Positions 1 through 64,000 of a DNA stretch of 64,000 nt are shown here, in pieces (within the stretch, counting starts at the first letter, position 1; every line of letters starts with the position of its first letter). The stretch is taken from the NCBI RefSeq assembly GCF_000242875.2, contig NZ_AEXL02000075.1:1-64000 (forward strand), given 5' to 3'. Origin of the DNA: Candidatus Nitrosopumilus salarius BD31 (GTDB taxonomy: Archaea > Thermoproteota > Nitrososphaeria > Nitrososphaerales > Nitrosopumilaceae). The notes beneath the pieces were generated by a model. It did no database searches, was not told where the DNA came from, and worked only from the letters and a program-made list of their open reading frames with translations. The translations under genes and the position numbers were made by a program.

Positions 1-501
1 AATTACAACTGCATCAACAGCTTTAATCATTTTAATTACGGCCTCTCGTTTGGTTGAAATCCAAAAATCTATTGTATCACACATTGAAAATTTTACTTTA
101 TCAAATTCTTTGATCAATGAAGTATTTTGTTCAGGATCATTGTTTGCAAGATATACAAATTGAGATTTTCTATAAGCTTCAGGTACAGTTGCTTTGAAAT
201 TTCCAAGTACATTTAATTCTGTTTTTAAAGTTGATCTAGTACTCAACGTATCATCATACTTACCATCATAACGAAATGTTTTACCTTCTTTGATAGTCAA
301 TCCTTGTAAATCAAGATACTTTGACAAGATTCTATGATGCTGTTTTGGAAAGTCTTTACCAACAACTGCAATTAACCCTGTATCTACAAAATTACTTGCT
401 GAAATTGCTGCAAATGTTGCTGCGCCACCTAGAACATTCTTTAATGTTTTTTTTGGAGTTCTAATAGTGTCTAACGCTGTTGATCCAAAAACAGTAAGCA
501 T
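1..501 (-). CDS. PfkB-family carbohydrate kinase, 3' part beyond the window
   Basis: The first 167 codons, read leftward from an ATG at 501, give a protein beginning MLTVFGSTALDTIRTP and then LGGAATFAAISASNF. The GG-x-A-T-x-A stretch after a short beta strand is the N-terminal substrate motif of ribokinase/PfkB sugar and nucleoside kinases. The C-terminal GAGD motif with the catalytic Asp lies outside the window, so the substrate cannot be judged. It follows the upstream gene (stop at 513) by 11 bases and is probably cotranscribed with it. Confidence 0.75.
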   Translation of the reverse strand, partial: MLTVFGSTALDTIRTPKKTLKNVLGGAATFAAISASNFVDTGLIAVVGKDFPKQHHRILSKYLDLQGLTIKEGKTFRYDGKYDDTLSTRSTLKTELNVLGNFKATVPEAYRKSQFVYLANNDPEQNTSLIKEFDKVKFSMCDTIDFWISTKREAVIKMIKAVDAVVI

Positions 502-512
502 TTGGTAAGAAA

Positions 513-965
513 TTAATTTTGATGTATAAATTCTCTTGCCTGTTCCTCTGTTGGATAATATACAAAAGGTACATCAATGGATGTAACTATTACATCATAT
601 TTTGTTACTCCTGTAATCCTTACAGATTGTGATTCTTCATTTGTATTGGAGTCTGTATGAAAAGTTCCTTTAACAAAACTACTATCTAATGGATATAATG
701 TGAATGATTCTAGCTGACCCTTTCCAATAATCTCATCATTATCTATAACAAAGAATTCAGTTTCACCTGCAGTCATTATTAATAATGAAGGATTTTCAAA
801 ACGTAATTCAATATTATAGTTTGAACCACTTTCAGTTTCATCAAGCAATTCACTCTGTGAAATACTGACACCTATTTGTGATGCAGAGGCATATTGTGAA
901 TATCCAAAAATACTCATACCCAATAGAAATAGAACTACTATGCCTGCCTTTTTGGATGATTTCAT
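513..965 (-). CDS. Exported or membrane-anchored LEA14/WHy-like domain protein
   Basis: 150 residues. Residues 1-28 form a signal peptide or anchor (KSSKK, then a hydrophobic stretch to YASA). The rest is a single beta-sandwich-like domain with the pattern of water-stress/LEA14 domains: alternating hydrophobic strands, a central RFENPSLLIMT and a later GKGQLESFTL. Two other proteins here (near 6.5 and 38.5 kb) have the same layout, an N-terminal anchor followed by one NP-containing domain. The function in archaea is not established; an extracytoplasmic structural or lipid-related role is only inference. Probably cotranscribed with the PfkB kinase. Confidence 0.55.
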   Translation of the reverse strand: MKSSKKAGIVVLFLLGMSIFGYSQYASASQIGVSISQSELLDETESGSNYNIELRFENPSLLIMTAGETEFFVIDNDEIIGKGQLESFTLYPLDSSFVKGTFHTDSNTNEESQSVRITGVTKYDVIVTSIDVPFVYYPTEEQAREFIHQN

Positions 966-1096
966 GACTAATTCTCTAAAAATTACATTTTAACTCAAAA
1001 GGGAAAAAATTCCAATAAATTGTGTAAAAGTTTTGATCTAATCTTTAAGCTCATTAGAGCTAACAGAATAAATCAAAATTATCTGATTATTTATCA

Positions 1097-1582
1097 GTGG
1101 CAAGAATCAAACTTAAGCTAGGGGAAAATGAAATTGAGGTTGACTCTAGAGATTTTTATGTTGATAATCAAACCTTGGGGGAAATAATTGACAACATTTC
1201 ACAGCATTTACCAGACAATCAAGCAAAAATCGTTTATGAAACTGAATCTAGCCAAAAACCAACCGAATTTGAGCATCCAGCTCAGTTTGGTTTAGAATAT
1301 CTAGATGATGCTGAAGCATATGAGCCAGAATTTAACGAACCGAAATACATCACACCTCATGAAATTAAATCAAAATTAAGAATTTTAGAGACAAGTAAAT
1401 TCTTTGATTCTCCCAGAACAGTTACTGAAATTGTACAACAGCTTAGAGAATATGGTTGGGCTGCAGGTCCATTAGATGTGTCAAAGGCTTTAGCAAAAAT
1501 GGCATCAAACAAAGAAATTATGAAGGACTCTAGTGAAAATAGAACCCATTATTTTGTTCAAGAATCACTAGTGGTTAATTAA
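1097..1582 (+). CDS. Conserved hypothetical protein, possible C-terminal winged helix
   Basis: 161 residues from a GTG start. The N-terminal 40 residues (MARIKLKLGENEIEVDSRDF) look like a small beta domain with an acidic linker after it. Residues 95-160 (ILETSKFFDSPRTVTEIVQQL and LDVSKALAKMASNKEIMK) read like a helix-turn-helix or winged helix: a helix, a turn, a putative recognition helix and a short wing. No catalytic motif is visible. It could be a DNA-binding or protein-interaction factor. It converges with the zinc-ribbon gene, overlapping its 3' end by 8 bases. Confidence 0.6.
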   Translation: MARIKLKLGENEIEVDSRDFYVDNQTLGEIIDNISQHLPDNQAKIVYETESSQKPTEFEHPAQFGLEYLDDAEAYEPEFNEPKYITPHEIKSKLRILETSKFFDSPRTVTEIVQQLREYGWAAGPLDVSKALAKMASNKEIMKDSSENRTHYFVQESLVVN

Positions 1583-1766
1583 AAGAATAATTACACTTTT
1601 CACAATTAGAAAAAACTTCACCATCTAAGTGATCAAAATGAGTATTACATTGTTTACAAGTATGATGCATGTCAAAATATCCATCATTTTCAACTTGTCC
1701 AACTCTACTTGATTCAAGTTCTGTACTCTTGCATTTTATACAATGACAGCCACATTCAATCTCCAT
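1575..1766 (-). CDS. Small zinc-ribbon protein
   Basis: 63 residues with cysteine pairs and histidines typical of structural zinc sites: CGCHCIKCK near the N-terminus, then CKQC and CEKC near the C-terminus. An upstream ATG at 1814 is possible. I prefer 1766 because a GGAG lies six bases before it and because it avoids overlap with the plus-strand gene at 1814. Function unknown; probably a zinc-binding accessory protein. Confidence 0.6.
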   Translation of the reverse strand: MEIECGCHCIKCKSTELESSRVGQVENDGYFDMHHTCKQCNTHFDHLDGEVFSNCEKCNYSFN

Positions 1767-1813
1767 ATTATTCTCCGATAATGTATGTATAGTTGCGATA
1801 CCTATACAAATCA

Positions 1814-1969
1814 TTGGAAAAGAAAAGGGAGATTCCCTTAGAAATTGATGATCATTTCAAACTTTTTGGGAAAGAACCATGGGAAGTAGACTATGGTGAA
1901 AAATGCCCCATTTGTGACGTCCGAATTGATGAATATGGTTTTTGTAGCTGTGGTTCTAGCGGAGATTAA
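1814..1969 (+). CDS. Small CPxC zinc-binding protein, 51 residues
   Basis: A short frame from TTG at 1814 (an in-frame TTG at 1793 is the alternative) to the TAA at 1967-1969. It encodes a basic N-terminus (EKKREIPLEIDDHFKLFGK) followed by KCPICDVRIDEYGFCSCG, a four-cysteine metal site (C31, C34, C44, C46). A TATA-like tgtata lies about 27 bases before 1814, consistent with a leaderless transcript. Its 3' end overlaps the convergent gene ending at 1956. Spacing of the cysteines, not family recognition, supports the call. Confidence 0.55.
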   Translation: MEKKREIPLEIDDHFKLFGKEPWEVDYGEKCPICDVRIDEYGFCSCGSSGD

Positions 1970-2180
1970 ATTTCCTAATTAACGGAATAGATAATATCAT
2001 TAAAAATCCAACTGCTAAAGGTGCAAAAATCGGAAACTCGGGAACAACAGTTGTTCCTACAATCATTATTTTACTTGCTGCATCTGGTTTATAGTTAAGC
2101 CATACATGTGTTCCATTGTTAAAATCACGGAAGAATATAGGTTCATCATTTTGTAATACTGTATATGGTTCCCATAACAA
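1956..2180 (-). CDS. C-terminal part of a frameshifted PEF-anchored surface protein
   Basis: This frame ends in VVPEFP followed by about 20 hydrophobic residues and a basic tail (RKFNLR), the layout of archaeal PEF-type C-terminal sorting/anchor signals. The TTG at 2180 is unlikely to be a true start. The frame stays open upstream to about 2329 and reads KWEDKEFVVEIRGYTN and FDQPTKSITFDIS, a continuation of the beta-rich protein encoded at 2321-2848. Adding one A to the minus-strand AAAA run at 2326-2329 fuses the two into one protein of about 297 residues. Confidence 0.6.
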   Translation of the reverse strand: MLWEPYTVLQNDEPIFFRDFNNGTHVWLNYKPDAASKIMIVGTTVVPEFPIFAPLAVGFLMILSIPLIRKFNLR

Positions 2181-2320
2181 CTCTAATGGAATTATTGTAT
2201 TTACATATCTATCTCCATCTGAAATATCAAATGTAATACTCTTTGTTGGTTGATCAAAAATAAAATTATCGATATTTGTGTAACCTCTAATTTCTACAAC
2301 AAATTCTTTGTCTTCCCATT

Positions 2321-2848
2321 TTATATTTTAAATTTTTTTGGCTCATCAATCGTATACTCTAATAGCATCTGACATCCATGACACGTAATTCCTTTTTTAT
2401 CATCTAAAAAAACAGTACGATCATTTGCATAAACCACATCTACTTCTTCAGGAAAAATAAATGAAGTTGTTTCAAGATATCTAAAATTCCATGTCCAAAC
2501 ATTGTCTTTTTGAACAAGCACATCTTCAATATTGTATTCTAAAACAGACTTTTCATTAGATGGCATTATCAGTACTCCGTTATTGTCTCCAATGACCGTA
2601 AATTGCTGCTCTTCTCCTTGTTCATTTGTTACTATGATATCCGAAACTGTTCCATAAACCAATTCAACTTGCTTTGGTATGTTTGACGATTGTATAACAT
2701 GCCTGACATGAACATCCCCTGCTGAATTTATGGTCACTTCGACAGATTTCTGTACCGCTTTTTCTCCAAACGAAATTTGTGCCTCAGCTACAGGAATAAC
2801 TGATATTGTCAATAAAATAACTAAAAGCCCAAAAAACTTTGTTTTCAT
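2321..2848 (-). CDS. N-terminal part of a frameshifted secreted beta-rich surface protein
   Basis: 175 residues with a clear signal peptide (MKTKFFGLLVILLTISVIP, cleaved near AEAQ). The domain that follows is strand-rich and contains a CxxC (ITCHGCQMLL) near its end. As read it stops at 2321 with no anchor, but the next frame downstream carries the missing tail and PEF anchor. One nucleotide in a poly-A run separates the frames. It begins right after the stop of the cyclophilin gene (2849), suggesting one transcript. Function unknown; a surface-anchored protein. Confidence 0.65.
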   Translation of the reverse strand: MKTKFFGLLVILLTISVIPVAEAQISFGEKAVQKSVEVTINSAGDVHVRHVIQSSNIPKQVELVYGTVSDIIVTNEQGEEQQFTVIGDNNGVLIMPSNEKSVLEYNIEDVLVQKDNVWTWNFRYLETTSFIFPEEVDVVYANDRTVFLDDKKGITCHGCQMLLEYTIDEPKKFKI

Positions 2849-3325
2849 TTATTCCACTGTCACATGATTCATTGATGCTTTTTCTAAAGGACAGTCATTA
2901 CCATCTCTTTGAAGATTTACAATTTTATCTGCAACATCCATTCCATCAATTACCTCCCCAAATACAGTGTATTGTCTGTCAAGGAATGTACTATCAGATG
3001 TTACTATGAAAAACTGTGAACCAGCACTATCTGGATCTTGTGATCTAGCCATGGAAACAATACCTCGTAAATGGGATCTTGAATTGAATTCAGCTTTTAT
3101 GCTGTATCCTGGCCCTCCCATTCCCCATGAACCTTTGTTATCGGTCTTTGTGTTAGGATCGCCACCTTGAATCATAAATCCAGGAATCACTCTATGAAAA
3201 AGAGTTCCATCATAGAATCCATCTCTAGCTAATTTTTCAAAATTTCTTACAGTTTCAGGAGCCAATTCAGGCAGAAGTTTAAATGATATCTTTCCAAAAT
3301 TAGTTTCTATATTTGCTGTAGTCAT
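2849..3325 (-). CDS. ppiB: Cyclophilin-type peptidyl-prolyl cis-trans isomerase
   Basis: 158 residues, the usual size for a single-domain cytosolic cyclophilin. The active-site segment FHRVIPGFMIQGGDPN contains the catalytic Arg and the conserved Phe, Met and Gln; GSQFFI and the FGEVIDGMDV segment are also present. It catalyses Xaa-Pro isomerisation during protein folding. There is no signal peptide, so it acts in the cytosol. The start ATG at 3325 gives a standard beta-strand N-terminus (TTANIETNFGKISF). It probably heads a transcript with the frameshifted secreted-protein gene downstream. Confidence 0.95.
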   Translation of the reverse strand: MTTANIETNFGKISFKLLPELAPETVRNFEKLARDGFYDGTLFHRVIPGFMIQGGDPNTKTDNKGSWGMGGPGYSIKAEFNSRSHLRGIVSMARSQDPDSAGSQFFIVTSDSTFLDRQYTVFGEVIDGMDVADKIVNLQRDGNDCPLEKASMNHVTVE

Positions 3326-3350
3326 AAAAAATAATCTGCAATTATATCAT

Positions 3351-3374
3351 AAGAGTCTTTTGCGAAAAACTCTT
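3351..3374. promoter_or_regulatory. Hairpin in the leader/promoter region upstream of cyclophilin
   Basis: AAGAGT-C-TTTT, a GCG loop, then AAAA-ACTCTT: about ten base pairs with one bulged C. It lies 26-49 bases upstream of the cyclophilin ATG, between that gene and the divergent HTH gene. It could be an operator or an RNA leader structure. The remainder of 3326-3568 is AT-rich and shows no other feature except a TATA-like tatatag just before the HTH gene. Confidence 0.4.
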
Positions 3375-3568
3375 CAAAAATTCTTATAGATGTTTAATGT
3401 ACTTTGAAAAATCTATACATATCAGTACGTTATTCGTTGATCTCTAACTAAAACTTTTTTTAAGATTTTTTTAATTTGTTCTAAATCAAAATATGAATTT
3501 ATTAAATATGACAATTCAAAAATCCAGAAGTTATAGTCTTATATAGAACAATTAAAATTTAGAATTCG

Positions 3569-3796
3569 TTGAATCGTACAAACCAAAGCACGATAATTAA
3601 AGAAGCGATTAATTCTTATCTTGACAAGGGGGTAACCGACAAACAGGATATCTACACCAAAGTTGTTGATGAACTTGGTGTTCCAAGACCAACTGTAAGA
3701 AGAGTTGCAAGAGATCTGAGAACTGAGCTATTGCAAAAGATCCAAATCTTACAATCTGATATGCCTAAAACAACTACCTCTGAAGAAGACGAATAA
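3569..3796 (+). CDS. Small helix-turn-helix protein
   Basis: 75 residues from a TTG start. After a short lead comes AINSYLDKGVTDKQDIYTKV, then a turn and GVPRPTVRRVARDL, an HTH-like arrangement with a basic recognition helix containing several Arg residues. The tail is acidic (TTTSEEDE). There is no effector domain, so it could be a nucleoid-type or housekeeping regulator. A TATA-like tatatag at 3540-3546 lies about 27 bases upstream, consistent with a leaderless transcript. Followed by a T-rich terminator. Confidence 0.65.
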   Translation: MNRTNQSTIIKEAINSYLDKGVTDKQDIYTKVVDELGVPRPTVRRVARDLRTELLQKIQILQSDMPKTTTSEEDE

Positions 3797-3803
3797 ATTC
3801 GGC

Positions 3804-3818
3804 TCTTTTTTCTTTTTA
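3804..3818 (+). terminator. T-rich terminator after the small HTH gene
   Basis: A run of T with single C interruptions (cttttttcttttt) begins 8 bases after the stop codon. Archaeal RNA polymerase terminates at such tracts without needing a hairpin. Assigned from composition and position only. Confidence 0.45.
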
Positions 3819-3878
3819 ATTATATCTTTTTGTGATTTTTAGCATTACCGTTATAAATAATGAATTTTTTAAACAATT

Positions 3879-4358
3879 ATGGGATATTTGGGCAATCATT
3901 TGGCTACAGTAGTGACTGGAGTCTTCGCAGCAGTACTAACTGGACTTTGGCCAATCTTTGTTGATTTTGCACCAATACTGAATTTTGTATTTATTATATG
4001 CGTTCCAATTACTTGGTTTCTGACATTTACATGTTGGATATCCCAAAAAAGTACTGATTATATGCATAAACATGCACCAGCACATGCTCACAATGAAAAA
4101 AAAAGCTTGAGTAATTTACAAACTATTCAAACCACAACTACGGGTAACCAAGTCAGTCTTTCAGAAATTAAACAAGTTCAAGGCGAATTATCTGCAGAAC
4201 TAAGTAGTCTAAAAGAATCTGTAAAACTAAAAGACAGTGAAATTGAAAGATTAAATCAAGAGATATCTAATTTGCAAACTCTAGTACAGATTGAATCATT
4301 AAAAACTGAATTGGCTAATCTAAAAATGCTAGCTTCTAAACACAATTCCAAGAAATAG
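3879..4358 (+). CDS. Membrane protein with C-terminal coiled coil
   Basis: 159 residues. Two hydrophobic segments (about 6-28 and 33-54) form a hairpin. A His-rich linker follows (MHKHAPAHAH). Residues 90-155 have a heptad-like pattern (ELSAELSSLKESVKLKDSEIE onward), i.e. a coiled coil. No catalytic motif. It probably scaffolds or tethers a partner at the membrane. A TATAAATA at 3852-3859 suits a near-leaderless transcript. Converges with the Cys-rich gene at 4362. Confidence 0.6.
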   Translation: MGYLGNHLATVVTGVFAAVLTGLWPIFVDFAPILNFVFIICVPITWFLTFTCWISQKSTDYMHKHAPAHAHNEKKSLSNLQTIQTTTTGNQVSLSEIKQVQGELSAELSSLKESVKLKDSEIERLNQEISNLQTLVQIESLKTELANLKMLASKHNSKK

Positions 4359-4361
4359 ATC

Positions 4362-4481
4362 TTAACTTTTACAATGAGAGCACTCTATTCCATGATTGCT
4401 CTTACACCCAGGACAACTAACTGCACCTCCAAAATGACATTTACATGAACACAGTTCTGTTGGATCCTTTTTCAAACTCAT
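4362..4481 (-). CDS. Cysteine-rich 39-residue protein
   Basis: An ATG at 4481 opens a short frame ending at TAA 4362-4364. It contains CSCKCH, CPGC and CSHC, seven cysteines in 39 residues, arranged in close pairs as in structural zinc or metallothionein-like proteins. There are only three bases between its stop and the convergent membrane-protein gene. No family is recognised. The density and pairing of the cysteines argue against a chance frame. Confidence 0.6.
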   Translation of the reverse strand: MSLKKDPTELCSCKCHFGGAVSCPGCKSNHGIECSHCKS

Positions 4482-4982
4482 TAGTATTATTACTACATAA
4501 TGTCAATATTTGACTTTTGCATTTTAAACGTGAATAAATTGGATTAAATCTTATATTTTTTAGAGTTGTTTTAAGATGTTTAAATCTATAATTTCTACTA
4601 GTCTGAATATAGCTGTTTATTGTTCTATGGTTTTTCTCACAAACTCATTTACAAAACAAATTTTTCTTTAAACTGAATTAATTTAATAAACAATTCCATT
4701 TGAATTGAAAAAAGTTCTAATCAATTTTTTGATAAATAATAAACCTGCTTGGGAATTTACGGAGTTACTTATTCAAAATTATATTTCAGATTATGTGAGT
4801 ATTCAGATTTTAAATAATAATTTTATTTTAGCAAATAATTATGGAATTTTACTATGCTTAAACTAATACAAATGAATAATTTTCAATCAAGCTTGGAATA
4901 CTGAATTTTGATGAAGGTCAAATTGAGGCTATTTTTGAGTATATTTACTGTGAAATTTTCATAATCTATCTGTACATTAATC
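4482..4982. other. 501-base AT-rich gap with one weak reading frame
   Basis: Very AT-rich and mostly closed in all frames. The only open stretch I noted is 4705-4866 on the plus strand (TTG start, 53 codons). It begins KKVLINFLINNKPAWEF and has no recognisable motif; it may be a gene remnant or chance. No RNA gene, repeat or terminator is evident. Confidence 0.4.
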
Positions 4983-5507
4983 TCAATGTAATTTGGAAGC
5001 AATCTGTAAAGTATCATCTACCATTTCTTTTAGTTTATTTTGTCCATCTATATTTGAAAGAGAATTTTCAGTAATAGATTCTGTAGTAAGGAAAACTGGT
5101 TTTGGATTTGTTACTACTCTAAAATATGATAATAATTGCGTAACCAATGTTTGAACATTGATAAAACCTATAGTTCCAGAGCCCAAAATTGTGATTCCTG
5201 CAACCTTTCCAGAAGTTTTTTTATAATTGATATATTCAAACAGATTTTTTAATGCTGAACTAAAAAATGAATTATAAATTGGAGTACCAATCAACCACAC
5301 ATCGGCATTTGTAATATCCTCAATTGCCATCTTTGTAACGGTATTGTATTCTTCATCTGGTCCTCTATAATACTCAATTTGATCTTCAGAAAGATTGATT
5401 AATTTTGTATCTTGGTTTTTTGATTTAGTATATTCATAAACATATTTCATAATTATTTGTGTATTGGAATTTTTTCTTGGACTACCAGAAATTACAACTA
5501 CTTTCAT
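4983..5507 (-). CDS. NADPH-dependent FMN reductase / flavodoxin-like oxidoreductase
   Basis: 174 residues. The N-terminal beta strand and phosphate-binding loop read VVISGSPRKNSNT, the FMN-binding signature of the NADPH-dependent FMN reductase family. A second flavin contact, GTPIYNSFFSSALKNLFEY, is typical of the same fold. These enzymes reduce flavins or quinones with NAD(P)H in the cytosol. The physiological substrate cannot be read from sequence. It stands alone between an AT-rich gap and a tRNA gene. Confidence 0.85.
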   Translation of the reverse strand: MKVVVISGSPRKNSNTQIIMKYVYEYTKSKNQDTKLINLSEDQIEYYRGPDEEYNTVTKMAIEDITNADVWLIGTPIYNSFFSSALKNLFEYINYKKTSGKVAGITILGSGTIGFINVQTLVTQLLSYFRVVTNPKPVFLTTESITENSLSNIDGQNKLKEMVDDTLQIASKLH

Positions 5508-5560
5508 AGTTACAACTAATTGTCTTTGTATTTAAATTCCAATAATTATTTGAAATAAAG

Positions 5561-5653
5561 CGGGTTTGGAGGGCTTCGATCCCTCGACCTGTAACTTAGG
5601 AGGCTACTGCGCTATCCATGTTTCGCGTCAAATTGACTCTGCGCCACAAACCC
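5561..5653 (-). tRNA. tRNA-Arg (anticodon CCU) with an apparent 20-base intron in the D loop
   Basis: The minus strand folds with acceptor GGGTTTG/CAAACCC, anticodon stem GTAGC/GTTAC around loop CTCCTAA (anticodon CCT, U33 present), and T stem GAGGG/CCCTC. The D stem GCGC/GCGC encloses 28 bases instead of about 8. Removing 20 bases (near AGTCAATTTGACGCGAAACA) leaves a normal loop AGTGGATA with G18-G19. Archaea are known to place noncanonical introns in the D arm. No CCA is encoded. The T loop is ATCGAAG, with A rather than the usual T at position 54. Confidence 0.85.
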
Positions 5654-5677
5654 AGCAAAAAAAACATTCTTAATTAT

Positions 5678-6388
5678 TTAAGCGTAATCCATATTTTCTT
5701 TGATCATATTTTGAATACTTTTCCAATTTTTATTTTCTTTATCATTCCATTTTTCAAAGTATACTACATCTTTCAAATCAAGTCTTGGTAACCAACCTGC
5801 ACTTTCAAGATCTGGTTTTTCTGCAAAATCATCTACATATCCCAAGCACAAATATGCAACAGGAATTACATGATCTGGTAATTCTAGAGATTCTTTTAGT
5901 ATTTGATTAGACAATATGCTTACCCAACCAAGACCTATACCTTCTGTTCTTGCTGATAACCACAAATTTTGAATTGCACAACATACACTATACAAACCTG
6001 CTTCTGGAATGCTTGATCTACCAATTACAAATGGACCAAATTTTGTAGGATCATAAGTTACACAAAGATTTACTGGAGATTCTAAGATTCCTTCTAACTT
6101 GAATGAAAGATACTTTGATTTTTTTGGATCTTCTATTAATTGAGATGAACGACTTTTCTCTTTGTCAAAAGATTCTTTTATTTTCTTTTTTGTTTCAATG
6201 TTTTTTATTAAAATAAAATTCCATGGTTGAGAAAATCCTACTGATGGAGCATGATGTGCAGCATGAAGAATTTTTGATAAAATGTCATCTTCGATGGGTT
6301 TTGAGGTAAAATGTGATCTTACATCCCTTCTTGAATAAATTGCCTTATAGAAACCTCTTTTCTCCGCTTCAGTAAAATCACTTGTCAT
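5678..6388 (-). CDS. bluB: 5,6-dimethylbenzimidazole synthase (nitroreductase fold)
   Basis: 236 residues. BluB breaks down reduced FMN with O2 to make dimethylbenzimidazole, the lower ligand of cobalamin. Sequence signs of the BluB branch are RRDVRSHFTS near the N-terminus, APSVGFSQPWNF, an extended internal stretch, GLGWVSI and the late AYLCLGYV with an acidic tail. Length fits the family. A general nitroreductase is the alternative. It lies alone between the two tRNA genes. A BluB suits aerobic ammonia oxidisers, which are known cobalamin producers. Confidence 0.85.
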   Translation of the reverse strand: MTSDFTEAEKRGFYKAIYSRRDVRSHFTSKPIEDDILSKILHAAHHAPSVGFSQPWNFILIKNIETKKKIKESFDKEKSRSSQLIEDPKKSKYLSFKLEGILESPVNLCVTYDPTKFGPFVIGRSSIPEAGLYSVCCAIQNLWLSARTEGIGLGWVSILSNQILKESLELPDHVIPVAYLCLGYVDDFAEKPDLESAGWLPRLDLKDVVYFEKWNDKENKNWKSIQNMIKENMDYA

Positions 6389-6465
6389 CTATTACACTCT
6401 TTTTTTCTTTTTATTCATTCTTTTGTTAAACGTTAATAATTCCCCCTCATACCTTGTACCTCAAT

Positions 6466-6539
6466 GGGCCGGTAGTCTAGCTGGTTAGGATACTGCCTCG
6501 ACACGGCAGTGATCGTGAGTTCGAATCTCACTCGGCCCA
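6466..6539 (+). tRNA. tRNA-Val (anticodon GAC) with C at position 33
   Basis: 74 bases: acceptor GGGCCGG/TCGGCCC, D stem GTCT/GGAT, anticodon stem CTGCC/GGCAG with loop TCGACAC, T stem GTGAG/CTCAC with loop TTCGAAT, discriminator A, no encoded CCA. The loop gives anticodon GAC (Val). The base before it is C, not the near-universal U33. Reading CGA (Ser) instead would break the anticodon stem, and there is no long variable arm. Confidence 0.88.
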
Positions 6540-6547
6540 CTTTTTAA

Positions 6548-7042
6548 TTAATAACCACTTTTGAATTCTTTTTCAGATTCACTCCAAGAAGTTTGTGTTA
6601 TGATTCGTCCTTCTGCAGTAAAACTAGTAATCTTACCATTTACAACATCTTCATAGATTTCTGAATTTTCATCAGACTTGCTTAAAATGAATATGTTTTT
6701 CAAAGGAACTTCTGCCCCTTCGTGGAATAATGCTCTACCTGGTAAGGCAATATCTGCCGTTGAATATAACCCAGAGCCCAATAACACATCATCGGCATAA
6801 AGCTGATAGTCTATAGTTGAAACAGTCAATGTTTTATCACTTGGATTTTTTATCAAAAATGTGACATCTAATTTTACTTGATTATTTGCTGCATTTGAAT
6901 CTCTTAACTCTACACTAACCAAATTAATTTCAATTTGGTCAAGATCTACATTATCTAAACTTGCATAGAAAACAATTCCGCCCATTAACGCAAAGACACC
7001 GCCAATTGCTACATAAACTGTCATTTTACTTTGGAGTGCCAT
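6548..7042 (-). CDS. Membrane-anchored LEA14/WHy-like domain protein
   Basis: 164 residues from ATG at 7042; the TTG at 7066 would add eight residues. One transmembrane segment (about 8-30, VYVAIGGVFALMGGIVFYA) is followed by an extracytoplasmic beta domain with VTFLIKNPSDKTLTVSTIDY and LYADDVLLGSG, the NP-containing core of LEA14/WHy domains. Same architecture as the proteins near 0.7 and 38.7 kb. No enzymatic motif. The role is unknown; stress-related or structural function at the cell surface is inference. Confidence 0.6.
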   Translation of the reverse strand: MALQSKMTVYVAIGGVFALMGGIVFYASLDNVDLDQIEINLVSVELRDSNAANNQVKLDVTFLIKNPSDKTLTVSTIDYQLYADDVLLGSGLYSTADIALPGRALFHEGAEVPLKNIFILSKSDENSEIYEDVVNGKITSFTAEGRIITQTSWSESEKEFKSGY

Positions 7043-7123
7043 TTCAATGTTAACAGATTTGTACAACTAAAAAAGGTTGTCAAGATCCAAATACATAATA
7101 TTTGATTTAAAATATGATAATCT

Positions 7124-7621
7124 ATGAGTGCAATAGAACAAGCAATTCTTACTTGGATTCATCTTGTTTCAGCTGCAATATGGGTTGGAGGTTCACTTTT
7201 CATTGGAATTGTATTTTCACCACTTCTAAAAACAATGAGTAACTCTGTTGAAGAAAGAATGCAAATAATGATTCGTGTTGGAAGACGGTTTAACAAAATT
7301 GCAGTTCCATCATTGATTATTCTCATGACAACTGGATTGTATAGTTCATTTGCTTTATTGAGTAAACCTGATTTACTTGTCGGAACAAGTTATGGAACTT
7401 TTCTAATAATCAAAATATTACTTGTAATTGCACTGATTGTGACTTATGTAATTCATGTAAGAGTAATTCGTAAAGATGTGGAAGTAAAAATTATGTCAAA
7501 TCAAATGTTAAATCCTGACATTCAAAAATTAAGAAAAAAAATTATAATTCTTGGAGAAATCACCGTAGTTTTATCAGTTGCAATTCTATTTTTTGCATCA
7601 TTGCTTGATGCTGGAGTCTGA
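7124..7621 (+). CDS. Four-helix integral membrane protein, CopD-like
   Basis: 165 residues with four hydrophobic segments (about 8-30, 56-78, 90-112, 138-160). The first contains IHLVSAAIWVGGSLFIGIVF, matching the H-x(5)-W-x-GG pattern of CopD copper-resistance membrane domains; the same pattern occurs in the 927-residue CopC-CopD protein of this window. It may move or sense copper, but a generic DUF-type membrane protein is possible. Its 3' end overlaps the convergent rtcA gene by 24 bases. Confidence 0.6.
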   Translation: MSAIEQAILTWIHLVSAAIWVGGSLFIGIVFSPLLKTMSNSVEERMQIMIRVGRRFNKIAVPSLIILMTTGLYSSFALLSKPDLLVGTSYGTFLIIKILLVIALIVTYVIHVRVIRKDVEVKIMSNQMLNPDIQKLRKKIIILGEITVVLSVAILFFASLLDAGV

Positions 7622-8623
7622 TATCCCTTCTATAATTACCTCAAACCCTTCTTTTATCTTCCCAATTCCATATTTACAACCTGTAATTTTTGATGTTACA
7701 AACAAATTTGTCTCTAAATGTTTTGTAATTTCTTTAACTTGAAATCTTGTTTTTTCATTTCCTAAACTTGCAGGAACCACTAGCATATCTGCTAAATTAT
7801 CATCTACTGCTAAGGAATTTGTAAATTTATCAACATCTATATCGAATCTTTGTGTTTTTTTATCAAATAATGCATCAACTCCTATAATTGAATTTTCATC
7901 AATACTGTAAATCAATAATGAGGCTCCTGAATCAACTGCATCTTGATTTTTAATTTCTTCCTCAACAAGAAAATTTTTATCAGTTAATTCCCTTTTAATT
8001 TCTTTAATTTGATTTCTAATTCTTTCTTCTGATATTTTTGAAAATGTAGAAATTAATTTTACATAATTAGTTTTTCTTTTTGTAAGTGATGTTGATTTTA
8101 AATGTGAAGGATATACTTGTAAACTAATTTCCCCACCTCCTTTTGGATAATATCCACGTTTAGTTAATTCAATTGAAAATTTTATTCCCATTCTTGAATA
8201 TGCTTCTCTAAGTACATGTTGAGTATAATCAAATGTAGGGCTCCAAGGAACATCTGTACCACCTTTAATTCTTAAATTGAGCTTTTTTTGAGAAATCGAT
8301 ACAACAGGAATCAAAACTTGTGCAATTAATGAAATACTTCCAGCTGTTCCTACATCTTCAATTAATTGTAAACTTTCAATATTATTTGGAATAAATTTTA
8401 GTTCCGTAGATCCAATCTCTGCTCCAATAACTTTAGCATTTGATATCTTTTGAAGAATGTTTATTGCAGTAAGATGTTGTGGTCTTAATCCAGGAATTTT
8501 TCTATTTTTTCTAATGTTTTCTAGATGAATTGGTTGTTTGGTTATACATGAAAGTGTAATGGCAGAGCGTATTATTTGTCCTCCACCCTCACCATAATCT
8601 CCATTAATTTTTAGAAAATCCAC
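7598..8623 (-). CDS. rtcA: RNA 3'-terminal phosphate cyclase
   Basis: 341 residues, the family's usual length. It converts RNA 3'-phosphate ends to 2',3'-cyclic phosphates with ATP via a covalent His-AMP. Evidence: the start INGDYGEGGGQIIRSA, RKIPGLRPQHLTA, GYYPKGGGE and the late KHLETNLFV, which contains the H-x-x-T-N motif bearing the nucleotidylated His. It overlaps the convergent membrane-protein gene by 24 bases and is divergent from the NMN adenylyltransferase gene. Confidence 0.93.
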   Translation of the reverse strand: MDFLKINGDYGEGGGQIIRSAITLSCITKQPIHLENIRKNRKIPGLRPQHLTAINILQKISNAKVIGAEIGSTELKFIPNNIESLQLIEDVGTAGSISLIAQVLIPVVSISQKKLNLRIKGGTDVPWSPTFDYTQHVLREAYSRMGIKFSIELTKRGYYPKGGGEISLQVYPSHLKSTSLTKRKTNYVKLISTFSKISEERIRNQIKEIKRELTDKNFLVEEEIKNQDAVDSGASLLIYSIDENSIIGVDALFDKKTQRFDIDVDKFTNSLAVDDNLADMLVVPASLGNEKTRFQVKEITKHLETNLFVTSKITGCKYGIGKIKEGFEVIIEGISDSSIKQ

Positions 8624-8685
8624 AATTATTTCTGATAATCACTCTTTATGATAGTTTTTTAAAAAGAATTTTTCTATATTTCTGT

Positions 8686-9180
8686 ATGAATGGCTTGTTA
8701 ATAGGAAGATTCCAACCTTTTCATTTAGGCCATCTTGAGGCATTACGTTTTGCATTATCAAAAGTTGATAAATTGTGGGTAGGTTTGGGCAGCTCTAACA
8801 AACCTGTAGAAAAAAACAATCCATTTACTGCTGAGGAACGAAAAGAAATGATTCTATCCTCAATTGATGATTCAATGAAAGAGAAAATTTCTATTTATTT
8901 TATTCCAGATGTAGATAATCATGTAAAGTGGATTGAAAAAATAGATACAATTGTTCCCAAATTTGATATAATTTTCTCTAATGATGAATTAACAAAACAT
9001 CTGTATTCTAAAAGAACAACCCAAGTTGTTTCTATTCCATTTTTGAATAGAGATGAATTATCTGGAACTCACATTAGAGATCTCATAATTAGCGATCAAA
9101 AATGGGAAGATCTGGTTCCTGAAGGTACAAAAAATTTTTTGAAAAACACTAGTGCTAGAGAGCATCTAAAAAATCTCTAA
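8686..9180 (+). CDS. Nicotinamide-nucleotide adenylyltransferase, archaeal type
   Basis: 164 residues. It joins NMN and ATP to form NAD+ in the last step of NAD synthesis. The N-terminus LIGRFQPFHLGHLEAL contains the nucleotidyl-transferase (H-x-G-H) signature, and LSGTHIRDLI near the C-terminus is the ISGTxIR phosphate-binding motif. Length matches archaeal NadM-type enzymes (about 165-180). Divergent from rtcA with a 62-base intergenic region. Confidence 0.92.
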   Translation: MNGLLIGRFQPFHLGHLEALRFALSKVDKLWVGLGSSNKPVEKNNPFTAEERKEMILSSIDDSMKEKISIYFIPDVDNHVKWIEKIDTIVPKFDIIFSNDELTKHLYSKRTTQVVSIPFLNRDELSGTHIRDLIISDQKWEDLVPEGTKNFLKNTSAREHLKNL

Positions 9181-9221
9181 TTATAAATAAACCCCATATT
9201 GTACTGACAGATAGATAACAT

Positions 9222-10367
9222 ATGGAATATCTTTCAATGCTTCCTGGTCCAACAAATGTACCTAATAGAGTTATGAGAGCAATGCTTGCACCTATCATTA
9301 ATCACAGGAGTGATGATTTTGTAGAATTATACACTGATGTTGTGGCAAAAACTCAACAAGTTTTTGAAACACAAAATGATATTGTTGCTTTATCTGCATC
9401 TGGAACTGGTGCAGTAGAAGCAGGAGTAGTAAATTTAGTTAAAAAAGGCGATAAAATTATCATTCCTGTAAATGGAGAATTTAGTGGTAGATTAGCACAA
9501 CTAATTGAAGGTCAAGGTGCGAATGTTGTAAAACTTCAAACCCCACCTGGACAAAATGCAACTTTTGAACAAATTAAGGAAGCATTTGATAATAATAAAG
9601 ATGTTAAAGCATTCTATGTTGTTCACAATGAAACTTCAACAGGAACAATGGTAAATTATCTTGATAAAGTATCTGATTTAACATCAAGAAATGATGCATT
9701 CTATGTTGTAGATTCTGTTTCATTACTTGGCGGTGCCCAACTTCCAGTCGATAAATGGAATATTGATGTATGTATGACTGGCGCACAAAAAGCAATTGCT
9801 GCTCCTCCAGGAATTTCACCAATATCTGTTAGTGCAAAAGCCAAAAAATACATGATAGCAAATCCACCCCCAACAATGTATTTCAATTTAGCAAGATACT
9901 TCAAATATTATGATGAGGAAAAACATACTCCTTTTACACCAGCACTTCCGTTACTTTATGCGTATAGAGAAGCATTAACAATAATGTTAGAAGAAGGATT
10001 ACAAAATGTCTTTAAACGCCATAAAGTTTGTTCAGATGCGTTATATTCTGGATTAAGTGCAATGGGTCTTACTCCATTTGCTAAAGAAGAAGATCGTTCA
10101 ATCTCAATAGTTGCATTAAATTACTTGGAAGGACTTCAAGACAAAACTTTCAGAAATACACTAGCTGATAAATTCAAAGTATTAGTTGCAGGTGGATTTG
10201 GTGATCTTAAAGGCAAAGTATTCAGAGTTGGATGCATGGGAGAAGTTAGCCCATATCATGTAATGAGAACAATCTCTGCAATTTCATCCACCTTAGCAAT
10301 GATGGGATATGATGTAGATGCTCAAGCAGGACTAAAGACTGCAGAAGAAAAACTAAAAGCTCTCTAA
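9222..10367 (+). CDS. Class V PLP aminotransferase (alanine-glyoxylate / serine-pyruvate type)
   Basis: 381 residues. The N-terminus MLPGPTNVPNRVM and the PLP-lysine segment MTGAQKAIAAPPGIS (Lys190) identify the small-subunit hydrogenase / serine-pyruvate / alanine-glyoxylate aminotransferase group. SASGTGAVEAG holds the phosphate-contacting loop; DSVSLLGG has the Asp that contacts the pyridine nitrogen. Substrate is uncertain: glyoxylate, serine or phosphonopyruvate-type partners are possible. It is separated by 42 bases from the FKBP gene, which has its own TATA element. Confidence 0.87.
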   Translation: MEYLSMLPGPTNVPNRVMRAMLAPIINHRSDDFVELYTDVVAKTQQVFETQNDIVALSASGTGAVEAGVVNLVKKGDKIIIPVNGEFSGRLAQLIEGQGANVVKLQTPPGQNATFEQIKEAFDNNKDVKAFYVVHNETSTGTMVNYLDKVSDLTSRNDAFYVVDSVSLLGGAQLPVDKWNIDVCMTGAQKAIAAPPGISPISVSAKAKKYMIANPPPTMYFNLARYFKYYDEEKHTPFTPALPLLYAYREALTIMLEEGLQNVFKRHKVCSDALYSGLSAMGLTPFAKEEDRSISIVALNYLEGLQDKTFRNTLADKFKVLVAGGFGDLKGKVFRVGCMGEVSPYHVMRTISAISSTLAMMGYDVDAQAGLKTAEEKLKAL

Positions 10368-10409
10368 ACCCATGTTAACTTAATATAAGGAAATTCGAGA
10401 CCGATCACA

Positions 10410-11156
10410 TTGACTTTCAATAAAGGCTCACTGATCCTAATTGATTATACTGCAAAAGTAAAAGACAGTGACGAGATATTTGATACAACCATTGAAGAAG
10501 ATGCAAAAAAATATTCTATTCACGAACAAAATGTCAAATATCAACCAAAACTAGTTTCTATTGGAGAAGTATCTTATCCTGTTCTAAAAGGATTGGATGA
10601 AGCACTTGCAAAAACTTCGGTTGGAGATAAACTAACTGTCGAAGTTACTCCTGACAAAGGTTTTGGTGAAAGAGATGCTGGCAAAGTTAGAATGATACCT
10701 GTTAGGAAATTGGGAGAAGATGCAGAAAAAGTTTCAGTAGGTGATACTATTGAAGTTGATAATAAAAGAGGAATTATTCGTTTTATCGGTTCTGGTAGAG
10801 TTCAAGTAGATTACAACCATCGATATGCAGGAAAAACAATTCTTTTTGATGTGAATGTCATTAAATCACTTGAATCTCCTAGTGACAAAATTGATTCAAT
10901 TCTTAAAAATAGACTCCCAGTTGAGGATGCAAAAATTTCATTTGATTTGAAGGATAAAGAAGTAAGTATTGTCATTCCTGAAGAAATTTTACGTGCTGAT
11001 GGTTTGCAAATTATGAAACACTTTATCCAACTAGATATTTTCAAATTTGTTCCGACCTTGGAAAAGGTAAACTTTGTTGAGACACATGTCAATAAACAAA
11101 CTCAAGAAAAGAAACCTGAACCAAAGGAAAAAGTACCCGAACAAAAAACTGCTTAA
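10410..11156 (+). CDS. FKBP/SlyD-type peptidyl-prolyl isomerase with C-terminal extension
   Basis: 248 residues from a TTG start. The FKBP core is residues 1-160: ILIDYTAKVKDSDEIFDTT, PVLKGLDEALAKTSVGDK, an inserted-flap region, and VDYNHRYAGKTILFDV, the SlyD-like DxNHxxAGK signature. About 90 residues follow, then a Lys/Glu/Pro-rich tail (EKKPEPKEKVPEQKTA), likely flexible. It acts as a cytosolic folding helper. A TATAA at 10384-10388 lies 22-26 bases before the TTG, supporting this start and a leaderless mRNA. Confidence 0.88.
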   Translation: MTFNKGSLILIDYTAKVKDSDEIFDTTIEEDAKKYSIHEQNVKYQPKLVSIGEVSYPVLKGLDEALAKTSVGDKLTVEVTPDKGFGERDAGKVRMIPVRKLGEDAEKVSVGDTIEVDNKRGIIRFIGSGRVQVDYNHRYAGKTILFDVNVIKSLESPSDKIDSILKNRLPVEDAKISFDLKDKEVSIVIPEEILRADGLQIMKHFIQLDIFKFVPTLEKVNFVETHVNKQTQEKKPEPKEKVPEQKTA

Positions 11157-11157
11157 A

Positions 11158-12222
11158 TTAAATAATTTTACAAGTCTTTGCAAGATTTCTTGCTCTTCTT
11201 TCTGTCATTTCTATCTCTTTTAGAATTGTATATCTTTCAGGTCTCAAGTCTTGTGCAATCATTAAAGCATCTATGATTTGCTCTTCTTTTAATCCAATTT
11301 GTTTTGCAGTTGTTGGAGCTCCTACGTCTTTGAGTGTCTTTACAATTTTTTTCCAGTCTTGACCTTGAAGTTTTGTAATCATTATTGCACCCAATCCACA
11401 TTTTTCACCGTGAAGTCCTTTTCCAGGTGCAATTTTATCTAATGCATGAGAAAAAAGATGTTCTGCACCAGAACACGGTCTACTGCTTCCTGCAATACAT
11501 GACGCAACTCCGGCACTAATGAGAGCTTCTACAATCACTCTTGCATCTAGTCCTTTCTTTGCGTATAGACCTGATTTTTCCATTACTATCTTTGCACTCA
11601 TTATTGCCAAATTTGATGAATATCTCCCATAATACTCACCAGTTCTATCTCGTCCTAACTTCCAATCTCTTACAGCACTTATGTTTGCTACAAGATCTCC
11701 ACATCCACTTGCAAGCAATCTAGATGGTGCTTTTTTGATTATATCTATATCTACAAAAACACCCAAAGGTGCTGTTGCAACAATAGAATGAGGTTTATCA
11801 CTTTTTATAGAAACAAATGGACTTGCCATTCCATCATGTGATGCTGCTGTGGGCACACTAACAAATGGAATATCTAAATTAAAAGCTACTAGTTTTGCTG
11901 TATCTACAGAACGACCACCACCTATACCTGCAATTATATCACTGTGATCTTTTTTCACTTCTTTCTGAATTTCATTTAGAGTTTCTATTTGATTGTCTTT
12001 TGATGTGTGCCAAGCAAATTTGATTTTTTTTAGCTTTAATGATTTTTCAATTCTTAATTTGATGATTTTTTTAACATGAATTCCTGAAATTAGAGAAACT
12101 TTCTTTGGTTTAGTTAAATTATACAGAAATTCTCCAAATTCACCAATATTTTTTTCACCTACAACAATTTGCCTAGGTAATTCCATTGTGTGTGAATCCA
12201 TGCGATCATGATTTTTTCTCAT
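11158..12222 (-). CDS. egsA: sn-glycerol-1-phosphate dehydrogenase
   Basis: 354 residues. It reduces dihydroxyacetone phosphate to sn-glycerol-1-phosphate, the chirality-setting step of archaeal ether lipids. GIGGGRSVDTAK is the NAD(P)-binding loop. Zinc ligands are in AASHDGMASPF, HLFSHALD and LHGEKCGLG, as in the Fe/Zn dehydroquinate-like superfamily. ATG at 12222 was kept; in-frame ATGs at 12201 and 12186 are alternatives. Divergent from the proteasome gene, sharing an AT-rich TATA region. Converges with the FKBP gene, one base apart. Confidence 0.93.
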   Translation of the reverse strand: MRKNHDRMDSHTMELPRQIVVGEKNIGEFGEFLYNLTKPKKVSLISGIHVKKIIKLRIEKSLKLKKIKFAWHTSKDNQIETLNEIQKEVKKDHSDIIAGIGGGRSVDTAKLVAFNLDIPFVSVPTAASHDGMASPFVSIKSDKPHSIVATAPLGVFVDIDIIKKAPSRLLASGCGDLVANISAVRDWKLGRDRTGEYYGRYSSNLAIMSAKIVMEKSGLYAKKGLDARVIVEALISAGVASCIAGSSRPCSGAEHLFSHALDKIAPGKGLHGEKCGLGAIMITKLQGQDWKKIVKTLKDVGAPTTAKQIGLKEEQIIDALMIAQDLRPERYTILKEIEMTERRARNLAKTCKII

Positions 12223-12249
12223 TATTTATCATTTCAAGGGATCAAAAAG

Positions 12250-12259
12250 TTATTTAAAA
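12250..12259. promoter_or_regulatory. TATA-like element between egsA and the proteasome gene
   Basis: TTATTTAAAA sits 28-37 bases upstream of the egsA ATG on one strand and 39-48 bases upstream of the proteasome TTG on the other. Its near-symmetry would let it serve as a TATA box in either direction. Assigned by position and sequence only. Confidence 0.4.
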
Positions 12260-12297
12260 GGGTCAGATGCCATTTACTTTATCTTAATAGGTGTATT

Positions 12298-12930
12298 TTG
12301 TCAAATAATGTTGAAGAAAAAATTCTGCACGGGACTACCACTGTAGGTATCAAGGCTAAAGACGGTGTCGTATTGTGTGCTGATATGAGAGCCAGTGCAG
12401 GCTATTTTATTGCAAATAATAACACAATGAAAATTCAGAAAATCGATTTACACGCAGGATTAACCCTAGCTGGAGGAGTTGCAGATGCACAAAACATTGT
12501 TGATATTTTACGTTATCATTCTAATCTTCATAGAGTGGAAAAACAAGGACCGATCTCAATTCACTCACTTGCAAGACTTTGCTCTTTGATATTCCATCAG
12601 AATAGAGGTTACCCATTTATGGCTGACATCTTAGTTGGTGGTTTTGATGCAAATGGACCTGCATTATTTAATATTGACATGTTTGGCTCAGTTGAAGAGA
12701 AATCATATGTTACGACCGGTAGTGGTTCACCAGTAGCTTATGGTTTGCTTGAAGAAGAATATAAAAAAGATTTAACAGTTGAGGAAGCCAAGAAAATAGC
12801 TTTACGAGCTGTTAAAGCTGCAATAGTTAGAAACATTGGTACTGGTGATGGAATTAACATCGCAGTAATGGATAAAGATGGATTCCGTCTTTTGACCGAT
12901 GAACAAAAGAAAGCAGTCATCGAACTTTAG
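12298..12930 (+). CDS. psmB: Proteasome beta subunit (catalytically competent)
   Basis: 210 residues from the TTG at 12298, giving a 12-residue propeptide (SNNVEEKILHG) before the nucleophile in TTTVGIKAKDG. Numbering from Thr1, Asp17 (VVLCAD) and Lys33 (NNTMKIQK) are in place, so the catalytic triad is intact. The frame extends upstream to 12208, but that extra stretch is not proteasome-like. It forms the inner rings of the 20S proteasome. Its 3' end lies against the aCPSF1 gene, so the two are probably cotranscribed. Confidence 0.93.
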   Translation: MSNNVEEKILHGTTTVGIKAKDGVVLCADMRASAGYFIANNNTMKIQKIDLHAGLTLAGGVADAQNIVDILRYHSNLHRVEKQGPISIHSLARLCSLIFHQNRGYPFMADILVGGFDANGPALFNIDMFGSVEEKSYVTTGSGSPVAYGLLEEEYKKDLTVEEAKKIALRAVKAAIVRNIGTGDGINIAVMDKDGFRLLTDEQKKAVIEL

Positions 12931-12937
12931 TGATTTA

Positions 12938-14878
12938 ATGCAAAGAAAACAATTACAGAGAGATTCAGATCCTAGTAGCCAGAGTATTATGGCAACCATA
13001 CTGCAAAGTATACCTAAGGAAGCAAGTGTAACAAAAATTGAATACGAGGGACCGAGAATTGCTCTATACACAAATGCTCCACGTTATCTAATGGAAAATA
13101 ATGAAACAATATCTAATCTTGTAAATATAATTAAAAAAAGAATTGTTGTACGAACTGATGAATCAATAAGAAAACCTGAAGACGAAGCTAGAAAAATTCT
13201 TGCGGAATGTGTTCCAAAAGAAGCAAATCTGCAAGCAACTCTTTTTGATACTACTACAGGTGAAGTATCAATCGAAGCAAAAAGACCTTGGTTATTACAA
13301 AGAAATGCAAAGGAATTCAATCATGCTGAAGTAACTGAGAAAATAGGCTGGAGATTGCGTGTTAGAAAGGCAACAACCATACCATCACGTACGATTCAAA
13401 CAATTAATGCAACTCTAAAACAATCTTCTTCTGAAAGAAGTAAACAGCTTAAACAAGTAGGTGATGAAATTTTTAGACCCCGATTATCTCAAAGAACTGA
13501 AGTTTCACTATATACTCTTGGTGGATTTGGCCAAGTAGGACGTTCTTCACTATTACTATCTACGCCTGAAAGTAAGATCCTAATTGACTGTGGAATAAAT
13601 CCAGGAGCACGTTCGCCAATGGATGCATTTCCTAGATTAGACTCTCTCAATATTACACTAGATGAACTTGATGCTATCGTTATTGGACATGCACATTTGG
13701 ATCACACTGGATTTTTACCGGCTTTGTGCAAATATGGTTACAAAGGTCCTATCTATTGTACTGAACCAACACTTCCGATGATGAATCTAATTCAATTAGA
13801 TGCAATAAAAGTAGCAGCTGCTCAAGGTAGAACTCCAATTTATGCTGAACGAGATGTAAAACAGATTATGAGACAAGCAATTACATTGCCTTATGGAACA
13901 GTTACTGATATTTCACCTGATATTAAACTAGTTTTTGCAAACGCAGGTCATATACTTGGCTCTGCATTGTGTCATTTTCATATAGGAAATGGTGATCATA
14001 ACTTTGTTTACTCAGGTGATATTAAATTTGGAAAAAGTATTTTGTTTGAAGCTGCTAGTTGGAATTTCCCACGAGTTGAAACATTACTGATTGAAAGTAC
14101 ATATGGTCTTAAAGAAGATATTCAACCAACTAGACAAGAAGTAGAATCTGCCTTCATAAATGCCGTAAACAACACATTAGCAGATGGAGGTAAAGTTCTG
14201 ATACCTATTCCAGCAGTAGGGCGTGCACAAGAAATCATGATGGTAATCGATCACTATATGAAATCAGGTGAAATGATCGAAGCACCAGTATTTACTGAGG
14301 GGATGATCTCTGAAGCATCAGCCATACATGAATCATATCCTGAATATCTTGCAAGAGAACTAAAACAAAAGATCTTAGAAACTGATGATAATCCGTTTGA
14401 TTCTGAATACTTTACAAATATTGAACATGGAGATGCTAGAGAAGAACCAATGAGAGATAACTCGCCATGTATCATCTTAGCAACATCTGGAATGTTGGAA
14501 GGTGGACCTGTTTTAGAATACTTCAAAAATATTGCACCTGATAAGAAGAACAAAGTATTGTTTGTTTCTTATCAAGTTAATGGAACTTTAGGAAGAAGAG
14601 TTCTTGATGGATCAAAACAAGCAACCATGTTAGGAAAAGAAGGAAAAGTTGAAGTTGTTTCAATTAATTGTGGTGTAGAAAAACTAGATGGTTTTAGTGG
14701 ACACAGTGATTATAATCAATTAATGTCATTTGTTCAAAGACTAAGACCAAAACTTCGTCGTGTGTTAGTTAATCACGGAGAACGCAAGAAATCAGAAAAC
14801 CTTGCTATGAATATTAGACGAATGTATAAGGTACCAGCACACTATCCGCAAATTCAAGAAGCAATAAAATTATTTTAG
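12938..14878 (+). CDS. KH-domain beta-CASP ribonuclease aCPSF1
   Basis: About 646 residues. This archaeal homologue of CPSF73 cleaves RNA and is known to act in 3'-end formation and transcription termination. Layout: KH-like region (about 10-140; ILQSIPKEASVTKIEYEGP), metallo-beta-lactamase domain with GHAHLDHTGFLPAL (HxHxDH), beta-CASP domain with ATSGMLEGGP, and late HSDYNQL and VNHGE zinc-site residues. ATG at 12938 falls just after the proteasome stop; an ATG at 12899 would overlap it by 32 bases. Converges with sepF, overlapping by 9 bases. Confidence 0.93.
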   Translation: MQRKQLQRDSDPSSQSIMATILQSIPKEASVTKIEYEGPRIALYTNAPRYLMENNETISNLVNIIKKRIVVRTDESIRKPEDEARKILAECVPKEANLQATLFDTTTGEVSIEAKRPWLLQRNAKEFNHAEVTEKIGWRLRVRKATTIPSRTIQTINATLKQSSSERSKQLKQVGDEIFRPRLSQRTEVSLYTLGGFGQVGRSSLLLSTPESKILIDCGINPGARSPMDAFPRLDSLNITLDELDAIVIGHAHLDHTGFLPALCKYGYKGPIYCTEPTLPMMNLIQLDAIKVAAAQGRTPIYAERDVKQIMRQAITLPYGTVTDISPDIKLVFANAGHILGSALCHFHIGNGDHNFVYSGDIKFGKSILFEAASWNFPRVETLLIESTYGLKEDIQPTRQEVESAFINAVNNTLADGGKVLIPIPAVGRAQEIMMVIDHYMKSGEMIEAPVFTEGMISEASAIHESYPEYLARELKQKILETDDNPFDSEYFTNIEHGDAREEPMRDNSPCIILATSGMLEGGPVLEYFKNIAPDKKNKVLFVSYQVNGTLGRRVLDGSKQATMLGKEGKVEVVSINCGVEKLDGFSGHSDYNQLMSFVQRLRPKLRRVLVNHGERKKSENLAMNIRRMYKVPAHYPQIQEAIKLF

Positions 14879-15148
14879 ATCGTATTCTGGTTTCCAGATC
14901 TTTATACTTGATGGTGCAACAATAATCCTCTCTTCTCCTAATCTAGCAATCTCTGCATCTGCAGCTTTTGCAATGGAGTACAATTCTTCAACTACTTTAC
15001 GAAGTTGCTCGACATCTTTTTGTGCTAATGGTGTTACTCTTAGAATCAAAATCATATCTTTTTTGATATCTTCTTTGATAGAATGAACATCACTGATGTC
15101 TCTAATTGTTATAGCCTTGAGATATGTTGGATTTTCTTGTTTTTGCAT
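14870..15148 (-). CDS. sepF: SepF-like cell division / membrane-anchoring protein
   Basis: 92 residues. The single domain YLKAITIRDISDVHSIKED, DMILILRVTPLAQKD, LRKVVEELYSIAKAAD and ERIIVAPSSIKIW matches the SepF/DUF552 fold. SepF tethers FtsZ to the membrane in many archaea. The short polar N-terminus (QKQENP) gives little room for a membrane helix. In Thaumarchaeota, where division is attributed to the Cdv machinery, its partner is unclear. It converges with aCPSF1. Confidence 0.85.
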   Translation of the reverse strand: MQKQENPTYLKAITIRDISDVHSIKEDIKKDMILILRVTPLAQKDVEQLRKVVEELYSIAKAADAEIARLGEERIIVAPSSIKIWKPEYDLK

Positions 15149-15221
15149 CCTTGCTGAAAATGAGATCTACTCACTCAAAAACTCTTCCTTAGTTTTAACT
15201 AATTTTTTAAAAAATTCACGC

Positions 15222-16235
15222 CTACATTCTGAATTTAATGTATGATTCTTCCTTTGCACATTTTGAACTAATTTCTTCAGATGAATTGTCACTTTTAACA
15301 ACAATAATCCCCTCTTCACTTTCTGGCGTATCTGAATATCTTAAAGTTACAGATGATGCAAATTCAATATGAGATTTTGCATTCTTACCACGTAATATTG
15401 AAACTGGTCCTACGTAATCTTTTGCTTCAAGTAAAATATCTTCTGGTAATGCCAATGCTTTGATCATTTCATTTTCATCTTTATTTCTTCCAACAACAAA
15501 TTTTGTTTCTTCATCTAATCTGAAATGTCTACCAATTTTTAATAAATCAATGTCATTAATTGTTGGAGTTTCAATATGTTCAAACAAATCTTTAGCTTTT
15601 ATTCCAAACTGTGGTTCTGTTAACAAACAACCTCCACCTGCATTAGGAGGGTTTTCAATACCATATTTTTTAGCCATATCCAATTGATTTCTTCTTGTTC
15701 TACCTTTAATCATTCCAAGATCTTCTCTTTTGATCAACCCTTCTTTTTCAGGATCTGTTTCTGGTAGTAATCCTGCCGATAGTGGTCTAACAATTTTTCC
15801 AACAAGGTTTGAGTCTTTTTCAATCATTCTCAATGAATCTAAATGTTGACTCATTGGACGTTGACCTAATACTTCACCTGATATGATAAACTCTGCACCA
15901 ATTTCTTCCATGTGTTTTTTTGCTGCATCAAACATCATTGTTCTGCAATCAACACATGGATTAAAACCAGCACCAATCCCGTGTTTTGGATGTTTTAGCA
16001 TTTCAATATATTCATCACCAAGATAAACTGTCTTTAAATTAACATTTAGATCATCAGCTCTTTCTCTAATTTCAAATCCACATCCTCTTCCACAATCAAA
16101 ATCACAAAAAGGAGTTTTTATTGCAACAGCTGAAACTTCAAACCCTTGTTCTTGCATCATTCTTACAGCAAGTTGACTATCTAAACCGCCTGATAGTAAG
16201 GCAACTACTTTCTTCTTCTCTTTTTCTTCTGTCAC
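15222..16235 (-). CDS. PP-loop ATPase, MnmA/ThiI-like tRNA thiolation candidate
   Basis: 337 residues. The N-terminus VALLSGGLDSQLAVRMM contains the SGGxDS ATP-pyrophosphatase loop. Cys clusters FCDFDCGRGCGF and NPCVDCRTMMF suggest a metal or sulfur-transfer site. ISGEVLGQRPMSQH follows. The last ~110 residues (IGRHFRLDEETKFVVGRNKDE) resemble the small NFACT-R-type domain seen in shortened MnmA-like proteins. Likely activates a tRNA base for thiolation; the target base is unknown. Its start is 71 bases from the divergent M24 peptidase gene. Confidence 0.75.
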   Translation of the reverse strand: MTEEKEKKKVVALLSGGLDSQLAVRMMQEQGFEVSAVAIKTPFCDFDCGRGCGFEIRERADDLNVNLKTVYLGDEYIEMLKHPKHGIGAGFNPCVDCRTMMFDAAKKHMEEIGAEFIISGEVLGQRPMSQHLDSLRMIEKDSNLVGKIVRPLSAGLLPETDPEKEGLIKREDLGMIKGRTRRNQLDMAKKYGIENPPNAGGGCLLTEPQFGIKAKDLFEHIETPTINDIDLLKIGRHFRLDEETKFVVGRNKDENEMIKALALPEDILLEAKDYVGPVSILRGKNAKSHIEFASSVTLRYSDTPESEEGIIVVKSDNSSEEISSKCAKEESYIKFRM

Positions 16236-16306
16236 AGAAAATTAATTCAATTTTCCATATACAAACTTTACATCAAACATAAATTGAGAATGGATGATAT
16301 TTTTGT

Positions 16307-17371
16307 ATGAGACAGAGAAGGAAGAATCTTCTAAAGTATGCTCAAAAAATTAATTGTGATACTCTGGTCACATTTGAGCCTGAAAACTTGTTTTACATGA
16401 CTGGATTCTGGGGAGAAGCCATAGGATTACTTGAAAAAAATGGGAAAACAACCATTATTGCACCAGAACTTGAAGTAGGCAGAGCAAAAGAAGAATCTGA
16501 GGACTGTAATGTAATTACTGCAGAACGTGGAACAGGCTTGCTTTCTTCTTTGATTGAAAAAATAAAGAAAAATCAAGTTTGTACTGATTGCCAAAACTAT
16601 TCCACTATGATGACACTAAAGAAACATGTTCCCAACTTAACATCTAATACAGAACCATTTTACAATTCTCGAATCATTAAAGATGAAAAAGAAATCCATA
16701 TTCTCAAAAAAGCATCAAAAATTATAGATGAAATGTTTGAGATTTGCTCCAAAAAGATGAAAGTAGGTCAAAAAGAATCAGAATTACAAACAATTTTGAT
16801 GACATATGCAATGGAACAAGAAATGTTTGACACTGGATACAAATCTACACTAAACCCTTTGATAATAGCTGGAGGTCCAAATGGTGCTCTTCCTCATGCT
16901 CAAGTCACTCAAAGAAAATTCAAAAAAGGTGATCTTGTGGTAACTGATCTTACATTAAGATACAAAGGATATGTTTCAGATGCAACAAGAACATTTGCAA
17001 TTGGAAAAATTTCGTCTCAAGCAAAAGAAGCATATGATGTAGTTAAAGAATCTCAAAGTCTAGGTCTAAAATCTGTTAAACCAAATGTGGATTGTAAAGC
17101 AATAGATCATGCATGTAGAAAATACATTGAAGAAAATAATTATGGCGAATATTTTATCCATTCAACTGGTCATGGAATTGGATTAGAAGTACATGAACTT
17201 CCAACTATTTCTTACCGAAGTGAAACAAAATTAAAAGAAAATATGGCAATTACAGTAGAACCGGGAATCTATATTGAAAACAAGTTTGGAATTAGGATAG
17301 AAGATTCTCTAATTGTAAAAGAGCGACCAATCATAATGCACAAATTTACTAAAAATTTAGTGACAATTTGA
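16307..17371 (+). CDS. M24-family Xaa-Pro peptidase
   Basis: 354 residues. The N-terminal creatinase-like domain (about 1-130) precedes the pita-bread domain. All five metal ligands are seen: Asp in VVTDLTLRYKG, Asp in YVSDATRTFA, His in HSTGHGIGLEVHE, Glu in TVEPGIYIEN and Glu in IRIEDSLIV. It removes N-terminal residues before proline or splits Xaa-Pro dipeptides in the cytosol. Length is typical of archaeal PepQ. Converges with the small membrane-protein gene, two bases apart. Confidence 0.9.
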   Translation: MRQRRKNLLKYAQKINCDTLVTFEPENLFYMTGFWGEAIGLLEKNGKTTIIAPELEVGRAKEESEDCNVITAERGTGLLSSLIEKIKKNQVCTDCQNYSTMMTLKKHVPNLTSNTEPFYNSRIIKDEKEIHILKKASKIIDEMFEICSKKMKVGQKESELQTILMTYAMEQEMFDTGYKSTLNPLIIAGGPNGALPHAQVTQRKFKKGDLVVTDLTLRYKGYVSDATRTFAIGKISSQAKEAYDVVKESQSLGLKSVKPNVDCKAIDHACRKYIEENNYGEYFIHSTGHGIGLEVHELPTISYRSETKLKENMAITVEPGIYIENKFGIRIEDSLIVKERPIIMHKFTKNLVTI

Positions 17372-17373
17372 GG

Positions 17374-17853
17374 CTAATCATAAAAATCTACTAAATCGAT
17401 AATGTGTTTTGATTCTTGATTATTTGAAGTAATTTTTTTAGAACTTGTGTTAACATTCCAATCATAATTTATTTCTCCTTTGTGTGATTGAAAATTCAAA
17501 ATAATTCTGTATTCATCTGAATCTATTTTTGATATATCTAATTCCACTTTGGTCTTTTTGTTTTCAAAAATTTTCTCATCTGGATATTCTTCTTTAATTT
17601 TATTTTCAATAGCTTTCATAACCGTCAACCCTGCTTCATTTGGACCATTGTATTTCATCAAAATATCTAAAATTTGTTCTTCTTCAGTTGTAAATTCAGG
17701 AAAAAAACTTTCTAGATTTTTTTCGGACAGTGTTCCATATACAGAAAGTACAATTAATGTGATGGCAGCTAGGTAAAACGGTGCTCTTTTTTTAAGAAAT
17801 GCTTTAAAATCAGATTTTTTCGGTTTTTCATCTTTCTTGTTATCTTTACCCAT
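17374..17853 (-). CDS. Hypothetical single-pass membrane protein
   Basis: 159 residues. A very basic N-terminus (GKDNKKDEKPKKSDFKAFLKK) precedes one transmembrane helix (about 28-43, FYLAAITLIVLSVYG), and the remainder would be outside by the positive-inside rule. The outer part has an amphipathic helix (EEQILDILMKYNGPNEAG) and two beta strands. A winged-helix-like reading of ILDILMKYNG is possible but weak. It shares a strand with the methyltransferase just upstream (19 bases), probably one transcript. Confidence 0.5.
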   Translation of the reverse strand: MGKDNKKDEKPKKSDFKAFLKKRAPFYLAAITLIVLSVYGTLSEKNLESFFPEFTTEEEQILDILMKYNGPNEAGLTVMKAIENKIKEEYPDEKIFENKKTKVELDISKIDSDEYRIILNFQSHKGEINYDWNVNTSSKKITSNNQESKHIIDLVDFYD

Positions 17854-17872
17854 TTTCTATCTCTCTGAATAT

Positions 17873-18709
17873 CTAGTATTTAGCTGTTGAAATTAAAACT
17901 TGCCACGGGAAGAGAATTTGTCCATTTTTCTTTGTATATTGAATTGTCTTCTCTTTTACTAATAATTTCAATTCTTTTCGTTTTGAATTTTCTAAAGCAT
18001 TTAGTTTTTCTTTCAGTGGCTTTGGAATGTATTTGATATAATTTTTCCAATAATCCTCAAACATCCCTGGACTATATTGAAAAAGAAATTCTTTTACTCC
18101 GACATTTGAAAATCCTGCTTTAGATATTTCAGATCTTAATGCAGACTTTGTTCCAAATCTATCTAGATTTGGTGAGTTTGGAGGAACATAATCTAGAATG
18201 TATTTTGTAACTGAATCTAAAATACTGTCAAAAAATGGAACATTGTTTCCATGAACGGATATTCCAATTTTACCTGATTTTTTGAGGCTATTTCTCATAT
18301 TTTTTAATGCTTTTTGAGCATTTGGAAAAAAGAATAATGCATATTGGCAGGTTATAACATCAAATTTTTTAGAAAAACTAAATTTTTCTGCGTCAATATT
18401 AATGAAATCCAAATTTGGTTTTTTATCGTTCCATTTTTTTGCAATTTTAATTGCCGTCATAGAAGTATCTGCACCTATAACATATCCTGAATTATGAATA
18501 TTATTTTGAATTTCTTTTGTTACAGCACCTGTACCACATGCAAGATCTAACACCCAATCTCCTTTATTGATACCAACTAATTCGATTAGTTTTTTAGAAC
18601 TTTGAAATGGTCCCTTACTAACACTTGCCCATCTTTTATGATAACGAGGAGCAACCTCATTCCAAATTTTTATATTTCTTTGCTTGTATTCAGAATGAAT
18701 CAATTTCAT
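17873..18709 (-). CDS. SAM-dependent class I methyltransferase
   Basis: 278 residues. Motif I is WVLDLACGTGAVTKEI (about residues 53-68). The acidic end of the second strand follows (VIGADTSMTAIKIA), then FDVITCQYALFFFPN as motif IV. The family resembles UbiE/Coq5 methyltransferases, but the substrate is not readable. It lies near the end of the CoA operon on the same strand, 27 bases after the 55-residue protein gene, so it may share that transcript. Confidence 0.8.
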   Translation of the reverse strand: MKLIHSEYKQRNIKIWNEVAPRYHKRWASVSKGPFQSSKKLIELVGINKGDWVLDLACGTGAVTKEIQNNIHNSGYVIGADTSMTAIKIAKKWNDKKPNLDFINIDAEKFSFSKKFDVITCQYALFFFPNAQKALKNMRNSLKKSGKIGISVHGNNVPFFDSILDSVTKYILDYVPPNSPNLDRFGTKSALRSEISKAGFSNVGVKEFLFQYSPGMFEDYWKNYIKYIPKPLKEKLNALENSKRKELKLLVKEKTIQYTKKNGQILFPWQVLISTAKY

Positions 18710-18736
18710 TTGTAAAACCTTGATCTGTTAGGTATT

Positions 18737-18904
18737 TTATGTAATCTCTTGAAGATTACCATTCAACGTCTTGCCTGTTTCATGATAATATCTGTGCTCA
18801 ATTACTTCTAATTTTTCTTTTAACTTATTGTTATTTGATTTTTCCATTTTTCTTTTAATTTCTTTGTAATCCCCTATTAATTTTCGAAGTTCTGTTTTCT
18901 TCAC
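18737..18904 (-). CDS. 55-residue basic helical protein translationally coupled to coaBC
   Basis: GTG at 18902-18904 overlaps the coaBC stop (GTGA arrangement) and opens a 55-codon frame ending at 18737. The product is highly charged and helical (KKTELRKLIGDYKEIKRKM, NNNKLKEKLEVIEHRYY), with hydrophobics spaced as in a coiled coil. No family is recognised. The start/stop overlap and continuous frame between two real genes argue that it is translated. A role in CoA synthesis is suggested only by position. Confidence 0.55.
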   Translation of the reverse strand: MKKTELRKLIGDYKEIKRKMEKSNNNKLKEKLEVIEHRYYHETGKTLNGNLQEIT

Positions 18905-20088
18905 TTTATGTTTAATTCTATTTGTTTTCTAATAAATTTTGCAATTTTTTGTTTTTTCATCCAATTTGACGAAACAACTTTTTCAGAATTTATGATAGTT
19001 ACTTGATTGTTTTGAGGGTTTTTTTTATATTTTAGAGAGCCAATATCATTAGCTATTATCATATCTGATGACGAATCAATTAGTTTTTTTTGTGCTAATT
19101 TGATTAATTGACTTTTTGAAATATTTGATTCTGCTTTAAAACCAATTAGAAATACGTTCTTTTGATATTTTTTGATTTGATCTATGATTTTTGGTGCTTT
19201 TTTGAGGCTAATTTTCAACTGTGTTTTTGAACTTTTAATCTTATTTTTACTTGCTTGTGCTGGAATGTAGTCAGCAATTGCTGCTGCCATGATAACAATG
19301 TCAAATTTTTTCTTTAATTCTGTTTTAACTGCATCATGCATATCTTCACTAGACTCAACATTGATTATTTTTGCTCCTCTGGGAGGTTTTTCTTTTCCAG
19401 GTCCATAAACAAAAGTTACTTTAGCTCCTGCAGAAATTAATTCAGATGCTAAAAGCACTCCAGTTTTTCCTGAACTAAGATTTGTTATTACTCTCACAGG
19501 ATCAATATGTTCAATTGTTGGACCTGCAGTTATCAATATTTTTTTATTTTTTAGTACTGAAGAAAATCCAAATTTTGATAGAACGTATTCTAAAACATCT
19601 TCAGGTTCTGAAGCTTTTGCTTTACCTTCAATCATCTTGGGAGACAGAAATTCAATTTTATTTTTCAAATAATCAATATTTTTTTTGACTGCTACATTAT
19701 CATACATTGATGCGTGCATAGCAAGACACATTAAAATTGGAATTTTTGATCCAAACCCTACAGTAAGTACTGTGGAAATTGGAGTGTCATCAATACCATT
19801 TGCTAATTTTCCAAGTGTATTTGCTGTAGCAGGATATACGATCACAAGATCTGATTGATTATAATCTGCTAATCTAATATGCTCTAATTCACCTGTAAGC
19901 TTAGTTATTACTTCATTACCTGTAGCCCATTTGAAATATTCCGGTTGTACTAATTTTGTAACTGCATTACTTGTTACACATGTTACATGTGCACCATGTC
20001 TCATAAGTAACCTTGCTAGTTCAATTGCTTTGTATGCCGCAACACTGCCTGCAACACAAAGTACGATTTTTTTCCCAGATAATTCCAT
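18901..20088 (-). CDS. coaBC: Bifunctional phosphopantothenoylcysteine decarboxylase / phosphopantothenate-cysteine ligase
   Basis: 395 residues. The N-terminal flavoprotein decarboxylase (CoaC, 1-180) has GSVAAYKAIELARLL and the PATANTLGKLANGIDD substrate motif. The C-terminal ligase (CoaB) begins ILITAGPTIEHIDPVRVITN, with SSGKTGVLLA, MAAAIADY and LIGFKAES. Together they turn 4'-phosphopantothenate and cysteine into 4'-phosphopantetheine. It is part of a four-enzyme CoA operon on this strand, 54 bases after panB. All motifs look intact. Confidence 0.94.
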   Translation of the reverse strand: MELSGKKIVLCVAGSVAAYKAIELARLLMRHGAHVTCVTSNAVTKLVQPEYFKWATGNEVITKLTGELEHIRLADYNQSDLVIVYPATANTLGKLANGIDDTPISTVLTVGFGSKIPILMCLAMHASMYDNVAVKKNIDYLKNKIEFLSPKMIEGKAKASEPEDVLEYVLSKFGFSSVLKNKKILITAGPTIEHIDPVRVITNLSSGKTGVLLASELISAGAKVTFVYGPGKEKPPRGAKIINVESSEDMHDAVKTELKKKFDIVIMAAAIADYIPAQASKNKIKSSKTQLKISLKKAPKIIDQIKKYQKNVFLIGFKAESNISKSQLIKLAQKKLIDSSSDMIIANDIGSLKYKKNPQNNQVTIINSEKVVSSNWMKKQKIAKFIRKQIELNIK

Positions 20089-20142
20089 ACCATGTGAACT
20101 AACAATATCTAAAGATGGATGATCTTTTTCTTTATTTTCTTT

Positions 20143-20982
20143 TTATCTACCAATTTGCTCACGTAATTTTTTTAACTCTTCTCCATCCATTGAGAACCAA
20201 TTTCCTTCCGCTGGAAATATGCCAGATTCAACATCTTTCTTATAATTTTCAAGCGAATTTACTATGTCTTCAGACAAATTCATGTATCTTTTTGCAAATT
20301 TTGGTTTAATCTTATCATACATTCCTAACAAATCTTGGACTACTAACACTTGGCCATCACAACCTACTCCAGAACCAATCCCAATTGTAGGTATGCTGAT
20401 TGTTTCAGAGATAATTTCAGCTACCTCATGACTTACCATCTCTAATGCAATACTAAACACACCTGCATCTTCAAGCTCTTTTGCATCATCGATTAACTTT
20501 ATTGCCGAATCTTTTGTTTTTCCTTGTACTTTGTATCCTTCTGAAAGCATTGTTGTTTGAGGTTGCAATCCTATGTGACCCATTACTGGTATTCCGATAT
20601 CAACAATCTCGCTAATTGTTTCAGCCATTATTGAACCTCCTTCAAGTTTTACTGCATCAGCCCCAGATTTGATTAATCTACCAGAATTTTTTATTGCATC
20701 TTCTATACTTGCTTGATATGACATGAATGGTAAATCTGAAACAAGTAAAGAATTTTTTCTTGCTCTGCTTACTGCTTCTGTAAACATACACATCTGATCC
20801 ATTGTTACTGGAATTGTATTTTCATATCCTAGCATAACCATTCCCGCACTATCTCCTACTAACAATACATCAATTTCTGCCCTATCACATAGAGAAGCTA
20901 ATGTGTAATCATAACTTGTAATTACTGAAATTTTTTTCTTCTCTTTTTTCATAGTTAAAATGTCTTGAACTGTTTTATGCAA
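20143..20982 (-). CDS. panB: 3-methyl-2-oxobutanoate hydroxymethyltransferase
   Basis: 279 residues from TTG at 20982. It adds a one-carbon unit from methylenetetrahydrofolate to ketoisovalerate to form ketopantoate. Metal ligands are in LLVGDSAGMVMLGY (Asp), LLVSDLPFMSY (Asp) and VKLEGGSIMAE (Glu); VMGHIGLQPQ is also characteristic. The repaired reading frame of the upstream phosphopantothenate synthetase would end at 20975 and overlap this start by 8 bases, so the two are probably translationally coupled. Confidence 0.94.
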   Translation of the reverse strand: MHKTVQDILTMKKEKKKISVITSYDYTLASLCDRAEIDVLLVGDSAGMVMLGYENTIPVTMDQMCMFTEAVSRARKNSLLVSDLPFMSYQASIEDAIKNSGRLIKSGADAVKLEGGSIMAETISEIVDIGIPVMGHIGLQPQTTMLSEGYKVQGKTKDSAIKLIDDAKELEDAGVFSIALEMVSHEVAEIISETISIPTIGIGSGVGCDGQVLVVQDLLGMYDKIKPKFAKRYMNLSEDIVNSLENYKKDVESGIFPAEGNWFSMDGEELKKLREQIGR

Positions 20983-21080
20983 TTTTAGCTCTCCTAGTTA
21001 AATTATTTTTTATTTGATTTACGCTTTCTCTGAGATTTTTTTTATTGTCAAAACCATCAACAATTTTTTGAAGACTATTT

Positions 21081-21737
21081 TTATTTTTTTGACATTTTTT
21101 TGCATTCTTCAATAAGTAAATCAATAGCTCTAGTTACATTATCCACAATTGTAATGTTTGCAGTCTGTGAAGTTCTTGAAAGAGGATTTAGATCAAATGT
21201 GATAACAGACTTTCCAGCTTTTCTTAATGCCATTGTTCTATCTCCGTCTTCTAATGGTACTACTACAACATCAGCCACAAAAATTCCATTCTTATCTACA
21301 ATTCTTCTTGCAGAATCAATACCTGATAGTTTTATTGATGAATTAATATTTGAACCTAGAATTTCTACGGCACCATTTTTTTTAAGAGCATTGATGATTG
21401 CCTGTTTTCTATTTGCATTAGCATAGAAGAGATTTACCTCAATTTTTGCTTTAGTTTGCTTTGATAACTTTATAATTTGTTTGGGACATAATGCAGCAAT
21501 ATTCCCATTAACAGAAATTATGGGCATTTCAGCCAATAGAAGTTGTGCAGCTGCTGCCTTGATTGCACGTATTGCAGCCTTTCCTGTTTTTTCACCTAAA
21601 AGATAATCAAAAGCTTCTCCTCTACCTTGTGCCAAAAGTCCTTCTTTTGCAACTAACCCATTATCAAATCCATTCACTAGTTTTTCACGAATTAAAAGTG
21701 ATTTTGCTCTTGGATGTGATTTAGGAATTAACTGCAT
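21081..21737 (-). CDS. 4-phosphopantoate-beta-alanine ligase, C-terminus cut by a frameshift
   Basis: 218 residues as read. This archaeal enzyme joins 4-phosphopantoate and beta-alanine to give 4'-phosphopantothenate. Characteristic pieces: IPKSHPRAKSLLIREKLV, AQGRGEAFDYLLGEKT, ALCPKQIIKLS, DRTMALRKAGK and TFDLNPLSRTSQTA. It stops early at SKK-TAA after an A7 run (21084-21090). One extra A opens NKNSLQKIVDGFDNKKNLR and onward to a stop at 20975, giving about 253 residues, nearer the usual 250-260. The core is complete. Confidence 0.88.
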   Translation of the reverse strand: MQLIPKSHPRAKSLLIREKLVNGFDNGLVAKEGLLAQGRGEAFDYLLGEKTGKAAIRAIKAAAAQLLLAEMPIISVNGNIAALCPKQIIKLSKQTKAKIEVNLFYANANRKQAIINALKKNGAVEILGSNINSSIKLSGIDSARRIVDKNGIFVADVVVVPLEDGDRTMALRKAGKSVITFDLNPLSRTSQTANITIVDNVTRAIDLLIEECKKMSKK

Positions 21738-21747
21738 GTGATTTCAA

Positions 21748-22659
21748 TTAATTATATAGCACTCTTGCTCCAACATTATCTAATTTTGATTTAATTACAA
21801 TTCCATCATCATATTTTTGTAAAATTTTTAAAATAGTATCTTCATTTTCTTCTGGAATCATAGAAAAAACAGTTTCACCAAAGAGTGCAATTCCACATTT
21901 AATTTTATTTTCAGATAGATCTCTGACTAATTTTTCCATTCTCGGAGTCATAACATCTACGTATTTTGCAAATTCTAAAGACATGTCTTGAAAATGTTCA
22001 TAATTTTTTGATTCTAGTAATTTATCTACCATTTTTCCACCAAGACCATTGATCTGTGATAATCGTTCTTTGATGAATTTGTTTGTAGATATAGGTGAGA
22101 AGCAAATCATAATTACAGATATTTTATCTGTATCGATTTTTTCCACAGTTCCAATTCCAGGTGCACCTGGTTTTACACGAATTTCAAAGCCTCCGTGATA
22201 TGATGCTAGTACATCTCCTAATCCTGTTTTACAATTTACCTCTGCATTATGTGCAATTTGCCCAATTCTTGTTTTATCTAACTTTGTCTCAAGAACTTTG
22301 TCTAATGCAAATGCTAGTGATAAGGCAACAGCACTACTTGAACCTAAACCATACCCAACTGGAATTGATATATTGTGTTCAATATCAATAAACTTGTTTG
22401 AAAATTCCCCAAGCTTTAGAAATTCATTCAAAACATATTCCGAAACATCTGTTTTATCTGATTGATACCCGTTGGTTGTAATTCTAAAACTAGATTCCTG
22501 ATTATTTTTTGTATCTGTTTTTACTCTGGTTGTAACACCTTCTTTAATTGAGAAACCTGCACCCATGGAACCTAAGTTTTCTAAAGCGTGATGTTTATCC
22601 TCTAAATGGGCTTTAAAAAAACCTGTAATGTGTGCAGGACAAAACGCTCTTGCTTCCAT
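21748..22659 (-). CDS. Pantoate kinase (archaeal, GHMP family)
   Basis: 303 residues. It phosphorylates pantoate, replacing the bacterial order of pantothenate synthesis and phosphorylation. GHMP signature: PVGYGLGSSSAVALS (ATP loop). The N-terminal FCPAHITGFFKAH matches pantoate kinases, and a third-motif-like segment GIALFGETVFSMIPE lies near the C-terminus. First gene of the CoA operon; 10 bases separate its stop from the ligase start. Divergent from the PhoU-like gene. Confidence 0.9.
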   Translation of the reverse strand: MEARAFCPAHITGFFKAHLEDKHHALENLGSMGAGFSIKEGVTTRVKTDTKNNQESSFRITTNGYQSDKTDVSEYVLNEFLKLGEFSNKFIDIEHNISIPVGYGLGSSSAVALSLAFALDKVLETKLDKTRIGQIAHNAEVNCKTGLGDVLASYHGGFEIRVKPGAPGIGTVEKIDTDKISVIMICFSPISTNKFIKERLSQINGLGGKMVDKLLESKNYEHFQDMSLEFAKYVDVMTPRMEKLVRDLSENKIKCGIALFGETVFSMIPEENEDTILKILQKYDDGIVIKSKLDNVGARVLYN

Positions 22660-22724
22660 TGATCTGAGTTTAAATTTTACACAAAATATAAGAATATGGC
22701 TTAAATTAATTAAATTAGTATAAA

Positions 22725-23705
22725 TTGACTAAATTCATTCGACGCCTACAAAGAATAGGAAGTAGTATCCTAGTATCACTTCCAAAAGAATGGGTTGATG
22801 CTAATCATCTTGACAAAAGTAGTCAGGTAGAAATTGAAACTGGACATGACACAATTTCAATATCTGCAAATAAGGATACTCGTCCAACAAAAGAACTTGT
22901 AATTTCTTACCCCTTATCAAAAGAAGAAAATATTGTAGCAAACATTACAGGAGCTTATCTTTTAGGATATGATGTAATTCAAATTAATTCAAAATCAATT
23001 ATTCCAGGAAAAGATCGAGAGGAAATTCGTAATTCAATGAGAAGATTGGTTGGAATGGAAATAATAGAAGAAGATGCATCTCACATTAACATGCAATTTT
23101 TGTTAGATGCAACAACACTAAACCCAGAAAAAATTCTCAAGCGAATGAGTTCAATTGCACTTGGAATGTATGATGATGCATCAAATGGATTGATCTCAGC
23201 TGACAAATCCAATCTCCAAACATTATCAAAACGTGATGTCGAAGTTAATAGGCAATATTTTTTGCTTGTAAGACTAATTCGTAGTACACTTGTTGATAGA
23301 AGATTAGCTAATGCATTTAATTTGGAAAATATAGATGTGCTTGATTATAGAGTTGCAGCAAATGTTCTTGAAAATGCTGGTGATTCTATTGTAGAACTTG
23401 CTACATTTATTTATAATTCATCATTATCTGGTGAACTTTCTAAAAAAATATTTGATGTTGTAAAAAATTTTAGTACACTTGCTGAAAAATCAATTGTTGC
23501 ATTTACAAAACCAGATAGACTTTTAGCTATAGAAGCCATATCATTACATAAACAATATGAAGAGAAACTGAGTTCACTACGAATTATGTTTGGAAATAAA
23601 AAAGATATTCCGATAGATTTTTTTGATTTACTCTATATGTATGAACAAATTGCACAATCATGGGCAGATGTAGTTGATCTTGTTCAACCAATTTATAATG
23701 AATAA
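22725..23705 (+). CDS. PhoU-domain protein with N-terminal AbrB/SpoVT-like domain
   Basis: 326 residues from TTG. Residues 1-50 (FIRRLQRIGSSILVSLPKEW, then VEIETGHDTISIS) form an AbrB/SpoVT swapped-hairpin DNA-binding domain. Two helical PhoU-like repeats follow (about 120-215 and 215-320), with the acidic motifs NAGDSIVELA and QIAQSWADVVDL. This architecture is known in archaea and links phosphate or metal status to gene control. TTAAAT at 22699-22704 is correctly spaced for a leaderless start. Confidence 0.85.
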   Translation: MTKFIRRLQRIGSSILVSLPKEWVDANHLDKSSQVEIETGHDTISISANKDTRPTKELVISYPLSKEENIVANITGAYLLGYDVIQINSKSIIPGKDREEIRNSMRRLVGMEIIEEDASHINMQFLLDATTLNPEKILKRMSSIALGMYDDASNGLISADKSNLQTLSKRDVEVNRQYFLLVRLIRSTLVDRRLANAFNLENIDVLDYRVAANVLENAGDSIVELATFIYNSSLSGELSKKIFDVVKNFSTLAEKSIVAFTKPDRLLAIEAISLHKQYEEKLSSLRIMFGNKKDIPIDFFDLLYMYEQIAQSWADVVDLVQPIYNE

Positions 23706-24221
23706 TTAAAATAACTTCTTTTTCGCTGCATATGTTAAAACTGCACATATTGTTTTTGAATCTTGAATTTTACCAGTCTTAATCATTGTCAATAATTTTT
23801 TTAAATCCATTTTTACTACAGATAATATCTCATCCTCATCCAGTTTCAAATCATCAATTTTCTTCAATCCTGAGGCTATAAAGCAGTGAATTGCTTCAGT
23901 GTTGTAGCCAATTGATGGGTAGTATGTAATTAATGGAGTCATCTTTTTTGCTCTATATCCAGTTTCTTCTTCTAATTCTCTGAATGCGCATTTTATTGGT
24001 TCTTCTTTTTTTTCTAATGTTCCAGCAGGAATCTCTAGTACATATCCATGTGGAAATCTATGTTGTTTTACGAGAATTACTTTATTTTCTTCATCAAAAG
24101 CAAGCATAGCTGCTGCACCTCTATGTTCAATCATTTCTCTTTTTACTGCTCTTCCTTCAATTTTTCCTTGATAAACACTAAGACCTAAAATTTTCCCATC
24201 ATAGATCTTCGTTTTCTTCAT
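23706..24221 (-). CDS. Nudix hydrolase, ADP-ribose pyrophosphatase type
   Basis: 171 residues. A perfect Nudix box (G-x5-E-x7-REUxEExGU) runs from GTLEKKEEPIKC to AFRELEEETGY. Upstream MIEHRGAAAMLAF and VKQHRFPHGYVLEIPAG match the ADP-ribose / NDP-sugar branch. It hydrolyses nucleoside diphosphate derivatives to NMP plus a phosphorylated moiety in the cytosol. Converges with the PhoU-like gene with no gap; 25 bases from the Lrp-type regulator upstream. Confidence 0.9.
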   Translation of the reverse strand: MKKTKIYDGKILGLSVYQGKIEGRAVKREMIEHRGAAAMLAFDEENKVILVKQHRFPHGYVLEIPAGTLEKKEEPIKCAFRELEEETGYRAKKMTPLITYYPSIGYNTEAIHCFIASGLKKIDDLKLDEDEILSVVKMDLKKLLTMIKTGKIQDSKTICAVLTYAAKKKLF

Positions 24222-24246
24222 ATAAGATCTAGAAAATTATTCTTAT

Positions 24247-25149
24247 TTAATTTGTTTGATATGTAAGATGTAATTTCGGTGATTTCTTAAAGTCAGTGAT
24301 AGCTTTTTCTATCCATTTAGTATAAAATGAAATTTTTTTTGGAATAAATAAATCAGCTGACTTCACATTTTTTATGGTTCTAACTTTTTGTGTTAGTTCA
24401 TCCATTTTGAAAATATTGTCACTATACATGAATAGAACAATCTGATTTTTTGCTATAAATGGAATTTGTAAATATGATTCAGAAAATGAGTTATTCAAAC
24501 TTTCTAATGTTTCTTTTAGATCACCATCTATCCAAGTTAATACAGCATGAGGGATGAAATCTATTATTTTTCTAGGATCGTAAACTAAAGTAAATTGAAT
24601 ACCTTCATTCTCATGAAGTTTTTCTATGCATCTTGTAATTGTTTTTGTTGACATGTTAGCATTTTTTGCAATTTGTTCAATTTTTTGTCTCGGATCTTTG
24701 ATTAATTCCTCTAGAATTTCTAAATCTGTTTTTGTAAGATTTGAATTGAATCCTGGATTCTCTGCTTCAAAAATGGATAATACTCTAACATCCTTCATCA
24801 ATTTTTTCGCTAGTTCAATTTTTTGTTCCATGTTATCCTTTACTGATATACCACAAACTGTAATTCCGCCAATACATGGAACCACAAAGTATGGTTCGCC
24901 TACAAGACTTGCCTGCTCTAAAATTTCATTCATATTTTCACCTGTTACAACAAAGTACAAAACACCATAACCCAATACTGGAGGTTCTACTTTGATGAAA
25001 AATTCTTCAATTATTTTTTGTTCTTGCATCTTTTTGATTCGGGCTCGAACTGCTCCACCAGAAATTCCCAATTCAATGCCTATTTGTCTGTCTGATTCTC
25101 TACAATTATTCAATAACCTGCTTAGAATTTTCATATCTAAACTGTCCAT
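24247..25149 (-). CDS. Lrp/AsnC-type regulator with two winged-helix modules
   Basis: 300 residues. The first HTH is DMKILSRLLNNCRESDRQIG and GISGGAVRARIKKMQ; an RAM-like ligand domain follows. A second HTH begins TDLEILEELIKDPRQKIEQIA with MSTKTITRCIEKLHE, then another alpha/beta segment. So it is a fused tandem of Lrp-like units, about twice normal size. It likely binds DNA and senses a metabolite. AGGAGG lies 15 bases upstream. It is divergent from the LolCDE-like operon and may control it. Confidence 0.82.
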   Translation of the reverse strand: MDSLDMKILSRLLNNCRESDRQIGIELGISGGAVRARIKKMQEQKIIEEFFIKVEPPVLGYGVLYFVVTGENMNEILEQASLVGEPYFVVPCIGGITVCGISVKDNMEQKIELAKKLMKDVRVLSIFEAENPGFNSNLTKTDLEILEELIKDPRQKIEQIAKNANMSTKTITRCIEKLHENEGIQFTLVYDPRKIIDFIPHAVLTWIDGDLKETLESLNNSFSESYLQIPFIAKNQIVLFMYSDNIFKMDELTQKVRTIKNVKSADLFIPKKISFYTKWIEKAITDFKKSPKLHLTYQTN

Positions 25150-25255
25150 TTTATCACTTATTTTCCTCCTTAGAATATAGAAAAACCTAATCTGATATAA
25201 AATTGTCTACACTGTTAGCACTATGCATCATATACATTAAATATTAGACTATTTC

Positions 25256-26452
25256 ATGTTTTTTGTGGATTACAGATTAAAGCTTGCAAAACGAATGCTA
25301 TTCAATAAAAAAGGCAGTTTGATTGGGGCCGTTTTAGCTGTAACAATTGGAATTTTAGTTATTCATGTAAACTTTGTAATTTTTCAGGGATTGTTTGATG
25401 CTATTGTTAGAGATATTAGCAATTATAGAAATGGCGATATTCTTGTAACTGATGAAGCTGATTTTATTGATAAATCAGATTTATCACTTTCAAATTGGTT
25501 TGAAAGAATCCCATATGTTAAAGCGGCTACTCCGCGGCTTTCATCGACGGCAGAAATGAATATGACAAAAAATGGTAAACTGATTGAAGAAACAAGGGTA
25601 CCAATTGTTGGCGTTGATCCTTTCCGAGATGTGTTAGCATCTACCGTTCATGAAACTGTTACTGATGGAAGCTATGTTTTCTCAAGAAATTCAATTGTAT
25701 TGGGTTCTAATGTTGCAGAAGACCTTGGGGGAGCACAAGTTGGAGACAGTGTTAAAGTTCTTGTAGTTGATAGATGGGGTCACGATCAAATTAGAAGATT
25801 TACTGTTTCTGGAATTGCAAAATCACCTGGAGGTCAGGGATTTGATTACACTGCAGTAGTTCACATTGATACTTTACGTGACATGATGAATCGACCTGGA
25901 GATACAGGTTCATTTATGGTTAAACTAAATGATCCATCTAAAGCATTTGAAGTAAAAGAATTCTTCCTTCGTTCATTTCCTAATGATGATTTTATTGCTG
26001 AAACTATAGAAGAATCTGCAGAACAGCAACTTGCTGGTTTTAGATCTGGAATTGCAATGATTAACATGATAGGATATTTCGGAATGATGTCTTCTGCATT
26101 TGCTATCGTTACAATTCAAATGATGTTAGTAAATGGAAAAACCAAAGAAATTGGTGTAATGAGAGCAATTGGAGCTAAAAGAAAAGATATTTTGCTAATT
26201 TTTATTTTCCAAGGAATGATAATTGGAGCTATTGGTGCTGGTGTAGGAACAGCAGCAGGTTTAGGTTATACCGTGTATGCAAAGGAAACAAAAATGTCAT
26301 TTAATAACAGTCTCCCTCTTGAAGTAAGCTATAACTGGGAAAAAATCATTCAAACAGCCTTAACTTCATTTGCTTTAGCAATTATTGCATCATTGTACCC
26401 TTCGTATAGAGCTACAAAACTATTACCAGTGGAGGCGATGAGAACTGTCTAG
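25256..26452 (+). CDS. FtsX/MacB-like ABC transporter permease
   Basis: 398 residues. Helix 1 (about 20-42) is followed by a large extracytoplasmic MacB-type domain (45-260), then three C-terminal helices (about 270-295, 318-343, 365-385) with the family signature KTKEIGVMRAIGAKRKDIL between them. This permease type drives lipoprotein or peptide export or extracytoplasmic work rather than uptake. A GTG nine bases in (25265) would suit the TATA-like ttaaatat better. It overlaps the ATPase gene by eight bases. Confidence 0.88.
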   Translation: MFFVDYRLKLAKRMLFNKKGSLIGAVLAVTIGILVIHVNFVIFQGLFDAIVRDISNYRNGDILVTDEADFIDKSDLSLSNWFERIPYVKAATPRLSSTAEMNMTKNGKLIEETRVPIVGVDPFRDVLASTVHETVTDGSYVFSRNSIVLGSNVAEDLGGAQVGDSVKVLVVDRWGHDQIRRFTVSGIAKSPGGQGFDYTAVVHIDTLRDMMNRPGDTGSFMVKLNDPSKAFEVKEFFLRSFPNDDFIAETIEESAEQQLAGFRSGIAMINMIGYFGMMSSAFAIVTIQMMLVNGKTKEIGVMRAIGAKRKDILLIFIFQGMIIGAIGAGVGTAAGLGYTVYAKETKMSFNNSLPLEVSYNWEKIIQTALTSFALAIIASLYPSYRATKLLPVEAMRTV

Positions 26453-27149
26453 AGTACTGGAAATTAATAATCTAACTAAAATTTATGGCCAAGGAGATAA
26501 CAAAGTAAAAGCTCTTGATAATGTATCTTTTTCAATTACTCAAGGAGAATTTGTTCTAATTATTGGAAGTTCTGGTTCTGGAAAATCTACGCTCTTAAAC
26601 ATGATTGGATTGTTAGATCATCCAACAAGTGGAAAGCTGATCATTGATGGAACAAATACAACAACACTTGATGATGATCACATTTCATCATTTAGAAATA
26701 AAAAATTAGGATTTATCTTCCAGTTTTCTAATTTATTAACTGATCTTTCAGTTTTAGAAAATGTATTGTTACCAAGACAAATTGCAGGTACTGATCATTT
26801 TTATGAAAAAGATGCTATAGAATTGCTAAAATCTGTTGGACTAGAATCTCAAATGCATAAACGTGCAAATAAAATTTCAGGTGGGCAAGCTCAAAGAGTT
26901 GCAATTGCAAGAGGATTGATCAATAAACCTTCAATTGTTTTAGCTGATGAACCAACAGGCAATCTTGATTCGAAAACATCCGAAATTATAGTTCAATTGA
27001 TGAAATCAATGGCAAAAAAACTTAATCAAACATTCATTGTAGTAACACACGATAGAGAACATTTTGGTGATGTTGATAGAGTAATTACAATAAAAGATGG
27101 TAAGGCCTTTGAAGGTGATCAACCATCAAAGATAGAGGTGATTGCATAA
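26445..27149 (+). CDS. LolD/MacB-like ABC transporter ATPase, apparent CTG start
   Basis: About 234 residues. Walker A is GSSGSGKST, the Q-loop is GFIFQFSNL, the signature is SGGQAQRVAIARGL, Walker B is VLADEPTGNLD and the switch His is in VVTHDREH. The family's N-terminus (LEINNLTKIYGQGDNK) is present, but no ATG, GTG or TTG occurs between the in-frame TGA at 26439 and codon 53. CTG at 26445, nine bases after GGAGG, is the best start. Beginning at ATG 26601 would lose Walker A. Pairs with the permease just upstream. Confidence 0.85.
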   Translation: MSRVLEINNLTKIYGQGDNKVKALDNVSFSITQGEFVLIIGSSGSGKSTLLNMIGLLDHPTSGKLIIDGTNTTTLDDDHISSFRNKKLGFIFQFSNLLTDLSVLENVLLPRQIAGTDHFYEKDAIELLKSVGLESQMHKRANKISGGQAQRVAIARGLINKPSIVLADEPTGNLDSKTSEIIVQLMKSMAKKLNQTFIVVTHDREHFGDVDRVITIKDGKAFEGDQPSKIEVIA

Positions 27150-28453
27150 TGAATTCTAAATTTCTACTAGTATTGCTTGTAATTGGATTGATGCCATTGA
27201 TTTTTGAGACTTCTTATGCTCAAATTACTGCAGGTGGATTTGGGCAATCTCCTTTTGAAAGAGATTATGGTGACATCAAATTCCTAAATGCATATTTTGG
27301 AACATTAAATAATAAAATTGAAGTTGAAGCCGGAGATAGCAATGTACCATTTACAGTTGTATTTGCAAATGTTGGAACTCAAGATATTACTGGAATCCGA
27401 GGCCAATTATCATTACCATTTGGTTTTTCGGCATCTGATGGTCCAGGTTCTATAATTCGTGCTGATAGTGATTCTAATTCTTTAGCAGGAGAGAATTTTC
27501 ATCTTACCTTTTATGTAAATATTGATAAAAATACAAAAATTCAACAATATCCAGGTTCTGTAAAAGTAGATTATTCTAGATTAAGAGAATCTGGTGTTAG
27601 AACATCCTTTGCTGATTTTGATTTCAAAGTTACTGGTGACAGTGTAATCAATGTAAGAGCACAACAACCATTTCTTACATCATTACGATCAAATAATGTT
27701 GTAATTGAAATTATAAATGATGGAACAGCTCCTATGTCTGGAGTAGATATCACTGCAAGTAATACACAAACAGAACTTGCATCAACATCTTCATCTACTA
27801 CAAATATTGAAAATGTAGTAATTTTAGAATCAAGCTGGAATGTTGGAAACATTGCTCCAAAATCCTCAAGATTACTTACTGCAACTGTGTATGTTCCAGA
27901 ATCATTGAAAGGTGATACTTTACGAATTCCTTTGTCTATTTCATACTACAATGCACATGGTGATCAAGAAGTAGTTTCAAAAATAGTTGATTTTTACATC
28001 AAAGGATTAATTGATCTTTCTGTTTTCAATGTAGAAGTTATTGAACTATCTGGTACACAAATGGTAGTAGGTGAAATCATTAATGAAGGAAATGAAGATG
28101 GGTTGTTTGGTTTTGTAAGTTTAGAACCTCGTGGTGACTCTAATATTAAACCAAACACTCAATTCATTGATGAAATTGAAGTTGATGCCCCAGTACCGTT
28201 CAATATTCCAATTGAATTTGATGGTCAACCAAAATATGGAGAGCATGACATCACAATTACAGTAAGATACAAAGACAGTATTAGAGATGAGATCTTTTTA
28301 ACACAAAATGCAACAATCTTTGTGAAGGAACCATCAAAAAATGATGAAAATGCATTTGACCCTGTAATGATAATTATTCCAATTATTTTAGTAATAGGAT
28401 TTGCAGTTTACATTATTCGTAGACGTAAAAAAACTACAATTGAGGCAAATTAG
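27149..28453 (+). CDS. Exported CARDB/COG1361-like surface protein
   Basis: 434 residues. Signal peptide 1-24 (LLVLLVIGLMPLIFETSYAQ). Several tandem Ig-like/CARDB modules follow: VPFTVVFANVGTQDITGIRG, NNVVIEIINDGTAPMSGVDI and MVVGEIINEGNEDG are the repeated cores. One C-terminal helix (about 405-423) is followed by RRRKK, leaving the domains outside. Its ATG overlaps the ATPase stop by one base, so it is part of the ABC exporter operon; similar proteins accompany MacB-like systems in archaea. Confidence 0.75.
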   Translation: MNSKFLLVLLVIGLMPLIFETSYAQITAGGFGQSPFERDYGDIKFLNAYFGTLNNKIEVEAGDSNVPFTVVFANVGTQDITGIRGQLSLPFGFSASDGPGSIIRADSDSNSLAGENFHLTFYVNIDKNTKIQQYPGSVKVDYSRLRESGVRTSFADFDFKVTGDSVINVRAQQPFLTSLRSNNVVIEIINDGTAPMSGVDITASNTQTELASTSSSTTNIENVVILESSWNVGNIAPKSSRLLTATVYVPESLKGDTLRIPLSISYYNAHGDQEVVSKIVDFYIKGLIDLSVFNVEVIELSGTQMVVGEIINEGNEDGLFGFVSLEPRGDSNIKPNTQFIDEIEVDAPVPFNIPIEFDGQPKYGEHDITITVRYKDSIRDEIFLTQNATIFVKEPSKNDENAFDPVMIIIPIILVIGFAVYIIRRRKKTTIEAN

Positions 28454-28494
28454 ACATTAAATTTTAAATCTTGAAAAAATAGGGATAGTTAAAA

Positions 28495-28827
28495 TTGAGA
28501 TCAAGTATTATTGCTCTTATTGCAGTTTTCGTTGTAGGGAGTACCGTAATTTCTTTAGGTTTTCTGACAAACCAACAATATCTTGATGTTCCTGAAATTT
28601 CAAATCAATATGAAAAATTAGAAAATTACAAAACTGAATTAGAGAAAATTAACCAATACAATCAAGAAGTATTAAAAAATCTTGAAGAAAAAATCAGAAA
28701 TTCTGATGATGTCAACATCAATAAACTCAATGAGGAAATTAAAGTATTAAAAAAAGTAATTGATGAAAACAAGGCAGAACTTGAACAGGTAATTACCAAA
28801 TTGTCCCAAATGAAATCTGATCCCTGA
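28495..28827 (+). CDS. Signal-anchored coiled-coil protein
   Basis: 110 residues from TTG. A hydrophobic N-terminal helix (IIALIAVFVVGSTVISLGF) is followed by a long charged helix with heptad spacing (YEKLENYKTELEKINQYNQ to the end), i.e. an external or periplasm-like coiled coil. It lies 41 bases after the CARDB-type gene on the same strand and may be a fourth component of the export operon, like the adaptor partner of MacB. That role is inference. Confidence 0.6.
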   Translation: MRSSIIALIAVFVVGSTVISLGFLTNQQYLDVPEISNQYEKLENYKTELEKINQYNQEVLKNLEEKIRNSDDVNINKLNEEIKVLKKVIDENKAELEQVITKLSQMKSDP

Positions 28828-28896
28828 TCTACCTATTTCCAATTTTGGGAAATTGGCGTCATAATTATATCATATCTTAAGGAGATAATATTTGGT

Positions 28897-28965
28897 ATGG
28901 CAAAGGCAATATTTCTATTTCTAGCTGGTAGTATTGTGGGTTTTATTACAACACCACTTTTGTAA
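28897..28965 (+). CDS. 22-residue membrane micropeptide (candidate)
   Basis: ATG at 28897 opens MAKAIFLFLAGSIVGFITTPLL followed by TAA. AAGGAG lies 12 bases upstream, somewhat far. The product would be a single short hydrophobic helix. It is in the gap between the coiled-coil gene and a two-helix protein gene. The Shine-Dalgarno-like site and membrane character support it; its small size keeps confidence low. Confidence 0.4.
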   Translation: MAKAIFLFLAGSIVGFITTPLL

Positions 28966-29014
28966 ACTACCCAAAAATTTTTCTAAATTCATATAGTTAC
29001 TGGTAAATTCATGT

Positions 29015-29200
29015 TTGGTGGAGATACATCAAAAACTAACGATTGCAGGAGTGATATTACTAGTGATAACATTCTTGATAAATTATTATCATCAAGAAGT
29101 TCATCCTGGAATTGGATTTAACTATGCATATGTTCCAGGTGTTTTAATGTTAGCAGCATTTTCGATTAGTTTCATCTTGTTTACAAAAGATCGACTATAG
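29015..29200 (+). CDS. Small two-helix membrane protein
   Basis: 61 residues; TTG at 29015 or GTG at 29018. Two hydrophobic segments (about 8-25 and 42-58) are separated by a polar loop (YYHQEVHPGIGFNYAY). Nothing catalytic is visible. Downstream lies a long imperfect hairpin (29219-29272) that may end this transcript. Function unknown. Confidence 0.5.
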   Translation: MVEIHQKLTIAGVILLVITFLINYYHQEVHPGIGFNYAYVPGVLMLAAFSISFILFTKDRL

Positions 29201-29218
29201 ACATTTTATTTCTCATAT

Positions 29219-29272
29219 TCAATAGATGGTGTGAGGTCTTTTTAGGGAAAAAGCCTCCATCCTATCTATTGA
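29219..29272. other. Long imperfect hairpin after the two-helix protein gene
   Basis: Outer arms TCAATAGAT (29219-29227) and ATCTATTGA (29264-29272) pair perfectly; inside, GAGG-x-CTTTTT pairs with AAAAAG-CCTC around an AGGG loop, with a mismatched stretch between. It lies 18 bases after a stop codon and about 170 bases before the next gene. It could be a terminator or a structured RNA. The rest of 29201-29440 is AT-rich, with a TATA-like TTATAAG at 29413-29419, correctly spaced for leaderless expression of the next gene. Confidence 0.45.
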
Positions 29273-29440
29273 TTCTCATAAATTTTCTTTGGATAAAAGA
29301 TACTCGTAGAAATTCTCAGTGAGATCTAAATACTAATTTACAATATTCAGTTTAGCCGTCATCAAAATACAATTTGTTTTTGGTCTTAGGCTGTCAATTA
29401 TAGACCGTAAGATTATAAGCAATTACTAGATCTTGCGATT

Positions 29441-29824
29441 ATGCCAAGGGATGAGATAGAAGTCCCAAAGGAATTACGAGAATTCATGCTAGAAAAAGCA
29501 GAAGAAACATTCCTCGGACAAAAAAATGGAGCAGATAAACAATATCGTTATGGTAACTTACACATTAGAGAATATAATGATAAATTTCTAGTTCATACAG
29601 ATAAAATTGATCCAAGGAAAGATCCTATTGGACATCTAGTTTATGATGCACCAGAGGTTTTGATTGGTTTGGCATGTGCAATTTTTGGAGGGTCACAAAT
29701 TGCAAAAAAGATTTACAATAACAAATCTAAAAAACCATCACTTTCTTACGGTTTGATGTCATCAATCATTTCTGGATATATTGGATACACAACATCAAAA
29801 AGAATTAAAACTTATTTGGAATAA
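29441..29824 (+). CDS. Conserved hypothetical protein upstream of UbiB kinase
   Basis: 127 residues. The N-terminal half is polar (RDEIEVPKELREFMLEKAEE, YRYGNLHIREYNDKF). The C-terminal half has two hydrophobic stretches (LIGLACAIFGGSQIAKKIY and YGLMSSIISGYIGYTTSK) that may associate with the membrane. It ends three bases before the UbiB-like gene and is very likely cotranscribed with it. No family is recognised; a partner of the kinase-like protein is an inference from position. Confidence 0.55.
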   Translation: MPRDEIEVPKELREFMLEKAEETFLGQKNGADKQYRYGNLHIREYNDKFLVHTDKIDPRKDPIGHLVYDAPEVLIGLACAIFGGSQIAKKIYNNKSKKPSLSYGLMSSIISGYIGYTTSKRIKTYLE

Positions 29825-29827
29825 TTT

Positions 29828-30463
29828 ATGTCTACTACTAGAACTATCCAAGTACTTGTGAAACTTTTACCATTAATTTTTGCACTACGTAAAGATAGAA
29901 AAAAATGGATTCATCAAGACAATCGTGAATTGGATTTAGAACAATTTAGAAAAAATGCTCGTAAAGTACTTAATTCATTCATTTCATTGGGACCTGTCTA
30001 CATAAAATTAGGACAATGGTTATCGTCAAGAGCTGATATTTTACCTCAGCCATATTTGGAAGAACTTTCAAAACTACAAGATAGTGTACCTTCTGCACCT
30101 TTTGATCAAGTTAAACCAATAATCGAAAAAGATCTTGGACCAATAAATGAAAAATTTGATAAAATTGATCCTGATTCTATCTCTGGTGCATCATTAGGAC
30201 AAGTTTATAGAGGTTCTATATCTGGTCAGCAAATTGTTATCAAAGTAAAAAGACCAGGAATTGAAAAAGTTGTAGAGGAAGATATCAAAGTCTTAAAAAA
30301 AATTCTTCCACTTGCATTAAGATTTGTGGATCCAAACTTACGTTACTCTGCAAAAGCAATGCTCTCTCAATTTATTGAAACGATTCATGAAGAAATGGAT
30401 TATACCAATGAATCTGAAAACCTCAAAAAAATAAAAAAGACATGGCAAATTCCAACAAAGTAA
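29828..30463 (+). CDS. ubiB: UbiB/ABC1 atypical kinase, N-terminal part (frameshifted)
   Basis: 211 residues carrying the first half of an ABC1/ADCK protein: LGPVYIKLGQWLSSRADILP (the KxGQ motif region), LSKLQDSVPSAP, the A/S-rich nucleotide loop SGASLGQVYRG, the lysine of IVIKVKRPG and FIETIHEEMDYTNES. UbiB-type proteins are ATPases linked to quinone synthesis. The frame runs off after NLKKIKK into a wrong tail (TWQIPTK). One extra A in the A6 run at 30433-30438 joins it to the next frame. Confidence 0.85.
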   Translation: MSTTRTIQVLVKLLPLIFALRKDRKKWIHQDNRELDLEQFRKNARKVLNSFISLGPVYIKLGQWLSSRADILPQPYLEELSKLQDSVPSAPFDQVKPIIEKDLGPINEKFDKIDPDSISGASLGQVYRGSISGQQIVIKVKRPGIEKVVEEDIKVLKKILPLALRFVDPNLRYSAKAMLSQFIETIHEEMDYTNESENLKKIKKTWQIPTK

Positions 30464-31380
30464 TTGTTCCATCTGTATATGATGACTACTCATCAAAAAA
30501 TGTCCTGACAATGGAATATCTTCCAGGTATCAAAGTGACAAATATTGAGGCTCTAGACAAAATGGGAATTGACAGGCAAAAACTTGTCATCGATGTTCAT
30601 AAGGTCTTCTTTACTATGCTTCTTAGGCATTCCATGTTTCACGCAGACCCTCATCCAGGCAATATTTCAGTAACTGACAATGGAAAATTAATTCTCTATG
30701 ATTATGGAATGGTAGGAAGATTAGACAATGAAACCCGCTTAAGATTAATTCGTCTATACTTGGCCTTGGTAGAAAAAGATCCTCCTAGAACTGTTAATGC
30801 AATGAATGATCTTGGCATGTTAACTCCTGACTTTAATCGCTCAATAATTGAGAAAGGCATTGAACTTACCGTCCAAGCCATGCATGGAAAAAAACCTGAT
30901 GAAATGGAAGTAGAAAGCTTGATGGAACTTGCAAATAAAACAATGAGTAAATTTCCTTTTGTACTTCCAAAGAATTTAGCGTTGTATATGAGAATGGCTT
31001 CAATCATTGAAGGAATTTATAAAACACACAAGATTAATTTCAAATTTGTCAAAGTTGTTAAAGAAATTTTAGAAGAAGAGAATCTAATTAAAGATGCATA
31101 CATAGAAGAAATTAAACATTCCTTCGTTAGATTTGCAAAATCAATTGATGCTACAATTTCTATTGCACCAGAACTAAAAAAATTCCTAGATGATAATAGA
31201 TCACTTCAACTTTTGAATAGAAAACCAAAATCAAATATTTTACTATCTGGTAGTATTCTTTCAGCAGCAATTTTTATTGGTTCTACAGTTTTGTATACAA
31301 CCAATGAATCTTTAGGGATAATTGGAATGATTGGTTCATTTATAATAATGAGTATTTTTACACTATATAGAAAAAGATAA
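30442..31380 (+). CDS. ubiB: UbiB/ABC1 atypical kinase, C-terminal part (frameshifted)
   Basis: 312 residues carrying the second half: VLTMEYLPGIKVTN, the catalytic FHADPHPGNISVTDNGK (HxDxHPGN) and LYDYGMVGRLD (metal-binding D-Y-G). Two C-terminal hydrophobic helices (about 265-305) anchor it in the membrane, as in UbiB. The ATG at 30442 is internal to the real gene: with one more A at 30433-30438 the fusion reads KKIKKDMANSNKVIV and the whole protein is about 517 residues. All active residues are intact across the two halves. Confidence 0.85.
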   Translation: MANSNKVIVPSVYDDYSSKNVLTMEYLPGIKVTNIEALDKMGIDRQKLVIDVHKVFFTMLLRHSMFHADPHPGNISVTDNGKLILYDYGMVGRLDNETRLRLIRLYLALVEKDPPRTVNAMNDLGMLTPDFNRSIIEKGIELTVQAMHGKKPDEMEVESLMELANKTMSKFPFVLPKNLALYMRMASIIEGIYKTHKINFKFVKVVKEILEEENLIKDAYIEEIKHSFVRFAKSIDATISIAPELKKFLDDNRSLQLLNRKPKSNILLSGSILSAAIFIGSTVLYTTNESLGIIGMIGSFIIMSIFTLYRKR

Positions 31381-31770
31381 TTATTCTATTGTGATATCCT
31401 TTCCTTGTTTTTGGACAGGAATTATAATTTTCAAAACCCCATTTTCATATTTTGCTGAAGAAACTGATTCTTCTCCATCCTTCAATTCAATCGGTAATCT
31501 AATTTTTTTATCTATGATATTTGGTCTTTGATTACAAATCATATTGTGTTTATCTTCAGAAATTTCTTTACAAGCTTGAATTGAAAGAATATTTCCATTT
31601 AGGGATAATTTAATGTCTTTTTTCATAAATCCAGGAATATCTACCAATAACGTCAGTTTGTCATCATCTAGATGCATATCTATAGGTGGTAAAACAAATT
31701 CATAAAATTCTCGTGATTTATTTCCAATCTCTTTTATCATTTCTTTTGCCATAGATTTTACTAATCCCAT
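31381..31770 (-). CDS. Small heat shock protein, Hsp20/alpha-crystallin family
   Basis: About 129 residues from ATG 31770; a TTG at 31788 would add six. The alpha-crystallin domain spans about 35-125: MHLDDDKLTLLVDIPGFMKKD, LSLNGNILSIQA, IRLPIELK and the closing AKYENGVLKIIIPVQ with the A-x-x-x-N-G-V-L signature. The tail lacks a clear I-x-I motif apart from DITIE. A cytosolic holdase chaperone. Upstream (31821-31847) is a 27-base sequence also found upstream of another gene. Confidence 0.9.
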   Translation of the reverse strand: MGLVKSMAKEMIKEIGNKSREFYEFVLPPIDMHLDDDKLTLLVDIPGFMKKDIKLSLNGNILSIQACKEISEDKHNMICNQRPNIIDKKIRLPIELKDGEESVSSAKYENGVLKIIIPVQKQGKDITIE

Positions 31771-31820
31771 TTTGAGATATGTGCTCAATTTTTGGTTATA
31801 AACCTTGATAGGATTTAGCT

Positions 31821-31847
31821 AAGTTTGTTTAACATACTTGAATTCAA
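31821..31847 (+). repeat. Dispersed direct repeat, copy 1
   Basis: AAGTTTGTTTAACATACTTG followed by AATTCAA, identical over 27 bases to 33608-33634. It lies about 50 bases upstream of the Hsp20 start and 175 bases beyond the stop of the 41-residue zinc protein gene. With copy 2 it brackets a three-gene group of secreted or small proteins. Includes the palindrome TTGAATTCAA. Confidence 0.75.
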
Positions 31848-32022
31848 GTTTAAAATTATTTTTTATGCTAAATATGAGATTTGAGAGTTTCATTTTTGAA
31901 CTATAATTTAACATAGGAAATATTGACTAGTTCTTTTAATGAGTGACTATAGATTCAAGCCTACATAGATTCACCTACCTTTTTGGAGATAAAATGAGAC
32001 GTAGATAGATGTGAAATTGAGA

Positions 32023-32148
32023 TTATTCTAACTCCGTTGAAGGATGATCTTTCCTATTTGGACATCTAAAACCAATCATATTTGTTGGTGAATCTACATC
32101 GAGTCTTTCCATAACTGCTCCACATTTTTCACATAGTCTAGTTCTCAT
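32023..32148 (-). CDS. 41-residue zinc-ribbon-like protein
   Basis: ATG at 32148 overlaps the upstream stop (ATGA) and opens a 41-codon frame ending at 32023. It contains LCEKCGAVMERLDVDS and FRCPNRKDHP: CxxC plus a later Cys and His, fitting one small zinc site. It is the last gene of a three-gene minus-strand set with two secreted proteins. No family name can be given. The coupling to the previous gene supports translation. Confidence 0.6.
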   Translation of the reverse strand: MRTRLCEKCGAVMERLDVDSPTNMIGFRCPNRKDHPSTELE

Positions 32149-32840
32149 TTTATTTCCTGCCACTCACAAATATTATTATCAATATAATGAGTTTCATTAT
32201 TAAAAGAAAGACCAATATCTAGAACTCCAAGTCCTAATGAGTCTCGATGACACCAATCTAAAATTTTTAAAACTTGTTGCATCGAATCTACATCTAAAAC
32301 CAGTCCACCGGTATTGGGATTCTCTATGTATATCGGATCTATTTTGTAATCTTCGGCATCTTCAGAAAAGCCAAAAGGATGTGAATACACATCACGGTCT
32401 AAACTAATTCCAGAATGAGTTGCCTCAGTAATCAAACAAGTGTCCTTGTCTATGTAATGAGTGTCATTGTGCCATAACGTAAAATTATCATCAACAAATT
32501 TGCCGTTTCCAGTCCAGCACCTATCCAAGGCATCCCTTAGAATAGAATCCGATTCATATTTTTCAATGGTTTGATACGCACATGAATTATTATCAAGGTG
32601 GTGAGTGGAATTGTTCCATATCATTAACGGTTGATGATCAGTTATCTTGTTTCCATCAAGACCAATCCAGTTTCTATCATCCATCATTTTCTGATAATCA
32701 CAACGCTTGAAAATTCTGTCAATTTGTTCGGCGCTAAACTTTTGGGCTTTAATTTCTTCATCAACATAATAATTTAAGACAAATGTGCAGGTGATTGCAA
32801 TTATTAAAACTCCAAAAATTATCAAAAGTCTAGTTTTCAT
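32145..32840 (-). CDS. Membrane-anchored protein with three copies of a W/N-x-TH-hD-x-C motif
   Basis: 231 residues. N-terminal anchor (LLIIFGVLIIAITCTFVLNYY), the rest outside. Three similar segments recur: LMIWNNSTHHLDNNSC, FTLWHNDTHYIDKDTC and LSFNNETHYIDNNIC, each preceded by another Cys (RCDY, RCWT, WCHR). The paired Cys and His suggest disulfides or metal binding. No known family. GC content in sampled lines is higher than in neighbouring genes. It follows the 226-residue gene by 7 bases. Confidence 0.6.
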   Translation of the reverse strand: MKTRLLIIFGVLIIAITCTFVLNYYVDEEIKAQKFSAEQIDRIFKRCDYQKMMDDRNWIGLDGNKITDHQPLMIWNNSTHHLDNNSCAYQTIEKYESDSILRDALDRCWTGNGKFVDDNFTLWHNDTHYIDKDTCLITEATHSGISLDRDVYSHPFGFSEDAEDYKIDPIYIENPNTGGLVLDVDSMQQVLKILDWCHRDSLGLGVLDIGLSFNNETHYIDNNICEWQEIK

Positions 32841-32847
32841 TTTTTAA

Positions 32848-33528
32848 TCAAATTCCAAAGTTATGTCCAAGACTATGCTGAATGATTTGAGGATAGTCAC
32901 AAGTTACCCCCTGCTCAAAATTTGCAAGTGTGTGCCACGTTAAAAAATAATCAATTCCATCTATTGTGTCAACTCCCAGATATTGCACTATGGTTACTGA
33001 GGTTCCATCATAATTATTACATTTGGCAATAAACGTATCATATTTTTCTATAATTGAATGAAACTCAAACTTGTCAGTTATTTCATAGTCTGTCCTGTCT
33101 TTGTTTCCAACTCGGTAATCCTTGTCTGCAAACGTAAACAGTGCAGTGTTTTCATCAACCAGATTCATGTTCTTTATTGTAAAGATTCCCCCTTCAAGAC
33201 CAACTCTATCAAAGTGTAGTTCGCCGTTAATTCCGTTATTTCCTGTGATAAATGAAGTAAGATGGTCTCTATCTTGGTTGTCATGTATCTTTGGTCTTTC
33301 ATAGCAGTAATGATTCATTGACGTAGTATAACAAGTGGAATCTTTTTCATCGTGTACATCTTGAAATTCATTTGGTGTGAGAGGAAAGTTTGGAATGATT
33401 TTGGCTTTGTTTAACGGGACAGAATAATTGTAAAAATCTGAAATAGATTCATAGTTTAACGAAAGTAACAACAGAGGCACCATTATTGTGCTGATCACAA
33501 ATAATGTGTTTACCGCATTCATAATCAC
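32848..33528 (-). CDS. Hypothetical membrane-anchored extracellular protein
   Basis: 226 residues. One hydrophobic N-terminal helix (NTLFVISTIMVPLLLLSLNY) works as a signal or anchor. The rest is polar with several Cys (TCYTTSMNHYCYE, AKCNNYDG, VTCDYP), suggesting disulfide bonds outside the cell. No family recognised. First gene of a three-gene set bounded by the 27-base direct repeats. Sampled lines reach about 40% G+C, above most of the window, a possible sign of transfer. Confidence 0.55.
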   Translation of the reverse strand: MIMNAVNTLFVISTIMVPLLLLSLNYESISDFYNYSVPLNKAKIIPNFPLTPNEFQDVHDEKDSTCYTTSMNHYCYERPKIHDNQDRDHLTSFITGNNGINGELHFDRVGLEGGIFTIKNMNLVDENTALFTFADKDYRVGNKDRTDYEITDKFEFHSIIEKYDTFIAKCNNYDGTSVTIVQYLGVDTIDGIDYFLTWHTLANFEQGVTCDYPQIIQHSLGHNFGI

Positions 33529-33607
33529 TCAAACTGACTGTATGAGATTCATAAGTACTTCGTATCTTTTAATCAGTGGTTTTGAGGCTCAACTTTACTG
33601 GATTCAG

Positions 33608-33634
33608 AAGTTTGTTTAACATACTTGAATTCAA
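33608..33634 (+). repeat. Dispersed direct repeat, copy 2
   Basis: Identical over 27 bases to 31821-31847. It lies 80 bases upstream of the 226-residue gene. It is followed 25 bases later by a diverged copy (33659-33698), so two related elements stand side by side between the two secreted-protein groups. Confidence 0.75.
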
Positions 33635-33658
33635 AAATAATCATTGAGATATTGTGTC

Positions 33659-33698
33659 AAGTTTATTCAACATAATTCAGCACAAAATATTCAGATCG
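33659..33698 (+). repeat. Dispersed direct repeat, copy 3 (40-base form)
   Basis: Starts AAGTTTATTCAACATAATTC and ends AAATATTCAGATCG. The same start and exactly the same 14-base end recur at 35369-35408. This copy lies just beyond the stop codon of the 530-residue gene, so that gene is bracketed by copies 3 and 4. Confidence 0.65.
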
Positions 33699-33717
33699 TA
33701 GATTATTTCTAATTAAA

Positions 33718-35310
33718 TTATCTAATAATTCCTTGACTAACTAGAAATTCTATCCCTTTAACAAAATCTCCTTCAGAAATTAATCCATCAGCCCACCACC
33801 CTGCATTGTTTTTAATCCAAGAAGGAATTTCTTGAGAAGCTGTCGATTGTGTTTCAGTAATTGGAATTTGGATAATATTTTCTTTAATTAAAAATTGAAT
33901 TGATTGAACAAATTCTCCATCTCCCACAACTCCATCAGCCCACCACCCTGCATTGTTTTTAATCCAAGAAGGAACAAATGGAGTTTCCTCTTCCATTTTT
34001 AGGGATTGTGAAGTGAAACTAAGGTTAGATTGTGATGTAAAAAACTTTTCAAAGTTTTTAGAGTTATCACCAGTTAAAATAATTTTTAGTAGATATTGTC
34101 CATCATTTGGAACAAAAACAGATTCTTGATAAATTCCATACGGAGTTAATATACCAAGATACTTCTCAGAAGTTCCAATATTTGCGGAAATTTCGTTTCC
34201 ATATTTATCAGAAATACTATATGCAAACAAAAGGTCTTTTGCAGGGTCGTTATTAGTATCAAAGAAAGAAAACGTAAGAGGAATTTCTTTGCCAGTTGTT
34301 AATTTGGAATCCCAGAAAACTCTTGCTGAAAAACCATTTTCAAACATTAAATCAAGATTTTCATAATCAATTTGTTCACCAGATATAATTTCTAAATTTA
34401 TTAGATCGTTATCATTCTTGATTGATGTTAGTTCTTCATGTGGAATATTAATCTGAATAATATTTTCATTAGGATTTAGAACATCAAAATTGAAATAATC
34501 ATCGTGAATTTTAGTCCCTTCTACAAAAATATCAATGTCATACCCTTGTTTGAAATCTTGGAAATCCTTTTCCAAAAATACTAGTTGGCTAATTCCTGAT
34601 TCATGCTTATGTTCATTCCAATTATAGGGTATTTTATATGAAATTTTTTTTAATGATTCATCATAATTGAAATCTAAAATTTCATCATTGTAAGATTTTA
34701 CATGTACTGGAAATTCTTGAGCATTTGCAATTTTAACTGGAAATGTTTGTTTATCAGGTAGATGCAAAACGGTTTCAAAGAGCAAATCTTTTGTGGTCAT
34801 AGTTTTTGGATTTGTTGCACCGACAATGGAAACTTGAATATTATATTGTCCACTTTTATCAAAAACAGGACCTTTAATTGTTGGTAATGACTCACCTCTT
34901 GCATAATAGGCTCCTGCAATTGCATGCTTTTCACCATTATAGGTAGTACATTTCCAAAGATTTTGATCTTGACATCCCGATGTAGGTTTAATCTCCAATT
35001 CCAGGTTTCCATCATCATCATAAAAATACTCATTTGCAACAAGAGAATTCTCATGAAATATCTGAACTCTATATGTCACACTTGAAATGTTATCGTTAGT
35101 ATTGCTATCAAAAAATCTAATTGATAAATTAGCACTTTTAGAATCACCAAATGTGAAATCCTCTGGAGATAGAATTGTGGTCAGTGCTACTTTTAATCCA
35201 TCAAAATCTATTGGTGGTGCAAGAGATCCAGAATGATGTTGGGCATATGCAGGAGTAATAGAAATAGCAAATAATCCCAAAAACAGTAACAAAATTAATT
35301 TTGAAATCAT
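33718..35310 (-). CDS. Secreted surface protein with two C-terminal IKNNAGWW repeats
   Basis: 530 residues. Signal peptide 1-23 (LILLLFLGLFAISITPAYAQ), mature end HHSGSLAPP. A beta-rich region holds VTYRVQIFHENSLVANEYF, a shared motif also found in the surface proteins at 53.8 and 63.5 kb. The C-terminus carries two copies of PSWIKNNAGWWADG followed by FVxxIxFLxxxxII, a repeat widespread in thaumarchaeal secreted proteins and possibly a surface-binding module. No PEFG anchor. Bracketed by direct repeats at 33659 and 35369. Confidence 0.7.
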   Translation of the reverse strand: MISKLILLLFLGLFAISITPAYAQHHSGSLAPPIDFDGLKVALTTILSPEDFTFGDSKSANLSIRFFDSNTNDNISSVTYRVQIFHENSLVANEYFYDDDGNLELEIKPTSGCQDQNLWKCTTYNGEKHAIAGAYYARGESLPTIKGPVFDKSGQYNIQVSIVGATNPKTMTTKDLLFETVLHLPDKQTFPVKIANAQEFPVHVKSYNDEILDFNYDESLKKISYKIPYNWNEHKHESGISQLVFLEKDFQDFKQGYDIDIFVEGTKIHDDYFNFDVLNPNENIIQINIPHEELTSIKNDNDLINLEIISGEQIDYENLDLMFENGFSARVFWDSKLTTGKEIPLTFSFFDTNNDPAKDLLFAYSISDKYGNEISANIGTSEKYLGILTPYGIYQESVFVPNDGQYLLKIILTGDNSKNFEKFFTSQSNLSFTSQSLKMEEETPFVPSWIKNNAGWWADGVVGDGEFVQSIQFLIKENIIQIPITETQSTASQEIPSWIKNNAGWWADGLISEGDFVKGIEFLVSQGIIR

Positions 35311-35368
35311 TATTTTGGATATTTTGAATAAATCTGTATCAGATTATAAATCATTTAGACATTCAGCT

Positions 35369-35408
35369 AAGTTTCTTTAACATATTCAAGCGTGAAATAT
35401 TCAGATCG
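35369..35408 (+). repeat. Dispersed direct repeat, copy 4 (40-base form)
   Basis: Starts AAGTTTCTTTAACATATTCA and ends AAATATTCAGATCG, matching copy 3 in direct orientation. It lies about 60 bases upstream of the 530-residue secreted-protein gene. Confidence 0.65.
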
Positions 35409-35436
35409 GCTTGATTGATTTTTCTGTTTCTGTAAT

Positions 35437-35490
35437 TACTGACAGTGCTCTGGTGTCTGTGCGTGTGTGTTAATAAGAGACTTGTCAGTA
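35437..35490. other. Spaced inverted repeat in the gap before the Tmk-like gene
   Basis: TACTGACA (35437-35444) and TGTCAGTA (35483-35490) are perfect inverted arms enclosing 38 bases that are richer in G and T (GTGTCTGTGCGTGTGTGT) than the surrounding AT-rich DNA. It could be an operator or a small structured RNA. Nothing else was noticed between the direct repeat and the gene at 35536. Confidence 0.35.
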
Positions 35491-35535
35491 TCTTGATAGA
35501 TTTTTAATCAATTAATTTCTCTGTTTTGATAACTT

Positions 35536-36117
35536 ATGATAATTGTAATTGAAGGTGGTGACCAAGCAGGGAAACTAACTCAATCAACCATGTTGGAAAA
35601 ATCCCTTAAAAAACGAAAGATCAAAACCAAACTCTTTCATTTTCCTGACTACAAAACCCCAATAGGAAAAGAAATTAGGCAATATTTAGATGGAAACAGA
35701 AAATTTCCCCCACAAGTAATTCATTGTTTATTGTCTGCGAATAGATGGGAAAAACTTGACGAAATTTTGGCAGCCCAAGATAAAAATTCTGTATTGATAA
35801 TGAATCGTTACTATCATTCCAATCTGATTTATGGAATTGCAAATGGTATGAAACAAAGTTGGCTTGAGAATCTTGATGCTGGACTCCCAAAGGCTGATCT
35901 TGTAATTTTACTTGATGTCACACAAAAAGAATCATTTCAAAGACAAAAAACTAATCGAGACAAGTTTGAAAAAAATGAAGAATTTTTAAGAAAAATATCT
36001 AAAATTTATCGTGCAACTGCTAAAAAGAAACATTGGAAAATAATCGATGCGTCAAAATCTAAAGAAGAAGTACACGAAGAGATCATGAAAATATTCTCAA
36101 AGAAAATAGGATTATGA
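35536..36117 (+). CDS. Thymidylate kinase-like protein with altered P-loop
   Basis: 193 residues. The fold and order fit dTMP kinase: IIVIEGGDQAGKLTQSTML, then FHFPDYKTPIGKEIRQYL, NRYYHSNLIYG and ADLVILLDV with QRQK as the lid region. Two usual residues differ: the Ser/Thr after the P-loop Lys is Leu (GKLT instead of GKST), and the DR motif reads NR. It could still be a nucleotide kinase with changed metal use. The stop overlaps the HD gene by four bases (ATGA). Confidence 0.75.
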   Translation: MIIVIEGGDQAGKLTQSTMLEKSLKKRKIKTKLFHFPDYKTPIGKEIRQYLDGNRKFPPQVIHCLLSANRWEKLDEILAAQDKNSVLIMNRYYHSNLIYGIANGMKQSWLENLDAGLPKADLVILLDVTQKESFQRQKTNRDKFEKNEEFLRKISKIYRATAKKKHWKIIDASKSKEEVHEEIMKIFSKKIGL

Positions 36118-37349
36118 AAAAAATTTATCTAGATATTATTGATCCAATACATGATTTTATTCGTGTTTATGATCATGAGTTATCAATAATTGACAATCCA
36201 ATTTTTCAGAGATTAAGACGAATTAGACAACTTTCTGGTGCTCATTTAACATATCCTGCTGCTCAACATACAAGATTCGAACATTCGCTAGGAGTCATGC
36301 ATATTGCAAGTCAAGCAGGACATGCATTACATGAAAAAGGAATTTTACAATCTGATGATATTGAAGTACTTCGACTTGCTGGTCTTTTGCATGATATAGG
36401 TCATGGACCATTTTCTCATTTATTTGAAGAAATAATCCAAGAAAAAAAAATATCACATGAAGATTTTGGTAAAGAAATAATTTTAAATTCTGAAATCGGT
36501 GATAATTTATCAAAGAATAGTTTTGACAAAAAATTAATCACAAGAATCGCTTTTGGGAATTCTAAATTTCAATATATGAATGAGATTGTTTCAGGTGCAC
36601 TTAGTGCAGACATGATGGATTATTTACTTAGAGATGGTTATTTTACGGGTGCTGAACATGCTAAAATTGATCATAAAAGAATTACACAGTCACTTGATGT
36701 CCATAAAAAGAAATTAGCCTTGGAACGTTCTGCACTGTATTCATTTGAATCTATGATGCATTCTAGATATCAAATGTTCAAAGCAGTATATTTTCACAAA
36801 ACTGTTCGTGCAGCTGAAGTAATGCTTATTGAAGCATTAAGATTAGCTGATGATGAATTTGGATTCACAACTTTTAATCTAAATGAATTTGTTAAACTTA
36901 CAGATGAATATGTTTTATCAACTTTGATCTCATCTGAATCTTCAAAATTAAAACGTGCAAGACAACTTGCACAAGACTATCAAGATAGAAAATTGCTAAA
37001 ATGTGTTTATGAACGAATATTGACTAGTCAAACTAACTTAAAAAAAACACGCACTGATGAATTAAGAAATGAAATCTCTAAAAAATCAAAAATTGCTGAA
37101 AATGAAATTTTTGTAGATAGTTCTGTTACCCCGTCTATTCCTCTTGCACCATCTAAAAATGAGTCTAAATCTATAATTTTGATTACTAGCGAGAATGGAA
37201 AATCTTCTGCAAAAGAGATGCCTATTTCAGAAATTCCAGTGGTTTCAGCCATTTCTGGATTCATGAATATTCTTAGAATCTATACTCATCAAAATAACAG
37301 AAAAAAAGTTGAAATTGCCGCAAAATCAATCCTAGGTGAACTAAAATGA
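36114..37349 (+). CDS. HD-domain phosphohydrolase (dNTPase/SAMHD1-like)
   Basis: 411 residues. Metal ligands: His in [16 protein letters not shown], the pair in [17 protein letters not shown] and Asp in [15 protein letters not shown]. The layout and length match archaeal and bacterial HD phosphohydrolases related to SAMHD1, which hydrolyse dNTPs or related nucleotides. It sits between Tmk-like and UMP kinase genes with ATGA overlaps on both sides, so a role in pyrimidine or dNTP balance is likely. Confidence 0.87.
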
Positions 37350-38029
37350 AAAAACGAATTGTAATCAAACTATCTGGTAAAATTTTTGCTATGGATAATG
37401 TCAAAGTACTAAAAGACTATGCAGAATTTTTAGTAAGAATTAGTAAAATTTGTCAACCAATTGTTATTGCAGGTGGCGGAAACATTGCACGACATTATAT
37501 TTCACATGCTAGATCTTCTGGAGCAGATGAATCTACCCTAGATGAATTGGGAATTGAGATATCCAGGTTAAATGCAAAACTATTGATTTATGCACTAAAA
37601 ACCAAGGCATATTCACACCCACCGACTACTCTGCAAGAAGTCAGACATGCAGTAGATGATGGATTAATTGTAGTAGCTGGTGGTTTACATCCTGGTCAAA
37701 GTACTAATGGTACAGCAGCTTTGATTGCTGAGAAAATACATGCCGAGCAATTTCTTAATGCAACAGATGTAGATGGGGTTTACGATATGGATCCAAACAA
37801 ATTCAAAAAAGCCAAAAAATTCAAAAGAATTGACCTTAAAAATTTGAAAAATATGTTAGTTCACGAAGATTCTGTGGCAGGAGGATATGACTTGATGGAT
37901 ATTGTTGCTCTAAAAATCATAGAACGTTCCAGAATCAAAACGAGAATACTAAAAGCAGAACCCAAAATTATTGAAAAAGCCATTAAAGGTGCAGATGTGG
38001 GCACCGAAATTATTCTTCCTTCAAAATAA
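37346..38029 (+). CDS. pyrH: UMP kinase (archaeal PyrH)
   Basis: 227 residues. Amino-acid-kinase fold: [59 protein letters not shown]. It phosphorylates UMP to UDP with ATP. Length matches archaeal enzymes. It completes a tightly coupled three-gene nucleotide operon (ATGA overlap with the HD gene). Converges with a conserved hypothetical gene seven bases away. Confidence 0.93.
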
Positions 38030-38035
38030 CTTCTT

Positions 38036-38404
38036 TTAAACTTCGTTTTGTATTGTGGGTCTTGTCTCAGACCAAATCTGAATCTCTTTTTCTGGATATT
38101 CGTTAATTCCTGATTCTCGGAGTTTTTTGAAAATTGATATGGCTTCTTCTTTTTCCATTGCTTTTGATTGAGCCTTTGTAAAACCATCTTTATCTACAAT
38201 TACTGCTACATGTCCATCAGCAGAACTAATCACTGCGGTGAATTCCTCTTCTCCTACCGGATAGAATACGCCATTGATTTTTTTAGTTGTCAACGTTAGC
38301 ATTCCAAATCCAGCAACTTCGAACATCTTCATCTGTGATTTACTTGCTCTTTGCTTTCCTTGTTGAACTGCTTGAAAATACTGCATAATTTTTTCTTCCC
38401 TCAA
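38036..38404 (-). CDS. Conserved hypothetical soluble protein
   Basis: 122 residues; ATG at 38404 or the in-frame ATG at codon 7. Predominantly beta in the middle (GFGMLTLTTKKINGVFYPVGEEEFTAVIS) with a helical C-terminal part (EKEEAISIFKKLRESG). The N-terminus is basic and helical (YFQAVQQGKQRASKSQMKM). No motif identifies an activity. Converges with pyrH and is divergent from the LEA14-like gene. Confidence 0.5.
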   Translation of the reverse strand: MREEKIMQYFQAVQQGKQRASKSQMKMFEVAGFGMLTLTTKKINGVFYPVGEEEFTAVISSADGHVAVIVDKDGFTKAQSKAMEKEEAISIFKKLRESGINEYPEKEIQIWSETRPTIQNEV

Positions 38405-38455
38405 TAATATAATAACTATCTCAACATTTAAGATGCCTAAAAAATATGCAAAATT

Positions 38456-39010
38456 ATGAATCCTAAAATCTTTGTTGGTATTGCTGTTGCAGTACTATCT
38501 ATGATATTAGGAGGAATTCTTTTGGTAGGACCTACAGTAGTTATTCCTTCACAAGAAGATTCTACTCAAATTGAAGGCAGTCCAGAAGCTAAACCTCTTC
38601 AAATTGAATTAGAGAATCTCTCTGTTGAAAGCATTTCAGAAAGAACAGCAAAAATCGATATTTCATTTAAAATTTCAAATCCAAATCCTCGTGCTGTTAT
38701 TGTTCAAACAATGGATTATCAATTATTTGAAACAGATTATTCGGATTCTGAACAAATTTCAGGAGGATCAATAGGTAGTAGACCGGAGGGAATGGTTGAA
38801 TTTGGATCAAATTACTATACTCTTCTTGGTGAAAACTCAATAATTCTAAAAGACACTATTACATTGAAAGGTTCTGAAAATACTCCTGAATTATGGACCA
38901 TTCTTAAAGATGATAATCAATCTTGGAGAGTTTCTGGTGATGTATTTTATAACTTAAGTTCTATGACCAGTGGACAAGAAAACGTTCTTCATTTTGAATT
39001 CACCAAATGA
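38456..39010 (+). CDS. Membrane-anchored LEA14/WHy-like domain protein
   Basis: 184 residues. N-terminal helix (FVGIAVAVLSMILGGILLVG) then a short linker and one beta domain with IDISFKISNPNPRAVIVQTM and MDYQLFETDYSDSEQISGG, the NP-core pattern shared with the proteins near 0.7 and 6.8 kb. Located outside the cell if the helix is an anchor. Function unknown; the three proteins form a local paralog group. Confidence 0.6.
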   Translation: MNPKIFVGIAVAVLSMILGGILLVGPTVVIPSQEDSTQIEGSPEAKPLQIELENLSVESISERTAKIDISFKISNPNPRAVIVQTMDYQLFETDYSDSEQISGGSIGSRPEGMVEFGSNYYTLLGENSIILKDTITLKGSENTPELWTILKDDNQSWRVSGDVFYNLSSMTSGQENVLHFEFTK

Positions 39011-39109
39011 ATTAGTAGTGTATCATAAAATTCTAAAATTATGATAATTTGTTTTTAGATGAAGAATATTGACAAAGTTATAAAAGGTCGAAAGATTGTT
39101 TTTTATCAA

Positions 39110-39220
39110 ATGGCAGAAGCAGGTATGGCCGCATTTGGCGCAACAGTAGGAGTAGCAATTGCACTAGCAGTAGTGTGTTTCGCTCTTCGTGGTAAAGGAC
39201 ATCCGGAACCACTAGATTAA
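39110..39220 (+). CDS. 36-residue membrane microprotein
   Basis: ATG at 39110 to TAA at 39218-39220. The product has a small-residue-rich helix (MAAFGATVGVAIALAVVCFAL) followed by a polar tail (RGKGHPEPLD). One membrane pass is likely. TATAAAAG at 39079-39086 lies about 27 bases upstream, as for a leaderless transcript, which strengthens the case that this short frame is expressed. No family recognised. Confidence 0.5.
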   Translation: MAEAGMAAFGATVGVAIALAVVCFALRGKGHPEPLD

Positions 39221-39262
39221 ACAAAGGAATTTTTCCTTTACAATATTTTTCATTTATCTAAA

Positions 39263-39910
39263 CTAATCTTTCTTGCCTAATCCTAACATTTCTGCAAGGG
39301 ACATTTGTTTAGTATTTACCTTTTTCATAAAACATCTTTCATAATACTGACAATCAGAGCAATCAACTGATGGTTCTAAGATGGGAGTCTTTTGTTCTTT
39401 GAGAAGATCATTTAGAACTTTGACTCTTCTAATTATCTCCTCAAACATTTTCTTATTACGTGTAATTGAAAATGTGGTTTCTTTCCTATCACCTGTAATG
39501 TAAATAATAACTCCATCTGATTTGTCATAAATCCACATACATGCATTAAGATACAAAACGTCATTTGCTTGAGGACTTTCTAATTCATTTACAGCTGCTC
39601 TAAATAGAAGAATAGAATCATCTACTATCATATCTGCCTGGCCCTTTAGATTAATGCCATCTATAGGGAATTCTTTTGGTTCGCTACCATATTGTAATTT
39701 CCTTAGTAATCCTGAGAGAAGTTCATTGAATCCCCTCCTTTCAATCTCTTGAGGCTCGATTCTGTCATAGTATGAACGTCTTAGGCATTGAACAACTTCT
39801 TGAAGATGAATAGTTTGAATATCTTTTGAATCTATATCAATTTCTAGTTCTTTCCCTATGGAGCCAATAGCATTTTGAATAATACTTCGAAAGTCTCTAT
39901 CCCCCATCAT
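39263..39910 (-). CDS. Cas4/RecB-like iron-sulfur PD-(D/E)XK protein with degenerate active site
   Basis: 215 residues. Cys42 in VVQCLRRSYYDR and a C-terminal trio C184, C187, C193 (VDCSDCQYYERC) match the 4Fe-4S arrangement of Cas4/AddB-type nucleases. GQADMIV provides the conserved Asp93. The next motif, normally E-x-K, reads LLFRA, so Glu and Lys are replaced. It may be an inactive DNA-binding relative. No CRISPR array or other cas genes are nearby. Confidence 0.65.
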   Translation of the reverse strand: MMGDRDFRSIIQNAIGSIGKELEIDIDSKDIQTIHLQEVVQCLRRSYYDRIEPQEIERRGFNELLSGLLRKLQYGSEPKEFPIDGINLKGQADMIVDDSILLFRAAVNELESPQANDVLYLNACMWIYDKSDGVIIYITGDRKETTFSITRNKKMFEEIIRRVKVLNDLLKEQKTPILEPSVDCSDCQYYERCFMKKVNTKQMSLAEMLGLGKKD

Positions 39911-39943
39911 GATAAATCAGTTCTATGCATTACGTCTTATATC

Positions 39944-40180
39944 TTAGCTCATAAATTGAGTTATTATTTTTGAAATCCTTCCTGAAAAAGCTAGAATAAC
40001 AAAATGAACTCCAAAACCAATTATTGCCCCAAGGATCAACTCTCCAGTTAAAAGATAAATTCCCAAGAAAATCCCTAAAGGAGGAAGGGCAAAAATCATG
40101 GCTAAAAATGAGCTGACCCAGATAAATCTGATTAAGACTTCGGTGGAAACTTGGGTTTTTTTCTTTGGAAAATTAAACAT
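39944..40180 (-). CDS. Small two-helix membrane protein next to ATP synthase subunit C
   Basis: 78 residues. Basic N-terminus (FNFPKKKTQVSTEVLIRF) and two close hydrophobic segments (about 21-45 and 48-66). It starts ten bases after the stop of the subunit C gene and is probably cotranscribed. It has the size and layout of accessory subunits, but no ATP synthase family is recognised. Function unknown. Confidence 0.5.
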   Translation of the reverse strand: MFNFPKKKTQVSTEVLIRFIWVSSFLAMIFALPPLGIFLGIYLLTGELILGAIIGFGVHFVILAFSGRISKIITQFMS

Positions 40181-40190
40181 TATAAAATTC

Positions 40191-41243
40191 CTATTCTTCT
40201 GGTAGGATTAACTTTGACATTGTAGTTTCAGTTGGTATCTTTTGCTCAACTGCAAAAGCAATAGCTGCTAGATTTCTAATTTCAAATGAAGTCAATTTAG
40301 TGATTCCAACAATTGTTGCAAAGCTAAACATCTTTGTAAATGATCTAAGTGATGTGTTGTATATTGACATCTCAAATGCTCTTTCAAATTCAGCAATAGC
40401 ATCTAATTCATTTTCAACTTGTGGTACTAGATCTTTGTATTTTGTGCTGGATAGCTCGTTAAATGCATCTCGAACTGTTGCAGCTGACATCATTCTTCCA
40501 AGCAATTCTTTTGCAGGTGGACTTGTTACTATGATCAAATCCTGAATTTGCTCGTCTTGTAATCCCCAAAATTTTCCTCTAATTACGCTTAAAATATTGT
40601 AAAAGTCAATATCCATTGAAACTATTTTTGTTGCCTCTTTGTCTGAATAATTTTTCATCGCACCAGCTAGATGTTGATATAAAATTTTATCAAAGTATGT
40701 GTCAAAAATTTGAATATTCTTTTTTTCATTGTATAGTGTTGCAGCCTTTGCAATTTCTTCTCCAAATTCCACCGAATTCAAACTTGCAACTGCTTCTTCA
40801 AAGTCCTTAGCTACTAGTGCTTTGATTACAATGTCTCTTTGTTTGATTAATTCCTCCGCATGAAGATTCACATGAGCTTCAATCTCTTCTTGTGTTTTTC
40901 CTAATATCTTGCCTTTCAAAATCTGTTTTAAATTTGAAACAATAAATTTCATATAATATGCATCTAATACACCAGAATTTCCTGATGTTTTTGCAATGGA
41001 GTAATGAATGTCTGCTAGTTTACTTCTTAGGGCTGATTCGATATTTAATGATGTGTAAGGTTTTTGCACATCTGCTACGGCATCTGCATAAACTGTATTT
41101 TTGATTCTAGTCATTAATTCTTCCAAATCTCTTGATTCAGCAAGTGTTTGAAAATCAGACTTTGTCAATAATTTACCTCTTTTACTATATGCTTTTACTG
41201 AGGCATAGACATTCTTAGAACCGCCCATTTCGATCAATCTCAT
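40191..41243 (-). CDS. atpC: A-type ATP synthase subunit C
   Basis: 350 residues, the usual size for the V/A-type C (d) subunit that links rotor ring and central stalk. Features: VYASVKAYSKRGKLLTKSDF with repeated three-helix bundle units, MDIDFYNILSVIRGKFWGL, and the LTSFEIRNLAAIAFAVEQ C-terminus typical of the family. It is separated from the main cluster (E, A, B, D, K) by about 5 kb and on the opposite strand. Confidence 0.88.
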   Translation of the reverse strand: MRLIEMGGSKNVYASVKAYSKRGKLLTKSDFQTLAESRDLEELMTRIKNTVYADAVADVQKPYTSLNIESALRSKLADIHYSIAKTSGNSGVLDAYYMKFIVSNLKQILKGKILGKTQEEIEAHVNLHAEELIKQRDIVIKALVAKDFEEAVASLNSVEFGEEIAKAATLYNEKKNIQIFDTYFDKILYQHLAGAMKNYSDKEATKIVSMDIDFYNILSVIRGKFWGLQDEQIQDLIIVTSPPAKELLGRMMSAATVRDAFNELSSTKYKDLVPQVENELDAIAEFERAFEMSIYNTSLRSFTKMFSFATIVGITKLTSFEIRNLAAIAFAVEQKIPTETTMSKLILPEE

Positions 41244-41290
41244 TAGCCAACTGATTTTAATGTTTGGCGATCTGTTCTTGGGAACGAATT

Positions 41291-41959
41291 TTAAGTAATT
41301 TTATCTAAAAATTTAATGGCGTCTTCTTTTTCTTGCTTTGGCAGTTTTACAAAGGCTGAAAGAATTTCTTTCTGAATTATTAGTGATTCATCTGCAATAT
41401 CCCTCATTTTTGAAAGATCGAAAGGAAGTAATTCTTTGATTTTATTATCACAGAAAGCCTTGACATACTTTTGGAAAATTGAGTACGTGAAAACAGGGCT
41501 AGTTTTTGCCAGATTAGTTAGAATTACTTCGAATTCTTTTTCATCAGACTCAGCCTTTGAAAAAAATTCTTTCAGCAAGTTTTCTCTATTTTTATCATCA
41601 TTAATTGAGAGAGCTACCAAAATTCCTTTTTTTGTCAAATGGTAATATGGAATACCTTTCTCTTGAAGGGCTTTTGGACCTCTTTTTAGAGGCAATCTGC
41701 CATCCTCCTCTGCAATCTCCATGGGAAGTAAAATCTCATCAAGATCACGAAATATGCCCGAATAGAGATTCTTCCAAGCAATACCTTGTTTTTTTGCTAT
41801 TTTTTGAGAAATTCCAGTTCTTGTTCTTTCTGCAGGATTTGCATTACTACCCAATATTGTGATGATCGACCGTTGTCTGTTTGCTTCTCCAGTTAAATCA
41901 TCACCTTTAGTCTTGAATGTATCAAAAATGGCTAATTTTGATTCTGATTTTATTTTCAT
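41291..41959 (-). CDS. Conserved hypothetical protein with possible HTH, upstream of atpC
   Basis: 222 residues. The N-terminal part (RTRTGISQKIAKKQGIAWKNL, then YSGIFRDLDEILLPM) could form an HTH, followed by YYHLTKKGILVALSI, a segment typical of winged-helix ends. The C-terminal half is helical. Together this suggests a transcription factor, but no family is recognised. It lies 47 bases upstream of atpC on the same strand. An inverted repeat sits 11 bases before its start. Confidence 0.5.
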   Translation of the reverse strand: MKIKSESKLAIFDTFKTKGDDLTGEANRQRSIITILGSNANPAERTRTGISQKIAKKQGIAWKNLYSGIFRDLDEILLPMEIAEEDGRLPLKRGPKALQEKGIPYYHLTKKGILVALSINDDKNRENLLKEFFSKAESDEKEFEVILTNLAKTSPVFTYSIFQKYVKAFCDNKIKELLPFDLSKMRDIADESLIIQKEILSAFVKLPKQEKEDAIKFLDKIT

Positions 41960-41969
41960 TTGTTCACCT

Positions 41970-41997
41970 GTAACATGATTTTCATATATTATGTTAC
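41970..41997. promoter_or_regulatory. Inverted repeat between the 222-residue gene and amt
   Basis: GTAACATGAT (41970-41979) and ATTATGTTAC (41988-41997) are inverted arms with one mismatch in ten and an 8-base spacer. It lies 11 bases upstream of the minus-strand gene start and about 90 bases upstream of the amt start. It could be an operator for either gene; if the 222-residue protein is a regulator, autoregulation is plausible. Confidence 0.45.
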
Positions 41998-42056
41998 TAT
42001 CAGAATATACTAAAATATAATAATTTACTTTTTTACCGACTTTATAGTCTTCAATG

Positions 42057-42066
42057 CTTAAATAAT
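42057..42066 (+). promoter_or_regulatory. TATA box of the ammonium transporter gene
   Basis: CTTAAATAAT is centred about 26 bases before the amt ATG. This is the expected TATA position for a transcript starting at or next to the ATG. Confidence 0.55.
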
Positions 42067-42086
42067 TTCCAATTTCGATAAATTTA

Positions 42087-43649
42087 ATGAATTCTAGGAA
42101 CTACAAGTATGCTCTATTACTTGTAGCCGCAGTATCCATCACGTCAATAAGTGCAATGTCTCAGGCATTTGCACAAAGTATTGATGATGGAATGGACGGA
42201 TACGTTAAAGGAACTAGTGGAATATACACTGGAAATCCTAACGAATGTTGGTTTGATGATGGCGAAGGCAACATGTTACCTTGTAAAATTGATACAGGTG
42301 ATACAGCATGGATGCTAACTGCAACATCATTAGTACTTTTCATGTCCCCAGGTGTCGGTTTCTTTTATGGTGGCTTAGCCAGATCAAAGAACATCGTCAA
42401 CGTACTTGGTATGACCCTTATCATTATGGGTCTAATGTCAGTACAATGGGTTCTATGGGGTTACTCACTAGCATTTGGTCCGATTGATTCTGATGCAAAC
42501 ATGTTCATGGGTTCACTTCAATATGCAGGATTTAATGAAGTGTCTCACTATGCACCATTAGGTGAAGCAGGTCCTTGTGGAGACACTTGGTCTGGAGCTT
42601 ACCAGATGAATGCAATGGTTGAAGGAGATGTTTGTAGTCAAGGTTGGCCTGGAACTGTACCTCACCAACTATTTGCAATGTTCCAAGCAACATTCGCAAT
42701 AATCACACCACTTCTAATTATTGGTGGTTTGATTGACAGAATCAAATTCAGTGCTTTGATTGTGTTTGTTCTTTTATGGGCAACCTTCGTTTACGATCCA
42801 GTAGCACACTGGGTCTGGGGCGGCGGTTACATAGGAGGAGGAGCAATCGACATTGATCCTGACTTGTCTCCATCGTTTGCATTAGACTTTGCTGGTGGTA
42901 CTGTAGTACACATTACTTCAGGATTCTCTGCATTGGCAGGAGCCTTAGTCCTTGGTAGAAGACTTGGATATGGTAAAGTGCCAATGGAGCCACATAACAT
43001 CCCAATGGTAGTCCTCGGAGCAGGAATACTCTGGTTTGGATGGTTTGGTTTCAACGCAGGAAGTGAAGTAATGGTAGACGGCATTACCGTAAGTGCATGG
43101 ACTGTTACAAATACCGCAACTGGTATGGCTGCAGTCACTTGGGTCTTGATGTCATGGGCACATACAGGAAAACCAAGTGTTGTAGGAGCTGCATCAGGTG
43201 CAGTAGCAGGATTGGTAGCAATCACTCCAGCTTCAGGTTGGGTAGGTCCAATGGCTTCGATTATAATCGGTATTGCAGCTGGTACAATTTGTTATGCATG
43301 TATAGCATTCAAGAGTGCACGCAAATGGGATGACGCATTAGATGTATGGGGAGTACACGGAATGGGTGGTCTTACTGGTGCAGTTTTGACTGGTACATTA
43401 GCTAGTCCACACATTTGGGATACTGGAGACGGTATCGGTGCATGGACTGGAACTGCAGAAGGAATGGAACAGCAAGCAATCAGCATCATTGGTGCTGCAA
43501 TATCAATAGGCTATGCCTTTGGTGTTACAATTGTAATCCTCAAAATAATGGATGCCGTATGGCCTGGCGGAATCAGAGTCACTCCTAAAGAAGAGGAGAT
43601 TGGTCTCGATTTAGCACAGCACGGAGAAAGAGCATACGTAAACGAATAG
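42087..43649 (+). CDS. amt: Ammonium transporter Amt
   Basis: 520 residues. A cleavable signal peptide (1-30, ending AFAQ) and an external segment precede the transporter. Amt signatures: FFYGGLARSKN, the first pore His in VAHWVWGGG (His241) and the second in VWGVHGMGGLTGA (His425). Extra external cysteines (C54, C66, C164, C183) could form disulfides. It imports or channels NH3/NH4+, the energy source of an ammonia oxidiser. It has its own TATA element and a T-rich terminator, and stands between ATP synthase gene groups. Confidence 0.96.
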   Translation: MNSRNYKYALLLVAAVSITSISAMSQAFAQSIDDGMDGYVKGTSGIYTGNPNECWFDDGEGNMLPCKIDTGDTAWMLTATSLVLFMSPGVGFFYGGLARSKNIVNVLGMTLIIMGLMSVQWVLWGYSLAFGPIDSDANMFMGSLQYAGFNEVSHYAPLGEAGPCGDTWSGAYQMNAMVEGDVCSQGWPGTVPHQLFAMFQATFAIITPLLIIGGLIDRIKFSALIVFVLLWATFVYDPVAHWVWGGGYIGGGAIDIDPDLSPSFALDFAGGTVVHITSGFSALAGALVLGRRLGYGKVPMEPHNIPMVVLGAGILWFGWFGFNAGSEVMVDGITVSAWTVTNTATGMAAVTWVLMSWAHTGKPSVVGAASGAVAGLVAITPASGWVGPMASIIIGIAAGTICYACIAFKSARKWDDALDVWGVHGMGGLTGAVLTGTLASPHIWDTGDGIGAWTGTAEGMEQQAISIIGAAISIGYAFGVTIVILKIMDAVWPGGIRVTPKEEEIGLDLAQHGERAYVNE

Positions 43650-43657
43650 AAAATACC

Positions 43658-43680
43658 CTTTTCTTTTCTTCTTTTTATTT
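43658..43680 (+). terminator. T-rich terminator after amt
   Basis: A 23-base T/C tract (with ttcttttcttcttttt) begins about eight bases after the amt stop codon. Such tracts end archaeal transcripts. Confidence 0.5.
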
Positions 43681-43719
43681 AATCCAAATCAATTTAGATT
43701 TGATCATTTTATCTAAATC

Positions 43720-44496
43720 ATGATAATCACTACAACTGAACTTGATTCAATTCTTAACAATCCTAATCTCATTATAGCTGATACTCGCTCCTTCAAAGAA
43801 TATTCTGATGGTCATATTCCAGGAGCAGTACATTTGGATCTATTTTCCTTTCATTGGATTGATACAACAAAACAAGGAATTGAAAATTTCAATAATCAAA
43901 CACAACATTTACTTTCATTTCTTGGAGTAACACCAGAAAAGAAAGTTGTTTTTTATGATTCTGTTTCTGGAATGCTTTCAGCTAGGGGAGTTTGGATATT
44001 GATGTATTTTTCACATCAAAATACCTCTATGTTAGATGGTGGAATTACCAAATGGAAAAAAGAAAATCGCCCACTTGAAACAAAACCTAATGGTTTCAAA
44101 CCATCAAAGTTTTCAGGAAAAATTAACCCAAAAATTATTTCCGGATTTGAGTACATAAATGATAATATTGATAAAATAACAATTCTTGATGCACGCTCCC
44201 CCGGAGAGTATGATGGAAGTATAATTCGAGCTGCTCAGTCTGGTCATATACCAAATGCAATCAATATTGATTGGAACAAGAATCTCAATGAAGATGGGAC
44301 TTTGAAAAATGACGATGAATTATCCCAAATGTATAATCTTCCAAAAGATTCTGAAATTGTGACTTATTGTCAGGGAGCATATAGAGCTGCAAACACATTT
44401 TTGGCTTTAAAAAAACTTGGATTCAAAAATGTTCGAGTTTATCTAGGATCTTGGGGAGAATGGGGTAATAGACTGGAACTTCCTGTTGAAAAATAG
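43720..44496 (+). CDS. Two-domain rhodanese sulfurtransferase
   Basis: 258 residues in two rhodanese domains (about 5-125 and 140-258). The first has ADTRSFKEYSDGHIPGAVHLD and no catalytic Cys. The second holds the persulfide Cys217 in VTYCQGAYRAANTF. It transfers sulfane sulfur from thiosulfate or mercaptopyruvate; CQGAYR is nearer thiosulfate-type loops but the donor is not certain. Converges with atpI nine bases later. Confidence 0.88.
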   Translation: MIITTTELDSILNNPNLIIADTRSFKEYSDGHIPGAVHLDLFSFHWIDTTKQGIENFNNQTQHLLSFLGVTPEKKVVFYDSVSGMLSARGVWILMYFSHQNTSMLDGGITKWKKENRPLETKPNGFKPSKFSGKINPKIISGFEYINDNIDKITILDARSPGEYDGSIIRAAQSGHIPNAINIDWNKNLNEDGTLKNDDELSQMYNLPKDSEIVTYCQGAYRAANTFLALKKLGFKNVRVYLGSWGEWGNRLELPVEK

Positions 44497-44505
44497 TTTT
44501 CTTTT

Positions 44506-46605
44506 TTATTTCTTCTTCCAAATGAATTGATTGTAAATCAATTCTGGTCTAATTTGTCTAAATGGTTGTGCACCACCTACATACCATTTTGTAAAGAATT
44601 CATACAAATGCAATCTGAGAGACTGGATATACACAATTAATCCTTCAATCATCATAATTCCCAAGTTACCTCCAATGATCATTGCCATTGCTCCACCTGA
44701 TTCAGAACCTCCTAATGAAATAAATGCATTATTTACTGTCAACAACAAAGCCGCATGTACCAACAACATAATTCCAAGTCGAGCATAACTAATTGTATGT
44801 GCTAAACTTTCAACTGTCTTTCCTAACAAAACCTCCATGATTACACTTGCAGGATCTGCTCCATCTTCTGGATGTTTCTTTGCATGCATTACACCACCCA
44901 CCATCATTATGACCATTGATGCAATTACAATTACAACTGCAATCCTTGTGATGATCCAAACTTGTGCCCAATCTCCAAGGAACATAGTAACCCAAGGAAC
45001 TGCTTCGGTGTGAACTTTGGAATACATGTTCATTACATCATATTGAGAACCAATAGCGCACATCATTACAACTACAATGCCACCATAAAGTGCGATGTTT
45101 GGAATTGCTTCGGTAAACACTACTAGCTTATGACCTTCTTTTAATAGTCTGATAACACGTAAAGTCATTGCCCAAACTAGATGCACAATTCCAATGAATA
45201 ATGAAACTTTGAGAATGTTAATTACTTGTTCAAATGTTAATTCTGCAACACTAAGAATACCTACTATCCAACTTACTGAATAAAGTGCTCCGCCTTCTTC
45301 CAACAACCCTTCAAATGGACCCATATGTTCAAGATGATATCCAAACGCTTCTCCTGCACCTACACCAGCTATAGCTGCTGAGGCTCCAGAAATTGCAATG
45401 AGCATTCCCCATCTGGAAAGTTCTCCCTGTCCTTTGAATTTGAATAGTAAACCTAATGCCATTAGTAATAGTCCGTGACCCATGTCTGCAAACATCAATC
45501 CATAAAAGATTGGCCACATCAAAGCAATCATAGGTGTTGGATCTGGTTCTCCAGATTTTGGAATTCCCTGACTTTTTGTAATTACTTCAAAAGTTTTAAC
45601 GAATTTTTTATTGTCAAATAATGTTGGAATCTCATCTTTTAATTTAGGATCCGTTATGTCTTCTACAATTGACATCCATTGTTTTGTTACGTCAGTAAAT
45701 TTAGATTCCATTTTTTCTGGAATAAATCCCTGAATGACTGCAAAATTCTTTGTTCCTCCAGGTTTTCTTAAAGTCTCAAGTACATCTTTTGCAACTTGAG
45801 CTTTTTCATGAATGGAGAGAATATCTCGTCTGATCTTCTTTGTTAATCCGGATAATTGTTTTTTGATTGCTGCTTGTTTTTCAGTTAATTCTTTGATCTT
45901 TGTTTCTGCAAGTGCATAAGCTTCACTTGGGATTTGTGGAAATCCTTCTGGAATTTTAAAAGTGGTTGAATTAAAACTCCTTAATATTTTTAGAACTTTC
46001 TCAGAATCTTCAGTATCTGAAATAACCAAAATTGCTGATTTTTCTTTGCTTTCTAAATCATATTTGTAAATTGTAACCTTCTCAAGTGAACGACTAATCT
46101 CATCAAAGTCTGCAGAATCAATTACAAAGAGATTTGTGAAAAAATATCTCATTAACCCAAATCCAGAAAGATCTATCTTCATTTTTCTAATTACTTCTAA
46201 GGTATCTTTGAGTGCCTTGTAATCTTCAATTGAAAGTCTAGTATCAGCATCATCTTGTAATAATTTTGCTGGCTCATCAATAATGGAAGGAGCTTCTTTT
46301 CTTAATTGCTCTACCATCTCTTCAATTTCATTAATTTCAAAATCTTTTTTCTTGATAACAGTTCCTTTGAATAATATCTCCATAATTCCTACCTCTAAAG
46401 GAATCCCCATTCCTTTGACCACATCATCTATTGACTGAAAAGTTTGTTGTGCTTTTAGTAGAAGATCATCAATTTCAGGAGTTACCAGATCACTAGCAGA
46501 ATCAATTTTGTGATACCACTCAAACTCGGTTAATCTCGAAATTGCTTTTGGAGAGTCACTTCTTGGTAAAATTACGGTTCCTAATTTTAGATCGGCTGTT
46601 CCCAA
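44506..46605 (-). CDS. atpI: A-type ATP synthase subunit I (a subunit)
   Basis: 699 residues. The N-terminal half (1-345) is soluble with coiled-coil stretches (LAETKIKELTEKQAAIKKQL). The C-terminal half has seven or eight helices beginning ALMWPIFYGLMFADMGHGLL, with the ESLAHTISYARLGIMLL segment carrying the essential Arg that faces the rotor. It forms the ion half-channels next to the c ring. It is divergent from the E-A-B-D-K group across a 69-base promoter region. Confidence 0.92.
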   Translation of the reverse strand: MGTADLKLGTVILPRSDSPKAISRLTEFEWYHKIDSASDLVTPEIDDLLLKAQQTFQSIDDVVKGMGIPLEVGIMEILFKGTVIKKKDFEINEIEEMVEQLRKEAPSIIDEPAKLLQDDADTRLSIEDYKALKDTLEVIRKMKIDLSGFGLMRYFFTNLFVIDSADFDEISRSLEKVTIYKYDLESKEKSAILVISDTEDSEKVLKILRSFNSTTFKIPEGFPQIPSEAYALAETKIKELTEKQAAIKKQLSGLTKKIRRDILSIHEKAQVAKDVLETLRKPGGTKNFAVIQGFIPEKMESKFTDVTKQWMSIVEDITDPKLKDEIPTLFDNKKFVKTFEVITKSQGIPKSGEPDPTPMIALMWPIFYGLMFADMGHGLLLMALGLLFKFKGQGELSRWGMLIAISGASAAIAGVGAGEAFGYHLEHMGPFEGLLEEGGALYSVSWIVGILSVAELTFEQVINILKVSLFIGIVHLVWAMTLRVIRLLKEGHKLVVFTEAIPNIALYGGIVVVMMCAIGSQYDVMNMYSKVHTEAVPWVTMFLGDWAQVWIITRIAVVIVIASMVIMMVGGVMHAKKHPEDGADPASVIMEVLLGKTVESLAHTISYARLGIMLLVHAALLLTVNNAFISLGGSESGGAMAMIIGGNLGIMMIEGLIVYIQSLRLHLYEFFTKWYVGGAQPFRQIRPELIYNQFIWKKK

Positions 46606-46674
46606 GACAAATTTTGGGTATTTTTATTGAGTTTAATATCTTTCTGATTCTCATCCCAAACATTAAAATCCATT

Positions 46675-47292
46675 ATGGGTCAACTGCACCCATTGACATC
46701 TAATTCTGCATTAGAAAGTACAATTGACAAAATTCTAACAAATACTGAAAAAAATATTGTTTCCAACATAAAATCAGCACTTGATGATTCACAACAAAAC
46801 CTGGATGATGCTATTCCAAAATTAGACAGTGAATATGATAAAATTATTTCTGATGCCAAAAAAGAGGCAGATAAGATTGAAAAACAGATCACAGGAAGTT
46901 CAGACATTGAAGCCAGAAATAAACAACTTTTAGCATTAGAAGAGGCTGTTGACAGAGTATTTTCTACAGCATTAGACCAAATTGCAAATGCTGATCGTAG
47001 TGGTGATTATTCAAATCTCATTAAGACTTTGATTGAAGAGGCTATTCAAATTTTAGGTACTTCAGAAATTTCAATTTCTACAAATACAAAAGACAAAGAT
47101 ATTGTCCAATCTGCTTTATCTCAATTTTCAGGAGCTGAACTATCATCTGAGACAATCAATTGCCTTGGAGGAATTAAAGTAAAATCCAAAGACGGTGCAA
47201 TGACATTTGATAATACGATCGATGCAAGAATTGAACGTCTGAAGCCTTTAATAAGGAAAGAAATTGCAGCAAAATTCGGAGTAGGAAATTAG
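46675..47292 (+). CDS. atpE: A-type ATP synthase subunit E
   Basis: 205 residues. N-terminal long helix (DKILTNTEKNIVSNIKSAL onward) forms the peripheral stalk with its partner, and the C-terminal domain ends in IDARIERLKPLIRKEIAAK, a near-invariant piece of V/A-type E subunits. It heads the E-A-B-D operon. The gap to atpA is three bases. The usual partner, subunit H, is not in this window. Confidence 0.85.
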   Translation: MGQLHPLTSNSALESTIDKILTNTEKNIVSNIKSALDDSQQNLDDAIPKLDSEYDKIISDAKKEADKIEKQITGSSDIEARNKQLLALEEAVDRVFSTALDQIANADRSGDYSNLIKTLIEEAIQILGTSEISISTNTKDKDIVQSALSQFSGAELSSETINCLGGIKVKSKDGAMTFDNTIDARIERLKPLIRKEIAAKFGVGN

Positions 47293-47295
47293 AAG

Positions 47296-49074
47296 ATGGC
47301 AGCTCAAGGTAGAATTGTTTGGGTAAGCGGTCCAGCTGTAAAAGCAGATGGCATGTCTGATGCCAAAATGTATGAAACTGTAACTGTAGGAAATTCAAAA
47401 TTAGTAGGTGAGGTAATTCGACTTACCGGAGATGTAGCATTTATTCAAGTATACGAATCAACAAGTGGTCTTAAACCAGGTGAGCCTGTAATTGGTACTG
47501 GAAACCCCCTTAGTGTATTGTTAGGTCCTGGAATTATTGGACAACTTTATGATGGAATTCAAAGACCACTAAGAGAATTATCAAAAGCATCTGGTTCTTT
47601 CATTGGAAGAGGTATCACAACTACTGCTGTTGATATGACAAAAAAATATCACTTTGTTCCAACAATAAGTAATGGTGATGTAGTTCATCCTGGATTCGTT
47701 CTTGGAACTGTCCAAGAAACTGATCTTATTGAACACTCTATTATGGTTCCACCAGATCATCCTGGTGGAGTTATCTCAAACCTTGTATCTGAAGGAGATT
47801 ATGATTTAGAAACTGTACTAGCTACTGTTGAGAAAGATGGACAATCTCTTCCACTCAAAATGTATCACAAATGGCCTGTACGAAAACCACGTCCTTACAA
47901 TAAGAGATACGATCCAACTGTTCCACTCTTAACAGGACAACGTGTTATTGACACATTCTTCCCAATTGCAAAAGGAGGAACTGGTTCAATCCCTGGAGCA
48001 TTTGGAACAGGAAAAACTGTAACATTACATCAAATTGCAAAATGGGCTGATTCTCAAGTTGTTGTTTACATTGGTTGTGGTGAAAGAGGAAATGAAATGA
48101 CTGAAGTATTAGTTGAATTCCCACATCTTAAAGATCCACGTAGTGGAAAACCATTAATGGATAGAACTGTTCTTGTAGCAAATACTAGTAACATGCCAGT
48201 AGCAGCAAGAGAAGCAAGTATCTACACTGGTGTTACAATTGCAGAATATTACAGAGATATGGGTAAAGACGTTGTCCTTGTAGCAGATTCTACAAGTAGA
48301 TGGGCTGAATCACTTAGAGAAATGAGTGGTAGATTAGAAGAAATGCCTGCAGAAGAAGGTTATCCATCATATCTTGCATCTAGATTAGCAGAATTTTATG
48401 AAAGAGCAGGTCGTGTTAAAGCAACCGGTAGCCCAGACCGTGACGGTTCAGTTACTTTGATTGGTGCTGTATCTCCATCAGGTGGTGACTTTACCGAACC
48501 AGTTACAACTCACACAATGAGATTTATCAAAACTTTCTGGGCTTTGGATGCAAAACTTGCATACTCTAGACATTACCCATCAATTAACTGGATGAACAGC
48601 TATTCTGGTTATCTTGCAGATATTGCAAAATGGTGGAGTGAAAACATTAGTGAGGATTGGTTTAAAATTAGAAGTGAAACTTATGGTATTTTACAAAGAG
48701 AAGATACACTAAAAGAAATTGTCAGACTCTTAGGTCCTGAAGCATTACCTGATGAAGAAAAATTAATTCTTGAAGTTGCAAGAATGGTAAAAATTGCTTT
48801 GTTACAACAAAACTCCTTTGATGATGTTGATACTTATTGTAGTCCAGAAAAACAATTCAAATTAATGAAATTATGTGTTGACTTTTACAATAAGGGACAA
48901 CAAGCACTCAAAGAAGGTGCATCATTATCTGATATCCGTGAACTAGGTGTAGTGAGCAGTTTGCTTAAAGCAAGAATGGATGTCAAAGATGATGAGATGC
49001 CAAAACTTGATCAATTAGATAAAGATATGCAAGAACAATTCAAATCAATTTCAGGAGTGAAAGTATCAAATTGA
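47296..49074 (+). CDS. atpA: A-type ATP synthase catalytic subunit A
   Basis: 592 residues, full length. Walker A is GAFGTGKT (about residues 234-241); the non-homologous region specific to V/A types includes [32 protein letters not shown] is the conserved catalytic segment. It hydrolyses or makes ATP in the soluble hexamer. The stop overlaps the atpB start by four bases. No intein or other insertion is seen. Confidence 0.97.
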
Positions 49075-50456
49075 CAACAGAAGGCGGAGTTCAATATAGT
49101 AAGATTGCAGAAATTAAAGGCCCTCTAGTTGTTGTAGATGATGTTGAAAACGCAGCATTTGATGAACTCGTTGAAATTGAAACTACTGAAGGCGAAAGAA
49201 GATTAGGTAAAGTTCTCGAAGTAGGAAACGGCAAAGCAATTGTTCAAGTCTTTGAGGGAACAACTGGATTATCAATCTCTGGAACTAAAGCAAAATTTGT
49301 AGGTAAAGTAATGGAAATGCCAGTATCAAAAGAAGTACTTGGTAGAGTATTTGATGGATTAGGAAAACCAAAAGATGGACTCCCAGATCCAATTGCTGAT
49401 AAATTTGTAGACATTAATGGAGAACCAATGAATCCAGAACAACGTGAATATCCAAAAGATTTCATTCAAACTGGTGTATCTGTAATTGATGGGTTGATGA
49501 CTCTAGTTAGAGGACAAAAACTTCCAATCTTTTCTGGTTCTGGTATGTCTCACAATCTATTAGCAGCCCAAATTGCAAGACAAGCAAGTGTTGTTGGAAC
49601 ATCTGATGACTTTGCTGTAGTCTTTGCCGCAATTGGTGTGCAATACAGTGAAGCAGAATATTTCAGACGAAGTCTTGAAGAGTCTGGCGCACTAAAAAGA
49701 AGTGTTCTATTTCTAAATACTGCAGATGATCCTGCAATTGAAAGAATCATTACTCCTCGTGTAGCTTTAACTGTAGCAGAATATTTGGCATTTGATTTAG
49801 GAATGCACGTTCTAGTTGTAATTACTGATATGACAAACTATGCTGAAGCACTAAGAGAGATTAGTGCAGCAAGAGAAGAAGTTCCTGGAAGAAAAGGATA
49901 TCCTGGTTATCTTTACACTGACCTTTCAACACTTTATGAAAGAGCAGGAAAACTCAATGGAAGAAAAGGAAGTGTTACACAAGTTCCAATTTTATCAATG
50001 CCATCTGATGATATTACTCACCCAATACCTGACCTTACTGGTTACATTACAGAGGGACAAATTGTAGTTGGTAGAGATTTATTCAGACAAGGGGTTTATC
50101 CGCCAATCAATATTTTGATGAGTCTTAGTAGACTGATGAAAGATGGAATTGGTGAAGGAAGTACTAGAGCAGATCATAGTGAAGTTTCTAATCAGGTTTA
50201 TGATGCTTATTCTAGAGCACAAGAAGTAAGAGCACTAGCAGGTATTGTAGGTAAAGCAGGATTAACTGAAATTGACCTCAAATACTTGGAAGTAGGTGAT
50301 ACATTTGAAAAAGAATTCCTTACACAAGCAACTGATGAGAACAGAACTATTGAAGAAACACTTACTCTTATGTGGAAGATTGTCTCAAAATTACCAAAGA
50401 ATGAGATTACTAAAATCAAAGACAAGTACGTTGAACAATATTACAAGGAAGAGTAA
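49071..50456 (+). CDS. atpB: A-type ATP synthase regulatory subunit B
   Basis: 461 residues from TTG at 49071. It has the hexamer fold, but the P-loop is degenerate (SGSGMSHN), as expected for the non-catalytic B subunit. Other signatures are [19 protein letters not shown] and [18 protein letters not shown]. It pairs with A in the hexamer. Start overlaps the atpA stop; atpD starts four bases after its stop. Confidence 0.97.
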
Positions 50457-50460
50457 CTAA

Positions 50461-51093
50461 ATGTCATTTGGACAAAACGTTGCAGCAACAAAAATCGAAC
50501 TTTTCAAATATAAAAAATCCAGTCAAATAGCCGTAATGGTTCAGCAAATTTTAGATGATAAACGTAAGGTACTCTTAAAAAATATTGAAGAGATGATTCA
50601 AGAAGCATCAAAAGCTAGAGGTGGAATTTGGGATCCTTTACAAGACATTTACAAATCAGTTAACGAAGCATATTTGGCGCTAGGAACCAATACTGTTGAT
50701 TCTGTTGCAGAATCCACTCCACCAGTTATGGAAGTAGAAGTTCATGTTAGAAGGGTTGTTGATGTGAAAATTCCCGCACTCACAGTTACAGAAAAGGACA
50801 CAAAATCCATGCCATATGGATTTGCAGATACAAACTCTTCAATTGATAGAGCTGCAAAACAAATCAAAGAATTAATGCCAAAAATTTGTAAAGCAGCAGA
50901 ATATGAAAATTCTATTTTTAGTCTTGCAAAAGCATTAGAAAAGACACAAAAATTGTTAAACGCACTTGAAAATGTCATTATTCCTCAGTACAAAGATAAT
51001 ATTCGATTCATTCTTTCTACACTTGAAGAGAGAGAAAGAGAAGAATTCGCAAAGTTAAAAAAAGTCAAGGCAAAGATGGAAAATAGAGGATAA
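50461..51093 (+). CDS. atpD: A-type ATP synthase subunit D
   Basis: 210 residues, a long antiparallel coiled coil typical of the central shaft: KIELFKYKKSSQIAVMVQQI at the N-terminus and KTQKLLNALENVIIPQYKDN followed by LEEREREEFAKLKK at the C-terminus. It turns inside the A3B3 hexamer. Its stop shares one base with the ATG of a 43-residue gene downstream. Confidence 0.92.
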   Translation: MSFGQNVAATKIELFKYKKSSQIAVMVQQILDDKRKVLLKNIEEMIQEASKARGGIWDPLQDIYKSVNEAYLALGTNTVDSVAESTPPVMEVEVHVRRVVDVKIPALTVTEKDTKSMPYGFADTNSSIDRAAKQIKELMPKICKAAEYENSIFSLAKALEKTQKLLNALENVIIPQYKDNIRFILSTLEEREREEFAKLKKVKAKMENRG

Positions 51094-51224
51094 TGGCAAA
51101 AGAAGAAATTAAAAAATTACTTGAAAACTCTAAGAAAGAACTAGATGGAAATTATGATAATTTTCTAAATTCCATTAAAGACGATCTGAAATCATTCAAA
51201 AAGAAAACACTAGATCGAATTTGA
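51093..51224 (+). CDS. 43-residue charged helical protein coupled to atpD
   Basis: ATG at 51093 overlaps the atpD stop (TAATG) and opens 43 codons to TGA at 51222. The product is highly charged and helical: AKEEIKKLLENSKKELDG and FLNSIKDDLKSFKKKTLDRI. It may be an extra ATP synthase component or assembly factor. It occupies the place between D and the c ring gene, is translationally coupled to D and has no recognised family. It is too short to be the absent subunits F or H as normally known. Confidence 0.6.
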   Translation: MAKEEIKKLLENSKKELDGNYDNFLNSIKDDLKSFKKKTLDRI

Positions 51225-51243
51225 GTCTCATATCTCATCATGA

Positions 51244-51251
51244 TTTAAATA
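51244..51251 (+). promoter_or_regulatory. TATA box of the c-ring gene
   Basis: TTTAAATA ends 25 bases before the atpK ATG. This suggests a separate promoter for the c subunit, which is needed in more copies than the other subunits. Confidence 0.5.
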
Positions 51252-51276
51252 TGGACCCAATGGAGTCTGAACGTAA

Positions 51277-51582
51277 ATGAAAACTATCGTCATGTTACTT
51301 TTGGCAGCATCAGCAATTTCAATTCTAGGTTCAACTGGAATTGCATTTGCACAAGAAGATTCTGCATCTAGTGGTGACTCTATGAAACTTCTCGGTGCTG
51401 GTTTAGCATTTGGTATTGCAGCCGGAGGAGCAGGAATAGGTCTTGGTCAAGTAGGTGCAGCAGGTCTTGCAGTCATTAGTGAGAACCCAGCTTTACAGTC
51501 TAAGGTGTTCATCTTCGTAGGTATGGTCGAATCAATCGCAATCTACGGTATAGTTATGATGTTTATCATCTTAGGACAATAG
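51277..51582 (+). CDS. atpK: A-type ATP synthase c-ring subunit (K), with signal peptide
   Basis: 101 residues. Residues 1-26 look like a cleaved signal peptide (ending AFAQ), leaving a two-helix hairpin. Helix 1 is Gly/Ala rich and contains GIGLGQVG (Gln58). Helix 2 contains the ion-binding carboxylate in FVGMVESIAIYG (Glu85, with Ser86 next). The Gln and Glu-Ser set resembles the ligands of sodium-binding c rings. One hairpin per chain, as in F-type and many archaeal rings. It has its own promoter element. Confidence 0.92.
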   Translation: MKTIVMLLLAASAISILGSTGIAFAQEDSASSGDSMKLLGAGLAFGIAAGGAGIGLGQVGAAGLAVISENPALQSKVFIFVGMVESIAIYGIVMMFIILGQ

Positions 51583-51617
51583 TCCTTACATCATCTTTTT
51601 CAAATTTTTAGATTTTT

Positions 51618-52079
51618 TTAATTGTATTTTAGCTTGTTTACATCTAAAACTCTGGCACAATATCTGCACTTGAGTACTCTGCCTTCCTTATCGATCACAT
51701 CCATAACTGATTCAATGTATTCTGTACTGTTTGTGATGCAATCTGGATTAGAACATCGAAATATTCTATCTATCTCATTTGGTAATGAAACCCTCCGCTT
51801 TTCCACAAGTTTGTATTCTTTTATCATGTTGATTGTTGCTTTGGGAGCAATGACTGCAAGCTTGTTTGTATCGTCATCTTTTAGAAACTTGTTTTCTACC
51901 TTGATAATGTCTTTTTTCTTAAATTTCCCGCTGGGAACATTCAAGGCAATAGTAATTAGACTACCATCTTTGCCATCTATTCTTAGTGCATTAAGTACCT
52001 GAAGACCCTTACCTTCATCAATATGGTCAATTACAGTTCCTTCCTTAATTCGTCGAACCATCAGGTCGGACTGTTCCAT
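51618..52079 (-). CDS. pyrI: Aspartate carbamoyltransferase regulatory subunit
   Basis: 153 residues from the ATG at 52079 (open to 52100; ATG at 52061 also possible). Start chosen because TATATA at 52104-52109 lies about 27 bases upstream. N-terminal allosteric domain begins RRIKEGTVIDHIDEGKGL. The C-terminal zinc domain has FRCSNPDCITNS and KCRYCARVL, four cysteines. It binds nucleotide effectors and tunes PyrB. It is divergent from pyrB rather than in the usual pyrBI order. Confidence 0.92.
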   Translation of the reverse strand: MEQSDLMVRRIKEGTVIDHIDEGKGLQVLNALRIDGKDGSLITIALNVPSGKFKKKDIIKVENKFLKDDDTNKLAVIAPKATINMIKEYKLVEKRRVSLPNEIDRIFRCSNPDCITNSTEYIESVMDVIDKEGRVLKCRYCARVLDVNKLKYN

Positions 52080-52103
52080 CAGAATACTTTGTATAGTCAC
52101 CTG

Positions 52104-52109
52104 TATATA
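52104..52109. promoter_or_regulatory. TATA element between pyrI and pyrB
   Basis: TATATA, self-complementary, lies in the 41 bases between the two divergent starts. It is correctly spaced for pyrI from 52079. pyrB may instead use the TTGTATAG around 52089-52096, about 27 bases before its ATG. Confidence 0.4.
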
Positions 52110-52120
52110 TTATTGAAAGA

Positions 52121-53050
52121 ATGAACGAGTTCTATCAAAAAGACGTTATTTCAATTAAGGATTTTAACAAAGAAAAACTCGAAAAAATCTTTGCCTCAAC
52201 AGATAGAATTATTCAATTAAATCCAACCGAAAGACGTGAAATTTGTAAAGGCAAGACGTTAGGTTATTTGTTTTATGAACCAAGTACGCGAACTAGACTA
52301 AGTTTTGAATCTGCCATGGCATCAATTGGTGGAAATTCATTAGGAATTTCTGATATCTCATCATCATCAACTCAAAAAGGCGAAAGTCTTGCTGACACTG
52401 TACGAATAATGTCAATTTATTCTGATGTTCTAGTTTTACGTCATCCTTTAGATGGTTCAAGTAGATTTGCATCTGAAATTTCTGAAAAACCTGTAATCAA
52501 TGCAGGTAGTGGTACAGAAGAACACCCTACGCAGGCAATTCAGGATCTATTTACAATTAAAAAAGAAAAGAAAAAGATTGATGGTCTAAAGATTGGTATT
52601 GTAGGTGACTTAAAGTATGGACGAACTGTTTATTCTTTGCTGTATGGACTTGGAAACTATGATGTTGATGTTCATTTAATTTCTCCAGAATCACTTAGAA
52701 TTAGATCAGATTCAACTTATGAAATCAAAAAGCGATTGGAATTTACTGAATCTACAAACATAGAAGATCACATTGATGAACTTGATGTTCTTTATGTTAC
52801 AAGAATACAAAAAGAGAGATTTCCTGATGAAGAAGAATATCTCAAAGTCAAAGGAAGTTATGTTGTAGGATTAGATTTGTTGAAACAAATGAAAGATGAT
52901 TCAATAATTTTACATCCACTTCCAAGAATTGATGAGATTTCAGCTGAAGTTGATCAAACAAAAAATGCAAAGTATTTTGAACAGGCTGAATATGGAAAAC
53001 ATACTCGTGCTGCCTTGTTAGGCTTGACACTAAACGAGAATGATTTCTAA
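52121..53050 (+). CDS. pyrB: Aspartate carbamoyltransferase catalytic subunit
   Basis: 309 residues, full length. Carbamoyl-phosphate site: FYEPSTRTRLSFESAM. Others: the QKGESLADT loop, VLRHPLDGSSR, NAGSGTEEHPTQAIQDLFTI and HPLPRIDEI. It commits carbamoyl phosphate to pyrimidine synthesis. Divergent from pyrI with about 41 bases between starts. Confidence 0.96.
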   Translation: MNEFYQKDVISIKDFNKEKLEKIFASTDRIIQLNPTERREICKGKTLGYLFYEPSTRTRLSFESAMASIGGNSLGISDISSSSTQKGESLADTVRIMSIYSDVLVLRHPLDGSSRFASEISEKPVINAGSGTEEHPTQAIQDLFTIKKEKKKIDGLKIGIVGDLKYGRTVYSLLYGLGNYDVDVHLISPESLRIRSDSTYEIKKRLEFTESTNIEDHIDELDVLYVTRIQKERFPDEEEYLKVKGSYVVGLDLLKQMKDDSIILHPLPRIDEISAEVDQTKNAKYFEQAEYGKHTRAALLGLTLNENDF

Positions 53051-53101
53051 TTTTTAAAAAATCCGTATTCCATATATCTAGAGAGAATTAACTATGACTA
53101 T

Positions 53102-53812
53102 ATGTCGGAAACAAAAATTATTCCCATCTTTCCATTAGATTTGGTATTGTTTCCTAGACAGGAGCTCCCTCTTCGAATATTTGAGCCTCGTTACAAACAG
53201 CTAGTTGATGATTGTATGCTTGGAGATGGACAATTTGGAGTATGTTTGATTGATGAAACAAATTCTGTTAATGGGTGGAATTCGCCTAAAATGGTAGGAA
53301 CTATCGCTAAAATTTCTAAATGTGAGGATGTTAGTCTAGATGGATTACAACTTCACATTGAAACAATAGGAAGAAACTCGTTTAAAATTAAAAGAATAAT
53401 CCCATCGTCAATTCCTCAACCTACAAATTATGATCCTCTTTCAGTAGAAGGACATCAAGAAATATCCGAAATGCATGAGAAAATTGGTACTGGAGAGAAA
53501 ATGTACATTCAAGCTGAAGTTGAAATGCTTCCAGAAATAGATGAGAACATTTCATATGAAAAATGGGAAAAATTGGTTCAGCTATGGAAAAAGAAAATTA
53601 TCTCACAAGCATTACCTCAAATTGTTGAACCACATGCATTAGATCATGTTTTAGAACAATACTATCTTAATACAGAAACACCTACCATAGATTACGTTTA
53701 TTCATTATCTGCCCTTGGTGCAAAGGATCCAAATGAACTTCAACCAATACTTGAGGCAAGAACAATGGATGAATTAATCAAAAAAGTTGAGGAATTGCTG
53801 ACAGTAAAATAG
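53102..53812 (+). CDS. Lon N-terminal (LON substrate-binding) domain protein
   Basis: 236 residues. The opening IPIFPLDLVLFPRQELPLRI followed by FEPRYKQLVDDCM and FGVCLIDE is the stand-alone LON domain, as in the N-terminus of ATP-dependent Lon protease. There is no AAA or protease domain. Such single-domain proteins are common but of unclear function, possibly ligand or protein recognition. The C-terminal half is helical. Confidence 0.85.
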   Translation: MSETKIIPIFPLDLVLFPRQELPLRIFEPRYKQLVDDCMLGDGQFGVCLIDETNSVNGWNSPKMVGTIAKISKCEDVSLDGLQLHIETIGRNSFKIKRIIPSSIPQPTNYDPLSVEGHQEISEMHEKIGTGEKMYIQAEVEMLPEIDENISYEKWEKLVQLWKKKIISQALPQIVEPHALDHVLEQYYLNTETPTIDYVYSLSALGAKDPNELQPILEARTMDELIKKVEELLTVK

Positions 53813-53834
53813 GCCTTATGGAAAAGAAACACTG

Positions 53835-55190
53835 ATGAGATTTACAGAATTTGGAATTTTAATTATGGTATCATGCTTGTTGTTTCCAGCAAGTAATGTT
53901 TTTGGTCATGGACTAGGAATTGATACAATTTCGTCAATAGATGTACAAGGAAAAGAATTATCTGTTTCAGTAGAAATGCCAATGGTTTTTGAAAATGATC
54001 AAGAACAAATCACAATAACTGCAACTGAAAAGAAAACAAAAGAAAATGCAAAAAATGTTACATTTCTAATTGGTTTGTTTCATGATGATAAAATGATCTT
54101 CAGGAATTACTTTTTTGCAGAAAATGGTGTTTTACCAATTACAATAAGGCCAACCCAAGATAGTGACATTACAATTAATGGTGAGCAGGACTCTCTACTT
54201 GGAGCTTGGCATGGAACTGAATCTAATCCAATTGAAATTACTGGACCTTTGTTTAATTCAGGTGGCTTGTACAATTTTGAGATTGAAATTAGAACTATAG
54301 ATGAACCTACAAACATCATAGAAAATTCTGGCATCTATAATGCTGATTTGAGCATAATTGAGACAGTTTCTTTCATCCAAAAAGATTCTGAAAACAATGA
54401 TGTGAAATTCCGTTCAAAATCATATTTTGACACAATTTCTAATTTCAAATATGATTCTGAGGCTAAACAAGTTACATTTGAAATGCCCTTTGACTGGAGT
54501 GAAAAACAAATGTCTCATGTATCTGTAGTGCATATTGAAACTCATTTCCCAAAAAATTTCATTGAATTTTTGTCGCCTAGTTATTCTGGATATGCAAATG
54601 GCGTTGAACTATTCAAATCCTCAGTATCAGTTGATGATTATACAGAAGATGATGAAAGAATCATCCATCTTGTCTTGTTACAAGATCATTTACGATTTAT
54701 AAAAAATCAAATGAAAAAATCTGATGAACCACTTCCTGAAAATATTAAATTTATAATATCAGCTAGTGAGGATACATCTTTTCCACTAGAAGCATATACC
54801 AAAAGTGAGGACTTTAAAGTGAATCTTTCATGGGATCCTTTGAATGTTGAACCTGGAATTCCAACAAATTTTATTTTTACAATTAGAGATGGAAAAACAA
54901 ATGAGCCTCTAAGAAATTCTGATTATACAATTGTAATTATTCAAAATGGCAAAGAGATTCATCGTGTGTCTGGAACTGCACAAGTAGGTGGAGAATTTGA
55001 GAAATTTACTTTTGCAGAAGATCAAACTGGTCCTACAATTATTAAATTTGAAAATATTCGAAATACAGGTCAAGAAACTGAATTTGCACTAGTCGTTGCA
55101 CCCGAATTTGGAGCTATTACATTACTGATACTAGTAATTTCAATAACAAGTATAATTTTTGTAACAAGAAAAAATTCGTTAAATATCTAG
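53835..55190 (+). CDS. Secreted surface protein with PEFG C-terminal anchor
   Basis: 451 residues. Signal peptide (LIMVSCLLFPASNVFG, mature start HGLGIDT). Beta-rich domains follow, related to the proteins at 33.7 and 63.5 kb (here NVTFLIGLFHDDKMIFRNYF and ITGPLFNSGGLYNFEIEI). The tail VVAPEFGAITLLILV with a short basic end is a PEFG-type sorting/anchor signal. Its C-terminal codons overlap the convergent nikR-like gene by four bases. Function unknown; a cell-surface protein. Confidence 0.75.
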   Translation: MRFTEFGILIMVSCLLFPASNVFGHGLGIDTISSIDVQGKELSVSVEMPMVFENDQEQITITATEKKTKENAKNVTFLIGLFHDDKMIFRNYFFAENGVLPITIRPTQDSDITINGEQDSLLGAWHGTESNPIEITGPLFNSGGLYNFEIEIRTIDEPTNIIENSGIYNADLSIIETVSFIQKDSENNDVKFRSKSYFDTISNFKYDSEAKQVTFEMPFDWSEKQMSHVSVVHIETHFPKNFIEFLSPSYSGYANGVELFKSSVSVDDYTEDDERIIHLVLLQDHLRFIKNQMKKSDEPLPENIKFIISASEDTSFPLEAYTKSEDFKVNLSWDPLNVEPGIPTNFIFTIRDGKTNEPLRNSDYTIVIIQNGKEIHRVSGTAQVGGEFEKFTFAEDQTGPTIIKFENIRNTGQETEFALVVAPEFGAITLLILVISITSIIFVTRKNSLNI

Positions 55191-55570
55191 AGTGTAACTA
55201 GTTTGACAGTATCCATGTTTTTGTTTGTTTGAAAATCTTTTGTCATTGTAGAAACCTTCTCAGCATCTCCATCAATTAGAAATAATTCCATACATTTTTC
55301 TTTCTCAATTTTACTGTGCAAATGTGTCGTAATCAAATCTTCGAAATTATGAGTTATTCCAGAAACAACATGATCAAACTCATCATTATGTACTACCAAA
55401 AGAATTGCATGAATATTTCCAGATAAATCCGCCTTTTGTTTTTCTTCAGAAACAAATGCCCTTATTCCTGCCCTGATAGCCTCCGACCTGCCAGAAAATC
55501 CCATTGAGGATTGTAGCCTGTCTAATTCTGAGAGAATTTCATCATTTAATGAAATAGAAACTATTGGCAT
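55187..55570 (-). CDS. NikR-like metal-responsive regulator (ribbon-helix-helix)
   Basis: 127 residues. N-terminal ribbon-helix-helix (VSISLNDEILSELDRLQ, FSGRSEAIRAGIRAF) then an ACT-like ligand domain (NIHAILLVVHNDEFDHVV). Metal-site candidates are His74, His83, His85 (TTHLH) and Cys93. In E. coli NikR the first His is 11 residues before the HxH pair and the Cys 6 after it; here they are 9 and 8, so nickel specificity is not assured. Divergent from a metal ABC transporter operon. Confidence 0.85.
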   Translation of the reverse strand: MPIVSISLNDEILSELDRLQSSMGFSGRSEAIRAGIRAFVSEEKQKADLSGNIHAILLVVHNDEFDHVVSGITHNFEDLITTHLHSKIEKEKCMELFLIDGDAEKVSTMTKDFQTNKNMDTVKLVTL

Positions 55571-55590
55571 ATGCCTAATGTTATTAATTA

Positions 55591-55625
55591 TCTTATAAGT
55601 TTAGCAACTAATCTTATTAAGATTT
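55591..55625. promoter_or_regulatory. Paired palindromes upstream of the metal transporter operon
   Basis: ATCTTATAAG (core CTTATAAG, 55593-55600) and AATCTTATTAAGATT (55611-55625, perfect 7-1-7 palindrome) share ATCTTAT and are centred about 21.5 bases apart, two helix turns. They lie between the NikR-like gene and the substrate-binding-protein gene, a natural operator position. Confidence 0.5.
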
Positions 55626-55648
55626 TATAAATTTATTAATAATCTGAC

Positions 55649-56566
55649 ATGAATTGCAGCGTGAATCTTCAGATAAAGCTTGCAATAATTGCTATAATTA
55701 CTGTGATTCCGTTAAGCTCGATTGTAGTTTATGGAACTAATTCTGATCAACGATTTACAACAATTGATAACTCAAAACTACAAGTCATTTCTTCATTTAA
55801 TCCTCTGTATGAATTCTCAAAAAATATTGGACAAGAAAAAGTCGATGTTGTTTTACTTTTGCCAGTTGGAGTTGAACCACATGATTGGGAACCAACAATT
55901 AAAGATGTACAAAGAATGCAAAAGTCTGATCTCATAATCATTAATGGAATTGGTTTTGAAAATTGGGTTAATAATTTACAAGAAACTAATTACTCTGGTA
56001 AAATAATTGATACAAGTCTTGGAATTCCAACTATGAATTCTAATGATGAACATTTTCAAAAATCTACAGATCCACATATTTGGTTAAACCCGGTTTATGC
56101 AAAAATTCAAGTACAAAACATTGCAGATGCGTTTTCTCAATCAGATCCTAAAAATGAACAATATTATCAATCTAACGCAGCAAAATATCTAGAAAAATTA
56201 AATTCGCTTGATTCAAAAATTCGAGATGAATTATCTGGTTGTAATCATGATTTTGTATCTTTTCATAATGCATTTTCTTATTTTGCAGATGAGTATAATC
56301 TTAATCAACACACAATTATCTCATCAAATGATTCACACGGAGAAGTGACTGCAAAAACTCTTGAGAATATTATTTCAACATCTAGAGAGTTAGATCTTAA
56401 AGTAATTTTCAGTGAAGAAAATATTGATACACGTACATCTAACATAATTGCAAATGAGATTGGAGGAAAAGTTCTAATTCTCTCGCCATTGGAAGTTTCA
56501 TCTGATGAAACTTACATATCTAAAATGACACAAAATCTTGAAAATCTGAAAGAGGCATTATGTTGA
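55649..56566 (+). CDS. Metal ABC transporter substrate-binding protein, ZnuA/TroA type
   Basis: 305 residues. Signal peptide (LAIIAIITVIPLSSIVVYG). Metal ligands by family: His78 (VEPHDWEPT), His143 (DPHIWLNP), His206 (SFHNAFSYFADEY) and an acidic residue in the C-terminal lobe. This set suits Zn2+ or Mn2+. The His-rich loop typical of ZnuA is absent. First gene of a substrate-binding protein/ATPase/permease operon; its end overlaps the ATPase by seven bases. Metal identity is unclear, and the adjacent NikR-like gene allows nickel. Confidence 0.9.
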   Translation: MNCSVNLQIKLAIIAIITVIPLSSIVVYGTNSDQRFTTIDNSKLQVISSFNPLYEFSKNIGQEKVDVVLLLPVGVEPHDWEPTIKDVQRMQKSDLIIINGIGFENWVNNLQETNYSGKIIDTSLGIPTMNSNDEHFQKSTDPHIWLNPVYAKIQVQNIADAFSQSDPKNEQYYQSNAAKYLEKLNSLDSKIRDELSGCNHDFVSFHNAFSYFADEYNLNQHTIISSNDSHGEVTAKTLENIISTSRELDLKVIFSEENIDTRTSNIIANEIGGKVLILSPLEVSSDETYISKMTQNLENLKEALC

Positions 56567-57279
56567 TAGTAGAAATCAAGAATCTAACTGTACAATACCC
56601 TGATGTAAAAGCACTAGATGATGTCAGTTTTGGAGTCAATCAAGGTGACTTTTTAGGCATAATTGGACCTAACGGAGCCGGAAAATCTACCTTGTTTGAT
56701 TCAATGCTGGGGCTAAATACAAAGTATGAAGGAACTATCAAATTTTTTGGTGAAGATATTAGAAAATCAAAAAACTATCTTAAAGAAATTGGATATGTAC
56801 CACAAAAACCAATTTTTGAAAAAAATTTTCCTGCTACAGTTAGCGATGTAGTAAGAATGGGATTAAGAAATGAATCTGATGAAAAAAAAATTGATGAAAT
56901 TTTACAACAGTTATGGATACATGAACTTCGTAAGAGAAGAATAGGTGAATTATCTGGAGGACAACTTCAGCGAGTCTTTATTGCAAAAGCATTGGTAAAT
57001 AATCCGAAAATCTTGATTCTAGATGAACCTGTTACAGGAATTGATCAACAAAGTATAGAACTATTCTACAGTATTCTTCGTGAATTAAATTCAAAACAAA
57101 AAATTACTATTATCTGGTCTTCTCATGATTTGGATGCTGTTAATCAACTGGCAAATCATGTAGCTTGTCTAAATAGAACATTATTTTTCCATGGTGAATC
57201 TGAAAAATTCTTTTCAAACGATGAACTCGTCAAACAATATTCTGAAGCTTCGATGCAAGAACATATGCATCATCATTAA
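56560..57279 (+). CDS. Metal ABC transporter ATPase, ZnuC type
   Basis: 239 residues. Walker A GPNGAGKST, Q-loop GYVPQKP, signature LSGGQLQRVFIAKAL, Walker B ILILDEPVTGID, switch His in IWSSHDLDAV. The VPQKxxxxxxFP sequence after the Q-loop is typical of ZnuC/MntB ATPases. It ends in a His-rich tail (QEHMHHH) that may bind metal. It energises the import complex together with its neighbours. Confidence 0.92.
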   Translation: MLIVEIKNLTVQYPDVKALDDVSFGVNQGDFLGIIGPNGAGKSTLFDSMLGLNTKYEGTIKFFGEDIRKSKNYLKEIGYVPQKPIFEKNFPATVSDVVRMGLRNESDEKKIDEILQQLWIHELRKRRIGELSGGQLQRVFIAKALVNNPKILILDEPVTGIDQQSIELFYSILRELNSKQKITIIWSSHDLDAVNQLANHVACLNRTLFFHGESEKFFSNDELVKQYSEASMQEHMHHH

Positions 57280-57281
57280 TC

Positions 57282-58100
57282 ATGTCTCTTGAAATTCTGA
57301 CATACAGTTTCATGCATAGAGCATTAATTTCTGGAATTGCAATAGCAATCCTTTGCTCAATAATTGGATTGTTTTTAGTTTTACGACGGTATTCATTATT
57401 TGGTGATGCAATAGCACATTCTTCATTTGGAGGAATTGCATTGGGCTTACTAGCAGGAGTTTATCCTCTTTGGACAGCTTATGGTATTTCAATAGCTAGT
57501 GCTCTAATTATTACAAAAATCAAGGACAGATACAACATCTCTGGTGATGCATCAATTGCAGTATTGCTGTCATCAGGAATAGCTGTTGGACTTGTAATCA
57601 TTGGTCTTTCAGGAGGCTTTACAATAGATATCTTTAGTTTCCTATTCGGAAGTATTCTTCTAGTAAGTGTAAATGATACAATACTGATCTTATCATTAAC
57701 TGGTGGAATTCTAATTGTAATTTTGTTACTTTATCGACAAATTCTTTATTCAACATTTAACGAGGAACAGGCTAAAGTTAGTGGAATTCCTGTTGAAAAA
57801 ATTAATTATTTGATTGTATTTATGGCAGGATTGACTGTAGTTACATCAATTCAACTAGTAGGTGTATTACTAATTTCATCATTATTTGTAATTCCTAATG
57901 TTACTGCGATTATGTATGGGAAGGGGTTCAAACAAACTGCAATTATTTCAATAAGTTTCTCAATTTTCTCTGTAGTTATAGGAATTTTAATTTCATACAT
58001 TTTTGATATAACTCCTGCTGGAACTATTGTGTTATTGTCAATTGGTCTATTTGCAGGAACAATGGGAATAAAATCTACTGGATTATTATCTAAGCATTAA
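57282..58100 (+). CDS. Metal ABC transporter permease, ZnuB type
   Basis: 272 residues with about eight helices. Family signatures: IGLFLVLRRYSLFGDAIAHS near the N-terminus (FGDAIAHS is the ABC-3 motif), a Ser/Gly-rich helix in the middle, and VLLISSLFVIPNVTAIM. It starts two bases after the ATPase stop. The 3' end overlaps the convergent CopC-CopD gene by 11 bases. Confidence 0.92.
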   Translation: MSLEILTYSFMHRALISGIAIAILCSIIGLFLVLRRYSLFGDAIAHSSFGGIALGLLAGVYPLWTAYGISIASALIITKIKDRYNISGDASIAVLLSSGIAVGLVIIGLSGGFTIDIFSFLFGSILLVSVNDTILILSLTGGILIVILLLYRQILYSTFNEEQAKVSGIPVEKINYLIVFMAGLTVVTSIQLVGVLLISSLFVIPNVTAIMYGKGFKQTAIISISFSIFSVVIGILISYIFDITPAGTIVLLSIGLFAGTMGIKSTGLLSKH

Positions 58101-60873
58101 TCAAAGAGTTTAGTCTTCTTTTATCCTTGATACTTCTTACAAAAAATAATGATGTTGCAATTATCCCTAATGCAATAAGAGGTGAAGCAACTTCTGTATA
58201 CTTTAATTCAAAATTATTTATAGAATTTATCTGAGTAGCATCAACTGGAATTTCTGTAGTTTTTACAGTTCCTATTTTGTTTGATTGTTGTTCAACAAAC
58301 CATACATTATCATCACCATCAGATGTCATAAATTGAATAAATGTAGTATCTGTAGGTACTGGAATTTCAAGTAAGTTATTGTTATCTGGATCATAGACTC
58401 CCATTTTATCAACTGTATGTTGAGCAAACCAAATATTGCCATACTTATCAAATGTCATACCAAAAGGTAAGGCATCTTTGTCTGGAACTGAAATTCGCTC
58501 AAATGTCTCTAAAACTGGATTAAATTTGGTAATTGCCAAGCCTGTATGCTCTGCAATCCAAAGGTTGTCATCATCATCGAAAAGCAATGCCTCTGGTCCT
58601 TGTAGTGGAGGCTCTTTTGTAAATTCTGTTATTTTGTTGTCTTTTGGATCAATATATCCTATTTTTCCTGTACCTGTTGCTGAAAACCACATTTTTCCAT
58701 CATCATCAAGAGCTAAAGCAAACGGTAAATTTTCTTTTCCTGGCAAAACAATTTCTTCAAATTCGTCACTTTCTGGTAAATATTTGATGATTCTGTCTTT
58801 ATTGATTATTGTAATCCATATGTTTCCATCAAAATCTGACTTGATGAACAGTGGTGTGTTGTCTGAGATTGTAGGATCAAGTTTTGGAATAGATTTTGTT
58901 GTTATTTGTTTTGTTTGAGGATCTATGAACCCGATCTGATTTCTTGGTGGATCTAAGAACCAAACTCTATCCTGATTATCTTGTGTAAGAAATGTCGTAA
59001 CTAGTCCGTCAAACGAATATGATGCAAACTCTTGTGAGTCCAGGGAAAATTGCCATACCCGTGGTGCAGACGCATCACTTATCCAAATTGAATCATGTCC
59101 ATCATATAGTGGGAAGAGGGGTTTTGCATCTTCTGGTAGTTCGTATTCGATAATTTGGGTTTGAATGTCTGTCAGTCTTGGTTTTACTAGCAAATTCAAA
59201 AGTTCTGATTCATTGGCATTTTCTGTTCTTTGAGCTTCGATATCCACTAACCACTCTCCTGAAAATCCAAATGTTAATTCCCCTTGGAATTCTTTTGGTC
59301 TGTTTTCTTCTTGCTTAACTAATTCCATTGGCACTTCAATTGGTGCAATGTTTTTTGATGGATTTGATACCTTTACTTTTAGTTGATCTGAATCATCTAG
59401 TGGGTTTCCATCAAAGTCACTTACTTTAACCAAAATTGTGTTTGAACCACTCGAAAACGGAGAAATATCAATACCAAATTTTATGTTTTCAGTAAATTCA
59501 AGTGTCTTGAATCCATAAACAACCTCTTGGGCATCAACTTTTTGAATTTCACCTGCCGGTAAGGTTCCATTTGTTAGTAATGCTACAACTCCAAGAAGAA
59601 TAATTCCTAACGCTGCATCAACTTTAAGTGATCTTTTTAGTTTTTTGTGAACTGAAATTTTTCCTGATGAAAAATTTGCTTCTGCGCTTTTTTGAACTTT
59701 AAATTGGAAGAATGCTCCAAATCCTACTATTATTGCAGCAATTGAAATTTTTAAAATAATTAATTGACCATAAATTGATTCTGTAATAATTCCTAGATTT
59801 GATTCTAAGAACCACATAAGTGTAGGTCCTGAAATTATAACAATTCCAACTGAAATAATGAAAGCTATTGAAAATCTTGGAATCAGTACCAGACTCATTT
59901 TCTCTCGGTTTGATTCTTTTAATTGTGAAAATGTTGGTAATAAAATGAAAACAAAATAAAATATTCCGCCTATCCATACTGCTGAAACCAAATTATGTAT
60001 GTAATCTAAAACTAATGCTGGTGTTTCTCCACTAGCTGCACCATGTCCGATCATACTAGAAGTACCAATTAATGCAAGCATAGCTACAAGTAATGGCATT
60101 TGGTTTTTCTTTGATAGCATTTTTTTCCTATCCAATGTAAACCAGATTCCCAACAAAATTACTGTGATACTCATCCTGATAATCCAAGTAAAACCAAAAT
60201 CTGTCTGAATTGCATCTATAACTGATGCCTCCAATCTAATAGATTGCATAGCAATCATCAAAATATTTGAAACAAAAATCAACATCAGACCAATTCCTGT
60301 AATTGACATGAATTTACCATGATGAAATGATTCTATTTTATCAAGTTCTTCTTTGATTAGTTGTTTGTTTTGAGTTCCCCAAATTATTAGTGATGCAATT
60401 ACTGCGCCTAAAACAATTGTCTGACCTACAAGTCCAGGAAATCTTGCCCCTGCTTCAGGTAAATATACAATTTCTGATGGTCCTTTTTGTTCAAGCAAGG
60501 AAGGATCAACTACGATGTCTCCTACTGCAAACAGAAATGCATCTGGAACAAGATGTCCATCCACTTTGGAGAGAGTTTTAGTTGAAACAGTATAGATTCC
60601 ATCTTCTAATGGTGGTGTTGTAACAATTAGAGATTGTTCGTCTTCGTAGTATTTGGTATCTTTGTTATCTATTTGATCTCCATTAGAATCAAGTACTTTC
60701 AATTCACTAAAATTAATGTCAACCGGTTCTGAAAAATATGCAATTATCTCTGTAGTGCCGGTAGGTGCATTAGATGTTAGATTTGGAATTGTTTTTTCGG
60801 TGAACGGATGAGCATATACAAATGGAATAGAAATAAACGAAATAATTAGTAGACAGATTAGAATTTTTTGCAT
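58090..60873 (-). CDS. CopC-CopD-beta-propeller fusion membrane protein
   Basis: 927 residues in four parts. (1) Signal peptide 1-21, mature N-terminus His22, then a CopC domain (to about 115) with KVDGHLVPDAF: His1 plus the D-x-H pair form a CopC Cu(II) site. (2) CopD membrane domain, about eight helices (150-450), with HNLVSAVWIGGIFYF. (3) An extracellular beta domain (460-570). (4) A vgb/NHL-like propeller (about 580-890) of blades such as DGNIWITI and DDNLWIAEHTG, then a final helix. Probably copper acquisition; no sign of a false join. Confidence 0.8.
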   Translation of the reverse strand: MQKILICLLIISFISIPFVYAHPFTEKTIPNLTSNAPTGTTEIIAYFSEPVDINFSELKVLDSNGDQIDNKDTKYYEDEQSLIVTTPPLEDGIYTVSTKTLSKVDGHLVPDAFLFAVGDIVVDPSLLEQKGPSEIVYLPEAGARFPGLVGQTIVLGAVIASLIIWGTQNKQLIKEELDKIESFHHGKFMSITGIGLMLIFVSNILMIAMQSIRLEASVIDAIQTDFGFTWIIRMSITVILLGIWFTLDRKKMLSKKNQMPLLVAMLALIGTSSMIGHGAASGETPALVLDYIHNLVSAVWIGGIFYFVFILLPTFSQLKESNREKMSLVLIPRFSIAFIISVGIVIISGPTLMWFLESNLGIITESIYGQLIILKISIAAIIVGFGAFFQFKVQKSAEANFSSGKISVHKKLKRSLKVDAALGIILLGVVALLTNGTLPAGEIQKVDAQEVVYGFKTLEFTENIKFGIDISPFSSGSNTILVKVSDFDGNPLDDSDQLKVKVSNPSKNIAPIEVPMELVKQEENRPKEFQGELTFGFSGEWLVDIEAQRTENANESELLNLLVKPRLTDIQTQIIEYELPEDAKPLFPLYDGHDSIWISDASAPRVWQFSLDSQEFASYSFDGLVTTFLTQDNQDRVWFLDPPRNQIGFIDPQTKQITTKSIPKLDPTISDNTPLFIKSDFDGNIWITIINKDRIIKYLPESDEFEEIVLPGKENLPFALALDDDGKMWFSATGTGKIGYIDPKDNKITEFTKEPPLQGPEALLFDDDDNLWIAEHTGLAITKFNPVLETFERISVPDKDALPFGMTFDKYGNIWFAQHTVDKMGVYDPDNNNLLEIPVPTDTTFIQFMTSDGDDNVWFVEQQSNKIGTVKTTEIPVDATQINSINNFELKYTEVASPLIALGIIATSLFFVRSIKDKRRLNSLINA

Positions 60874-60946
60874 TTAACCTTCACTTCATTATTGATAATT
60901 TAAACAGTTTTCATTAATTCGATATTTGTACCAATTCACGTAAAGA

Positions 60947-60962
60947 TAATAACGTGTTATTA
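60947..60962. promoter_or_regulatory. Palindrome just before the mature-histidine copper-type protein gene
   Basis: TAATAAC-GT-GTTATTA: 7-base arms with a 2-base centre, ending four bases before the ATG at 60967. It lies in the 93-base divergent region shared with the CopC-CopD gene, so it could act as an operator for one or both copper genes. Confidence 0.45.
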
Positions 60963-60966
60963 CAAA

Positions 60967-61608
60967 ATGATAATTATGAAAATCGTAATTTTCGGTATAA
61001 TTGGTTTGTTGTTTTTTGTAGGTAGTATTGCACCATCATTTGCACATACTACTGTCCATGTTGAACAGTATCAAATTGAAGCAGGTTGGGGAATTGAACC
61101 TCCTGTAGTAGGAATACGAAATGATCTTGCCTTTAAAATTACTCAACCTGGTGAAACTGAAGGATCATACAAAGGAGTTACTAGTGTTTTCAAAGATGTA
61201 GATGCCACTGTAATGTTTGGAGGGGCTTCAAAAAAAATTAATGTTGACTCTGACCCTAGACCTGGATACTATTTCTCACCAATTATTCCAACTAAAACTG
61301 GTACCTACATGGTAGAATTCAAAGGCAAAATAGATGGAACTGTAATTGATATTAAAATTCCAGTTGAAGATGTAGAGTCTACTGCAGTCTTAGATTTTCC
61401 TCCTACAAACAGTGAAGGAACTGCAGATATTACTGCACTAAAGAATGCAATTTCATCATTACAACAAGATGTTTCAAAACTGAAATCTGGTGAGACATCT
61501 GTTTCTTCTTCTGACGGTGGAATATCTTATGACTTTGCAGTACTTGGATTGTCTATTGCAGCTGCGGCAATAATCTTAGCGATAATTGCACTAATTAAAA
61601 GAAAATAA
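60967..61608 (+). CDS. Exported membrane-anchored protein with N-terminal His, possible copper binding
   Basis: 213 residues. Signal peptide (1-26, GLLFFVGSIAPSFA), mature start HTTVHVEQYQIEAGWGIEP. His at position 1 plus another four residues on resembles copper-binding CopC-like N-termini. A beta-sandwich domain (about 30-140) follows, then a coiled stretch (ALKNAISSLQQDVSKLKSG), a Ser-rich linker and one C-terminal helix with KRK. Divergent from CopC-CopD, convergent with the blue copper gene. Copper function is inference. Confidence 0.65.
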   Translation: MIIMKIVIFGIIGLLFFVGSIAPSFAHTTVHVEQYQIEAGWGIEPPVVGIRNDLAFKITQPGETEGSYKGVTSVFKDVDATVMFGGASKKINVDSDPRPGYYFSPIIPTKTGTYMVEFKGKIDGTVIDIKIPVEDVESTAVLDFPPTNSEGTADITALKNAISSLQQDVSKLKSGETSVSSSDGGISYDFAVLGLSIAAAAIILAIIALIKRK

Positions 61609-61622
61609 GAAAAGAGGAATTC

Positions 61623-62486
61623 CTAAAACCTTGGAATGACTCTAGATTTTGCAGTGACTGCAACTATGCTTATGATTGCAACAGCTAGTACCATCATTGC
61701 AATTGTACCAAATTCTGGAACAACGTTTGAAAATACTACTTCTTCACCAATTGGTCCTGTTTTAGGATCATCTACTCCATAACCTTGGAAAGTTACAGTG
61801 ATGTCTACTGGATCAGAAGAACTTAGTGGTGCTGTTGTATGCATACCTGTGCCATCATGATGATGTGCACCTTCATCATTCAAAACTACTTCACCATTTT
61901 GTGTTACCAACATATCGTGGTTAACATGTTCTGCACCTTCAAATTCAATAGAAATCTCCATTGCTTCGCCTGCAGTTGGTGTTGAAGTCCAGATTGAAAC
62001 TTTTGTACCATCTGATAACATTCCGGTTGCAGATGCAGCACCTTCTATGTGCATCATATCACCTTCGTCACCATGATCATCATCATGCCCTGCTTCTTGT
62101 ACTATGATCAAACCTTTCATCCAAGGATGTACCATGCAGAAAAATGGAACTTCACCTGCTTCTGTTGCAGTCCATTCAAAAGAATTTCCTGCCATCAACA
62201 AACCAGTATCAAATTCACCACTTGGGCCACCTTCTGCTGTACCTGCTGTAAATGTGTGTGCTGCAGTATCAGTATTTGACATGATTACTTTACCACCAAC
62301 ATCTATTGTTGCAGTACTTGGAATGTAACATCCATCTGCGGTATCTTCACAACCTGGTGCACCAGAACCCGGTGCTGGAGAGATTGTGACTTCGGTATGA
62401 TCTGCAAAAGCAGCTGGTGTCATTGCGACAATACCTGCTGCGATAGCAAATAGTACGAAGAAAGAACTAATTACTTTAGTCTTCAT
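61623..62486 (-). CDS. Plastocyanin-like blue copper protein with PEFG anchor
   Basis: 287 residues. Signal peptide 1-28. Cupredoxin domain (about 30-130): copper ligands His77 (DTAAHTFT), Cys117, His120 and Met123 (FFCMVHPWMKG), the complete type-1 site. A short acidic/His linker precedes a second beta domain (about 150-255). The end VVPEFGTIAMMVLAV with a basic tail is a PEFG-type anchor. Such proteins carry electrons in the copper-based respiratory chains of ammonia-oxidising archaea. Confidence 0.93.
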   Translation of the reverse strand: MKTKVISSFFVLFAIAAGIVAMTPAAFADHTEVTISPAPGSGAPGCEDTADGCYIPSTATIDVGGKVIMSNTDTAAHTFTAGTAEGGPSGEFDTGLLMAGNSFEWTATEAGEVPFFCMVHPWMKGLIIVQEAGHDDDHGDEGDMMHIEGAASATGMLSDGTKVSIWTSTPTAGEAMEISIEFEGAEHVNHDMLVTQNGEVVLNDEGAHHHDGTGMHTTAPLSSSDPVDITVTFQGYGVDDPKTGPIGEEVVFSNVVPEFGTIAMMVLAVAIISIVAVTAKSRVIPRF

Positions 62487-62544
62487 TAAGCAATTTACTG
62501 ATTCGGATACATAAAAACCTCACTGGAATTTCCATTTGTGAAGA

Positions 62545-63366
62545 CTAGTTCTTTTTAGATTGGTACAACTTTAGAATACCAAACACAGGAATGCCAATAT
62601 ACATTCCAATATTAAGAAGAACTACAGATATGCCATATCCTAACATCTTTTCTTCTGAATCAATGTCTGCCTGATTTAATAGCGATAATGATGATAGCAT
62701 TGGAGTTAATGTCACTTTTACCACTTCTTTGAAAATAGGATGTTCTCTCTCAAAGTCGGCAACTGTTGGTGAGAATGAATAATAAAATTGATTAAAAGTA
62801 GTCATAAATGCCATGCCCGAATCTGTTTTTAGAATAGTATTATCTCTCAGTTCTCTTAATTGTTGTACTTGCGGTGCCATCTCAGAACCATATGTGGCAG
62901 TTGCAATTAGACATCCACCGTTTTCTTCATTTGGTTTATTATTTTCAGAAGGAAGTGTTGATTGAGTATTAACTTCACCTACTGAAATATCAAAAGAAAC
63001 TGTTTCTGGTGGAATTGGCTGAAACAAAATCCCCTCTATTTTGAAATTCATAGTATACACTCCTTCACCTTGATTGAACTCTATTGGAATTTTTACAGAA
63101 CCAACTGATGTATGCGTAAGTGGAATTGGTCCAAAAATAGTTTCACCTTCTTTAAAAACTGTTACTGACCAGTCAACATGCTCTTGAATTTTTTGTGTTT
63201 GAGGATTAATAAAATCTATATTTATTTTGGTTTGTATGTTTGGTTTAATTTCATCATATGTTAATTTGACATCTAGTGTTCCTTTTTCAGTTGGTAATGT
63301 TTGTGATTCTGCAAACACTGGAATAATTAACAAAGGAACTAACAACAACAATAGCAAAAATTTCAT
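62545..63366 (-). CDS. Secreted protein with CFI-box C-terminal module
   Basis: 273 residues. Signal peptide (LLLLLLVPLLIIPVFA), then a beta-rich domain (about 20-135). Residues 149-230 begin GGCLIATATYGSEMAPQV and continue with LRELRDNTILKTDSG and FYYSFSPTVADF, the CFI-box module known from secreted archaeal and bacterial proteins; it carries a conserved Cys. A final helix (about 245-265) anchors it. Function unknown. Convergent arrangement does not apply; it shares the strand with the blue copper gene downstream. Confidence 0.7.
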   Translation of the reverse strand: MKFLLLLLLVPLLIIPVFAESQTLPTEKGTLDVKLTYDEIKPNIQTKINIDFINPQTQKIQEHVDWSVTVFKEGETIFGPIPLTHTSVGSVKIPIEFNQGEGVYTMNFKIEGILFQPIPPETVSFDISVGEVNTQSTLPSENNKPNEENGGCLIATATYGSEMAPQVQQLRELRDNTILKTDSGMAFMTTFNQFYYSFSPTVADFEREHPIFKEVVKVTLTPMLSSLSLLNQADIDSEEKMLGYGISVVLLNIGMYIGIPVFGILKLYQSKKN

Positions 63367-63442
63367 ACATTTCCTTTAAAATTGATAAATAAAAGTCGTA
63401 CTGTAATTTTCATAAAAAATTCCCACGCATAGAAATCCTATA

Positions 63443-63458
63443 CCATATTTAAATATGG
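63443..63458. promoter_or_regulatory. Perfect 16-base palindrome with TATA core before the last gene
   Basis: CCATATTTAAATATGG is self-complementary over 16 bases. Its TTTAAATA core is about 25 bases before the GTG at 63475 of the downstream surface-protein gene, so it may be that gene's TATA box and an operator at once. Confidence 0.45.
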
Positions 63459-63459
63459 A

Positions 63460-64000
63460 ATGAACACAAATTTTGTGTTGTATAACAAATTTGCATTATT
63501 ACTAATTATTGCTGGCATTTTCATCATTCCTGTTATTCTCCCAAACGCATTTGCTCATGGACTTGGTGGTGATCAAGCAAAACCAATCAGTTTTGGTGAT
63601 ATGCAAGTAACTGTACGTACACAACTAAGTCCATCTGATATTACTGTTGGTGAAGTTGATACTGCAAATATGCAAGTACGTTTCTTTGATACGTTAACTG
63701 ACAAAAATCTTGATCAAGTAACATATAGAGTAGAAATTTGGCAAAGTGGTGAACTTTTAGCTAGAAACTTGTTTTATGATATGGATGGAAGATTAGATGT
63801 AAAAATCAAACCAAAAGCTACATGTAATGAAACTCATCTTGAAGAATGCTCAATTTACGGAGGTTCTGAACATGCTAGTGCACCAGGTGCATTATATGTT
63901 CAAGGTGCAGAATGTAATGATAATAATCTAGATATTTGTGCAAGACCATCAATCACTGGTCCAATATTTGTAAAGGGTGGTTTGTACAAAATTAGAGTTG
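63460..64000 (+). CDS. Secreted surface protein, 3' part beyond the window
   Basis: The first 180 codons from ATG 63460 (GTG at 63475 is a good alternative by TATA spacing). Signal peptide ends PNAFA, mature start [10 protein letters not shown]. The first domain contains [37 protein letters not shown] and later [17 protein letters not shown]. These match the proteins at 33718-35310 and 53835-55190 in order and spacing, so it is a third family member. The C-terminus and any anchor are outside the window. Confidence 0.75.

Follow-up and report, generated by a model that had tools for sequence, protein, structure and literature searches.

Between the core genes hsp20 and tmk, the window (the whole stretch of 64,000 nucleotides of Candidatus Nitrosopumilus salarius BD31 analysed here) contains a patch of accessory genes that, to judge from its sequence, is very probably a tandem array of integrative elements, site-specific in their insertion and by now decayed. 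A row of mobile elements is the best reading of how accessory surface-protein genes come to lie between two core genes. An intact element would carry a tyrosine recombinase gene at its tmk-side end and, at the hsp20 side, an end of ~45 bp with a 19-bp palindrome. It would insert at an 8-bp core, which then flanks the insert on both sides, and the 27-base repeat of the patch would be the integrase-distal attachment end. The insertions would be made by a tyrosine recombinase of the integrase clade through strand exchange within the 8-bp core. The units may circulate as circles, while those without an integrase would either be moved in trans or be relics.

The hsp20/tmk target

Many relatives have hsp20 and tmk side by side in divergent orientation, with ~80 bp between their start codons and one copy of CTTGATAG in the intergenic sequence (...GGTTATAAACCTTGATAGATTTTTAATCAATTAATTTC...). 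In the window, the hsp20 flank is intact up to a copy of this octamer, the tmk flank begins with another, and the accessory genes lie between them (Table 1). The octamer is therefore a direct repeat with two copies in the window and a single one in the empty relatives, as is expected of an integrative element. The preliminary description had proposed a modular gain of accessory cassettes, with empty sites in related strains. The gain is supported by empty sites in many relatives and by the relocation of one unit, and the cassette idea is confirmed by the doubling of the octamer around the accessory genes. Empty hsp20/tmk alleles do exist in many relatives, but it is the octamer and not, as had been supposed, the repeat that is left there.

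Other relatives have different DNA, from 0.2 to more than 2 kb long, at the same point. The insertion falls between the two TATA boxes, and the hsp20 and tmk promoters therefore both survive. A clear site is kept at only 3 of the 22 filled hsp20/tmk loci examined; with clear copies in such a minority, the locus also houses decayed or different inserts.

Table 1. Features of the accessory patch and of its borders (positions in the window)
Feature	Position	Strand	Remarks
hsp20 (small heat-shock protein), left core gene	31381..31773	-	Pfam HSP20 9.7e-12; adjoins tmk in empty relatives
Left 8-bp core CTTGATAG, hsp20-side border	31804..31811	+	Present once in empty relatives
Site 1, putative hsp20-type element end, palindrome 31821-31839	31812..31866	-	Same end at hsp20 in L171, L164, L234
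Cargo: short zinc-ribbon ORF and 231-aa protein	32038..32840	-	231-aa protein in 11/120 relatives, patchy in genus
Cargo: 226-aa protein	32848..33528	-	In 27/120 relatives, elsewhere in genome; 83% paralogue on own contig C74
Site 2, putative element end with no cargo recognised as its own, abuts site 3	33599..33641	-	Like tandems in L234, L378, L215
Site 3 core CATTGAGA, identical to rps19e target core	33642..33649	+	
Site 3, putative rps19e-type element end, travels with 530-aa gene	33650..33704	-	Homologous to rps19e upstream region of relatives
Cargo: 530-aa secreted IKNNAGWW protein	33718..35310	-	G030 orthologue 86% identical, unit borders match
Site 4 core CATTTAGA	35352..35359	+	
Site 4, putative element end upstream of TATA box of 530-aa gene	35360..35408	-	Absent upstream of G030 orthologue
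Decayed 5' stub of tyrosine recombinase gene (promoter and ~11 codons)	35409..35491	-	Aligns with start of G323 integrase
Right 8-bp core CTTGATAG, tmk-side border	35492..35499	+	
tmk (thymidylate kinase), right core gene	35536..36117	+	Pfam 8.7e-38; present in 57/60 genus genomes

Read from tmk to hsp20, the array consists of a core, the integrase stub, site 4, a core, the 530-aa gene, site 3 and a core, continued by site 2, an unclear core, the genes for p226, p231 and the zinc ribbon, site 1 and the last core. This order is read as the relic of an element because the stub aligns with the start of the integrase gene of G323.

The flank on the hsp20 side shows a variation of its own. A pair of genes for a UbiB-type kinase and hsp20 (29828-31773) falls into two allele groups across species, with ~88/85% versus ~71/66% identity to the window (compared at loci L100, L106, L109, L165, L168, L170 and L171), and its neighbours (tmk, HD and UMP-kinase) remain ~80-99% identical. 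The two groups suggest an exchange of this flank.

The repeat

Comparison within the window bears out most of what had been described of the repeat: the 27 bases at 31821-31847 recur without differences at 33608-33634, with 0 matches to their 25-base core in 100 shuffles; the related 40-base form occurs at 33659-33698 and at 35369-35408, with 77% identity across 60 bases; all four copies share one strand; and copies 1, 2 and 4 lie upstream of gene starts. The repeats are not, however, the borders of the cassettes as had been thought, since these are the 8-bp octamers, 9 bp away. The first cassette had also been called richer in G+C than its neighbours. Its value, taken from copy 1 to copy 2, does exceed the window mean (33.6% versus 32.7%), but this is the 69th percentile among equal-sized segments and makes a weak argument for foreign origin.

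With at most one mismatch, the 16-base core of the repeat has only the four window copies in the whole 1.57-Mb draft genome; a fifth, weaker copy of the repeat is found upstream of rps19e on a different contig. The 19 bp of the repeat core AAGTWTGTTNAACAWACTT form a palindrome that is nearly perfect, a feature absent from the preliminary description. A genus-wide regulon built on this palindrome was considered and dropped, as matches with two mismatches across the genus occur at about the chance level of a reversed control. The exact 21-base pattern was not found in the viral contigs searched.

The same end at other targets and in other genera

The search of related genomes that had been proposed for the repeat found the same end in many genomes of the genus, at several targets. 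Matches to a sequence-only model of the end (R1), run on the genus genomes, lie at rps19e, at hsp20, past the 3' end of the site-2 protease gene and at solitary places; in relatives, the same sequence precedes the TATA box of rps19e by 25 bp. Read toward the target gene, the layout of the copies is constant: variable cargo, a sequence close to ATTTACGCTGAATATGTTnAACAAACTT, about nine bases (AGCTGAATA or similar) and the target octamer, which is CTATCAAG at hsp20, TCTCAATG at rps19e and CTTTAGGT at the protease. That the cores differ among the three targets counts against the integrative-element reading, which does not account for such specificity.

Empty alleles are found at these other targets too. 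In the empty rnp4/rps19e allele, the rnp4 reading frame stops at the rps19e TATA box, and the empty S2P-protease/ncs6 junction reads AAAATACCTAAAGAATCATTAATG. Of the usable filled rps19e loci, 13 of 14 have the end at a fixed offset with at most 3 mismatches, compared with none of 15 empty ones (Fisher, 2e-7). At S2P, 7 of 9 usable filled loci have it at a fixed offset with at most 4 mismatches, compared with none of 19 empty ones (3e-5). These counts treat related species as independent and come mostly from draft assemblies. At the far border, the same core persists over 6 to 11 bases, and the rest is not conserved in most integrase-less inserts; the cargo is different at each insertion. In the empty genomes of loci L254-L279, rnp4, the gene for a component of RNase P, extends at its end into the rps19e TATA region.

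A second model (R2), run on 400 genomes of the order, detects the end in 41 of them, all belonging to this family (the own genus and two others) except for one weak match. The targets in the two other genera include rnp4/rps19e, again hsp20, and also the 3' end of a proteasome gene. Directly abutting tandem sites occur in the window and in G087, G323 and G093, a hint that the neighbourhood of a resident site may be a preferred insertion point. Past the 45-bp end, site 1 (31858-31960) shares up to ~135 bp with L230, L235 and L228, which are sites at other targets in G051, G055 and G031. No convincing sites were seen near p226 homologues elsewhere. A kinship of p231 with the MKTRLLI proteins of the G323 insert was rejected, as they have just six residues in common, at the start.

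Relocation of the 530-aa gene

In relatives, the 530-aa gene is located between rnp4 and rps19e. The unit of G030, whose protein is 86% identical, starts with TCTCAATG/ATTTATAATCTG and closes with an rps19e-type site and TCTCAATGATT; the unit of the window, between hsp20 and tmk, starts with TCTAAATG/ATTTATAATCTG and closes with a site of the same type and TCTCAATGATT. Because the borders match at rnp4/rps19e in G030 and at hsp20/tmk in the window, the gene has moved as a unit. The rps19e gene of this genome (contig C42) has different DNA upstream. Another cargo, a thrombospondin-repeat protein, is found with a site at rps19e in G032; G051 has a relative of it together with a site at a different locus.

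Two distant paralogues of the 530-aa protein are encoded in tandem at the right end of a contig (G000:C97 63496-66969), partly beyond the window, and tandem pairs of this kind are present in many relatives.

The recombinases

In G043, the 530-aa gene precedes a degenerate site and the core TCTCAATGATT, with a tyrosine recombinase gene ~45 bp further on. In a family-wide search, the nearest proteins to this recombinase are those of G044 (54%), G073 (53%) and G323, a member of another genus (48%), while most others reach 28-41%. In G073, G044 and G323 the recombinase gene is the first gene beside the core and adjoins rnp4, ncs6 and tmk, respectively. These four related recombinases lie at three targets; one is intact, and the rest are truncated where a contig ends, interrupted by an early stop or degraded. 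The intact one, from G323 (L425:5258-6556), has 432 aa, matches Phage_integrase at 5.8e-18 and contains the segments AGTRIGE, HIFRH and ARYTHL, at what we take to be the expected places of the catalytic residues of the family. With the models that were run, the integrases match Phage_integrase and general phage integrase PHROGs. A primase-like protein is encoded deeper inside the element, beyond the integrase, and full elements may therefore be virus- or plasmid-like.

The window itself retains a stub of such a gene. The 83 bases from the tmk-side core inward to site 4 align with the promoter and first codons of the G323 integrase gene, and no alignment as good was obtained in 5000 shuffles; the stub has lost its start codon and runs straight into site 4. 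In the own genome, no relative of this integrase is found at E<=1e-15. G030, G082 and G087 have strong sites, yet no PF00589 match at E<=0.001. In the short flanks around integrase matches, L390 was the only locus with sites; it is the rps19e end of G043 and was added to this set separately. In G032, an integrase-primase-ATPase element (L386 5555-12717) lies directly between a topoisomerase VI gene and a solitary rps19e-type site.

Alternative explanations

The cassettes could also be shuffled by ordinary homologous or microhomology-mediated recombination at short repeats, with no dedicated recombinase. The border repeats are indeed short, at 6-11 bp, integrases are missing from many units and several filled loci lack a clear site, but we regard this as unlikely: in three genera, different cargo occupies the same target positions, one side of which has the conserved end, and the core is adjoined by integrases of a single clade. 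Recombination between the direct repeats themselves, as put forward in the preliminary description, does not agree with the behaviour of these repeats as an attachment end beside an 8-bp core that is duplicated on the far side, and it is also opposed by the intact relatives that encode a tyrosine recombinase at the far border. The palindromic nature of the repeat, and the exactly 25 bp that in many species separate it from the start of TATA at hsp20, p530 and rps19e, would fit a promoter element, or an operator for a local regulator, that had spread to positions upstream of hsp20, p226, p530 and rps19e. At hsp20 and rps19e, this spacing is constant because it is set by the target sequence, and the empty alleles of both genes lack the repeat and yet keep their TATA boxes. 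A shared promoter motif, the competing explanation offered earlier, fails as a general account at the S2P-protease and proteasome subunit genes, where the same end lies past the 3' ends with no TATA box at that spacing, and is very improbable. A regulatory side effect of the repeat would not contradict the integrative-element reading.

An array of genes and sites with one conserved end and a GTT/AAC core is also reminiscent of an integron with attC sites, and archaeal integrons exist (PMC9668308). This can hardly apply here, as RNAalifold on 36 sites finds no pairs and no conserved hairpin, the border is ~24 bp from the GTT box instead of at it, and the integrases fit ordinary Phage_integrase models. 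The 8-bp direct repeats at the borders could also be the target-site duplication of a transposon family of the IS or casposon type. Such a family is highly improbable here: the exact target is reused, a tyrosine recombinase is the gene at the other end, and the site is conserved at one end only, with no inverted copy at the other; the terminal inverted repeats of DDE transposons and casposons were not found.

Relation to known systems

Marine ammonia-oxidising archaea are abundant and hard to manipulate genetically. If the integrative-element reading is correct, it accounts for strain differences next to core genes, and the end together with the core is a searchable signature of the entry points of accessory genes in the genomes of these organisms. 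It also names a candidate recombinase with defined sites, perhaps usable as a genetic tool. More tentatively, the sequences may represent a gene-cassette platform other than the integron, in which integrase-less units of cargo plus a ~45-bp end would be mobilised in trans by a dedicated clade of recombinases. It could be imagined, with the same reserve, that a few fixed docking sites in this archaeal family let such arrays supply accessory genes beside core genes.

In the dif/pdif modules moved by Xer recombinases, small gene modules are bordered by short dyad-symmetric sites. The present units resemble them in their small gene modules, in the short dyad-symmetric sites and in a recombinase that may act in trans, but here the dyad occurs at a single border, 9 bp away from the putative exchange region.

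Integrated mobile elements with tyrosine recombinases, including cryptic ones, are known from Thaumarchaeota (PMC6563490), with att sites as short as 8 bp (PMC8371274). The tyrosine recombinase, which here is encoded by relatives at the same targets, the short direct repeats and the intergenic and gene-end targets are shared with these elements (PMC6563490); unlike them, most of the present units are integrase-less, consist of cargo and one conserved end and form tandem arrays, and the targets recur across three genera. The main text of PMC6563490 contains no terms for these targets, and no description of the targets or of the end was found in the part of the literature searched. Archaeal integrons and integrase-less attC clusters (PMC9668308) are similar in that genes and sites are arranged in rows with no integrase nearby and in that the cargo is mostly oriented with the site. 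They differ from the present arrays, which have no attC structure, another border and several docking sites, and in which no IntI was found with the models run, Phage_integrase and the general phage integrase PHROGs.

As regards the nature of the cargo, the insert of G066 at protease/ncs6 (L315 4412-5404) resembles a toxin-antitoxin pair of the RelBE type.
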